Origin: a virus
IMG/VR virus record: IMGVR_UViG_3300021963_000292
Span: 1-38,886 of that record
Reading direction: 5' to 3' (one strand)
Length of the DNA stretch: 38,886 nucleotides
The notes under the pieces: model-generated
The model's database searches: none
The model's input: only the letters and a program-made list of their open reading frames with translations
Told to the model about the DNA's origin: nothing
Part shown: positions 1-38,886 of the stretch, in pieces
Layout of the letters: the number at the start of each line of letters is the position of its first letter
How positions within the stretch are numbered: the stretch's first letter is position 1
Program-made: the position numbers and the translations under genes

Positions 1-150
1 GGAAACAGTATCCAGATAGCTCAGTTCCGTGGGGCTGATTGTCGCGCCGTTGGCTGACACGTTTCCAGCGACAGTCAGGACTTTACCGGTGCCGACATTA
101 ACGCCAACGCTCGTGCCTGTGCCGTCCGCTTTGAACAGCGCATCAATGGT
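1..150. repeat. Terminal direct repeat, left copy
   Basis: These 150 bases recur at 38737-38886 with one difference, C at 127 and T at 38863. The fibre reading frame continues exactly across the join, so the repeat reflects overlapping ends of a circular assembly, or of a terminally redundant, permuted genome. It is unlikely to be a biological repeat inside the phage. Confidence 0.95.
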
Positions 151-246
151 ATCAAGATCGGTATTGAGTTTCGTCCCCCATGTGTCGGCGGAAGCACCGA
201 CTTCAGGTTTCGTCAATCCAAGGTTTGTTGTGGTTGTATCAGCCAT
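1..246 (-). CDS. Receptor-binding tail fibre, N-terminal part (continues at 38736)
   Basis: This is the first 82 codons of the fibre whose remainder lies at the other end of the window. The start ATG at 246 follows GAGGACTAA, a ribosome site overlapping the stop of the upstream repeat-protein gene. The N-terminus reads [20 protein letters not shown], a form common to virion-attachment ends of fibres in environmental podoviruses (from memory). On the circular map the whole gene is 1830 nt, 609 aa. The only mismatch between the two terminal copies falls at the third base of Ala40 (GCG/GCA) and is silent. Confidence 0.88.
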
Positions 247-253
247 TTAGTCC

Positions 254-895
254 TCACGCAGCTTGCTGCCATATTTCTGCTGTATCAGAAATTGGCGTCC
301 ATGTCTTGCTTGTTGTTGATTGTGGTGTCCAAGTTTCAGAAACCGCTTCGACGGGTGTCCAAGTCTCAGATGTGTCGCTCACAGGTGTCCATGTTTCCGG
401 CGTTACAGGCTCCGGTTCCCACTTCTTTGTGGCGTTAATCGTGACGCTTGATTGTGCATTACAGTTGACAGTTACCGACGCAACGCGGGGTGCAGACACG
501 CTGACCGACGAAACCGCGTTCGACGTAATGCTGACAAGGAACACGCCCTGAAGCGACACAGATACGCTAGATGTGGCGCTAGAAGCACAAGCGGCGTTCT
601 GGATGCGTGTTGCGGCCACGGACACGCTCGATGTCGCAGTAGAAGCCACAGAAGCGTTCTGAATGCGATTGGCGCTGACAGATGCACTAGACGTTGCGTT
701 ACATGTAACCGCTGCCAGATTAATCTTTTGGGCTGTTACAGTGGTCGATGATGTGGCCGTATCGGAAACGGCGGCAAGCAGAATGCGTTGCGCGGAAACG
801 GCAGCACTAGACGCGGCATTTACAGTGATAGACGCCTCTTTAGGGTCTATTCCATAATTACCGCGTCCATATAGACCGCTGCCGTAGCCAGCCAT
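254..895 (-). CDS. Tandem-repeat virion protein, probably tail or fibre associated
   Basis: The protein has 213 aa and starts MAGYGSGLYGRGNYG. From about residue 17 to 156 it is built of seven tandem units of 20 residues, with a pattern near A-V-x-x-x-ATSSVSVSA-x-RI. It ends in four or five short units built on ETWTPVSDTS. The Ser/Thr/Ala/Val-rich alternating pattern suggests a beta-structured rod. It sits between the 126-aa tail-type protein and the fibre, 7 nt upstream of the fibre start, so a tail or fibre-attachment role is likely. No enzyme motif is visible. The function is inferred from position and repeat structure only. Confidence 0.8.
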   Translation of the reverse strand: MAGYGSGLYGRGNYGIDPKEASITVNAASSAAVSAQRILLAAVSDTATSSTTVTAQKINLAAVTCNATSSASVSANRIQNASVASTATSSVSVAATRIQNAACASSATSSVSVSLQGVFLVSITSNAVSSVSVSAPRVASVTVNCNAQSSVTINATKKWEPEPVTPETWTPVSDTSETWTPVEAVSETWTPQSTTSKTWTPISDTAEIWQQAA

Positions 896-899
896 CTAC

Positions 900-1280
900 T
901 TAGTCCAGATTGATGTCGAAGTCGCCCGCAGGAATACGGAGAACGTCACCGCTTGCAATCGTCTTGCTCGTTGTCAACGCGCCATAGGCAAGCATATTGC
1001 CGCTCGTGGAAGCGTCAAAGATTGCTGCATACGTCACAGTCCCCCAAGAGGCAGTCGCCGTGGGAAACTCAACAGCCGCCGTGTTGGACGCCTGATTAGC
1101 CGTGACAGTGAACGCAATCGTCTGCCGAGCGTAAGAGCCACCAGAGACTTCCGTCCCCGTGTTACCCTCACCCGGATCGGACGTATACAGGCCGACATAG
1201 AGCGTGGACGGAACCGTGTAGGCTGTCGCACCGAAAACATGGAGGAGAACCTTGTTCTCAAGATAATTGGAAAAACTCAT
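900..1280 (-). CDS. Conserved phage tail-type structural protein
   Basis: The protein has 126 aa and begins MSFSNYLENKVLLHVFG, followed by a LYVGLYTSDPG segment and a C-terminal YGALTTSKTIASGDVLRIPAG stretch. This layout is typical of a small beta-rich protein found beside tail or fibre genes in many phages and often annotated as a tail fibre protein (recalled, not searched). It overlaps the adaptor gene by 4 nt through ATGA, so the two are probably translationally coupled. It may be a small decoration or fibre-hub component. Confidence 0.75.
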   Translation of the reverse strand: MSFSNYLENKVLLHVFGATAYTVPSTLYVGLYTSDPGEGNTGTEVSGGSYARQTIAFTVTANQASNTAAVEFPTATASWGTVTYAAIFDASTSGNMLAYGALTTSKTIASGDVLRIPAGDFDINLD

Positions 1281-1897
1281 CCGAATGTCCTCAAGCGGGG
1301 TTTAAGTTTAGACGAACCAATACGCGCCCGTTCGTCGGCGATGCGCATATCCTCTACCATCTTCTCATAGAGAGAAGTCCAGATACCCGTGCGCTCATCT
1401 TCCTTGAGATACGGCGCGGACTGAGCCAGCGTTGCGTACAGGTAGATGTCGGGGCTTTCGGTCAGAAGCCAGTTAGTTGGCGCTGCGTCCGACAATGCGG
1501 GCAGCTTGGCGTAGTAGAGAAGTTCCGCGTCATACGACCCGTCAGGCTGCGGCAGAACTTCGAACTGCTGGCCAATGGTCGTAAAGAACATCGGCTGCCC
1601 GCCCGCGCTATAGACTTGGCTGTCTTCAAGAAGCTGTTCCGGCGTGACGTAAAGCAGCGGCGTTACTGGGTTCGTGTTCAACTGAAACCGGATTGTTTCT
1701 TTCCAGTCGGAAGGAACAGCAAAATATGGCGTATCCAAAGTTGCGTCGGCACGAACCACCATCTTGCGGTGGCGGATTTGACGGCTCATCTGCGCTTCAG
1801 CAAGCGAGATAAAGTTCGGGATCGCGGATGTCAGATCAGACCGATTGAGCCAATCGGCGACTGCGGTCTTCAACTCTGAATACGTCGTAATCGCCAT
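1277..1897 (-). CDS. Head-to-tail adaptor protein (SU10-adaptor type)
   Basis: The protein has 206 aa and starts MAITTYSELKTAVADWLNRS. The early helical segment with SLAEAQMSRQIRHRK, then VPSDWKETIRF and SPDIYLYATLAQSAPYLKED, is the usual pattern of the small adaptor that binds below the portal ring in SU10-like podoviruses. It lies two genes after the major capsid protein, the normal place for an adaptor. Its start overlaps the stop of the 102-aa gene by one base. Assignment rests on recognised family pattern and gene order. Confidence 0.8.
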   Translation of the reverse strand: MAITTYSELKTAVADWLNRSDLTSAIPNFISLAEAQMSRQIRHRKMVVRADATLDTPYFAVPSDWKETIRFQLNTNPVTPLLYVTPEQLLEDSQVYSAGGQPMFFTTIGQQFEVLPQPDGSYDAELLYYAKLPALSDAAPTNWLLTESPDIYLYATLAQSAPYLKEDERTGIWTSLYEKMVEDMRIADERARIGSSKLKPRLRTFG

Positions 1898-2205
1898 TAA
1901 ACAGTCCCCGGCCTTGTGCGGAAGTAACGATTGTCAGGATCGTTCAACCACTTCTTCATCGCCTCTTGGTCTTTAGTAATACCTTGGCGCTCAAGTTCGT
2001 AATACACTGAAAGCGGGATGCTGCCAACCTTTGTCCACTCACCCCAGCGTTCAGGTGCAGCGTTAAATTCAGCCTTATTGGCTTCGATGATTGCAGTAAC
2101 ATCCTGTTCCTTTTGAATGATCGCCTCATCTTTGTCGGCGTCATAGTGGAACGAGGTGACGATGCCTGTAAGGTTGCTATCGTCTGCAATGATACGTTTA
2201 GACAT
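1897..2205 (-). CDS. Conserved hypothetical protein between capsid and adaptor
   Basis: The protein has 102 aa, with SFHYDADKDEAIIQKEQDV near the N-terminus and a charged helical middle. The start ATG at 2205 has a strong GGAGGGAAT ribosome site. It follows the major capsid gene after a 51-nt gap holding a hairpin. Small proteins here are common in podoviruses of this type and may be head completion or head-tail joining factors, but no fold or motif supports a specific role. Confidence 0.7.
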   Translation of the reverse strand: MSKRIIADDSNLTGIVTSFHYDADKDEAIIQKEQDVTAIIEANKAEFNAAPERWGEWTKVGSIPLSVYYELERQGITKDQEAMKKWLNDPDNRYFRTRPGTV

Positions 2206-2223
2206 ATTCCCTCCAAAGAGTTA

Positions 2224-2247
2224 GGGGAGAGGCCGAAACCCCTCCCC
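2224..2247 (-). terminator. Hairpin after the major capsid gene
   Basis: A 9-bp stem with one mismatch (GGGGAGGGG against CCTCTCCCC, minus strand) closes a 6-nt loop. It sits just downstream of the capsid stop and just upstream of the next ribosome site. No T-run follows, so it is more likely a partial terminator or an mRNA 3'-end stabiliser than a full stop. Confidence 0.45.
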
Positions 2248-2256
2248 ATCCCCAAC

Positions 2257-3219
2257 TTACGACGTGGCCAAATCCGCACAAATACCATGCGCTGCCTGAT
2301 TGTTCACCTTCAGACCATACTCGACGAGAAGCAGAGCCTTCTCGGCGTCGCCCGTCTTCGCCAAGTCCATCTTCTGGATCGGACGAAGAACCGCCAACGA
2401 AGCGTAATCGGGATCGACGACGAACGCGTCGCGGTCACGCTGGAAGCGGTTGGGAACGATGTTGACCGTACCGAAGTCGGACACATAAACGTCGGCAGCG
2501 CCGATGATCTGTGCCTGCTGGCCAGCCGGAACGTCACGATAACGCGTGGCGATACCCGTGAATGCAGAAGCGGCCGTCTTGTTGAACGGACCAACCATCA
2601 GCATCTTGGGCGTACCACCCGAAGTCCAGACGCTCTGGATAACGCCCTTCAACAGCGTTTCCGTGAAAGCGCGCTGCGTACCGTCGGTACGAGCAGCAGT
2701 CGGGGTCGAGCCAACCGTCGGGTTAGCACCACCGGAACCGAACGAGGTGTTCGAGGTCAACCACGCAGGCAGACCAGCGGTACGACGAGCGGTCGTGGTG
2801 TTACCAGCAACCGACGCTTGGTTGGCAAGCAGTGCGCTTTCCATGTCACGCTTCAGTTCCGAACCCAGCTTGGCAAGCTGGTAGGTCATTTCGTTACGAC
2901 GACCAGCCTTATCGACTGCTTCGAGCGTACCGGAGATCACGACGTTCTTCGTGCTGATCTGCGTGTAGTTACCAACGCGGCTGGTTGGCGTAACAGCAGT
3001 GAACGAAGAAATGTCGTCACCTTCGAGCGCGGCGTTAGAAGCCGAGGCAGCAGCCAGAGCGTCCGTCTGCCATTCGAAGTAGGTGTTCTTAACGCTCTCG
3101 CGGCCGATGTTCGAAATGAACGGCGTTTCTTCCGGCGAGATGTTATAGATGACGTTCGACAGGTCTTCACGAATACCGATAGCGGAGTACCGGGTAAAAG
3201 TATTTGCTACAATAGCCAT
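2257..3219 (-). CDS. Major capsid protein (SU10 / DUF5309 type)
   Basis: The protein has 320 aa and begins MAIVANTFTRYSAIGIREDL, followed by the characteristic NVIYNISPEETPFISNIGR segment. SRVGNYTQISTKNVVISGT and the C-terminal VDPDYASLAVLRP follow, as in the SU10 major head protein family (HK97-like fold). It forms the procapsid shell with the scaffold protein encoded directly upstream. The start at 3219 follows AAGGATG. Length and order (scaffold, capsid, adaptor) fit the family. No obvious N-terminal cleavage peptide is seen. Confidence 0.93.
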   Translation of the reverse strand: MAIVANTFTRYSAIGIREDLSNVIYNISPEETPFISNIGRESVKNTYFEWQTDALAAASASNAALEGDDISSFTAVTPTSRVGNYTQISTKNVVISGTLEAVDKAGRRNEMTYQLAKLGSELKRDMESALLANQASVAGNTTTARRTAGLPAWLTSNTSFGSGGANPTVGSTPTAARTDGTQRAFTETLLKGVIQSVWTSGGTPKMLMVGPFNKTAASAFTGIATRYRDVPAGQQAQIIGAADVYVSDFGTVNIVPNRFQRDRDAFVVDPDYASLAVLRPIQKMDLAKTGDAEKALLLVEYGLKVNNQAAHGICADLATS

Positions 3220-3234
3220 TAGTTCACATCCTTG

Positions 3235-4245
3235 TTAAATGAGTTTGTCCAACAGGGCCGCCGCATCTGCGACACGGCCAGTACGCGCAAGGCGCTGGGA
3301 CGCTTTCTTTACGTCGGAGGAACGTGTGTTCATTTGAGTACCAGAAGAACCGGGGCGAACGATCCGCGCAACCTTCTTTGGCTGGGCTTTCACTTTCTCC
3401 ACTTTCTTCGAACCCTTATCGAACATCATAGCTTTGCGAAGGATCGAGACGTGAGTAGCTTGAACAAGGGCGCTTAGGTCGCGTTCACTAAACCCATTAT
3501 TCAAAGCCCATTCACGAAGTTCCTTGGCTTCGCTCTGCATTGTACCTTCGTCTTTCCATTCAGGAATGACTTCCGGTAGCTTAGCGCGTTCTGCCTCGAC
3601 AAACTCGGTCAATGCCCGTGTCTGATCTTTAGCAGTCTCCTCAGCAACTCGCCTCTGCTCAATTTCAACAGCTTGAAGTTTTGCAGCGCGCTCTTGATGA
3701 GATTTACGCCAATGCCGTTCCAACCGCGCCGCCTCAATGGGGTCTTCGTTATAAAGATTGTCCCAATCAGGCTCAGCCTCGGACTGCATCTCAAGTTGTG
3801 CTTTAAGCACTGGAAGCAGTTCCGCGTATTGAGCGCGTTCCATACGGATCGCTTCGGCTTCGCCTTGGAACGACTTGCGTTCTTCTGCTAATGCCTGAGT
3901 TTTCCGCGTATAATCCGAATAACGAGAATAACCTTTCCGAAGTTCGTCAAGGGTGACTTCGAATTCTTTGCCATCATCTTTTACCTTGATGACTAGATCG
4001 TCAGGAAGTTCCTGTTCGATAACCTCTTCTGTGTCGTCCTCTTCATCCGGGTCGGACTGTTCGTCTTCTACATCGGCCTCTTCATATTCGGCGTCTGCTT
4101 CTTCCGCGTCGTCCTGAACTGTTTCCAGTTCTTGCGCCTCGGCCTCGTCTTGGGTGTCCTCATCAGGGCCAAGCAGTTGGTCGATGGCTAGTGTTGCTTC
4201 GTGGAGGCCGATCCCTGTAAGGGGGTTGCCGACTTGTTCCGTCAT
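3235..4245 (-). CDS. Capsid assembly scaffolding protein
   Basis: The protein has 336 aa. Residues 25-80 are extremely acidic (runs of D and E). A LPDDLVIKVKDDGKEFEVTL motif follows, then a long charged coiled coil, and a basic C-terminal end (KKVEKVKAQPKKVARIVRPG). An acidic N-terminus, helical core and basic C-terminal capsid-binding tail are typical of podovirus scaffolds. It lies directly upstream of the major capsid gene. The start ATG at 4245 follows AAGGTG. It should be present in procapsids and leave before or during packaging. Confidence 0.88.
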   Translation of the reverse strand: MTEQVGNPLTGIGLHEATLAIDQLLGPDEDTQDEAEAQELETVQDDAEEADAEYEEADVEDEQSDPDEEDDTEEVIEQELPDDLVIKVKDDGKEFEVTLDELRKGYSRYSDYTRKTQALAEERKSFQGEAEAIRMERAQYAELLPVLKAQLEMQSEAEPDWDNLYNEDPIEAARLERHWRKSHQERAAKLQAVEIEQRRVAEETAKDQTRALTEFVEAERAKLPEVIPEWKDEGTMQSEAKELREWALNNGFSERDLSALVQATHVSILRKAMMFDKGSKKVEKVKAQPKKVARIVRPGSSGTQMNTRSSDVKKASQRLARTGRVADAAALLDKLI

Positions 4246-4267
4246 ATAGCACCTTCTTTATTAAATG

Positions 4268-4498
4268 TTAACTCCTCGACTTGGCGATTAAGCCGTCATC
4301 AAGAATTGCCTGTAAGCGGCCTTTCAAACGCTCAAGTCCTTTGAGCGTGTGAAACATGTTCGAGCGTGCGTCATGGTCGGCCGGGGCCGACAAGCGCCAC
4401 TCTTCGAAAATATCTTTTTCCACTTCGGCGAATGCCTCCTTGAGAATATCATCCTCAAGAAGGCGCTTTGCGTGGTTAGCTTTTGTGATAGGGTCCAT
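4268..4498 (-). CDS. Small conserved protein between the portal-side gene and scaffold
   Basis: The protein has 76 aa and is mostly helical. It starts MDPITKANHAKRLLEDDILK and contains LKGLERLKGRLQAILDDGL. Its ATG overlaps the TAA of the upstream 518-aa gene (TAATG), so translation is coupled. Similar short helical proteins often precede scaffold genes in podoviruses. The role is unknown, with head assembly inferred from position only. Confidence 0.72.
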   Translation of the reverse strand: MDPITKANHAKRLLEDDILKEAFAEVEKDIFEEWRLSAPADHDARSNMFHTLKGLERLKGRLQAILDDGLIAKSRS

Positions 4499-6054
4499 TA
4501 GATCAACGGCACATACTGGGGGTTAACCATCGCGCTGGCCGGGCCGGGCGTGGTCGGTGCGAGAACCGGGCCGGGTTGCGACGCAAAGAACATCGCCTCC
4601 GGGCCAAAGCCGTATTTCTCATAGTCGGCGATGTTCGGGTTAACACGACGATCCTGCCCAGCAGGTAAACCGCCCATGCCAACACCCGGACCGAATGGAG
4701 AAACATACGGCACTGCCGTACCAGCGCCACCGCCGCCGCCAAGCAACCCGGCTCCCGCGCTACCGACTAAGCTGGCAAGTTGGAGATAATCCACAAGGTT
4801 CATGTTGGCCGTTAACTTGCTTAATAGTCCACTGCCACCAGCGCCCTTCATCGTGACATCCTGAATTTCTTCTGGCGTCATCCCCTGAGTTACGTCTGGG
4901 CTTTGTGCAACCGTAGAATTAAGCGCGTTTGCGGCAGCGGATGCAGCAAGGGCTTCCGGCGCTGTGAAGGCAGGAGGAAGAATGTTTTGTGGAGCCGTCA
5001 GAATAATCTCCTCAGGCGGAGGCGTATATTCCTGTTGCGTTTCAGCTGGCTGCGCGGCTTGTGCGGGCTGGTTAATAACCTGATCGAGCAAGGTGTTAGA
5101 AATGCCACCAGTAACGGCAGGGAAGATGTTAGAAACAGCAGTCGAAGCTGGCTGTCGAATAGCAGTTGCGATGATCTCTTCTGGCGGAGGAGTATACGCC
5201 ACTGGTGCAGGCTCAACTGGCGCTGGCTGCGTTTGCGCAGGGGCAACATTGGAAAGCTGTGCGCCATCAAATGGGCTTGGTATCAGACTTGTCGCTGCTG
5301 TTCCGATTGCCCCACCAGTTGCGCTTGGCGCACTCTTTTGTAAGGCAGTCACGATTATATCGTCAATCAAGCTGCCAGTTGCAGAACCATACACAGAGCC
5401 AAGCGCGCTTGCGCCAGCCTGCGCACCAGCATTAACTGCGTTTTGCACGGCAGAGTTTGTTACTGCGTTAATTGCTGCATCACTGCCGGGAGCCACGCCA
5501 CCAAACACTTGACCGCCGAGCGCGGAACCACCAGCGGCCAATCCAGCGCGAAGCAATGTGTTCTCTAAACTTCGGCCTTGAGCAACGCTTGAAGCCGTAG
5601 AACCAATGGCCGCACCAAGAACTGGGCCAACGCCGGGAATGAAGCTGGCAGCAACTGGCAGTGCAATGTCGGCAATCTTACCAAGAACGCTCTTGTTCAC
5701 TTTTTCGTTGGCGACATCGTAATACCGCATCGGACCAACGCTGCCGTCAGTATTTATCGTGCGCTCTCCAGTTTGGATCGTCCATCCGGCTTTGTTGCCT
5801 TTTTCATCGCTTATGGATTGACCAAGCGCAACAGCTTGACGCGCCGCATCAGGACCAATTCCGCTGAATAAAACATTGCCTTTGTTATCTACAATGCGAA
5901 CCTCTTGGGCATTCTGAACGCGAAACGTGTTGTCCTGCAAAATACCTGTTGGATTGCCTTTGTTGGACAAAGCAGACGTAATTAGTTCGCCCACTGGCAT
6001 CATAACGCCACGGTCAATTCCACGATCAAATGCTGGCGTATCCCCAAATGGCAT
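4498..6054 (-). CDS. Ala/Pro-rich virion-associated protein of unknown function
   Basis: The protein has 518 aa and is not recognised. The N-terminal part is mixed alpha/beta (for example NAQEVRIVDNKGNVLFSGIG). The centre has glycine-zipper-like Ala/Gly stretches (VGPVLGAAIGSTASSVAQG, AAGGSALGGQVFGG) that could insert in membranes or pack as helices. Two near-copies of YTPPPEEII-TA follow, and a Gly-rich C-terminus (LLGGGGGAGTAVPY). It overlaps the portal stop by one base. Small residues, repeats and position between portal and scaffold suggest a minor head or ejection protein, without direct evidence. Confidence 0.72.
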   Translation of the reverse strand: MPFGDTPAFDRGIDRGVMMPVGELITSALSNKGNPTGILQDNTFRVQNAQEVRIVDNKGNVLFSGIGPDAARQAVALGQSISDEKGNKAGWTIQTGERTINTDGSVGPMRYYDVANEKVNKSVLGKIADIALPVAASFIPGVGPVLGAAIGSTASSVAQGRSLENTLLRAGLAAGGSALGGQVFGGVAPGSDAAINAVTNSAVQNAVNAGAQAGASALGSVYGSATGSLIDDIIVTALQKSAPSATGGAIGTAATSLIPSPFDGAQLSNVAPAQTQPAPVEPAPVAYTPPPEEIIATAIRQPASTAVSNIFPAVTGGISNTLLDQVINQPAQAAQPAETQQEYTPPPEEIILTAPQNILPPAFTAPEALAASAAANALNSTVAQSPDVTQGMTPEEIQDVTMKGAGGSGLLSKLTANMNLVDYLQLASLVGSAGAGLLGGGGGAGTAVPYVSPFGPGVGMGGLPAGQDRRVNPNIADYEKYGFGPEAMFFASQPGPVLAPTTPGPASAMVNPQYVPLI

Positions 6055-8423
6055 TACATCATTCCTTCTGGCGGAAGTTCAGGCTGCATCGGCATTTCCT
6101 GCATCGGCATTTGTGCTTGTTGAGTGGCCTGCGCCATCTGCGCGTTCTGCGCGGCCTGTTGGGCCTGCATAGCCGCACGATCCATTTCGCCCTGCTGGCG
6201 TAGGAACTCACGGTCGCGCTGCATCAACGCTTCGATGTTGGCCGTGTTAACCTGCGTGCCGTACTTAGCTTCAATCTCAGCGGCCTTGATCATGAGGTCG
6301 GCGTCGAGTTTGTCGCGCTCACGGTCGTCCTTGCGCAGCATCTCTTCGCGCTGCAACTCAAGTTCAGCCGCCTTCTTCTGGATGTCAGCGCGGATCGCTT
6401 CCATCTGAACCTGAGACAGCATCTCTTCCGGTGTTGGTTGCGGTGGAGCAGGCGGGGGTGGAGGCGGCATCATGGCCGGGTCTTTGAAGAACACACTTGG
6501 GTCTTTGTACCCAGCAAGCGCCATCATCTGGGCCAGCGTATTGTAGTAGCCCTGAATATCGACCAGCGGTGCGCCCATCTGCATCAGCATTTCCTGCTTA
6601 GCAGCGACTTGGCCCAAGAATGCCATCTTCTCTTCGTTGCTGCCCGTGCCGAGAGCGACGTTGACAACGACATCCATGCTTGCGTCCCACACACGCGGGT
6701 CGATTGGCACGAAATTATTGCGCAGACGCACCATGCGCGGAGCATCTTGGTTCTTCATGATAAGCTGTAACGACTTCTTAAACAGGCCCTTCATGCCTGT
6801 TTCGGCGAAGATACGGCAGATCAATTCGATGTGCTGAGCAGCGGCCGAGATCGTAGCGGCAACAGCGGCGCGGGTCGAAGACTGAAGCGCATTTGCGTCG
6901 AGGCCAGCCGCAGCCTTGGAAATACCTGTGCGGTTCTCGCGCAGTTCGTCCATGTACTGCAACATCGGGAAGGCTTGCTGCCCGACGAACGGAATTGTAA
7001 ACGGCTGCACCATGCCCGGCGCGCGCATACGGACGATCCCACCGACTTCGGTGTTCATCACGTCTTCAAGATTGACTTGGCCTTCGACAACACCCGTGCG
7101 CGGGTGGATCGACTGAGCCAAGCTGTCCAACGTGTTACGCAGGATATTCGACTTGATAAGCTGAATGTCCATCGTCACGTCGGCAATCGACATGCCGAAG
7201 AATGTGTGTGGCTCAGGATCGGGGCAGAAGTCTACGAACGGAATAAAGTCGCAGGGTTCGTAGTGGAGTATCTTGTTGGCCGTGCCAGCAACGCAGACAC
7301 GGCAAAGTTCCGCGATCCCGTCGCCGTCCATGTCAACATACACATAGCCCTCGATGTAAAGGACTTTGCGGGATGTCGTATCTGTGCGGCCCGTGATCTG
7401 AACGAAGGCTTGCGGGTTACGGTCAAAGGCTTCTTGGTTTCCTTCAAAGTCATCGAGCGTTTCATAACCAAGGTCTTGAACCTCGTCCCACTCATAGCCC
7501 ATCTTAACAAGATCGGACACGGTGACGTAACGGCGATGCGCCACAAACTCTGCTTCTTCGATAGATCGCGCACGACGGTCGATCAGAAACTCTTCCGGCG
7601 GTACGGATTGAACACACAGGCGGCCCTTCTCCGTAGTGCGGACAACGGTGCAATCGTAGGTCGCTGGAGACTGCTGCATCATTTCACCCATCGGCGTTGC
7701 AACCATCATCTCGCTCATGCGAATTTCTACGTCCTTAACTTCGACGGTAGGGTCGGACTGAAGGACGGAGAACGCGGCCTCATCGAGACCCGTGAAGTAA
7801 TGGGTGGTGACATCTTTCTCGGTATCCCACCAGACTTTCATGATCCCGTTCTTACGGATCAGTGCGTCCTTAAACGTGGAATAGCATTCGACGAAAAGGT
7901 TGTTATCCCGCGTCAAGCAGTAGTTTACATAGTCCGTTGCTTGCTGCGCGTTTTCAACATCTTCAGGGCCGTTCGGCGCAAACTCGACGACGTTGTTGGC
8001 AGCGAAAAACACCTTCATGATCGACGGCATCATGGCCTGCACGGTATCGCGCACGTCCATTGAGATCGCCTGAGAGCGGCCTTCTTCTTCGTTGCCGAAG
8101 GGTTCGCCCTTATAGTATTGGCCCGCAAGCGCACGCTCCGGGCTGATTACGTCGTCGATATAATCTTGTGCGTCATCAATCTCGGCGATGATGATATTCT
8201 GAAGTTCTTCTTCAGAAATAGGCTCTTCGACCTGTTCGTCTTCCATTTCAGGCTCTTCGATAGAAACTTCCGTACCATCCGGAAGTTCCATCTCCATTTC
8301 ATTGGACATATCTTCGCTGTCGTCGTTTTCAGAATTGGCGTTGGGAACACCAGTATCTTGGTACATACTATTGTTCTTAGCCATCTCAGCCTTGGTCGGC
8401 TTACGATTATTGCGATATGCCAT
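6054..8423 (-). CDS. Portal protein
   Basis: The protein has 789 aa, within the size range of podovirus portals. It forms the dodecameric ring at the packaging vertex. Residues 30-80 form an acidic leader. Segments such as TDYVNYCLTRDN, IRKNGIMKVWWD, PPEEFLIDRRARSIEEAEF and GFM-like helices in the middle match the P22-like portal group. The last 150 residues form a long charged helix that ends in a Gln/Met/Pro-rich tail, resembling the P22 barrel extension. It follows the terminase block and precedes scaffold and capsid genes. The start at 8423 follows AAGGCTAAAAC. Confidence 0.9.
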   Translation of the reverse strand: MAYRNNRKPTKAEMAKNNSMYQDTGVPNANSENDDSEDMSNEMEMELPDGTEVSIEEPEMEDEQVEEPISEEELQNIIIAEIDDAQDYIDDVISPERALAGQYYKGEPFGNEEEGRSQAISMDVRDTVQAMMPSIMKVFFAANNVVEFAPNGPEDVENAQQATDYVNYCLTRDNNLFVECYSTFKDALIRKNGIMKVWWDTEKDVTTHYFTGLDEAAFSVLQSDPTVEVKDVEIRMSEMMVATPMGEMMQQSPATYDCTVVRTTEKGRLCVQSVPPEEFLIDRRARSIEEAEFVAHRRYVTVSDLVKMGYEWDEVQDLGYETLDDFEGNQEAFDRNPQAFVQITGRTDTTSRKVLYIEGYVYVDMDGDGIAELCRVCVAGTANKILHYEPCDFIPFVDFCPDPEPHTFFGMSIADVTMDIQLIKSNILRNTLDSLAQSIHPRTGVVEGQVNLEDVMNTEVGGIVRMRAPGMVQPFTIPFVGQQAFPMLQYMDELRENRTGISKAAAGLDANALQSSTRAAVAATISAAAQHIELICRIFAETGMKGLFKKSLQLIMKNQDAPRMVRLRNNFVPIDPRVWDASMDVVVNVALGTGSNEEKMAFLGQVAAKQEMLMQMGAPLVDIQGYYNTLAQMMALAGYKDPSVFFKDPAMMPPPPPPAPPQPTPEEMLSQVQMEAIRADIQKKAAELELQREEMLRKDDRERDKLDADLMIKAAEIEAKYGTQVNTANIEALMQRDREFLRQQGEMDRAAMQAQQAAQNAQMAQATQQAQMPMQEMPMQPELPPEGMM

Positions 8424-8432
8424 GTTTTAGCC

Positions 8433-8609
8433 TTACTTCTTTTTCGACTTACCAGCTTCAGACAGGGCAATAGCAATAGCCTGTTTGCGGCTTTTAGCCA
8501 AGGGGGCCTTTGCCGGGCCTTTGGGATTTACGCCAGCGTGCAGAGTGCCGCGCTTAAATTCGCCCATGACTTTGGCGATCTTCTTGTCGGCCTTAGTGGG
8601 TTTCTTCAT
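8433..8609 (-). CDS. Small basic DUF6496-like protein
   Basis: The protein has 58 aa and is very rich in lysine. It starts MKKPTKADKKIAKVMGEFKR and ends KSRKQAIAIALSEAGKSKKK. The KQAIAIALSEAG signature resembles small phage and bacterial proteins grouped as DUF6496 (recalled). The ATG at 8609 is chosen over an upstream start because AAAGGAAAC lies just before it and it avoids overlap with the HNH gene. High positive charge suggests nucleic-acid contact. The position between endonuclease and portal gives no clear role. Confidence 0.75.
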   Translation of the reverse strand: MKKPTKADKKIAKVMGEFKRGTLHAGVNPKGPAKAPLAKSRKQAIAIALSEAGKSKKK

Positions 8610-8613
8610 TGGA

Positions 8614-9045
8614 TTAGTTTCCTTTTGGCGTATAAGCGCCGCGCTCACTCAAGTATACAATGGCCCGATAAAGAATATCCGTACTTTCTCTCGCGTGCCC
8701 TAGAACCAAATTACACTTAGAACAAAGTATGCCGCGAACCTCTCCCGTCTCATGGTTGTGGTCAACGACAACTGGTCTCTTTCCTCTATACTCTAATGTG
8801 TCAGGTATTTCTACCTTACAAATGGCGCAAGCAAAATTCTGGCTGGCGATGATGGTTTGATACTCATCGACGCTAATACCATATCGCTGCTTGAGATTGT
8901 GGGCGTGGTGGTAATCTGGGCGTGAGGCTCTGAGGCGGCGCTGGGTTTCAAGCAGGCATGATTTGCAGGCGCGCTTGTAGGAATAGAAGTTGTCAGTCGG
9001 CTGTTCCTCGCCGCATTTGTGACAAGTCTTAGTTTCCAAGGGCAC
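8614..9045 (-). CDS. Recombination endonuclease VII-like HNH nuclease
   Basis: The protein has 143 aa. It carries paired zinc cysteines (CHKCGEEQ and CKSCLLE near the N-terminus, CAICKVEIPD in the middle) and the core VVVDHNHETGEVRGILCSKCN, the His-Asn-His and zinc layout of T4 endonuclease VII relatives. Such enzymes cut branched DNA and help terminase. Its place directly after large terminase fits this. The longest frame starts at GTG 9045, but a TTG at 9039 is better spaced from AGGGAG. The start is therefore uncertain by two codons. Confidence 0.85.
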   Translation of the reverse strand: MPLETKTCHKCGEEQPTDNFYSYKRACKSCLLETQRRLRASRPDYHHAHNLKQRYGISVDEYQTIIASQNFACAICKVEIPDTLEYRGKRPVVVDHNHETGEVRGILCSKCNLVLGHARESTDILYRAIVYLSERGAYTPKGN

Positions 9046-9250
9046 GCTCCCTGTGGATAACTATACACTAAAGTTCGTAGAAACGCAAAAAACGGGGTGG
9101 CGGCGTTCCAAACGAAAAAGGAGCATCATCTCGTTTAGTCGCTATTATCGGCCTAGCCGCGCGCACCCCAGTCTGCCCAATGATGTCCGGCAGGAGAGGG
9201 AGAGAGAAACCTGCCGGACAATAACTATTTATATATTTACAAATAAAATG
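9046..9250. other. Gap between terminase and endonuclease genes
   Basis: This 205-bp stretch inside the late block has no credible gene. It contains the hairpin at 9185-9219, an AT-rich segment (9220-9250) just downstream of the terminase stop on the minus strand, and otherwise nothing recognised. Confidence 0.6.
9185..9219. other. Perfect 10-bp hairpin with purine-rich loop
   Basis: GTCCGGCAGG at 9185-9194 pairs perfectly with CCTGCCGGAC at 9210-9219 around a 15-nt AG-rich loop. There is no T-run on either strand, so a simple intrinsic terminator is unlikely. It may be an RNA-processing or mRNA-stability element between terminase and the endonuclease gene. Confidence 0.6.
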
Positions 9251-10723
9251 TCAAACGACGCCGCGTATATTTCGGCGCAGCGCACCCGTCTTATTGGCCA
9301 TTGCATATCCGTGCATTATAGTTGACACATCGGTGGCTAGGCACAGGCAGAGAGCATCCGCTTTATCTGGCGATGGGAGGCCGCGCTTCTTCATGCTCTC
9401 CTTACTCTCGACTTGCATCTTGCCAGACGACGTAAAGGTATAGCGCGGTGACGCCAACTCGGCGAACAACTGCTCATCCTTCGGTATCTTTACATCGCGG
9501 TTGCCAAGCCACGCTTTACATTTGAACCACAATTCGGCGCGTAGGTTGGCGTAAGTCCCTTTCAGCGCCGGGCTTTCGGCGACGTTGATCCCTCGTGCTG
9601 GTAGACCTAATTCACGCAGGCGATCCAAGACGCCAGCCCCAAGCCCGATACTATCAACCAATATCTCGACAGGTTGTTCCGAAGGTGGCAGTGCCTCATA
9701 CTCGGCCACGACTGCGCCCGTAAGCTGCATCAGGTCGAGACCTTTCCAAGTCTGTATCTCTTCGACAACTGGTCCGCGCCGCTTGGCCAACGCAGACGCA
9801 TCGGACCCCATACGCGCAACGTCGAGACCCCACACACTTTTCGTCTGCTTTGCAATTTTAATTTCGCGGTTCATGGCTCCGTCAATCAACTCAACAGGGA
9901 TAACCGTATCTTCTTCGCGTGGCGGGAAGTTGCCCAGAACGCGAACATGGTAAGCTGGACTGTCCTCGCCATAACGTAATTGCATTTCTTTGACGAAAGC
10001 CTCTGATACGCGAGGGCTATCGACGCAACTAACGTGAAAGGTTTTCCACTCTCCTTTAAGGCGATTATGCGTATCGTAGAACAATCCGCTATTCCGGGTA
10101 GGGTTCCCAAGAAGTAGCGTGGTCGCGTTATGTCCCGACATAGAACCGGACGCGGCTTCGTACACACTCTCTGGAATACCTGAGGCTTCGTCGGCGACAA
10201 GCAATACGTTGTCGGCGTGGATACCCTGCAACGCTTCTGGCGTTTCAGCGCGGCTCGTTCTGGCGGAGATAAATGCTTCACTGGCTGCGGCCTTCAATTC
10301 AATGCGGTCGGCTTTGACTTCGATCAAGGTTTTAAGAACATCAGGAAGTTCATTCACCCATCGCTTCAGTTCCGCGAACATCGCATCGAACAACTGTGCG
10401 GATGTCGGCGCAGTCACGACCACCTTCACGGGATACCGCGTCAGGAAGTAATGCAGCATGGCCCAGCTTGCGGCTGTTGATTTGCCCACACCGTGGCCGG
10501 AGCGCACGCTGATCCTGCGGTTCCCGGCGCTGATCGCTTTAAGAAACTCGATCTGCCAAGGGTCTGGCTTCGTCCGGAGAATATCGCGCACGAACCCAAC
10601 GGGATCATCACGATACTTCTTTAGGAACACCAGAAAGAAGTTTGGCGATTGTTGGCTGCTCGTCGATAGCAGTTCGGCTGCCTCTTTAGCGGCGCGTTCT
10701 GGACTGGTTCTTGGCTTAGACAT
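9251..10723 (-). CDS. terL: Terminase large subunit
   Basis: The protein has 490 aa and is the ATP-driven DNA-packaging motor and headful nuclease. It shows Walker A RSGHGVGKS (residues 74-82), Walker B VLLVADE (173-179), a coupling-type LLLGNPT (about 203-209), and nuclease motifs starting WGLDVARMGSDAS with Asp301. DSIGLGAG and SPDKADALC complete the RNase H-like nuclease. The start follows GGGAGACGCTA and overlaps the recombinase stop by 8 nt. The partner small subunit is encoded 3.2 kb away on the other strand, an unusual separation. Confidence 0.96.
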   Translation of the reverse strand: MSKPRTSPERAAKEAAELLSTSSQQSPNFFLVFLKKYRDDPVGFVRDILRTKPDPWQIEFLKAISAGNRRISVRSGHGVGKSTAASWAMLHYFLTRYPVKVVVTAPTSAQLFDAMFAELKRWVNELPDVLKTLIEVKADRIELKAAASEAFISARTSRAETPEALQGIHADNVLLVADEASGIPESVYEAASGSMSGHNATTLLLGNPTRNSGLFYDTHNRLKGEWKTFHVSCVDSPRVSEAFVKEMQLRYGEDSPAYHVRVLGNFPPREEDTVIPVELIDGAMNREIKIAKQTKSVWGLDVARMGSDASALAKRRGPVVEEIQTWKGLDLMQLTGAVVAEYEALPPSEQPVEILVDSIGLGAGVLDRLRELGLPARGINVAESPALKGTYANLRAELWFKCKAWLGNRDVKIPKDEQLFAELASPRYTFTSSGKMQVESKESMKKRGLPSPDKADALCLCLATDVSTIMHGYAMANKTGALRRNIRGVV

Positions 10724-11390
10724 TAGCGTCTCCCTTCAATATACGGTAAACGGTTTGATGGCTGACTTCAATACCATGCTTCTTAGCTATGATCTTGGTG
10801 ATGTCACGGGAACTATAGCCCTTCAGCTTGGCGACCTTCATCGTCATAATGCTATCCTGCTGCTCGGTATCGACAACCAGCCGCGCCTTGCGGCCTGTGC
10901 CAACCTTCTTATACCCATAGGGAACCTTGCCGCCGCAGAAACCGCCAGCGTCCTTCTTGGCGCGCTTGCCAGCGATGACGCGCTCCTTAATCCGCCGACG
11001 CTCTTCACCGCTGAACACGGCCATGATCTCAAGCATGAAGCGGCCGTTCGGGTTGGCCCGATCCATCACATTGCCATATCCGTTGATAATCAAATTGATA
11101 CCGAGGTCTTCCCAGTCCCCAATCACGTTCAATGCATCACGGGCATCGCGGAACATACGATCTAATTTGGATACGATGACTGTGTCGTTTTGGCGCAGGA
11201 ACGCCAGCTTGCAGCCTTCTTCCCGGCGGAACAGTGGGATCGCCCCGGACACGCCCTTCTCTTCATAAATATGGTCGAGTTCCAGATTGTGTGTGAGCGC
11301 GATGCCTTGGATTTGGCGTGCCTGATCGTCCAGACTGGTATTCTCCACCTGATCCTCGGTCGAGACCCGCGTGTAACCGTAAACTGCCAT
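10716..11390 (-). CDS. Serine recombinase of resolvase/invertase size
   Basis: The protein has 224 aa. The N-terminal catalytic domain begins MAVYGYTRVSTEDQ with the nucleophile at Ser10 and continues with VIVSKLDRMFRDARD and ERRRIKERVIAGKRAKK, as in resolvase-family enzymes. A C-terminal Hin-like helix-turn-helix ends SHQTVYRILKGDA. The size fits resolvases and invertases, not large serine integrases. It is the first gene of the late block, with GGGAG before its ATG. Repeated ACTGTTACA motifs lie just upstream and could be its sites. Target and role (resolution, inversion or regulation) are unknown. Confidence 0.9.
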   Translation of the reverse strand: MAVYGYTRVSTEDQVENTSLDDQARQIQGIALTHNLELDHIYEEKGVSGAIPLFRREEGCKLAFLRQNDTVIVSKLDRMFRDARDALNVIGDWEDLGINLIINGYGNVMDRANPNGRFMLEIMAVFSGEERRRIKERVIAGKRAKKDAGGFCGGKVPYGYKKVGTGRKARLVVDTEQQDSIMTMKVAKLKGYSSRDITKIIAKKHGIEVSHQTVYRILKGDANV

Positions 11391-11419
11391 GACGTAAAAC
11401 TCCCGTTTTTTGTTTGTGC

Positions 11420-11657
11420 AGCACTGTTACAGGATACTGTTACATATTTGCAAGCGGAAAATTCATAATTTTTTTTTTCGGGATTATGTTAAATCCAAGG
11501 ATACCGGGGGTGGGGTCGGCCAAATCGATCTGCGTCAAGTTGTACACGCACGCGCCCCCCGTGTGCGCGCCCCCCGGGGGGTGTGTGCGCGTGCCCGCGC
11601 GCGAGCGCACACGTCAAAAACCACGGTTTTCTGCGGTTTTTTGGGTGTAACAGTGCT
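11420..11657. repeat. Inverted repeat AGCACTGTTACA flanking a 214-bp segment
   Basis: AGCACTGTTACA at 11420-11431 has an exact inverted copy at 11646-11657. A third partial copy, ACTGTTACA, lies at 11436-11444 in direct orientation. The copies are close to the serine recombinase start. They could be recombinase binding sites, operators, or chance repeats of moderate length. Confidence 0.6.
11560..11613. repeat. GC-rich inverted repeats
   Basis: CGTGTGCGC at 11560-11568 pairs with GCGCACACG at 11605-11613. Between them lies the perfect palindrome CCCCCCGGGGGG (11570-11581). The region could fold into a strong structure on either strand. It may isolate the two divergent transcription units. 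Confidence 0.5.
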
Positions 11658-11730
11658 CTAGTGACGGAACAAATGGCGGCAGAGGCACGCTAGACGCGGC
11701 TATGCGGCGGTGTGCCGGGAAGCCTCTAGA

Positions 11731-11813
11731 GCGGAACCGATAGCCGCACCAGATTGATTGCATATTGAACCAAAGCGGAACCGATAGCCTATTGCAAAGC
11801 GGAACGCATAGCC
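11731..11813. repeat. Three direct repeats of GCGGAACCGATAGCC
   Basis: Copies start at 11731, 11775 and 11799 (the last is GCGGAACGCATAGCC), the latter two preceded by AAA. GCGGCTATGC at 11696-11705 is an inverted match to the end of the third copy. They lie 40-120 bp before the first gene of the accessory operon, which ends in an Xre-like gene. An operator array is the likeliest reading. Confidence 0.6.
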
Positions 11814-11853
11814 GCATTAGGCGTTTAGGCAATCAAGCCGAAAGGGAAAGACA

Positions 11854-11961
11854 ATGCTTTATTTTGCGTTCTATTCACTACTAGCGGCCGGGCTTGCGCT
11901 TGGCGTCTATGGCGTCATTGACGCGGTTCGCAATTATAAGGGGCCGCGCAATGTCCGATAA
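11854..11961 (+). CDS. 35-aa single-span membrane peptide
   Basis: MLYFAFYSLLAAGLALGVYG is followed by VIDAVRNYKGPRNVR, giving one hydrophobic span (residues 1-20) and a positively charged tail, so the N-terminus is probably outside. AAAGGGAAAGACA precedes the ATG, the same ribosome-site style as the other genes of this operon. It overlaps the next gene by 11 nt. The function is unknown. Short length makes the call less certain, but spacing and coupling support it. Confidence 0.6.
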   Translation: MLYFAFYSLLAAGLALGVYGVIDAVRNYKGPRNVR

Positions 11962-12136
11962 AATCGCCCTCTATCAGCGCAACGCCTATAGCTATTTGTT
12001 GCGCAATGGCGTTGCAATGCGTGACTTGGATGACGCCTTGCGGGCTTGCCCTATCGCGTCGGAATTCAACGGCGCGGCCTACTATTATCCAGACGATTTA
12101 GACGCAATCGCGGACGTATACGCGGACCGTATATAA
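11951..12136 (+). CDS. 61-aa protein of the accessory operon
   Basis: The protein starts MSDKIALYQRNAYSYLLRNG and contains YYYPDDLDAIADVYADR. It is acidic, probably helical, and has no recognised motif. The ATG at 11951 is chosen because AAGGGG lies 8 nt upstream and the longer in-frame extension overlaps the membrane peptide gene. It is followed within 22 nt by the cysteine-rich 226-aa gene. Confidence 0.65.
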   Translation: MSDKIALYQRNAYSYLLRNGVAMRDLDDALRACPIASEFNGAAYYYPDDLDAIADVYADRI

Positions 12137-12155
12137 GGGAAAGGGAAAGGGAAAG
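12135..12155 (+). promoter_or_regulatory. Tandem ribosome-binding repeats
   Basis: Three AAGGGA units stand in tandem just before the ATG at 12159. The same AGGGAAAG style precedes the genes at 11854, 12857 and 13261. The triple copy may increase initiation or reflect slippage of a repeat. Confidence 0.6.
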
Positions 12156-12158
12156 ACA

Positions 12159-12839
12159 ATGGTTTACCAAATCGCTTTTACGCGCGTTTCGCGCAACGCA
12201 AAGACGGGGCCGATCCCGGTGACAACCACAAGCGCGGAAACATGCCCCGACGCGTGCCCGCTAAAGAAAAACGGCTGTTATGCCGACAATGGGCCGCTCG
12301 GCTTGTTTTGGCGTAAAGTAACGGAAAGAAAGGCTGGCATGGCATGGCAAGCCGCGCTTAATGAGATAACCAAATTGCCCAAGGGCACGCTATGGCGTCA
12401 CAACCAATCGGGCGATTTGCCCGGTGACGGTGACGCAATTAGTTTTACGGCCCTTGATCAATTAGTTGGTGCTAATAAGGGCAAGCGCGGCTTTACGTAT
12501 ACGCACAAGCCCTTGCGCGATATGGCGGATCAATTGGCTATTCTGGCCTCAAATAAGGCCGGTTTTACAATCAATCTTTCCGCGAATAATTTGGCGCATG
12601 CGGACAGATTAGCCGCGTTGCAAATCGCGCCGGTTGTTGTTGTTTTGCCGGCGGATCAAAAAACCGCGACAAAAACGCCCGAGGGGCGCGCCGTTGCTAT
12701 CTGCCCGGCGACGATATCCGACGATATTGATTGCGCGCGTTGCGGCCTTTGCGCCGTTGCAAATCGCAAAGCAATTATCGGCTTTCCGGCGCATGGCGCG
12801 GCAAAGCGCAAAGCCGAAAAAATCGCACTAGCCGCATAA
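12159..12839 (+). CDS. Cysteine-rich accessory protein of unknown function
   Basis: The protein has 226 aa. Cys29, Cys33 and Cys40 (ETCPDACPLKKNGCYAD) and Cys182, Cys192, Cys195, Cys198 (ICPATISDDIDCARCGLCA) form two clusters that could bind zinc or an iron-sulfur centre. Between them lie LWRHNQSGDLPGDGDAISF and GKRGFTYTHKPLRDM. The TCP..C..CYA start and W-x-N-x-S/GD element recall the phage gp88-type families of unknown function (recalled resemblance only). It is the largest gene of the accessory operon. The C-terminus is basic. Confidence 0.8.
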   Translation: MVYQIAFTRVSRNAKTGPIPVTTTSAETCPDACPLKKNGCYADNGPLGLFWRKVTERKAGMAWQAALNEITKLPKGTLWRHNQSGDLPGDGDAISFTALDQLVGANKGKRGFTYTHKPLRDMADQLAILASNKAGFTINLSANNLAHADRLAALQIAPVVVVLPADQKTATKTPEGRAVAICPATISDDIDCARCGLCAVANRKAIIGFPAHGAAKRKAEKIALAA

Positions 12840-12856
12840 AAGGGAAAGGATCCACA

Positions 12857-13096
12857 ATGGCACGTACACTAGACGCAATTGCCCGCGATATCCGGGCGGA
12901 TTGGAAAAAGCCCTATTTTGGCGCGGTTCCCTATTTGCAGGCAATGATAGGCCTGCAATCAATTGACGATAAATTCGGCTTTGATGACGCGCGCGGGATT
13001 GTACTTTACTTCCTAAGCAACGCGACAACGTGGCGCGGGGAAAAGGCAAAGGCAATAAAGGCGGAATTGAAAGGGCTTCTAAATGGCAAAGCTTGA
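12857..13096 (+). CDS. 79-aa conserved accessory protein
   Basis: The protein starts MARTLDAIARDIRADWKKPY and contains VLYFLSNATTWRGEKAKAIK. Similar small proteins occur on plasmids and phages of proteobacteria, without a known role (recalled). The ATG at 12857 follows AGGGAAAGGATCCACA. The last 14 nt overlap the next gene, indicating coupled translation. It is basic at the C-terminus and probably helical. Confidence 0.72.
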   Translation: MARTLDAIARDIRADWKKPYFGAVPYLQAMIGLQSIDDKFGFDDARGIVLYFLSNATTWRGEKAKAIKAELKGLLNGKA

Positions 13097-13268
13097 CGAA
13101 AAGGCAATTCAAGCGATTGCCGATAACCTAGCAGCGGAAGCCCTATCCCGTGCCGCTTTGTTAAAGGCACAAGCCCGGCGCAAAGGGATAGAGCTAGAGC
13201 ATATTGAAGCGGTCAACGCGGCTATTCTCGCAATGCTTTGCGAGGGAAAGGGCAAGCTAAATGGATAA
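13083..13268 (+). CDS. 61-aa helical accessory protein
   Basis: The protein starts MAKLDEKAIQAIADNLAAEA and is almost entirely predicted helix with alternating charged and Ala residues, ending GKGKLNG. GAAAGGG lies before the ATG inside the upstream gene. It overlaps the 79-aa gene by 14 nt and the Xre-like gene by 8 nt, so all three are translationally linked. No motif identifies a function. Confidence 0.65.
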   Translation: MAKLDEKAIQAIADNLAAEALSRAALLKAQARRKGIELEHIEAVNAAILAMLCEGKGKLNG

Positions 13269-13428
13269 AGAGCAATTTAAAGCGGCACGCGTAAAGCTTG
13301 GCTTGACGCAAGAACAAATGGCGGAAGCCTTAGGCCTCAATTCAAGCCGAATGATTAGGCAATATGAAAGCGGCCGCGTGCCGATTAGGGAAACGATAGA
13401 AAAGCTTGTGGAATTGCTTTTGCGATAA
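13261..13428 (+). CDS. Xre/Cro-type helix-turn-helix protein
   Basis: The protein has 55 aa: MDKEQFKAARVKLGLTQEQM, then AEALGLNSSRMIRQYESGRV. This is a minimal Cro/CI-type HTH with the usual LTQEQMAEALG helix 2 and SSRMIRQYESG recognition region. It is the last gene of the accessory operon and is followed by a strong terminator. It probably represses its own operon, perhaps through the repeats at 11731-11813. At 55 aa it lacks a dimerisation or effector domain. Confidence 0.82.
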   Translation: MDKEQFKAARVKLGLTQEQMAEALGLNSSRMIRQYESGRVPIRETIEKLVELLLR

Positions 13429-13449
13429 ACGATAACAGACAGAACAACC

Positions 13450-13476
13450 GGGCGGCCATTGTGCCGCCCTTTTTTT
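13450..13476 (+). terminator. Rho-independent terminator of the accessory operon
   Basis: A perfect GGGCGGC / GCCGCCC stem (13450-13456 and 13463-13469) with a 6-nt loop is followed by seven T residues. It lies 21 nt after the Xre-like gene. Confidence 0.93.
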
Positions 13477-13570
13477 ATGCCCGGCCATGATAGCCTTTAG
13501 GCCCGGCCGTTGCGCGCCTAGCGTCGCCCAATAAAGCGGGCCATTTAAAAGCCCGTAGAGGGCAGAAACA

Positions 13571-13810
13571 ATGCGGGCGGCTATAGTATACCCAAATGAT
13601 GCAAATCGCGCTCTAGAGGCCTTTAAAACGGCTTTTAGGGCCATGCCTGCTATTTATTGGCCCTTTGCGGTTCTTGCTTTCGCAATTCATCCCATTTGGT
13701 TGTCAATTCCGTTCACCCTTAGCGGCATGGCCCGGCTTGTGCGCCTATGCATTAGAACCGCGCGCCTATGCGCGGGCGCGGGCGTGCGCATGATGCGCGC
13801 GCGCCTGTAG
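13571..13810 (+). CDS. Small membrane protein
   Basis: The protein has 79 aa. A hydrophobic stretch covers about residues 26-53 (AMPAIYWPFAVLAFAIHPIW then LSIPFTLSG), followed by an Arg- and Cys-rich tail. GAGGG lies 9 nt before the ATG. It stands alone after the terminator and before small terminase. Composition resembles the accessory operon. The function is unknown, and the call rests on ribosome site and a coherent membrane segment. Confidence 0.5.
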   Translation: MRAAIVYPNDANRALEAFKTAFRAMPAIYWPFAVLAFAIHPIWLSIPFTLSGMARLVRLCIRTARLCAGAGVRMMRARL

Positions 13811-13834
13811 ACGCGCACGCGCGTAGCGGGTATT

Positions 13835-13862
13835 TTGAAAAAACTGGCATTCGATCTAATTT
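13835..13862 (+). promoter_or_regulatory. Candidate sigma70-like promoter for small terminase
   Basis: TTGAAA (13835-13840) and TAATTT (13857-13862) are separated by 16 nt, in an AT-rich stretch 54 nt before the small terminase start. The -35 matches five of six consensus bases. The -10 is weak. Confidence 0.4.
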
Positions 13863-13915
13863 GGTCAGAAATAGTTTTAAACGGTTTTTCAAAATTCTTT
13901 TTATAGGCAGGCATC

Positions 13916-14440
13916 ATGGCTGGACATATTAAACGTCGCACAATTGCATCCAACTTGGATAAGGTCGGCGAGAGTACGCTTTTAGAGAAGATCGCGTCGG
14001 GAATGACGATGGCGGGGTTGGCGCGGGAACTGCGCATCAGCAATCTTTCTCTCTACCATTGGATTAGGAAAGATGCCGACCGTGAAGAGCGGTTCCGGCA
14101 AGCACGATCCTTGGCGGCGGAGACATGGGCGGACGAATGTCTCGACATCGCAGACGCGGCGGACCATGTGTCGGCCAATGCAGATCGCCTCAAGATCGAG
14201 ACACGCAAATGGCTGGCGGGTGTGACAGCACCTGACAAGTTCCAAGCCAAGCCGACCACAGCGGTCCAAGTCAACGTAAACCAACTTCACCTTGATGCAC
14301 TGAGGCAGCTAAACTTGGCGGGGAGTGATACCTCATCTGATCACACCCTCATCGAGGAACAACCCGTCATCGAGATCAAACAAGTCGGCTCTCATAACCT
14401 CGATGCGGACGACTTACCCGATGTCTTTGACGACGATTAA
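13916..14440 (+). CDS. terS: Terminase small subunit-like DNA-packaging protein
   Basis: The protein has 174 aa. A helix-turn-helix at about 32-52 (MAGLARELRISNLSLYHWIR) is followed by ERFRQARSLAAETWADECLD and IADAADHVSANADRLKIETR, the pattern of the short phage TerS-like family that recognises packaging sites. The C-terminus is acidic (DADDLPDVFDDD). It lies on the strand opposite large terminase. The large inverted repeat begins 38 nt after its stop and may be its recognition site. The ATG follows AGGCAGG. Confidence 0.82.
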   Translation: MAGHIKRRTIASNLDKVGESTLLEKIASGMTMAGLARELRISNLSLYHWIRKDADREERFRQARSLAAETWADECLDIADAADHVSANADRLKIETRKWLAGVTAPDKFQAKPTTAVQVNVNQLHLDALRQLNLAGSDTSSDHTLIEEQPVIEIKQVGSHNLDADDLPDVFDDD

Positions 14441-14451
14441 CGGAAAACTGC

Positions 14452-14469
14452 AATCCGTGCATGGTTTGG
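14452..14469. repeat. Outlying copy of the CCGTGCA repeat
   Basis: AATCCGTGCATGGTTTGG differs by one base from the perfect 18-bp copies in the adjacent dyad. It has no symmetric partner on the right side. It shows that the element is also used as a direct repeat. Confidence 0.8.
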
Positions 14470-14477
14470 TCTCTTCC

Positions 14478-14759
14478 GGCCGGGTTTGAGAAAATCCGTG
14501 CACGGTTTGGCCTTCTTAAAAATGGCGGTTTTCTGCAATCCGTGCATGGTTGGGCCGGAAGTGCATGGTTTTTTCAAGAACGCTCTATACATTCTGGGTA
14601 TTTACAAACCCTATATATACATATAGATATATAAATACCCCGTGTATAAGGGCCTCTTGGTGGGAAAAGTCGGCACTTCCGGCCCAACCGTGCACCGATG
14701 GCAGTTTTCTGCGGGTTTCCGCTCACACCAAACCGTGCACGGATTTATTAAACCCGGCC
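14478..14759. repeat. Nested inverted-repeat array, candidate origin or packaging site
   Basis: Several inverted pairs share one centre (14618.5). The outer pair is GGCCGGGTTT (14478-14487) with AAACCCGGCC (14750-14759). AATCCGTGCACGGTTTGG (14493-14510) has an exact inverse at 14728-14745. A 30-bp arm (14535-14564) has an inverse at 14673-14702 with three mismatches, including GGGCCGGAAGTGC exact. GGGTATTTA (14596-14604) pairs with TAAATACCC (14632-14640) around an AT-rich core. A degenerate half-copy lies at 14561-14572. Symmetric binding sites around a melting-prone centre are typical of replication origins; a terminase site is the main alternative. Confidence 0.85.
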
Positions 14760-14783
14760 CAACCCGGCCCGAAAGGATTTTAC

Positions 14784-15284
14784 GTGACAATACGCCAGAC
14801 TTTGCAAGAGACATTCGACTATAACCCGGACACCGGATCGCTGACTTACCGCAAGCCGAGAGGATCACTCCCCGCCGGACGCCCAGCAGGCACGGCGGTA
14901 GCCAGCGGTTACAACGTCAAGTATAACGGTTCGTATATTTTGGCCCATCGGATTATCTGGAACATCATGACCGGCGAATGGCCGCAGCACCCTGTCCGCC
15001 ATGTCAATGGTAACAAACTGGACAACCGCTGGAGCAATTTAACTGTTGCTGCGCCTTTACGTGAGCGCGATCCTGTAAGCCGCAAGCCAATCAAGTCCGT
15101 TACTAATCGCCGTGTTGCGCATGGCGTGGGTCGTGTCGTTTTTGATAAGATGGGTGTGACATTGTTTGAAGCCAACGCAATTATCAGCGGAGAACGCGTT
15201 CTTATCGGCCGCTTTGAGACAGAAGCCGAGGCGCGTGACGCATTTAAGAACGTAACGGGATACGCCGCGCCGGGTTCTCTGTAA
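14784..15284 (+). CDS. HNH homing-type endonuclease with AP2-like C-terminus
   Basis: The protein has 166 aa. The N-terminal part (FDYNPDTGSLTYRK) leads to an HNH core, LAHRIIWNIMTGEWPQHPVR then HVNGNKLDNRWSNL. The C-terminal part (GVTLFEANAIISGERVLIGR, FETEAEARDAF) matches the AP2 DNA-binding fold found in phage homing enzymes. GTG at 14784 is chosen because AAAGGA lies 6 nt upstream and the longer frame runs back through the repeat array. It sits directly after that array and ends at a bidirectional terminator. It is probably a free-standing selfish element. Confidence 0.85.
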   Translation: MTIRQTLQETFDYNPDTGSLTYRKPRGSLPAGRPAGTAVASGYNVKYNGSYILAHRIIWNIMTGEWPQHPVRHVNGNKLDNRWSNLTVAAPLRERDPVSRKPIKSVTNRRVAHGVGRVVFDKMGVTLFEANAIISGERVLIGRFETEAEARDAFKNVTGYAAPGSL

Positions 15285-15288
15285 AAAA

Positions 15289-15309
15289 GAGGGGGCGCTA
15301 TGCCCCCTC
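15289..15309. terminator. Bidirectional terminator at a convergent junction
   Basis: An 8-bp stem (GAGGGGGC with GCCCCCTC) closes a 5-nt loop. It is followed by AACTTTTT on the plus strand and by TCTTTTTTAC on the minus strand. It ends both the HNH-AP2 gene and the minus-strand early block, overlapping the stop codon of the latter. Confidence 0.9.
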
Positions 15310-15618
15310 AACTTTTTGTATCAGCCGATCAAGATACCATCGGGCCTTCTTCAAGTCCTCCAACGGCTTGGCCTTCTTCTCGTAGCGCCAGAGATATTTG
15401 AGGACATTAGCTTTCAACGCGCCGCGAAAGCCTTCGTCGCTTAGCGCGGCCTCGATAGCCTCAATGGCCTCGATGCCACCGCTGTTATAGTGCTGCGGTT
15501 TATCCACTGGATCATAGATCGACGACACCTCGTCATTCAGCACATCCCGAATGTCCTTATACCTCATATAGTCCTTGCCATACATCGCACCACATCCTTT
15601 CTCGCCGGGCCGGGTCAT
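15298..15618 (-). CDS. DUF3310 (SaV-like) protein
   Basis: The protein has 106 aa. The signature is DKPQHYNSGGIEAIEAIEAA, then GFRGALKANVLKYLWRYEKK and ALEDLKKARWYLDRLI-like text near the C-terminus, all typical of the small phage DUF3310 family sometimes called SaV-like nucleotide kinase. The biochemical role is not settled. Its ATG overlaps the primase-helicase stop by 4 nt (ATGA) and it is the last gene of the early block. GAGG precedes the start. Confidence 0.85.
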   Translation of the reverse strand: MTRPGEKGCGAMYGKDYMRYKDIRDVLNDEVSSIYDPVDKPQHYNSGGIEAIEAIEAALSDEGFRGALKANVLKYLWRYEKKAKPLEDLKKARWYLDRLIQKVEGA

Positions 15619-18098
15619 GCCTCGTCCTCATCGACATCCCGCCCCTTGATCTCAATCTGGAAGCCGAAAAACTCGTCGGCTTGGTCATCCATCATGGCGT
15701 TGATGACCATGTGATCTTCATCGCCGATGAGAAGTTCAAGACCACGGAACACCCGCTTCGTTCGGGTCGCCCGATCCCTTGTGGCTTCATAGCCCCTGAT
15801 CTTCATCTCATTGTTAAACTTACGCTGGGACCAGTCGCGCCCCTTGGCCTCGTTGCTGTCCTTGCACCAATCGCGGAAGTCATTGAACGCCTCATTGGTC
15901 GTCATCTCATTGTCAACGCCAACAACGCAACGCTCCGTGATCCAGCGGGCCAAGGCATCCTCTCCCGCGAGATAGTCCTCGGTAGCTTGGATAACGACCG
16001 CTGGCGGGTTCAACCCCTCAGACAGCCAAGTCTTAGCCCCCTCGATAATCCACGCCAAGATCGCCGGGTATTCCTCTTTCAGCTTGTCCGGCAAATCCAT
16101 GTCCTTACGGACGGGCTTCGTCTCAAATGGGATCAGGTGCATACGCCGCCGCATGGCGTCATCGACGTTAGTAATCTCTGGCTTGGTATTGCCCGCGATC
16201 ACAAGCGTAAACTGTGGCTGAAACTCAAACAAATCCTGCCGCATAAAGCGCGCACTGATCTTGTCCCCACCAGTCAGGCTCTTCACCTTGGCTTCATCCC
16301 ACTTGCGCGACGGATCAATCTCCTGCGCGTGAACGAGCCGAGCGCCCATCAACGACGCCAACTCTGTAGGGTGACGCTGCGACGACGACGCCAAGAAAAC
16401 GTCCGCACTAGCCACGGTGGCATAATCGCCAAGGATGCCGCCTATCGCACCAAGGAACGTCCCTTTGCCATTGCCGCCGGACCCGTGGGCGAAAGCCAGG
16501 ATATGCTCCTTGGTAGAGCCTGTGGAACTATAGCCCGCCAACCTTTGAAGGTAGCCAATCAACTCAGCATCACCGTTGCAGGCCTCATTGAGAAACGCTT
16601 GCCATTGGGGCGCTGGTTTGCTGAAGTCCGCCTCGACCGATGTGCATTTTGTGCACATGCGAGAACGATCATGGGGGTGCAGCACACCCGTCTTCAAGTC
16701 CACCATCCCCGATTTGGTGTTGAGGATATAGATGTCGGCGTCTAGCTGCTCGGTGGTTGCCTGCATGGATGGTTCTACCGCAGCCAGCTTGGCCACATTG
16801 GCGATCACATTGTATGACGCCACACGCTGCGCGATCCGCTCAGCCTTTTGCGGGCTTTCGATGTTGGCCAACGCCTCGGACGATGCCTGCGCGCAAACCT
16901 TACGGACGATGGAGATGTGCTTGTTCGCCACATCCTTCGCCCACTTGTTGCCGTCCCACGCAACCCAGCCCATGCCGCCAACAACGTATCGAATATCCGA
17001 AACGTGTAAACGAGCAACGCGCTGCGCCAAAGCAATGTCACTATACTCAATCGGCGTTTCCCCGGCCGACGCTACCACTCCAAAGTCATCGTCGGAGAAG
17101 TCGGTCACGTCGAACTCATCGACCTCCCGCTTGTGCCCAAACGATGCCGCCTTGTCCGCCAGCCAGTCCCAACCCAACTCATAGGGCGGGTGCATACGAC
17201 CAAAGTCCGCCTCGATAGTATCGAGCGTGTTAACCCCGTCTTCCCAACTGGCCGCCCACGCTTCGAATATCTCGAACGCATCGGCCTCATTGTCCGGGCC
17301 GCACGCTGCCTTGATGGCATAGCCCATGCGAATATAGTCATCGCGGTCAGGAAAATGCTCAGTCTTGTTTGGGATCGCAGCAACAGCCGCCTGCACATGG
17401 GCAACGCTTGGCGCAATGAGCGACGCCTGATCTACCGACTGCCGCTCGACCGCCTTCTGGGCTGTCTTGTCGGCGTGGATAATCTGGCAGCCCATCATCT
17501 CCAACGTCTCGGTCAGATCGGCAAAGAACTGCTCGATCTTTTCCCGCGTGACCAGCTTCAACCCAGCCGGGCCGCGTTGTGTCAGGTCCACATCGAGACT
17601 GTACGGCTCCTTAGTGATAGGGTGGATACCGCCGATGACGTACTGTTGCCCGTCCCCTAGAAATTCTACAAGCTGCTCGACGCCCCGGTCATCACGGAAC
17701 CGCACCTGCATACGGCCAATCTTCTCGTCGGTGCGATACATGAACAGCCGCTTGGGATACCGGCCGATCCGCATCGGGGCTTTGCCCAATGCCTTGACCG
17801 CCATATCACCAATGACCCTAGCCAGCCCCTCGTTAACAACATCAATGTCAACCGCAGGATATTTGCTTGCCTTCAAGCCGATATTAGCGTGGCTGCGGTC
17901 CCACCGCTCCACATCATTCGGCGTTGGTGTATAGTCCTGCCAGCCATAGCCGCCCCATGTGCCCTGTGCGTTCTGCCGACCCGGTGCTTTGCCCGCTTGA
18001 TCGGCTTGGATTTTGGACATGGCCGACAACTCGGCGTTGGGCGGAATAACGGACACGAGATCGGTGAACCCAATCTCATAGAGCGTCTTAAATTTCAT
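15615..18098 (-). CDS. Primase-helicase (AEP Prim-Pol plus D5-like SF3 helicase)
   Basis: The protein has 827 aa. The N-terminal archaeo-eukaryotic-type primase shows DIDVV (Asp84, Asp86) and YVIGGIHPITKEPY. A PriCT-like linker follows at about 285-340 (DDYIRMGYAIKAACG). The C-terminal superfamily 3 helicase shows Walker A GSGGNGKGT near residue 535, ARLVHAQEIDPSRKW, TLVIAGNTKPEI and DDAMRRRMHLIPF (arginine finger region). It should prime and unwind DNA at the fork together with the family A polymerase. The start follows GAGGGA and overlaps the previous stop (TGATG). Confidence 0.92.
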   Translation of the reverse strand: MKFKTLYEIGFTDLVSVIPPNAELSAMSKIQADQAGKAPGRQNAQGTWGGYGWQDYTPTPNDVERWDRSHANIGLKASKYPAVDIDVVNEGLARVIGDMAVKALGKAPMRIGRYPKRLFMYRTDEKIGRMQVRFRDDRGVEQLVEFLGDGQQYVIGGIHPITKEPYSLDVDLTQRGPAGLKLVTREKIEQFFADLTETLEMMGCQIIHADKTAQKAVERQSVDQASLIAPSVAHVQAAVAAIPNKTEHFPDRDDYIRMGYAIKAACGPDNEADAFEIFEAWAASWEDGVNTLDTIEADFGRMHPPYELGWDWLADKAASFGHKREVDEFDVTDFSDDDFGVVASAGETPIEYSDIALAQRVARLHVSDIRYVVGGMGWVAWDGNKWAKDVANKHISIVRKVCAQASSEALANIESPQKAERIAQRVASYNVIANVAKLAAVEPSMQATTEQLDADIYILNTKSGMVDLKTGVLHPHDRSRMCTKCTSVEADFSKPAPQWQAFLNEACNGDAELIGYLQRLAGYSSTGSTKEHILAFAHGSGGNGKGTFLGAIGGILGDYATVASADVFLASSSQRHPTELASLMGARLVHAQEIDPSRKWDEAKVKSLTGGDKISARFMRQDLFEFQPQFTLVIAGNTKPEITNVDDAMRRRMHLIPFETKPVRKDMDLPDKLKEEYPAILAWIIEGAKTWLSEGLNPPAVVIQATEDYLAGEDALARWITERCVVGVDNEMTTNEAFNDFRDWCKDSNEAKGRDWSQRKFNNEMKIRGYEATRDRATRTKRVFRGLELLIGDEDHMVINAMMDDQADEFFGFQIEIKGRDVDEDEA

Positions 18099-18319
18099 CA
18101 GTGCAATTCCCTCTTTTCGATTTTGTCACGCTTCTGCATCAGCATATCAACAGCCGCATCTATTGCGTAGATCGCAAAGTCCGGCTCGGTTTCGTCCATT
18201 AGATTGTACGCGGAGGTTGTTATTACTACGCCGCGTTCAAAGTCTTCTTCGAAACCGATGATGAATACTGGTATGCAGTCGATTTGTTCTTCGTCATCAT
18301 TCCACTTTATCTTGTCCAT
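18098..18319 (-). CDS. 73-aa acidic hypothetical protein
   Basis: The protein starts MDKIKWNDDEEQIDCIPVFI and contains FERGVVITTSAYNLMDE and AIDAAVDMLMQKRDK. No known domain is recognised. It overlaps the primase-helicase start by one base (TGATG) and the preceding 54-aa gene by 23 nt, so it belongs to the coupled early chain. Confidence 0.68.
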   Translation of the reverse strand: MDKIKWNDDEEQIDCIPVFIIGFEEDFERGVVITTSAYNLMDETEPDFAIYAIDAAVDMLMQKRDKIEKRELH

Positions 18320-18461
18320 TACTTAGACCCCCCGGCAGGTGGAACTCGGCGCGCAAGTCCGAGGCCAACACCAGCAACGCAACCTTTGCGTCATGTGATT
18401 GCGTCCGGTTAGCACGGTACTCAATGTATTCGATGATCTGTTCTCGCTCAAATGTAGTCAT
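18297..18461 (-). CDS. 54-aa hypothetical protein
   Basis: The protein reads MTTFEREQIIEYIEYRANRT, then QSHDAKVALLVLASDLRAEF. It is helical and charged, with no known motif. GAGAG lies 6 nt before the ATG, and it fills what would otherwise be a 150-bp gap in a tightly packed operon. It overlaps the 73-aa gene. Confidence 0.65.
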   Translation of the reverse strand: MTTFEREQIIEYIEYRANRTQSHDAKVALLVLASDLRAEFHLPGGLSNGQDKVE

Positions 18462-18469
18462 TATATCTC

Positions 18470-18751
18470 TCATAGTTTTCGTTTAAAATATTCCATGCCT
18501 TCGCCCGGAATATAGTAGCCAAGATTGCCATACCGATCAGCGTGGGGAACAACGCGTGTAAAGTATTTTTTTTCGTTCTCTTCATAAATGGCTCTCGTGT
18601 CCGTCGGGGTCAGAAGCGACTGAGCATATAGAAGAAGTTCGTAGGCATCAATCTTGCCTTCGATATAAATTGCGTTGCCATCACGCCGGGCATAGCCCCG
18701 CGTGTTGTTGGCGATCCAATCAGCGAGTTGCGCTGCGGTTTCCTGTTTCAT
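18470..18751 (-). CDS. 93-aa hypothetical protein
   Basis: The protein starts MKQETAAQLADWIANNTRGY and has YARRDGNAIYIEGKIDAYEL and YYIPGEGMEYFKRKL. It is probably mixed alpha/beta. Its start overlaps the upstream stop by 4 nt (ATGA). No family was recognised. Confidence 0.7.
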   Translation of the reverse strand: MKQETAAQLADWIANNTRGYARRDGNAIYIEGKIDAYELLLYAQSLLTPTDTRAIYEENEKKYFTRVVPHADRYGNLGYYIPGEGMEYFKRKL

Positions 18752-18921
18752 TTCTTTTCTCCCCTAATTTCGCTCACGGCTTGGCATAGAGCGCAAAACA
18801 AATCGTTAAACTTCATCTGCTCCAGCCAAAAATCGGATGTCATGTTCGGAATGCCAAACCGCTCTGCTGCTTCTTGGATGATGTGGTCAGGAAAGTCTCG
18901 TCTATGTTCTTTCCCGGTCAT
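18748..18921 (-). CDS. 57-aa hypothetical protein
   Basis: The protein starts MTGKEHRRDFPDHIIQEAAE and contains MKFNDLFCALCQAVSEI. The ATG at 18921 is chosen because it overlaps the upstream stop as ATGA, like its neighbours. Longer in-frame starts would run inside the zinc-ribbon gene. The function is unknown. Confidence 0.65.
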   Translation of the reverse strand: MTGKEHRRDFPDHIIQEAAERFGIPNMTSDFWLEQMKFNDLFCALCQAVSEIRGEKK

Positions 18922-19100
18922 TTCCGCCTTCCCTTCTGCCATCCATCCTTCAGATGGCCGTAATCCCTTGGCTCTGTGACAATCGTTTCCGCACCACATA
19001 CGCCGCAAGTATCGGGATGCCATGTGGATACGCCACATTCCCTGCGTCCGTATTTGTCGCCGCAGTCTGAGCATATCCATGCCGGGTAATCGCGCTTCAT
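18918..19100 (-). CDS. Small zinc-ribbon protein
   Basis: The protein has 60 aa. Two CxxC pairs (WICSDCGDKYG and TCGVCGAETIV) around STWHPD form a classic zinc ribbon, ending in PRDYGHLKDGW. Small zinc-ribbon proteins of this kind are frequent in early phage operons and may bind nucleic acid. The start overlaps the previous stop (ATGA) and is preceded by AGAGGGAGA. Confidence 0.8.
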   Translation of the reverse strand: MKRDYPAWICSDCGDKYGRRECGVSTWHPDTCGVCGAETIVTEPRDYGHLKDGWQKGRRK

Positions 19101-19279
19101 TCTCCCTCTCCTATGTAATCTAGCAGCCGTTTAACCGCCTTGATGTCTTTCTTATAGGCTTTGTAATCGTCTGGATGAACGTAGCTGGCGCTGAAGTTAT
19201 TCTCCAGTGTAACAAGAGTGTCCTTCAGCCACGCGCGGACAAGTCCGTCTAGCATGGAAGGATCGATGTCGATCATCAT
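19097..19279 (-). CDS. 60-aa conserved early phage protein
   Basis: The protein starts MMIDIDPSMLDGLVRAWLKD and ends in a helical YKKDIKAVKRLLDYIGEGE. The pattern is seen in many phages without assigned function (recalled). It overlaps both neighbours by 4 nt through ATGA. Confidence 0.72.
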   Translation of the reverse strand: MMIDIDPSMLDGLVRAWLKDTLVTLENNFSASYVHPDDYKAYKKDIKAVKRLLDYIGEGE

Positions 19280-19479
19280 TTCAAATACTCCCCTGCTTCG
19301 ATGGCGTCTGCCGTCATCAAAAAATCATCCTTCCGCAGCCACGCAACAATTGCAGCGCGTTCTTCCATGCGGTGACGGGCGAAAAAGATTTGCAGCGATG
19401 CCGTATTCAACTGGTCTGCATCCAGCGCCATCCAAACGTGCGCCGCCATATGCCGATCAGCCTGTGTGATCTCAGTCAT
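19276..19479 (-). CDS. 67-aa early protein, partial paralogue of 21052-21237
   Basis: The protein starts MTEITQADRHMAAHVWMALD and ends AIVAWLRKDDFLMTADAIEA then GEYLK. The ending resembles AIIAWLR...DRIAEGDHLK of the 61-aa gene at 21052-21237, suggesting shared ancestry. The start at 19479 is chosen for the ATGA overlap and because the upstream 22-bp repeat supplies GGGAGAAACG as ribosome site. Confidence 0.7.
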   Translation of the reverse strand: MTEITQADRHMAAHVWMALDADQLNTASLQIFFARHRMEERAAIVAWLRKDDFLMTADAIEAGEYLK

Positions 19480-19672
19480 TTCGTTTCTCCCAAGGCCGCT
19501 TCGAGAATGTCTCGTGCATTTAGCGACCACCCTTCATCTATTTCTTGGACAGCGTTTTCCATTGCCTCACGCAGCCGCTCGTTCTCTGCGCTTAGGGCTT
19601 CGCAGTTCGGGCAATGATTGGTTCGCACCAATCCAAGTTGATTGTCGTCCGTCATTTCGTTTCTCCCAAGGC
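19475..19672. repeat. Pair of identical 22-bp gene-junction repeats
   Basis: The 22 bases at 19475-19496 recur exactly at 19651-19672. Each copy encodes the end LGETK of one gene, its TGA, the overlapping ATG and the ribosome site TTGGGAGAAACG of the next gene. They bracket exactly one gene, so recombination between them would insert or delete it cleanly. Confidence 0.85.
19476..19655 (-). CDS. 59-aa coiled-coil early protein
   Basis: The protein starts MTDDNQLGLVRTNHCPNCEA with a CPNC pair, then a coiled coil (LSAENERLREAMENAVQEI) and an ending ARDILEAALGETK. It resembles the C-terminal half of the neighbouring 135-aa protein, which also has ENERLRGAL and ends ALGETK. The gene is bracketed by identical 22-bp junction repeats. 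The ATG at 19655 overlaps the upstream stop. Confidence 0.7.
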   Translation of the reverse strand: MTDDNQLGLVRTNHCPNCEALSAENERLREAMENAVQEIDEGWSLNARDILEAALGETK

Positions 19673-20059
19673 TGTGCGGGCGGATCGGCATATCGGGCAA
19701 TCTGTCCACAAATGGTCGCCTGTTACCTCATCTTCTTCGATGTAGTGCGGATCACCGCTACAATTGTAGCAATGCGATAGCGCATCATTCAGCGCCCCAC
19801 GCAGCCTCTCATTTTCGGAGTGCAGTTCCTGATTTGATAGGATTATGGCTTCGATGTGGTCTGCGGCTTTGTTGCAGTCAGCCAGATAATCTAATGCGAT
19901 TTCTTTCTGCTGTTCCCATAGGTCAGAAACAACGGCCTTCTCGCGTTCCAACTGCTCGATGCGGTCGGCCCCCAACCAAGGAGCCCAGTTTTCTGTTGGC
20001 GCAAAGCCTGATGCAGGAAGCATACTACGCAGCCATCCACACAGTTCATCGTCAGTCAT
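19652..20059 (-). CDS. 135-aa coiled-coil and zinc-binding early protein
   Basis: Residues 1-30 start MTDDELCGWLRSMLPASGFA. A long coiled coil follows (IEQLEREKAVVSDLWEQQKE, HSENERLRGALND). The C-terminal part holds CYNC and CPIC pairs about 20 residues apart, a probable zinc ribbon. It ends ARTALGETK, as the next gene does. The role is unknown; DNA binding is plausible. It overlaps the upstream gene by 8 nt. Confidence 0.72.
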   Translation of the reverse strand: MTDDELCGWLRSMLPASGFAPTENWAPWLGADRIEQLEREKAVVSDLWEQQKEIALDYLADCNKAADHIEAIILSNQELHSENERLRGALNDALSHCYNCSGDPHYIEEDEVTGDHLWTDCPICRSARTALGETK

Positions 20060-20337
20060 CGTTCTTTTCCCTCAACGCATCGCTCTGCACGAGTGAGCGT
20101 GTGCAGCCATCGTAATAGCCTTGGTCGTAACCATACTGGCGGTGACGGGCAATCTCTCCGACTTCCCATGTATATATCAGTCCGCGCCGGATGCGCTGGG
20201 CCGTTTCGTCATCTGAATTGCTGATGCGAATAAGCACTTCACGATCCGCCTCCGTCACCCCAGAGGATACGTCAATCAAGTCTGCATCTTGTGCAATCAG
20301 GTTGTCCATTGCTTCTGTTCGGTCAGTCATCGTTCTT
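20051..20337. repeat. Pair of 16-bp gene-junction repeats
   Basis: The sequence GTCAGTCATCGTTCTT occurs at 20051-20066 and 20322-20337. Each copy encodes the end KNDD of one gene and the overlapping MTD start of the next. As at 19475-19672, the pair brackets exactly one gene. Confidence 0.8.
20052..20330 (-). CDS. 92-aa hypothetical early protein
   Basis: The protein starts MTDRTEAMDNLIAQDADLID and contains AQRIRRGLIYTWEVGEIARH and GYDQGYYDGCTRSL. It ends REKNDD, like its upstream neighbour, because both stops lie in the same 16-bp repeat. It overlaps the upstream gene by 8 nt. No known domain. Confidence 0.68.
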   Translation of the reverse strand: MTDRTEAMDNLIAQDADLIDVSSGVTEADREVLIRISNSDDETAQRIRRGLIYTWEVGEIARHRQYGYDQGYYDGCTRSLVQSDALREKNDD

Positions 20338-20688
20338 ACTCCTTATCTCCAGCCCACGGGCTTTCAGTGCGGCGCGAAAGTCTTCGGCATCGGGCATAAA
20401 CCCGCCAAAATCTTTCAACACATCCGCCAGCGGGTCAGGCTTGGCGCGTTCTTCTGAGACTGCCCTGTCAATGATGCTCTGGATCACGTGGCTCATGGCG
20501 TCGATGCACTCGGCGGCAGCTTCGGTTGGCTCCGCGTTCTCGCCCAGCGTGATCTTGCCGTCCGGGTGGATGGTCATGGCTGGCTCTTTGCCTGAACCAA
20601 GCGCGATCTTTAACTGCATGGGCTTGATAGACCCATTGTGCGACCACCAATCATACGACGCAGCCAGTAGGTTTTTGTCTTCAGTCAT
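20323..20688 (-). CDS. 121-aa hypothetical early protein
   Basis: The protein starts MTEDKNLLAASYDWWSHNGS. IALGSGKEPAMTIHPDGKIT suggests a beta-hairpin, then EPTEAAAECIDAMSHVIQSI forms a helix. The C-terminus reads FRAALKARGLEIRSKNDD. Phage proteins with a similar TIHPDGKIT segment occur in early regions without known role (recalled). It overlaps its upstream gene by 4 nt (ATGA). Confidence 0.7.
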   Translation of the reverse strand: MTEDKNLLAASYDWWSHNGSIKPMQLKIALGSGKEPAMTIHPDGKITLGENAEPTEAAAECIDAMSHVIQSIIDRAVSEERAKPDPLADVLKDFGGFMPDAEDFRAALKARGLEIRSKNDD

Positions 20689-20984
20689 TGCAAATTATCT
20701 CCCGACAAAAGGTTTTCAATCTCAGTATATATCCATTGAATGGAGACATCTGGATCATGATCAATGACGTTCATGACGAAAACCAACCGATCAAGAGTTT
20801 GCTGAAGCCTATCAGTTGTGCCGTTAGATAAGATACGAGTGAGATGCTGTTGGCCGGTTAACACCTTAATAGCGTCGGCAGCATCATCCATTAAAACCCA
20901 ATATAAGTCTCCAGCATTTGCCTCACGCAAATATGCTGCCCGCTCCTCTAACGCATCAATTAATGCTAAATAATTTTTAGTCAT
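20685..20984 (-). CDS. 99-aa hypothetical early protein
   Basis: The protein starts MTKNYLALIDALEERAAYLR and is helical throughout, with WVLMDDAADAIKVLTGQQHL. An ATG at 20984 is preferred to a TTG nine bases upstream: GGGAAGGGA lies about 10 nt before it, and the ATG overlaps the stop of the 24-aa gene (ATGA). No motif is recognised. Confidence 0.68.
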   Translation of the reverse strand: MTKNYLALIDALEERAAYLREANAGDLYWVLMDDAADAIKVLTGQQHLTRILSNGTTDRLQQTLDRLVFVMNVIDHDPDVSIQWIYTEIENLLSGDNLQ

Positions 20985-21055
20985 TGATCCCAATCCCTTC
21001 CCTCATATCCTCTGAACAGGCGGTCTATCATCCTGTTGATTATGCAGCGGATCAT
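20981..21055 (-). CDS. 24-aa micro-gene coupled to both neighbours
   Basis: The frame encodes MIRCIINRMIDRLFRGYEGR and then DWDQ. Its start overlaps the stop of the 61-aa gene as ATGA, and its stop overlaps the start of the 99-aa gene as ATGA. It exactly fills the only apparent gap in the coupled chain. Amphipathic and basic. Real translation is likely from architecture; the function is unknown. Confidence 0.5.
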   Translation of the reverse strand: MIRCIINRMIDRLFRGYEGRDWDQ

Positions 21056-21237
21056 TTCAGGTGATCCCCTTCTGCAATCCGATCCGCCAACCAGCGGGTG
21101 CTGCGTTCGAACATGGACATTTGCCCACTGCGAAGCCATGCAATGATGGCGTCTTTCTCGTTAACAACAGGCGTAGCTTCCGCCACAACCGGCTGTGCTT
21201 CAACTTCAATATCAACAATCTTCTTAGGACGTGCCAT
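21052..21237 (-). CDS. 61-aa early protein, partial paralogue of 19276-19479
   Basis: The protein starts MARPKKIVDIEVEAQPVVAE, an Ala/Val/Glu-rich leader, and ends DAIIAWLRSGQMSMFERSTR then WLADRIAEGDHLK. The AIIAWLR and IAEGDHLK elements recur in the 67-aa protein at 19276-19479. Its start overlaps the stop of the GcrA-like gene (TAATG). Confidence 0.7.
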   Translation of the reverse strand: MARPKKIVDIEVEAQPVVAEATPVVNEKDAIIAWLRSGQMSMFERSTRWLADRIAEGDHLK

Positions 21238-22001
21238 TAGATTAACTCCTTGATTTTAAACCCTTTTGTCTCAGCGTAGGCGATGAGGTCGTCGAGCCAC
21301 AACACCCCTTTTCCTGAGACAAAATACTGATTGACGCCACGATGAGGCACATCGTTAACGTCACCCCATGTATGAGACGACTGCTCGTACATCTGTATGT
21401 CCGCACGATGGACGCACGCATGGTTTCTGCGCAAAAACTGCGCAGCCTCCGCTGCAATCAACTTCGTGTGGCCCTTAAACTCTCGACGCGGGACCGTGCA
21501 TTCTTCCTCGGTCTTAATCGGAACTGGCTTCGCCATCTGCGCACGCCGATCCAACATCGACAACGGCGCAACGCCTACCTCTTCAAGCCAGCCTTTTATG
21601 GTAACATGACTTGTGTTGTAGAGCCGCATCAATTCGGCGCGGGTCATGGTCGCTGCCATCTTGTGGAAGTTAGCCGGGACGGCCTTCTTGCGCACGCCGG
21701 TAACTACCTTCTTGAGTTGGAGTTCCCGCATCCAGCGAAAGATCACAGTCCTAGCGCGACCATAGTGTTCCATGAGTTGCGTCACGTTCATCGTGGTCAA
21801 CATCTCCGCCAAATCATCTGGTGCGGGAGCCTTCTCAACAACGAAGTCCCGCTTCAAACCCAACTTTCTACGCCGACTATCAATCGCGTTTGCGGTACGA
21901 CCAAGCGCCCGTGCGATCTGCGCGGGCATCATGTTAGCCGCGTAAAGTTCTTTTAGTTTGGCGTCCTCTTCGGGCGTCCATTCATTAATTCTGTAAGCCA
22001 T
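21237..22001 (-). CDS. GcrA/SANT-like DNA-binding protein
   Basis: The protein has 254 aa. Residues 6-48 (WTPEEDAKLKELYAANMMPA then QIARALGRTANAIDSRRRKL) match the SANT/Myb-like DNA-binding fold of GcrA and related regulators. Two further HTH-like segments follow (LMEHYGRARTVIFRWMRELQ and LMRLYNTSHVTIKGWLEEVG), and a C-terminal winged or KilA-like region near KGVLWLDDLIAYAETKGF. It is the first gene of the early block, so a regulator of early transcription is likely. ATG 22001 follows AAGGGAGATT. Confidence 0.75.
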   Translation of the reverse strand: MAYRINEWTPEEDAKLKELYAANMMPAQIARALGRTANAIDSRRRKLGLKRDFVVEKAPAPDDLAEMLTTMNVTQLMEHYGRARTVIFRWMRELQLKKVVTGVRKKAVPANFHKMAATMTRAELMRLYNTSHVTIKGWLEEVGVAPLSMLDRRAQMAKPVPIKTEEECTVPRREFKGHTKLIAAEAAQFLRRNHACVHRADIQMYEQSSHTWGDVNDVPHRGVNQYFVSGKGVLWLDDLIAYAETKGFKIKELI

Positions 22002-22146
22002 AATCTCCCTTACATTTCTACTGCCCGCCTTGGGTGGCACAGGTTGAATATCGAATGCAAGAACTTTTTTTAGTTGACGGGGCTATGCGACTTGTGCCAG
22101 CTACGGGGAAAGCAAACGTGACACCGACGAAAAAGAGGGAAAGAAC
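22002..22146. promoter_or_regulatory. Divergent promoter region of the early and replication blocks
   Basis: This 145-bp gap separates two divergent transcription units and must hold both promoters. A TTGACG at 22074-22079 on the plus strand could be a -35, but the element 17 nt later (CCAGCT) is a poor -10. A run of seven T lies just before it. No clear minus-strand promoter is visible. Confidence 0.5.
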
Positions 22147-24054
22147 ATGGTAGTGAGCATCGACTTCGAGACGCGCAGCGCCGTCGATCTCCGCAAGACG
22201 GGTGTCTATAAGTACGCCGCTGATCCATCGACTGACATTTGGTGCATGGCCTATAAAGCGCCGTGGTCGGATGACGTACAGGTCTGGCTTCCGGGCGATG
22301 AGATGGATGTACGCCTCGAAGATTGGATCGTCGAAGGCGGATTGCTCTCAGCATGGAACGCCAACTTCGAGCGCACGATCTGGAACGAGATCATGGTAGG
22401 TCGCTATCAGTGGCCCCGCACACGCATCAAGCAATGGCGCTGCACAATGGCGCAGGCCAGTGCGATGGGGTTGCCCCGTGCGTTGGGTCAAGCCGCTGCT
22501 GTCCTTGGCGTTGAAGAACAGAAGGACAAGACGGGTGCGGCCCTTATGCTCCGTATGGCACGGCCGCGTAAGGTGAACACCGACGGAACCTACACATGGT
22601 GGAACACGAAGGATAAGGCCGAACAACTTATCGCCTATTGTAAGCAGGACGTGCGAACGGAATTGTCCGTCGCCGAGACACTGCACGCAATGCCCGATAG
22701 TGAGCGTCGTCTTTATCAACTCGATCAGCGTATCAACGACCGGGGCGTGAAGCTGGATGTCGATCTTGTGCACCGCGTCAAGGCACTGGCGGAAAATGCC
22801 AGCGTAGAAATTGATGCGGAAATTCAACGACTTACGAAGGGTTCTGTCAAAGCCGCAACAAATGGGATGGACTTGGTGGCTTGGCTTAACAGCCATGGGA
22901 TTGCCACCAAATCTGTTGACAAGCAGACCGTCGCCCGGCTGCTGACCTTTGACCGCCTACACCCTGTGATCCGCGAAGTCCTTTTGCTTAGGCAGAACGG
23001 AGCCAAGTCTAGCACCGCCAAGTACGAGGCCATGCTTCACGCGGCCAATGCCGACGGGCGGATGCGCGGCCTTCTCGTTTATCATGGCGCAGCAACAGGC
23101 CGCTGGTCCGGCAAGCTGGTGCAGCCGCAGAACTTTCCACGTCCGCAAAAGAAACAAGCAGAACTTGATATTATCATATCCAAGTTGAAGCAGGATGAGG
23201 ATGTGTCGGAATATGGTGCGGGAACCGTACTTGCCTCCGATCTGTTGCGTTCGATGCTGGTTGCCGAGGATGGCCACCGGCTTATGTTCGCCGACTATTC
23301 GGCGATTGAAGCCCGCGTCTTGGCGTGGGTGGCAGGGCAGAACGATCTCGTTGAGACGTTCCGAAAGGGGGGAGACGTGTACAAAGAAATGGCATCGGCC
23401 ATCTACAACGTGGACGTGGGGTGCGTCACTGACGCACAACGACAGGTTGGGAAGATGGCGATCTTGGGTTGCGGCTACGGCATGGGGGGCAAACGCTTCG
23501 CCGAGCAGTGCGCCACAATGGGGATCAAGGTAGACGAGGACGAAGCCAAGCGCATCGTGGCCGTCTATCGTGAGAAGAACAACATGATCGCGCAATACTG
23601 GCGCGACATCGAGCAAGAATTTGTAGAGATGGTTAAGGAAGCAGGCCGTGTTGGGACGGTCCCGCTTTCCTTACCTAGCGGGCGGTCGCTTACTTACCAC
23701 AATCCGCGCATCATTCAGCGAGAGACACCTTGGGGGGTGATGCGCGATACCGCGCAAGTCGATACGCTGAATAGTGTGACACGACAGTGGACCTCTCAGA
23801 TTATCTGGGGCGGTCTGTTGACGGAGAACGTGGTGCAAGCAACCGCCCGCGATATGATGGCCACGGCCATGATGGCGTTGGAAGTCAAAGGATACAACGT
23901 CATCTTGTCCGTACACGATGAGATCATTTGCGAAGTGCCAGATGATTTTGGTTCGCTCGACGAAATGATTGACATCATGGTACGAGTTCCGGCATGGGCG
24001 CAAGGCTGCCCGATCAACGCCGAGGGCAAAGAAGGGAAGAGGTATCGGAAATGA
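22147..24054 (+). CDS. Family A DNA polymerase with 3'-5' exonuclease
   Basis: The protein has 635 aa. The N-terminal proofreading exonuclease starts with SIDFETRSAVDL (Asp6, Glu8), with NANFERTIWN and AYCKQDVRTE as later exonuclease motifs. The polymerase part shows motif A FADYSAIEARVLAW (near 382-395), motif B RQVGKMAILGCGYGMGGKRF (near 431-450) and motif C SVHDEI (near 588-593). There is no 5' nuclease domain, as in phage replicative enzymes of the T7 type. It heads the replication block and probably acts with the primase-helicase. Confidence 0.96.
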   Translation: MVVSIDFETRSAVDLRKTGVYKYAADPSTDIWCMAYKAPWSDDVQVWLPGDEMDVRLEDWIVEGGLLSAWNANFERTIWNEIMVGRYQWPRTRIKQWRCTMAQASAMGLPRALGQAAAVLGVEEQKDKTGAALMLRMARPRKVNTDGTYTWWNTKDKAEQLIAYCKQDVRTELSVAETLHAMPDSERRLYQLDQRINDRGVKLDVDLVHRVKALAENASVEIDAEIQRLTKGSVKAATNGMDLVAWLNSHGIATKSVDKQTVARLLTFDRLHPVIREVLLLRQNGAKSSTAKYEAMLHAANADGRMRGLLVYHGAATGRWSGKLVQPQNFPRPQKKQAELDIIISKLKQDEDVSEYGAGTVLASDLLRSMLVAEDGHRLMFADYSAIEARVLAWVAGQNDLVETFRKGGDVYKEMASAIYNVDVGCVTDAQRQVGKMAILGCGYGMGGKRFAEQCATMGIKVDEDEAKRIVAVYREKNNMIAQYWRDIEQEFVEMVKEAGRVGTVPLSLPSGRSLTYHNPRIIQRETPWGVMRDTAQVDTLNSVTRQWTSQIIWGGLLTENVVQATARDMMATAMMALEVKGYNVILSVHDEIICEVPDDFGSLDEMIDIMVRVPAWAQGCPINAEGKEGKRYRK

Positions 24055-24182
24055 AGAAGTATCGTAGCTATAAAGATTATCTGCGTCTCAAGCAGATCAA
24101 GCCCGCAGTCATCGTCCACACAGTCAAGAAGCCGGGCGATGTTGTTATCCACTGGTTCCGTGAAGCGGAGATCGTCAAGTGA
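24051..24182 (+). CDS. 43-aa basic protein
   Basis: The protein starts MKKYRSYKDYLRLKQIKPAV and ends VVIHWFREAEIVK. It overlaps the polymerase stop by 4 nt (ATGA), with GAAGGGAAGAGG upstream as ribosome site. It is rich in Lys and aromatic residues. The function is unknown, and coupling to the polymerase suggests a replication accessory role. Confidence 0.65.
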   Translation: MKKYRSYKDYLRLKQIKPAVIVHTVKKPGDVVIHWFREAEIVK

Positions 24183-24388
24183 AACATCATCCCAACTGCG
24201 CCGTTGTTCGCGGCGGTGATCTACGGGCATGGTGCGACTGCGCTATTGGCGAACGCAACCGTGTTCTGGAACGACTACGCTACAGCGTAAAAGAGTTTCG
24301 CTCACTGGCCGAAGACGATCCGAAGTGGGGTCTAGTGGCGGAGATATTAAAGGAAGAGGCAGATGTTATTGAAAACGACGAACACTAA
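24179..24388 (+). CDS. 69-aa protein with His/Cys motif
   Basis: The GTG start at 24179 overlaps the previous stop as GTGA. The protein begins HHPNC after two residues and has WCDCAIGERNRVLERLRYSV, so His and three Cys could bind zinc. Comparable short phage proteins with a C...C-x-C core occur in replication operons (recalled). The remainder is a charged helix. Confidence 0.68.
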   Translation: MKHHPNCAVVRGGDLRAWCDCAIGERNRVLERLRYSVKEFRSLAEDDPKWGLVAEILKEEADVIENDEH

Positions 24389-24512
24389 ACCTGCATGGTA
24401 TGGCGGCAACAAGATACCGGCCAGCTACTTGGCTAAGTTCTTGCCTAAGTCGGACGAAGACCAATACGAATTGCCGCTGGAAGTTCGGCTCTTTCTGGAG
24501 AATTTCAAATGA
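24363..24512 (+). CDS. 49-aa hypothetical protein
   Basis: The protein starts MLLKTTNTKPAWYGGNKIPA and ends LPLEVRLFLENFK. AAAGGAAGAGG lies before the ATG. It overlaps the upstream gene by 26 nt and the downstream nuclease gene by 4 nt (ATGA), so it fits the coupled operon. No known motif. Confidence 0.62.
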   Translation: MLLKTTNTKPAWYGGNKIPASYLAKFLPKSDEDQYELPLEVRLFLENFK

Positions 24513-25663
24513 CAGCACACGCTAAGTTCGGCGCGTCGAATGCAAAGCGGCGCATGGCTTGCCCCGGCTCACTCAACGCCGAGGCTCCGTTCCCAGATGA
24601 GAGTTCGCCGTATGCCGAACTTGGCACTGCTGCTCACGAACTGGGTGAGTTCTGCTTAGTCAATGGACATGAAGATGCCTTCGCCTTCATTGGCGAAGAG
24701 CACAACGGCCACAAGGTTGACGACAACATGGCCCGTGCGGTGCAGGTCTATATCGACCACATCCGCGCAACGGCACTGCTGGAGCCAAGCCTGTGCCGCT
24801 ATGAGAAACGCTTCAGCCTAGACAAACTTGATCCACCTATGCCGATGTTCGGCACGGCGGACTGCATTATCTACGGCAAGGAAAGCGGGACGCTCTACGT
24901 CCTTGACTATAAACACGGCCAAGGCGTCGCGGTTGAAGTCGAAGACAACGCGCAGCTTAAATACTATGCGCTCGGCGCGATCCTTGAGATCGGCGATAAG
25001 GCTCCGGTTAACAAGGTTATCACGGTTGTTATCCAGCCACGCGCCATGCACCCCGACGGGCCTGTGCGCCAGTATAGCTACAGCCGTGACGAGATCATGG
25101 ACTTTGGGACCGAACTGATTGACGCAGCGCATGAGAGCCTGAAGCCGAACGCACCGCGTCTAGCGGGTGATCACTGCAAGTTCTGCAAAGCGGCTGGCAC
25201 TTGCTCGGCCCTGCGCAACGATGCGCTGGCTGTAGCACAAGACGAGTTTGGCGCGGTCAAAGACATCAACGATCTCATACCGGCCGAGGTTGCCGACTAT
25301 TTGGAGAAGGTTCCGCTAATCGAAGAGTGGATCAAATCTCTGCGTCGGCACGCAAATTACATTCTCGAAAGCGGCAACGCGCTGCCCGGCTATAAGCTGG
25401 TCGAGAAACGCCCGACACGTCGCTGGCGTGTTGAGGATGAGTTCGTGGCATGGGCCACGCAAGAAGGTCTGGATGACGACGACATCTACGAAAAGAAGTT
25501 GAAGTCGCCATCGCAGATCGAGCGTATCGTGGGTAAGAAGAACTTGCCGACATCGCTCGTCATGGCTGTATCAACCGGCACATCTATGGTCGCTGATACA
25601 GACAACCGTCCAGCAATCGCTACTTTAGCGATTGATGACTTTACCGTTGAAAAAGGAACCTAA
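24509..25663 (+). CDS. DUF2800 PD-(D/E)XK nuclease
   Basis: The protein has 384 aa. It begins MTAHAKFGASNAKRRMACPG with the conserved SxAxRRxxCPGS-type start, then GTAAHELGEF (His). The nuclease core is PMFGTADCIIYGKESGTLYV and LDYKHGQG (Asp-x-Lys), as in Cas4/RecB-like phage nucleases. Cysteines near CKFCKAAGTCSAL may hold an iron-sulfur cluster or zinc. It lies between polymerase and the ssDNA-binding protein, consistent with a replication or recombination exonuclease. Confidence 0.9.
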   Translation: MTAHAKFGASNAKRRMACPGSLNAEAPFPDESSPYAELGTAAHELGEFCLVNGHEDAFAFIGEEHNGHKVDDNMARAVQVYIDHIRATALLEPSLCRYEKRFSLDKLDPPMPMFGTADCIIYGKESGTLYVLDYKHGQGVAVEVEDNAQLKYYALGAILEIGDKAPVNKVITVVIQPRAMHPDGPVRQYSYSRDEIMDFGTELIDAAHESLKPNAPRLAGDHCKFCKAAGTCSALRNDALAVAQDEFGAVKDINDLIPAEVADYLEKVPLIEEWIKSLRRHANYILESGNALPGYKLVEKRPTRRWRVEDEFVAWATQEGLDDDDIYEKKLKSPSQIERIVGKKNLPTSLVMAVSTGTSMVADTDNRPAIATLAIDDFTVEKGT

Positions 25664-25664
25664 G

Positions 25665-26225
25665 ATGTCAAAAGTTATTACGCCAGAAGCGATTATCTCT
25701 TATCCGCATGTGTTCGAACCGCAGACCCCTCCGGGCGCGAGTGAGCCGGTCTACTCCTGCTGTCTCGTATTCCCCGATGGGACTGATTTGTCCGAACTGA
25801 AGGCAACGGCTGCGGCTGTGGCTAAGGAAAAGTGGGGGGACAAGACAAAGGCGTTGATGGAAGGCGGCAAAATCCGTATGCCTTTCCGCAACGACGGCGA
25901 AGAGAAGGGCTATCCAGAAGGCTCGATCTTCATGAACGTCAAGTCGAAGCAGGCTCCCGGTGTTGTCAGCAAGTTTGCTGGCGAGAACGGTAAGCCCGCT
26001 CCGATTACTGATCCCAAGGAAATCTACCCCGGTGCGAAGGTCCGTGCCTCGCTGCGCGCTTATGCGTACAGCGTGAACGGCAACAACGGGGTCGCGTTTT
26101 CACTCGGCAATCTTCAGAAGGTGGGCGACGGTCCGCGTATGGATGGCCGGTTGTCAGCGGCAGACGAATTTACTGCCACGGAGCGTCCGTCTGCTGACAT
26201 CTCGGACCTTGATGATTTGCTTTAA
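25665..26225 (+). CDS. DUF2815 ssDNA-binding protein
   Basis: The protein has 186 aa and starts MSKVITPEAIISYPHVFEPQ. The PVYSCCLVFPDGTDLSELKA, RMPFRNDGEEKGYPEGSIFM and YPGAKVRASLRAYAYSVNGN segments are the OB-fold-like pattern of the phage DUF2815 family. The acidic tail ending DISDLDDLL is typical of SSBs that bind partner proteins. AAAAGGAACC precedes ATG 25665. It is the last gene of the replication block before a hairpin. Confidence 0.9.
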   Translation: MSKVITPEAIISYPHVFEPQTPPGASEPVYSCCLVFPDGTDLSELKATAAAVAKEKWGDKTKALMEGGKIRMPFRNDGEEKGYPEGSIFMNVKSKQAPGVVSKFAGENGKPAPITDPKEIYPGAKVRASLRAYAYSVNGNNGVAFSLGNLQKVGDGPRMDGRLSAADEFTATERPSADISDLDDLL

Positions 26226-26232
26226 GTGAAAG

Positions 26233-26268
26233 GAAGGGCCGGGGCTTTGGAAGTCGCCCCGGCCCTTC
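26233..26268. terminator. Hairpin between convergent blocks
   Basis: GAAGGGCCGGGGC (26233-26245) pairs perfectly with GCCCCGGCCCTTC (26256-26268) around a 10-nt loop. It lies between the SSB stop and the helicase stop, which abuts it. There is no clear T-run, but the 13-bp GC-rich stem should block both converging polymerases. Confidence 0.8.
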
Positions 26269-27552
26269 TCAATCTAAGGCTTCGCTAATCATCTGGGCCT
26301 TCTTCGATAGTGTCTTAGACACGATGTCATCCACAGAATTAACAAGGCCGAACGTCCGCACGATCACCGGCTTAGTCTGGCCGATACGATGGCAACGCTT
26401 AGCCGCCTGTGCGTTGGTTGCCGGAACCCAATCCATCTCCACAAACGCCACCTGATTGGCCGCTGTCAGCGTAATCGCCGTAGAACATGCGGTGATCTGG
26501 CCGATGAATACCCGCACCTTTGGGTCGTTTTGGAACGTGTCAATCGACGCTTGACGTTCGGCCGTTGGCATACCGCCCGCAACGACGACCGGATTGAACT
26601 CTTTGAGCCGATCATAGAGCGCCTGAATTGCATCGGTATGGTAGGCGAATATAACAATTTTGCTATATGCTTCATCAGCCAACTCGCCCGCTATCTGCGC
26701 GGCGATGGGCGCTGCCTTGGCCACGCCGGTCAAGCGACGCAGTGAGGCGATGTGAGGTGCGATGCTCTCAATCTCGGAAGCCAAGTCCTGATTTGTGAGG
26801 GAATGCGCGAGGATCATATCGACGGCTTCGGCTTGACGCGGATCGTCGATGTGCTTTCGGTCGTTCCAGTTATCGACTTCGACCGGCACATTCTGCCACC
26901 AGATGGGCGGCAAATCTTTTAGCACGATCTCGCCCTTGCGGCGGAGCATGATCGACTTTAGCACCGTCTTAAACTCGGCCATGCGTTCGGTCTTATTGCC
27001 CAGAACTTGCAGACCGAACTGGCCGTTCCATGTCTTGCAGAAGTAGGTCGTAAACTCGGTGAAGTTCAGCGGGTACTTCCAGATTGATTTAAGATGTGTC
27101 CAAAAATCGCTGACATTATTAGGAATGGGAGTGCCGCTAAGAAGCCAAACACGATCAGCGAAACGCACAAGACCATCGCCGCGACAGTACTGACCATATA
27201 GATACTTTGTACGCTTAGCAGTACGGTTCTTGAGATAATGCGCTTCGTCAATGACGAGAACGTCTGGCTCCAGCTTTGCGATTTCATTGCGCGTCTCCTT
27301 CGATTGAACCAATTTGTCGTAGCTGTAGACAAGAACGGTGCGTTCTATCGTACCCCATTTCTCAAACTCACGCCGCCAGTTGATCTTGGCGATAGCAGGG
27401 CAAACCACAACGACTTTTGTCAGGCCGAGCATATCACACGCTGCGATAACTTGAAGTGTTTTGCCAAGACCCTGCTCATCGGCAAGGAACGCGGCCGGGT
27501 TCTTACAGAGAAAGTCTGCGCCGACCTTTTGATACTCAAAAAGATGATCCAT
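26269..27552 (-). CDS. SNF2-family DNA helicase/translocase
   Basis: The protein has 427 aa from ATG 27552. Motifs are FEYQKVGADFL, Walker A ADEQGLGKT (24-32), DEAH box VIDEAHYLKN (about 100-109), SGTPIPN (139-145), and in the second domain KIVIFAYHTDAIQ, GGMPTAERQ and motif VI QAAKRCHRIGQ. This is a compact SMARCAL1-like annealing helicase of phages, likely acting in fork repair or recombination. A TTG 30 nt upstream would extend it, but lacks a ribosome site. GGGGAGA precedes the ATG. It is the last gene of the late block. Confidence 0.93.
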   Translation of the reverse strand: MDHLFEYQKVGADFLCKNPAAFLADEQGLGKTLQVIAACDMLGLTKVVVVCPAIAKINWRREFEKWGTIERTVLVYSYDKLVQSKETRNEIAKLEPDVLVIDEAHYLKNRTAKRTKYLYGQYCRGDGLVRFADRVWLLSGTPIPNNVSDFWTHLKSIWKYPLNFTEFTTYFCKTWNGQFGLQVLGNKTERMAEFKTVLKSIMLRRKGEIVLKDLPPIWWQNVPVEVDNWNDRKHIDDPRQAEAVDMILAHSLTNQDLASEIESIAPHIASLRRLTGVAKAAPIAAQIAGELADEAYSKIVIFAYHTDAIQALYDRLKEFNPVVVAGGMPTAERQASIDTFQNDPKVRVFIGQITACSTAITLTAANQVAFVEMDWVPATNAQAAKRCHRIGQTKPVIVRTFGLVNSVDDIVSKTLSKKAQMISEALD

Positions 27553-28117
27553 TGACCCGGTATCTCCCCGTTTCCGTATCAAATTTTATGATATTATTTT
27601 CTAATAAAAAAGGCACGCAATCCATGAGAGAATTGTGCGCGACGGTATGCTGCGTTCTAGAGCAGATATATAGATTATCAATCCGGTTATCGGTATTAAC
27701 GCAGTTGATATGGTGGACGACTTCCTCGGACGTTAAATACCGCCCGATATGACGCTCAACAACAAGCCGGTGTTGATACACGTATCCTTTTCTAGCGTGT
27801 GGATGCGAAGAACATTTTTCTAGAATGCTGCCCTGATTAGTCCCGCGACGCCTACGTGTCGATCCATCCGGCCTACTAACAAGGGATTTACGGCATTCTT
27901 CCGAACACACCCCCGAACCGTATTTTCTAAAATTGCTTAAATGGGCCAACACCGTAGCGCCACACTTACATTTAGTTTCGATGAAATATCGGTTCGCTAA
28001 TTTACCCCGATATAAGTATGGCTTGCGAAATGTGCCATCTCCTCGATCTATTAGATCGGCGTACTTATCGCTGTATTTTTCTTTTGGTTGGAGTTTCACT
28101 CCGCGTTTTGCCACCAT
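27536..28117 (-). CDS. HNH endonuclease inserted between RuvC and helicase genes
   Basis: The protein has 193 aa. The N-terminal part has a zinc-type CKCGATVLAH and CSEECRKS. The HNH core reads YQHRLVVERHIGRYLTSEEV then VHHINCVNTDNRIDNLYICS, as in phage homing endonucleases. It overlaps RuvC by 53 nt and the helicase by 17 nt. Its base composition looks richer in A and T than the neighbours. These features suggest a late-arriving selfish gene, which also supplies part of the neighbours' coding ends. Confidence 0.85.
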   Translation of the reverse strand: MVAKRGVKLQPKEKYSDKYADLIDRGDGTFRKPYLYRGKLANRYFIETKCKCGATVLAHLSNFRKYGSGVCSEECRKSLVSRPDGSTRRRRGTNQGSILEKCSSHPHARKGYVYQHRLVVERHIGRYLTSEEVVHHINCVNTDNRIDNLYICSRTQHTVAHNSLMDCVPFLLENNIIKFDTETGRYRVNGSSF

Positions 28118-28586
28118 GTTCTAGTCCCCAAACAGCAAGCAACGCCGCGTCAGCACGCCCGTCATCCTTCTTTCTAGAAAACATAGTAGCGTGTTCTGGG
28201 AATAATTCAATAGCACGTTCTCTACTCGCGTCTTTTCCCTTAAACAAACGCATCGTCTTCGTCCAAGTTGCAGGGGGGACAAGCGTTACAACCGCACCTA
28301 AAGCCGCAAGAACGCCTTCTAGTACACCTCCCGCACGGCCAAACGCGAAAGAACTTGATACACCTTGGCCCGTCATAGCCCACGTTTTCTCGACGTAGGC
28401 TTTATCGTTTTCGTTTATATGCGGGCTTAGGGCTTGCGCTAAAAGAGTAGCGTCAACCTGATTAACAACACGCGGCCCACGCTTAACTTTTATAGTCGGC
28501 ATATCTATAATCGTGAGCCGTCGAGTTTCGGTATCTAATATAACTATCGCGCCGAAGGCTCCGGGATCGCATCCAACTACGTTCAT
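28065..28586 (-). CDS. RuvC-like Holliday junction resolvase
   Basis: The protein has 173 aa. The catalytic acidic residues of the RuvC fold are visible: Asp7 in VVGCDPGAFGAIVI, Glu66 in AYVEKTWA, and Asp142/Asp146 in KKDDGRADAALLA. Length is close to bacterial RuvC (about 170 aa). It probably resolves branched DNA before packaging. The C-terminal 53 nt overlap the HNH gene. A second branch-cutting enzyme, the endonuclease VII type, is also encoded. Confidence 0.9.
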   Translation of the reverse strand: MNVVGCDPGAFGAIVILDTETRRLTIIDMPTIKVKRGPRVVNQVDATLLAQALSPHINENDKAYVEKTWAMTGQGVSSSFAFGRAGGVLEGVLAALGAVVTLVPPATWTKTMRLFKGKDASRERAIELFPEHATMFSRKKDDGRADAALLAVWGLEHGGKTRSETPTKRKIQR

Positions 28587-28603
28587 CTGCTGTCTGTATA
28601 GTA

Positions 28604-28735
28604 TTAGAAGCTAGTCCGCAAGTTACTGCGTGGCCCCAAAGACTTACGATGGCGCAGCCCGTCGGGTTTGTGGCGACGCTTTGCTTTCGGCTGCGGCCGC
28701 CATGTTGCTTCTTTCACGCTTGTCTTCTTGGCCAT
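28604..28735 (-). CDS. 43-aa highly basic protein
   Basis: The frame encodes MAKKTSVKEATWRPQPKAKR and RHKPDGLRHRKSLGPRSNLR, about a third Arg/Lys. Its ATG overlaps the TAA of the transglycosylase gene (TAATG), so it is translationally coupled. It may bind nucleic acid, but there is no motif. It lies between the ejection-protein genes and RuvC. Confidence 0.6.
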   Translation of the reverse strand: MAKKTSVKEATWRPQPKAKRRHKPDGLRHRKSLGPRSNLRTSF

Positions 28736-31425
28736 TAAAAGTCTTCCGGCAAGTCTTCAGGATTAATCGTCTTGATTGACTTAGGATCAAGATCAATCGT
28801 CACGCTCGGCGCTGGTCCGACGGTGCTTTCGCCGGTCGTGTAATTAATCTCTTCCGGTGCGCTCAGATACTGGAACGCTTCGGACTGCATAATTTCCTGC
28901 TCTTGTTGCGGCGTTAATGCACCGGGCGCAACAGGTTTTGGAACAGCGGATACCGGCGGTAGTTCAGATGGCGCAGCGAACTGAGCCAGCGAGATCATCG
29001 CGGGGTTTAGAAGTGCTGGGTTCGAGATAAGTTCCGGCGTTTGGCCAGCCAAAGCCCGAATAGTACCCGGCTGGCGAAGAAGCGCCGATGTACCACGACC
29101 AGCAGCAAGTGAAGCCAACAACGCCAAGCCCTGATATTCTTCGGGGATTTGGTTCTGCTGTGCTGCGTAACCCAATCCAAGCAGACCCGCACCCTGCGCA
29201 TACGGAACCAATTGAGCGCCAGTGCGTGGGTTTGAGAACGCTTCTGTCGAACGACGAGCGGCAGAAAGACCTTCCGCAAGCTGCGTTGTCCGCGCGAGAA
29301 TATCCGGGTTAGTGCCGAGGATAGCCGCGTTTGTCGGATTGGACGGATCGACAGCGCCAAAAGCCCGCATCGGTGTAACTTCAGACAAAGCCTGATCGCC
29401 AATAGAGCCTTTAGCGGCTTTATCGATAAGCGCATAACGAGCCACGCCTTGGCCGTTTTCGCTAGCCAAACGCATAGTCGTTGCCGCCGTGCCTTCGTCC
29501 GCGTTTAGCAGGCCGTTGACAAATTTTTCGCCAGTATTTTCAATTTCAGTCGGCTTTAAACGACGGCCAACAACATCGTTAACCAGCTTTGTATCGCGGA
29601 ATGGCAAGACGTTTTCGGTAAAATAGCCTTGCGCGTTACGGAACGCAGTTGCCGCCTCCGGGTTTTGCGTTTCAAGGCGTGTCAGCCATGCGTCTGCATC
29701 GCGTGACAATGCCGAATAGACTTGGCTAAGAGCGGACGATTTAGCGCCACCTTTGCCGCTAGCCGCAGCAGCCCGTTCAGCTTCAGACACTGCTTGGCCG
29801 AAAGCCGTGTTCATTTTGCGGAAGTCATTGTAGCTGACAACCTGAGTGTCATCGGCTTTAGCAATCCGCATCATTAAATTCTTGACGCTTGTTGGCACAT
29901 CTGGATCACGAAGATAATTTGGAAATTCTTTAAGAAAGTTCGTTATTGACGCTTTAGCATTGGCTACCGCGATCTGATCCGTACCTTTTTTAAGGTTAAG
30001 TGCGGGCACGACTGCGTCATACAACGCACCCGCTTGCGCCTTTACGGATTTATATTGATCGCGCAAATCCTGAATAAGCATCTTGCCGAGGTCTTTCGGC
30101 GTTGCATTTTCAGAGATATTATATGGACGTGCGCTTTCGCGCAGACGCTCCACCGCAGCGCGTGCTTGCGCGTTCTGATCACCGAGATTACGCATACCCG
30201 AAAACGGAAGCATTTCGAGGATAGAAGTAAGACCACGCGTAAACCGCGCACCCGGATAGACATCCGCAGCAGTAACCTTGATGCCTTGCGCTTCCGCAGC
30301 CGCACGCTGGCGGATCGCATCACGCCCGGCTGGGGTTAGGGCATCCGTAAATGCGTTTTCAAGTTTACCGAGACCTTGGCCCGTAAGTGCGGACGTAGTA
30401 ACCGCTGCCGCAAGTTTGGCGTAAGGGTTCTGATCCGTAAGTTCGCCAACCGCACCAGACGCAAGACCCGCCGTAGTAGCCGCCGCCGCTTGTGCGCCCG
30501 GTTTGGCAATAACTTGTTGCGCCACTCGCTGAGTAACCGTCGGGGCCGCAGCCCGTGTGCCAGTCGCCAGCGCCTGTTGCGCTGCGCTAAGACCCGTCCG
30601 CGCCAAACGCTGCCCGCCACGAACAAGAAGCTGCTGAGCGGCTACGGGTGAAACATACTTGCCGCCTTCGACCAAAATACGCTCAGCGCCTGTTTGTGGC
30701 GTGGGTAGATTTAATTTTGCAGCGGCTGTACGGCCCATTTCAGACGGCAATTGCGGCAGATACTGTTTTGGGACACCAATGGCGCTATACGCTTGGTTCA
30801 AGAAATACTGAAGTGGATCGCCGACAAGACCAAAACCTTCGGCAATACCCTCGATCATAGAACGCGTGGCAAGGCCCGTTCCGCGCTTAGCTTGCTCCGC
30901 CAACGTCGGGGGCTTGGGGGCTTTTGGCTTAGGCTTGTCTCCTGCAAAGCGAACGTCTTTAAGCTGCACGCCGTTATTAGAGGTAGGAGCCTTCGCCATA
31001 TCAGCACTCAACTTAGAAGGAACAGGGACCGGAGCACCGGGATTGGGGTTGCGTGCGCTAACAAAATTAACGTAATCGCGCGTTTCTTTTATATTTGGTA
31101 CTTTATTACCTGCGTTCCGGACATTGGTAGGGCCGGTGTTGTACGCAGCCGCAGCTAAAGCGGCATCCCCCTTGAAGGTACGCAGAAGTTCATTCAGTAG
31201 TTTAGCGGCCCCTTCCATATTTTGGCGGGGGTCGTTGATGTCTTTGACGCCTAATGACCTAGCCGTAGCAGGCATAAGCTGCATATGGCCTTTTGCCCCG
31301 GCAGGAGATGTTCGCACATCCTTGCCAGACTTTGTTTCTTTTTCGTAGATGGCACGAGCAAGCCAGCGCGGAACGCCGTATTTGTCCGCCATCTGATCTA
31401 GATAGGGGCGATAGTCCGTTGCCAT
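28735..31425 (-). CDS. Internal virion protein with lytic transglycosylase domain
   Basis: The protein has 896 aa. Residues 1-130 form an SLT domain: YGVPRWLARAIYEKETKSG with probable catalytic Glu30, SPAGAKGHMQLMPATARSLG, and AAAAYNTGP. The usual Q-E-S around the glutamate is K-E-T here. The rest is long, Ala/Gln-rich and helical, as in ejection proteins that enter the cell with the DNA and open the peptidoglycan. It follows two other internal proteins, each overlapping by one base. Confidence 0.88.
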   Translation of the reverse strand: MATDYRPYLDQMADKYGVPRWLARAIYEKETKSGKDVRTSPAGAKGHMQLMPATARSLGVKDINDPRQNMEGAAKLLNELLRTFKGDAALAAAAYNTGPTNVRNAGNKVPNIKETRDYVNFVSARNPNPGAPVPVPSKLSADMAKAPTSNNGVQLKDVRFAGDKPKPKAPKPPTLAEQAKRGTGLATRSMIEGIAEGFGLVGDPLQYFLNQAYSAIGVPKQYLPQLPSEMGRTAAAKLNLPTPQTGAERILVEGGKYVSPVAAQQLLVRGGQRLARTGLSAAQQALATGTRAAAPTVTQRVAQQVIAKPGAQAAAATTAGLASGAVGELTDQNPYAKLAAAVTTSALTGQGLGKLENAFTDALTPAGRDAIRQRAAAEAQGIKVTAADVYPGARFTRGLTSILEMLPFSGMRNLGDQNAQARAAVERLRESARPYNISENATPKDLGKMLIQDLRDQYKSVKAQAGALYDAVVPALNLKKGTDQIAVANAKASITNFLKEFPNYLRDPDVPTSVKNLMMRIAKADDTQVVSYNDFRKMNTAFGQAVSEAERAAAASGKGGAKSSALSQVYSALSRDADAWLTRLETQNPEAATAFRNAQGYFTENVLPFRDTKLVNDVVGRRLKPTEIENTGEKFVNGLLNADEGTAATTMRLASENGQGVARYALIDKAAKGSIGDQALSEVTPMRAFGAVDPSNPTNAAILGTNPDILARTTQLAEGLSAARRSTEAFSNPRTGAQLVPYAQGAGLLGLGYAAQQNQIPEEYQGLALLASLAAGRGTSALLRQPGTIRALAGQTPELISNPALLNPAMISLAQFAAPSELPPVSAVPKPVAPGALTPQQEQEIMQSEAFQYLSAPEEINYTTGESTVGPAPSVTIDLDPKSIKTINPEDLPEDF

Positions 31426-32810
31426 TAGTTAAGGAAAATCCGTTGGCCGTTCTTGGTCTGCACGAAATATACCTTTTTATTCGTGCGCTTGTCTACACCT
31501 TGGCCCAACTTAATAGCGCCCGTTGCGACAGCGGATTTAACAAATGTTGGATCGCCAAGAACACCAAGACGACCCTCACGGGTTTTACTCCACGCCTCCA
31601 GAGCCATCCCCGGATCACCCTTATACCGACCAAGGAAATTGTTAAACGAAATATCTCGGCGTAACACGGCGGTTTCCATAGCTGAAATCAATCTGTTACC
31701 CGCCGGAGTATTGGTCATTTGCTGGCCGATAGACCCTAACAAGGCAGCATCCCGGTCCGTCTGCGGCCCTTTTTGCGCTGCCAATCGCTCCGCCAAAACT
31801 TGTTTGCGCAGATTTGTAAAAGCAGTCGCGTTGGACACAGAGGCTTGCGCCGCTGGGTTGTTTTCTAGACCAAAAGCCACAAGCCACGATTGTGCTGCGT
31901 TTTTATATTCAGCTAACTTACCCGTTGCGAGTGATTGACTGAGCGCGTCCATTGCCTGAACTTGCGGCAGGCGCTGCTGCGCGGCAAACGCAGACGCCTG
32001 AGAAGTTGTCAGCAAGTCCTTGAACGCAGCAGTACGCGCCTCGATGTTACCTTTTTCGCCCTCTGATAAACCAGTAACGCCCATACCCGGAACCGGACCC
32101 AGCGGCGATCCAGAAGGCACATTGCTGCCTGCGCCACCGGTTGGCGCGCCCGGTGCAGGAGCCGCGCCCCCGCCTTGCGGAGCCTGCGCTTTGGCCCAAG
32201 CAGCCGCATTTGCAAAGCCTTCTGCCTGCCAACGTGGCAGTTCAAATGGCTGCTTAGTGACCGGGTTCAAACCTTTAACGAGATCAAACGCAGATTTACC
32301 AGCAGTGGAAGCAAAAGCAGTCGTAAGTGCTCCGGCCGGAGTATATTGCGCGATCCCCGCCGCTTGTTCCCGCAACGCTTTTGCGCCTTCAAGATCACCA
32401 AGCGCCAACGCTTGCGCTGAAAGCGCGTATAGGTCTTCCGGCGTGAGAGGTTGACCTTGCGGGCCAGCCGCAACGCCCGTTGCTGCTTGTTCAAAAATCG
32501 GCTTCAACTTAGCCTTGCGCGCAGCATCAGCCTGAAGTTGTCCTAACTGAACCTTGGTCTGCATCTCTTGCAACTTCGATTGCTGCAAGTTTTGCAAAAC
32601 TTCCTGCGGCGAGGTCTTGCTGCCACGAGAAACAGATTTGAGAAGCGCACCAAGCGCAATCAGCTTATCCCCGCCGGTCAACGACCCGGAGATGTCGCCG
32701 CTTGCAAGCTTGGAGAGCATTGTCGCCTGCTCTTCGTCAATCGCAGACGCGTCGCCTTTAATTTTAGTTGGCGAAATAAGACCGCCAAATAGACCACGAG
32801 GCTCGGCCAT
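31425..32810 (-). CDS. Putative internal virion (ejection) protein
   Basis: The protein has 461 aa and starts MAEPRGLFGGLISPTKIKGD. It is Ala/Gln/Leu-rich and helical (QNLQQSKLQEMQTKVQLGQL), with a Gly/Pro-rich linker near the middle (GGGAAPAPGAPTGGAGSNVP). No enzyme motif is seen. It sits between a Gln-rich protein and the transglycosylase, one-base overlaps on both sides, matching the three-protein ejection cluster of podoviruses. Role inferred from context. Confidence 0.75.
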   Translation of the reverse strand: MAEPRGLFGGLISPTKIKGDASAIDEEQATMLSKLASGDISGSLTGGDKLIALGALLKSVSRGSKTSPQEVLQNLQQSKLQEMQTKVQLGQLQADAARKAKLKPIFEQAATGVAAGPQGQPLTPEDLYALSAQALALGDLEGAKALREQAAGIAQYTPAGALTTAFASTAGKSAFDLVKGLNPVTKQPFELPRWQAEGFANAAAWAKAQAPQGGGAAPAPGAPTGGAGSNVPSGSPLGPVPGMGVTGLSEGEKGNIEARTAAFKDLLTTSQASAFAAQQRLPQVQAMDALSQSLATGKLAEYKNAAQSWLVAFGLENNPAAQASVSNATAFTNLRKQVLAERLAAQKGPQTDRDAALLGSIGQQMTNTPAGNRLISAMETAVLRRDISFNNFLGRYKGDPGMALEAWSKTREGRLGVLGDPTFVKSAVATGAIKLGQGVDKRTNKKVYFVQTKNGQRIFLN

Positions 32811-33697
32811 CAGATCAGCCCTCCAAGGAATTTCTTAACAGTGCCTGTGCCAAAAATCTTATCGAGACCGCCAGCAACACCAAGAACATCACCTGCCGTA
32901 CCAAAGAAACCGCCACCGGGGGAAACTTGGGTCTGAGTGCTAGTGACAGGTGACGGAAGGCCGGTAGACCCCGCAAGCAAAGTTTGAAGCTGCTGCTGCG
33001 GATACGCACGCTGCGCTTGGAAGTCCTGATAGGCCAACTCAAGATTACGCTGCGCCATGTCGCGCTGAGCCTGACCAGATGCGGCCAGCATGTTGGCGTA
33101 GGTCTGTTGATTGCCGAGAGCCTGCTGGCCGTATTCTGCAAGTGCCCTGCCGCCCGCAAGCTGCTGACCCGGCAGACCTTGTGCAAACCCAGCGGCTTGC
33201 GTGTACCCACGATTATAGAGATCAGCCAACGTCTGCGCCGTGTTCAAGTCCTGCTCACCCGCAAGCTGCGCTTCATATACGCCACGACGTTCGTTGCCAA
33301 ATGCCCGCGAAGAAGCCATCTGAGCCTTGGTCGCAGCGTCACGTTCGGCGCGGTTCTGCGCAAGGCGAGCCATCGTAGCATCAATGACGCTGGTCTGGAA
33401 CGGGGACATGAACCCAGACACATCTTGCTGAAACTGCTGCGGAGAATAACCTGCTGCGCGCTGCGCGATGTCCGTTGCCTGCTGAAGCTGTTGCGCGCCA
33501 ACTTGATTTGTTGCGGCCTGCTCGGCGGTCTGAAACGCCTGCATTTCCTGCGGGCGGAAGCCAGCGATGCGCGGCCCCTGATATGCCTGATAGGGCTGCG
33601 CCGCTACCTGCTGCGCAAACTGATAGTTGCGCGACAAAATATCCTGAATAAACGGATTGAGTGCCTGCGCTGTAGTGGTCGTTGTCGTTTCAGCCAT
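32810..33697 (-). CDS. Gln/Ala-rich putative internal virion protein
   Basis: The protein has 295 aa and starts MAETTTTTTAQALNPFIQDI. Long Gln/Ala-rich helices follow (QQLQQATDIAQRAAGYSPQQ, RQAQRDMA-like segments), then a Gly-rich end with GGGFFGTAGDVLGVAGGLDK. The composition is typical of ejection or core proteins. It is the first of three coupled genes ending with the transglycosylase. The weak ribosome site (CGGGGG) before the ATG is noted. Function inferred from context. Confidence 0.75.
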   Translation of the reverse strand: MAETTTTTTAQALNPFIQDILSRNYQFAQQVAAQPYQAYQGPRIAGFRPQEMQAFQTAEQAATNQVGAQQLQQATDIAQRAAGYSPQQFQQDVSGFMSPFQTSVIDATMARLAQNRAERDAATKAQMASSRAFGNERRGVYEAQLAGEQDLNTAQTLADLYNRGYTQAAGFAQGLPGQQLAGGRALAEYGQQALGNQQTYANMLAASGQAQRDMAQRNLELAYQDFQAQRAYPQQQLQTLLAGSTGLPSPVTSTQTQVSPGGGFFGTAGDVLGVAGGLDKIFGTGTVKKFLGGLI

Positions 33698-33767
33698 TAA
33701 AACCCCCGAACGGACTAGCCGCCTAATCCTTCGTTCTTAACACAAAGATAAAACAATTGACAGCCCA

Positions 33768-33983
33768 TTAGACGTGACCTGCCTTTACTTGTTCGGAATG
33801 CGTAATGTAGATGTAGACGTGATGTCCGTCTTCATCAACCATTAGCAATCGGGCTGGCGGGTGAATAAACACATCTTCACCCATCGTATATTTACTATTC
33901 ATTGCCTGCTCGATCAAACGATTACGCTGCGCCTCGTAAAGCGGATCGTATTGTGCGGGAGGCGGCGGTAGTTTCAGCCTCAT
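33768..33983 (-). CDS. 71-aa hypothetical late protein
   Basis: The protein starts MRLKLPPPPAQYDPLYEAQR and contains RLLMVDEDGHHVYIYITHSE. The ATG at 33983 is preferred to a more upstream in-frame start because it overlaps the previous stop as ATGA. It lies between the nozzle-like protein and the ejection proteins. It may be a small tail component, with no motif in support. Confidence 0.7.
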   Translation of the reverse strand: MRLKLPPPPAQYDPLYEAQRNRLIEQAMNSKYTMGEDVFIHPPARLLMVDEDGHHVYIYITHSEQVKAGHV

Positions 33984-35461
33984 CGACGACCGCCGGGGAT
34001 TGCGTTGAGCCGCTGCGTTCCAACACGCCAATCTGAATTATTGACGGCTGTCACCTTCATCTGGATTTGACGCCCATTGAAGCGAACCGATGTTGGGTTC
34101 GTCAGACTATACGGGCCGAACGTCTGCTTGTCGCCGTTCGGATAATAGCGAGAAGAGAAGGTCGCAGTGACTTCGCCTTGGTTGCGTTCGTCCGGGATCA
34201 TCTCGTTGATATACAAGATGTTATCGCCCTGTCCAATCTGCACCGGACCTGTCTCGGCGTACACGCTTTCCGTACCGTGGTTCGTGCCAATCTCGTGGTC
34301 GTAGATATAGCCGTCGTCGCTCACCATAAGGGGGTTGGCAAAGACACCGCGATCAATACCAGCAGAGCGGCCCAGAGAGCCAATCGACCAATTATTCTGC
34401 GCATAGTTCCAAATGACATAGCGGTTATTCTCTTGGCTAGACGCAGATGGATAGAAGAACCATACCTCATCAAACTGAGAGTTATTTACGGCATATGCCT
34501 TGCTGATCTGCGCTTGGTTAATGTCGGAGAACACATAGTCCGACACTTCACAGGGAACGGCCTTGACGTAGCCGTCATACATATAGAAGCCGCGTGAACC
34601 CATCCAGACAGCAAAGTTATCCTGAACGGCAATTGCGTTCGGCCCAGCAAGGCCGCAAGCGCGTCCGGCAAACTCAGATGTATATACAAATGGCTGGCCG
34701 ACATAGGAGACGATGTGCGCGTCAATGTCCGTAAGAACCAGAACCTGACCGCGAACACGCTTGGCTGTGATGATCTTGCCACCCGTCTGCAACTCAAGGC
34801 TGCCCGCAAGGTTCGTGGAGGCTGGCGTCCAGACAGTGTTATTCTCAAGGTCAGACCATGCAATCTTGCGCGGATTGCCAGATGCACCAAGGGCAAACAT
34901 CGAGCGTTCGTTCGTGACGAGCACGCCTGTGTTAGATGTCGGCGCATTCGTTACGACAGCGGCAACAGTCGGCGTTGTCGTGTCCAACTGCCACTCGTAA
35001 ATCTTGCCGTCATAGTTTGAGCAGCCGACGAGATATTCGCCCCATGTGTCGAGCGTCCAAGTCGTGGCGGGCGTCACAGAGCCAACGTCTGGGCGAGGTG
35101 TGCCGTAATAGCCAGCACTGTAAAGACCGACGCCATAGCCACCACCGACAGACGCATTGGCATTGCCGGGAACAAACCCAACAGGCGTAATGTCCACGAT
35201 TACGGAAGACTGTGTGATGGCGTAAAGTTTGGAATGCGTTCCGACAGAGATGTAGCGAGTGGCGTTATTCGAGCGCCATGCAATCATGCCACGGGCTTTA
35301 CCCGTCAGAGCTGTAGATGTTCTCGCCTGCCAGCCACCGACGGGACGCATCATCCCCTCAACCCAGCGCACAAGGTTCACATCATACCAACGGCCCGCAC
35401 TATCAAGTTCGGTTCCGTTGCGGTAAACACCCGGCGGGATACTGATAGGAATGAGCGCCAT
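33980..35461 (-). CDS. Tail nozzle / DNA-stabilisation-like protein
   Basis: The protein has 493 aa and starts MALIPISIPPGVYRNGTELD, then RWYDVNLVRWVEGMMRPVGG. Repeated beta-strand segments (TWTLDTWGEYLVGCSNYDGK, NFAVWMGSRGFYMYDG, VSDDGYIYDHEIG) suggest a propeller-like beta structure. This pattern recurs in podovirus proteins that cap the portal channel, comparable to P22 gp10 or the nozzle. It is in the tail region between spanins and ejection proteins. Assignment is by recalled pattern and position. Confidence 0.72.
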   Translation of the reverse strand: MALIPISIPPGVYRNGTELDSAGRWYDVNLVRWVEGMMRPVGGWQARTSTALTGKARGMIAWRSNNATRYISVGTHSKLYAITQSSVIVDITPVGFVPGNANASVGGGYGVGLYSAGYYGTPRPDVGSVTPATTWTLDTWGEYLVGCSNYDGKIYEWQLDTTTPTVAAVVTNAPTSNTGVLVTNERSMFALGASGNPRKIAWSDLENNTVWTPASTNLAGSLELQTGGKIITAKRVRGQVLVLTDIDAHIVSYVGQPFVYTSEFAGRACGLAGPNAIAVQDNFAVWMGSRGFYMYDGYVKAVPCEVSDYVFSDINQAQISKAYAVNNSQFDEVWFFYPSASSQENNRYVIWNYAQNNWSIGSLGRSAGIDRGVFANPLMVSDDGYIYDHEIGTNHGTESVYAETGPVQIGQGDNILYINEMIPDERNQGEVTATFSSRYYPNGDKQTFGPYSLTNPTSVRFNGRQIQMKVTAVNNSDWRVGTQRLNAIPGGRR

Positions 35462-35495
35462 TTAACTACCTGTGCGTAAGACTAAGGTTCTTATA

Positions 35496-35849
35496 TCACT
35501 TCTTGGGGGTTTTTACAGCCTCTTCCCATGCTTCTATTGTTCGGCGGTGGCGTAAAGCGCAGTCCCCATATTTTGCAATTATTTCCACTTCCCAGATAGC
35601 GCGTTCAGGATCGGTCAGCGTTGAAGGCGGATTTGGCAGCGGCGGGCAGTTACTTGCTAGGTTCGCTGGCGGCAGCGGCATTGGCACGATTGACACCGCC
35701 CTCGAGCAGCCCGACAACACGGGCATCAGGAACACAATCAGCAGGGACAGCAGGAAGAGTTTTGTAAATCTCGCGTATCGTCTGCTTTTCTCCGGCGACC
35801 ACCACATCGGCTTGATCTCGCTCGGCTTGGTAAAGCGTAGAAACCTCAT
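35496..35849 (-). CDS. Outer-membrane spanin lipoprotein (Rz1-like)
   Basis: The protein has 117 aa. A signal sequence (FTKLFLLSLLIVFLMPVLSGC) ends in a lipobox LSGC with Cys48 as lipid site, followed by a Pro-rich segment (VPMPLPPANL, PPLPNPPSTL). Its 5' part lies inside the Rz gene in another frame, the classical Rz/Rz1 arrangement. ATG 35849 follows AAGGAAAGATAG. With the inner-membrane spanin it would fuse the two membranes at lysis of a Gram-negative host. Confidence 0.88.
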   Translation of the reverse strand: MRFLRFTKPSEIKPMWWSPEKSRRYARFTKLFLLSLLIVFLMPVLSGCSRAVSIVPMPLPPANLASNCPPLPNPPSTLTDPERAIWEVEIIAKYGDCALRHRRTIEAWEEAVKTPKK

Positions 35850-36009
35850 CTATCTTTCCTTGCATTTGCTGGCGTTGCTTCTCAGCCTTTTCCAGAGCCG
35901 CAGCATAAGCGGCGTCGCACTGCCAGTCTTTGATTTTCCATCCGGCGGTGAGGCCAATAGCAAGAGCGCCTGCCGCCACATAGCCCATGATCGGATTAAT
36001 CGGCCCCAT
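35650..36009 (-). CDS. Inner-membrane spanin (Rz-like)
   Basis: The protein has 119 aa. One N-terminal membrane span (MGYVAAGALAIGLTAGW) is followed by a periplasmic coiled coil (AALEKAEKQRQQMQGKIDEV, YQAERDQADVVV). The C-terminal half overlaps the Rz1-like lipoprotein gene. It overlaps the holin gene by 14 nt. The set of endolysin, holin, Rz and Rz1 forms a complete lysis cassette. Confidence 0.85.
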   Translation of the reverse strand: MGPINPIMGYVAAGALAIGLTAGWKIKDWQCDAAYAAALEKAEKQRQQMQGKIDEVSTLYQAERDQADVVVAGEKQTIREIYKTLPAVPADCVPDARVVGLLEGGVNRANAAAASEPSK

Positions 36010-36217
36010 TTATCTTGCCCCATTCGCGCACCGCAAAAATTGTCGCACAAGATGCGATTGTCGCCGCCAAATCAGTAAGTGATATTGGAGACTTTGTAAT
36101 CATCGGCAGCACGACAGCGTTAACGATAACGCCAACCGCAATCCCAATGCACGTTACTGGCCTCCACCAAACGCGGACACGTTCAAGCAGGGCGGCTTCA
36201 AGTTCTTTAATTGTCAT
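35996..36217 (-). CDS. Holin
   Basis: The protein has 73 aa. It starts MTIKELEAALLERVRVWWRP, then two probable membrane spans (PVTCIGIAVGVIVNAVVLPM and LTDLAATIASCATIFAV), and ends REWGKINGAD. Size and topology fit a small class II-type holin. It overlaps the endolysin stop by 4 nt and the spanin start by 14 nt. It would control timing of lysis by permeabilising the inner membrane. Confidence 0.8.
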   Translation of the reverse strand: MTIKELEAALLERVRVWWRPVTCIGIAVGVIVNAVVLPMITKSPISLTDLAATIASCATIFAVREWGKINGAD

Positions 36218-36606
36218 TTTGGATCAGGGTATTTAACATGAGGAAGCTCCCAATGCGGGCCATCCTTAAAGGAAACCCAATCACCACCCCAAGTAATCGG
36301 AATATTCTCTAGCTTGGCGGCTTCCTTCATAGCATTTTCGACATGATCAAATAGCGGCCAATCCCAACGGATTTTGCCCGCAACGTAAGGGGCAATGTCA
36401 ACCGCAAAGCCATGAATGTGGCGTGAGCGCATCGTCTTGGTTGCGCCCTTAGCGTAAAGCTCCCTTTGACGCGACACAGAACGCAGTCCTTCAATGACTG
36501 TAAAGTCGATGTTGGAGATGCTGATTGCACGTTTAACGACGCGCACCAAATCAGGATGCACACCGCGAAGGTTTAGCAGTGAACGTGGGCCTAGTTTGAA
36601 AGCCAT
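36214..36606 (-). CDS. Endolysin, M15 L-Ala-D-Glu-type peptidase
   Basis: The protein has 130 aa. The M15/VanY zinc site is complete: SRHIHGFAVD gives His63 and Asp70, and KDGPHWEL gives His118. The N-terminal part has FTVIEGLRSVSRQRELYAKG, the usual substrate-side segment of T5-type endolysins. There is no signal peptide, so export depends on the holin. Its ATG overlaps the stop of the upstream membrane coiled-coil gene (TAATG). Confidence 0.92.
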   Translation of the reverse strand: MAFKLGPRSLLNLRGVHPDLVRVVKRAISISNIDFTVIEGLRSVSRQRELYAKGATKTMRSRHIHGFAVDIAPYVAGKIRWDWPLFDHVENAMKEAAKLENIPITWGGDWVSFKDGPHWELPHVKYPDPK

Positions 36607-36824
36607 TATCTGTCAGCCTTATGGTCCAGCTTATCTTCAATCCGGCGTAGGTGCATCATCACCTCGTCAAACTTCTTGTCGATGGCGTTGAACTTCTCTT
36701 CCCCATAATCCAGCTTCGTCTCAAGAATTGCGAGACGATTGCTTAACTGCGTCCACACGCCAACAAGGCCGAAGACACCAGCGATTAGAGTTAGAAGCGT
36801 ATCAAGTCCGAAGCTCATGTCCAT
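36606..36824 (-). CDS. Membrane coiled-coil protein next to lysis genes
   Basis: The protein has 72 aa. One hydrophobic span (LLTLIAGVFGLVGVWTQL) is followed by a coiled coil (RLAILETKLDYGEEKFNAID, DKLDHKADR). It resembles XhlA-like or holin-associated phage proteins (recalled), with the span at the N-terminus. One-base overlap with the endolysin suggests a role in lysis, perhaps as holin partner or antiholin. Confidence 0.7.
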   Translation of the reverse strand: MDMSFGLDTLLTLIAGVFGLVGVWTQLSNRLAILETKLDYGEEKFNAIDKKFDEVMMHLRRIEDKLDHKADR

Positions 36825-36836
36825 CGACGAGAAGCC

Positions 36837-37151
36837 TTACCAAGGAAGCGCGGGTTGAACGACAGGCGGGTTAATCTGATCGTCGATCTGCTGCGCGACG
36901 TTGGCTTCTGTTGCTTCAACAGCTTCTTCGCCAAGAGCGGCCTTCACCCAACCAACAACCTGTGCTTCGGTCAGGCTGGCGTAAGGAACAAACGCTGCTT
37001 CTGGATCAAGCGTCAGTCCTTGAGCGCCGTAGACGCGGCCAGAGTGATCGCCTTGGGTATCGACGCATTCCCAGTGGACAGTGAAGACAACATCAGAGTT
37101 GCCTTCGTAGTCGGGATAGCAGTCCATTTGTAAGACATTCCAGTTTGCCAT
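36837..37151 (-). CDS. Conserved phage protein (DUF7936-like)
   Basis: The protein has 104 aa. It starts MANWNVLQMDCYPDYEGNSD, then VVFTVHWECV, and ends QIDDQINPPVVQPALPW, a pattern recalled from a widespread phage family without known function, often near fibre genes. ATG 37151 follows GAAGGA within the end of the fibre gene, giving a one-base gap. Longer in-frame starts lack a ribosome site. It may be a tail or fibre-related accessory. Confidence 0.78.
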   Translation of the reverse strand: MANWNVLQMDCYPDYEGNSDVVFTVHWECVDTQGDHSGRVYGAQGLTLDPEAAFVPYASLTEAQVVGWVKAALGEEAVEATEANVAQQIDDQINPPVVQPALPW

Positions 37152-37152
37152 T

Positions 37153-38886
37153 TTACTTTCCTTCAAGTTCGGCCACGCGGGCGCGGAGTGATTGGACTTC
37201 TGCAATTAGGTTGGCGATAAGTTCAGGTGCGGAATAATCCATCGCCTGCATTTCTTCTCCGTCCTTTACGCCAGTAGCGATTTGGGTTTCAGAGACTTCC
37301 TGAACTTCATGCGCCAACAGACCGATGAAGCGACTACCGTCTGCCTTCCACGAACCTTGCACCGGATTGAGCGAGTCGATGTATGCACCGCTGTTGGCAA
37401 CAGGCCCGTCGATGTCCTTGAGGCGGTAGTCGGATGAGGTGTTGTAGGCGGTGGAAGAGGTGTTGACCGTTATGGAGCCAGCAACTGTTCCAGATACATT
37501 GCGGAATGCAATTCCAGTATTTCCGTCAGCGCCTACCCGAACCGTCATTGAACCTGCGCCAGCGGTCCCTACTACGTTTAGGCGCGTCCCATCACCACTC
37601 GTCGTCCCCACAAGCAGATTGCCGCTGGTGTCGATGCGAGCCACCTCATTTTGAGCCGTATATACGCGGACAACTTGGTTGCTGCCATCGAGATAAAAGC
37701 CAGCACGGCGCTGTCCAGTTGTGCCGCCAGCCCAAGAGTAAACAAAGTCAGAGCCGCTAAGGGCCACTTCGCCAATTGTGCGGATGTTGCCATTTACGTC
37801 TAGTTTTTGCGTTGGCGAAGACGTTCCAATACCAAGGTTACCACTCGCATCCAGCGTCATAGCCTGAGTGAAGGAGATAGCGTTTCCTGCTGTGCCGGAT
37901 GGCGCGTTATACCATTTATGCTGGCCGCTAACTTGCTCATATGCAGAAGCGAAATCACTTGTTTTATATTTATCGCCAGCGTTGTAATATGCGTTAAATG
38001 CCAGAACAGGCTGTCCAGAGGCGGAGCTAAAGAGCGAAGTCTTTGTTCCAATGTCCAAGGCTCTAAAACCAGCACTCCAAGCACTCGGCGTAACCCCAAG
38101 GCCAAGGTTTCCGGAGCTATCAAGCGTCATAGCATCACCACCATTGCGGGCGAACACAAAACCGCTTCCAGTGGGGACGTTGAAAATCATGTTGGTGAGA
38201 TAACGCGAAGTGAAATAATCGCTTGCGCTGCCGAAATACGAACCACCATAACGGAATGACTGAGACGTATTAACGATGCCAGCGATGTCGGCTTTATATG
38301 CCGGAGAACTTGTCCCAACACCAAGATTGCCGGATGCGTCTAGGCGCATACGTTCTGTATTCGCGCCGCCTACATCAACGTTCCATGTCAAAGCGTTGCC
38401 GTTGTTGGCTGTGGACCCCATGCCCATGCGCCAGCTATTGCCAGAAGCATTTAACACAACGCCAGCACGAGCAGATGATCCTGCGTTATCGTTGCGTATC
38501 CAAGTGTCTATATTGCTGTTCGTATCCCCTTGCAGGGTAATCTTGCCTATGGGTGTGGTTGTCCCAATCATCACATTCGTCCCGTCATCATAGATGACAG
38601 AAGACGCGACAGCAGACGTTCCATTGCCTTTCAGGTGATAGCCAGCAGTAAATGACGAAGCACCCGTTCCGCCCTTTGAGACAGGCAGCGTGGTAATTGT
38701 CGGCTCTTTGGCATTAAGTTGCGTCTGGATGTTTGAGGAAACAGTATCCAGATAGCTCAGTTCCGTGGGGCTGATTGTCGCGCCGTTGGCTGACACGTTT
38801 CCAGCGACAGTCAGGACTTTACCGGTGCCGACATTAACGCCAACGCTCGTGCCTGTGCCGTCTGCTTTGAACAGCGCATCAATGGT
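37153..38886 (-). CDS. Receptor-binding tail fibre with S74 chaperone (continues at 246)
   Basis: This is the main part of the 609-aa fibre that starts at 246 beyond the join. The frame stays open to the window end. The shaft has at least four repeats of the type LDASGNLGVGTSSP, a beta-helical fibre motif. The C-terminal domain is a peptidase S74 intramolecular chaperone: SSDYRLKDIDGPVANSGAYI, then SRFIGLLAHEVQEVSE, and a final coiled coil VQSLRARVAELEGK. The Ser in SDYRLK is the expected self-cleavage point. It binds the host surface. The window's only GANTC site (37373-37377) lies here. Confidence 0.92.
   Translation of the reverse strand, partial: TIDALFKADGTGTSVGVNVGTGKVLTVAGNVSANGATISPTELSYLDTVSSNIQTQLNAKEPTITTLPVSKGGTGASSFTAGYHLKGNGTSAVASSVIYDDGTNVMIGTTTPIGKITLQGDTNSNIDTWIRNDNAGSSARAGVVLNASGNSWRMGMGSTANNGNALTWNVDVGGANTERMRLDASGNLGVGTSSPAYKADIAGIVNTSQSFRYGGSYFGSASDYFTSRYLTNMIFNVPTGSGFVFARNGGDAMTLDSSGNLGLGVTPSAWSAGFRALDIGTKTSLFSSASGQPVLAFNAYYNAGDKYKTSDFASAYEQVSGQHKWYNAPSGTAGNAISFTQAMTLDASGNLGIGTSSPTQKLDVNGNIRTIGEVALSGSDFVYSWAGGTTGQRRAGFYLDGSNQVVRVYTAQNEVARIDTSGNLLVGTTSGDGTRLNVVGTAGAGSMTVRVGADGNTGIAFRNVSGTVAGSITVNTSSTAYNTSSDYRLKDIDGPVANSGAYIDSLNPVQGSWKADGSRFIGLLAHEVQEVSETQIATGVKDGEEMQAMDYSAPELIANLIAEVQSLRARVAELEGK
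38737..38886. repeat. Terminal direct repeat, right copy
   Basis: This copy matches 1-150 at 149 of 150 positions. The mismatch (T at 38863 against C at 127) is silent in the fibre gene. Confidence 0.95.

Follow-up and report, generated by a model that had tools for sequence, protein, structure and literature searches.

What is the function of a 282 bp nested dyad that lies in a phage genome between the gene for the small terminase subunit and an HNH endonuclease gene? The window, i.e. the whole stretch of 38,886 bases that was analysed, has a podovirus-like gene content (portal, scaffold, head protein, TerL, serine recombinase, exonuclease, helicase and lysis genes). An initial annotation had described the dyad as a candidate origin or packaging site, and its placement between the two genes was borne out by gene annotation (Table 1).

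The dyad and its short repeats

All four nested inverted pairs that had been proposed were found: GGCCGGGTTT (14478-14487 / 14750-14759), AATCCGTGCACGGTTTGG (14493-14510 / 14728-14745, 18 of 18 positions matching), a 32-nt arm pair (14533-14564 / 14673-14704, 29 of 32 matching, 91%) and GGGTATTTA (14596-14604 / 14632-14640). Their centres fall at 14618, 14618.5, 14618.5 and 14619 and thus coincide within ±0.5 bp with the proposed common centre of 14618.5, without sharing one exact point. The alignment had been called non-accidental, and this is confirmed. The 282-nt region folds with -156 kcal/mol, far more stably than shuffled sequences (-82 +/- 5.5 kcal/mol, z -13.4, none of 200 as stable), and the arms match each other with an E-value of 1e-23 (blastn). 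The dyad is the most stable 300-nt stretch anywhere in the window. A search for a known RNA family returned weak chance matches alone, far below the gathering scores.

The dyad is better regarded as an iteron array than as a hairpin, with six plus six ten-base iterons mirrored about an AT-rich core. All twelve iterons are present in the window, one of them with a mismatch, and they reach beyond the 14478-14759 assigned to the dyad, from about 14454 to 14771. Five of the right-half iterons mirror the left ones within 1 bp, while the outermost is 10 bp off. When sites were placed at random, a six-of-six mirrored arrangement arose in 7 of 20,000 trials.

Pairing across the dyad is 82-85% within the iterons. 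When iteron flanks are excluded, it is 45-50% in the spacers (23-25% in a shifted control) and 44% in the cores (control 32-34%). The symmetry is therefore due mostly, but not wholly, to the iterons, and it is chiefly the mirror-order repetition of short sites that produces the nested dyad. The excess complementarity of the spacers, seen at 14454-14771 and in relatives, may be caused by inverted duplication, by unrecognised sites or by a cruciform.

Table 1. Position of the array, its parts and the neighbouring genes in the window.
Feature	Position	Strand	Remark
TerL	9251-10723	-	
Small serine recombinase	10716-11390		adjoins TerL; in all relatives covering the region
Small terminase subunit TerS (Sf6-type)	13916..14440	+	array starts directly after; neighbour, not reader
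Complete iteron array (proposed replication origin)	14454..14771		6 iterons per side, core type A; same place in relatives
Left half	14457..14566	+	six iterons reading towards core
Left iterons, by start	14457 GTGCATGG; 14477 CGGCCGGG (one mismatch); 14498 GTGCACGG; 14542 GTGCATGG; 14552 GGGCCGGA; 14561 GTGCATGG		
AT-rich core (proposed melting region)	14580..14650		bounded by GGGTATTTA/TAAATACCC
Right half	14671..14770	-	six iterons reading towards core
Right iterons	14671-14676, 14680-14685, 14690-14695, 14735-14740, 14755-14760, 14765-14770	-	
HNH endonuclease gene	14784..15284	+	beside array only in core type A relatives
Nucleotide-kinase-like gene	15298..15618	-	between array and primase; linkage control
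Primase-helicase, D5-type (proposed origin-binding initiator)	15615..18098	-	3' end faces array
C-terminal winged-helix-like domain, residues 712-793 (proposed iteron reader)	15720..15965	-	class-linked residues 733, 762, 763, 772, 774
Codon of residue 774	15777-15779	-	
Codon of residue 762	15813-15815	-	
GcrA/D5-like regulator	21237-22040		

Conservation and wording of the array in relatives

A scan of viral contigs for TerS yielded 80 loci. These relatives are metagenomic genomes, mostly fragments, and a search for DNA relatives among named phages found none. A conserved dyad was to be looked for in related phages, and the array is indeed conserved directly after TerS: it follows the TerS stop codon in every relative whose contig extends far enough. 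The loci examined typically carry two opposed iteron sets (6+6) around a core with 63-73% AT. In each of 23 genomes or contigs the array is the sole iteron cluster, and with one array per genome an assignment as MITE or other multi-copy repeat was rejected.

Two types of core could be distinguished. Type A, which is found in the window, has the structure GGGTATTTAC ... AT-rich ... AAATACCC and is followed by the HNH gene (in all 9 type A genomes and in no type B genome); type B has AGTAACA ... TGTTACT and lacks this gene. Type A cores average 73% AT over the central 60 bp, compared to 46.5% for the window. The six iterons per side are located at 161 (right: 152), 141, 120, 76, 66 and 57 bp from the centre in type A arrays and typically at 137, 117, 106, 94, 63 and 54 bp, on both sides, in type B arrays, where the gaps of about 20, 11, 11, 31 and 9 bp are near whole helical turns.

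The wording of the iterons is uniform within each phage and varies between phages as a set. Most phages use a GTGC-class wording, GTGCA(C/T)GG with GGGCCGGG and sometimes GTGCCGGG; the other class has GGGACG or GGGACA. The fourth iteron base is C in all GTGC-class words (GTGCA, GTGCC, GGGCC) and A in the GGGAC words. Each core type occurs with both wordings.

Some minor features were noted on the way through these loci. The inverted repeat AGTAACA..TGTTACT is conserved in type B cores (L003-L082, first 350 bases past the TerS stop codon) and may be bound by a second protein. In L004, L005, L007 and L074 the array is followed by an additional reading frame on the plus strand, preceded by a stretch with GTCCCC/GGGGAC words that resemble the iterons of the same phage. 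The contig end of L059 carries an apparent Illumina adapter sequence (AATGATACGGCGACCACCG).

Covariation with the primase-helicase

The initial annotation had named TerS and the GcrA-like protein as candidate readers, and neither has a column that separates the two array classes. The same TerS sequence (L029, L030, L033, L034, L035, L036, L038, L039) accompanies GTGC and GGGAC arrays and both core types, and TerS is therefore excluded as specificity determinant. When 17 shared proteins were compared in 23 genomes or contigs, class-separating columns were found only in the primase-helicase, at residues 735, 762 and 774, all within the C-terminal 95 residues; the GcrA-like regulator and 14 other shared proteins were thus rejected as readers. 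A gene confined to one array class was sought and none was found.

The primase-helicase gene ends about 1 kb from the array, which lies downstream of its 3' end. The protein has D5_N (E 2e-26) and DUF5906 (2e-12) domains, PriCT_2 above the cut-off and a weak Prim-Pol match. Over 66 loci, residue 774 is Lys in 21 of 21 GGGAC phages and Arg in 45 of 45 GTGC phages, while at residue 762 every GTGC phage has Asn and 19 of the 21 GGGAC phages have Thr. The normalised mutual information (NMI) with array class is 1.00 for residue 774, 0.88 for 762, 0.79 for 763, 0.74 for 772 and 0.71 for 733, against maxima of 0.32 in TerS and 0.28 in the kinase gene. A second scan with the primase as query gave 28 contigs outside the first set, which belong to the same phage group and may include near-duplicates of it; here residue 774 agrees with array class in 19 cases and disagrees in none, the other 9 contigs ending before the array. 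In all, iteron wording and a few residues of the C-terminal domain vary together in about 85 related phages.

Trees were computed for 58 loci. Mapped on the TerS tree, array class switches 13 times; the count is likewise 13 for the remainder of the primase fragment and 11 for the kinase gene, but only 2 when the tree is built from the domain DNA. Independent pairs, whose connecting paths were supported and did not overlap, show a joint change of class and residue 774 in 9/9, 10/10 and 6/6 cases, with none contrary. Simple linkage of array and primase in one block was rejected on the 11 class changes of the intervening kinase gene: joint transfer as a single block is disfavoured because this gene would be dragged along but does not follow. 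Some joint transfer of array and domain, which are only about 1 kb apart, is possible. What ties iteron specificity to the C-terminal domain of the proposed initiator is covariation, in 66 loci, in 19 of 19 cases of the second set and in repeated joint switches.

One pair of phages confines the specificity switch to few residues. L068 and L072 do not differ at residues 733, 762 or 763 and agree over most of the recognition helix, but L068 combines H772 and K774 with GGGACGGG iterons (GGGACGGGTTTG), and L072 combines P772 and R774 with GNGCCGGG iterons (GNGCCGGGTTTG). Among GGGAC phages, those with His772 carry GGGACG arrays, and those with Tyr/Pro772 mostly carry GGGACA arrays (L010, L033, L039; exception L047).

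In an AF2 model of the C-terminal 245 residues (mean pLDDT 41, about 80-81 for residues 732-772), three helices are followed by two strands; residues 762/763 belong to the last of these helices, and residue 774 to the first strand of the wing. The best structural match of the domain in this model is the C-terminal domain of ASFV PrimPol (8ww7, 20% identity over 64 residues), with a Z-score of 7.4, and values under 8 alone can reflect a common arrangement. The next matches are winged-helix proteins, including several subunits of the origin recognition complex. A model of the 82-residue domain alone has helices and no wing, and a structure search with it returned unrelated folds only. Pox_D5 is the only Pfam family hit in all 43 members, with a score below its cut-off. 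The origin-binding domain (OBD) of P4 gave no sequence match to the domain; no P4 OBD entry was among the structural candidates aligned, which excludes nothing. The primase C-terminal profile did not match TerL relatives such as Sinorhizobium phage phiM5, an empty result that carries little weight. In an Anaerolineales MAG chromosome (L274:5001-7652, CP070811.1), this phage primase continues up to a run of N and is followed by other sequence, probably a scaffolding artefact.

A proposed replication origin and its alternatives

We consider it very likely, with a probability of about 0.87, that the dyad is the replication origin of the phage and that its twelve iterons are bound by a predicted winged-helix domain at the C-terminus of the D5-type primase-helicase that the phage itself encodes. 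The origin reading is strongly supported because the array is conserved in relatives, mirrored 6+6 and co-evolving with the predicted DNA-binding domain of the primase-helicase. Of the initial alternative, origin or packaging site, it is the origin that stands, with initiator sites flanking an AT-rich melting region, while the packaging site does not. As judged from sequence, the locus is very probably an origin of the SaPI/PICI/P4-alpha type with a natural, repeatedly switched specificity code. To our knowledge, no origin has been described before in this phage group.

Site layout, conservation, coupled evolution and fold resemblance were computed here, and the following order of events is proposed. 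The C-terminal domain would bind the iterons; two hexamers, one per array half, would then assemble, melt the AT-rich core and travel outwards in opposite directions, with synthesis started by the primase domain. The choice of iteron word would depend chiefly on wing residue 774 (Lys for GGGAC, Arg for GTGC/GGGCC), with the recognition-helix residues 762/763 and residue 772 contributing, and phages would switch word and reader together. More speculatively, the Lys/Arg switch may decide whether A or C is read at position four of the iteron (GGGAC vs GNGC), so that phages repeatedly change the "password" of their origin, word and reader residues together, and replication-exclusion types result; we regard this extended version as rather doubtful. 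If true, the exclusion types would keep relatives or satellites that infect the same cell from exploiting one another's initiator.

Other explanations are far less probable. The position directly after the TerS gene in all relatives would suit a packaging initiation site (cos/pac) read by TerS, and other phages are known to have multiple cosB-like sites next to terS. This reading is nevertheless highly improbable, given that identical TerS proteins occur with GTGC and GGGAC arrays and both core types, that no TerS column tracks array class (maximum NMI as given above) and that the class changes so often on the TerS tree. Just as improbable is transcriptional control, with operators of a phage regulator such as the GcrA/D5-like protein flanking core promoters and the primase being either that regulator or linked by chance. 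The AT-rich cores do look like promoters and the type B inverted repeat could be an operator, but the GcrA-like regulator has no class-linked column, the array is found past the 3' end of the primase gene and not at its promoter, and twelve mirrored sites exceed what an operator needs.

It is very unlikely that the long hairpin itself is functional, as RNA or cruciform, rather than the iterons. The very stable fold, the pairing of spacers above chance and the dependence of pRN1 on the integrity of a stem-loop downstream of the gene for its primase-helicase (PMC4234260) speak for it. However, spacers and cores pair far less well than iterons, and a wording that is uniform per phage and tracks the predicted DNA-binding domain would not be demanded by pairing alone. 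A mobile or homing element, i.e. a palindromic insert travelling with the HNH gene, is barely credible: wherever core type A occurs that gene does too, and vice versa, but type B phages have the array without it, and the array is present as a single copy in a single place in the 23 genomes or contigs. The distribution of the HNH gene suggests a homing gene without an intron that is carried along by the origin; such a passenger may be present and would not explain the array.

A replication origin of the proposed kind has counterparts among satellites and plasmids. In PICI origins, which follow pri-rep, an AT-rich region is invariably flanked by two sets of iterons (PMC6092414). As in the pri-rep-ori modules of PICI/SaPI (SaPI Rep; E. 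coli EcCICFT073 Pri-Rep), the initiator here would be a primase-helicase with the origin downstream of its gene. However, those elements are satellites and not podovirus-like phages; here the array lies between small terminase and kinase genes, about 1 kb from the primase gene, has a strict 6+6 mirrored layout and switches specificity repeatedly among close relatives. The P4 alpha protein likewise unites primase, helicase and a C-terminal winged-helix origin-binding domain that acts on repeats, as summarised in PMC4234260 from Ziegelin 1995 and Yeo 2002, whereas the fold of the domain is predicted here. Its primase is of the TOPRIM type, while an AEP/Prim-Pol type is weakly indicated here, and P4 has a second cis region, crr, besides ori, as opposed to one array per genome.

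For winged-helix-tailed primase-helicases of pRN1 and some phages, a stem-loop downstream of the gene has been proposed (PMC4234260). ORF904 of pRN1, with its 100-bp stem-loop origin, and phage BIP-1 combine an AEP primase, an SF3 helicase and a C-terminal winged helix, as is predicted for the protein here, with a large downstream dyad, as found here; iterons, of which the dyad here is built, are reported to be absent from the stem-loop of pRN1 (PMC4234260). The tails of ASFV PrimPol C962R and poxvirus D5 resemble the domain by the best structural match and the sub-threshold Pox_D5 score, respectively. In the parts of PMC10516667 consulted, the C962R tail is described as P4-OBD-like, with DNA binding by the tail unclear and no iteron origin reported for it, in contrast to the array found here. 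The locus fits the known kind of primase-helicase with a downstream iteron origin, the new aspects being this phage group and its natural series of specificity switches.

If the proposal holds, an origin and its reader have been identified from sequence alone in an abundant uncultured phage group, together with dozens of natural pairs with switched initiator specificity. The code would help to predict the origins of D5-type primase-helicases elsewhere, and the 6+6 layout would be a concrete substrate for double-hexamer loading. The GC skew of the window does not turn at the array; it seems to track gene direction and is uninformative as an origin marker. The lowest-GC 60-mer of the window is located at 11434, just past the serine recombinase gene, and may be a terminus or a recombination site.
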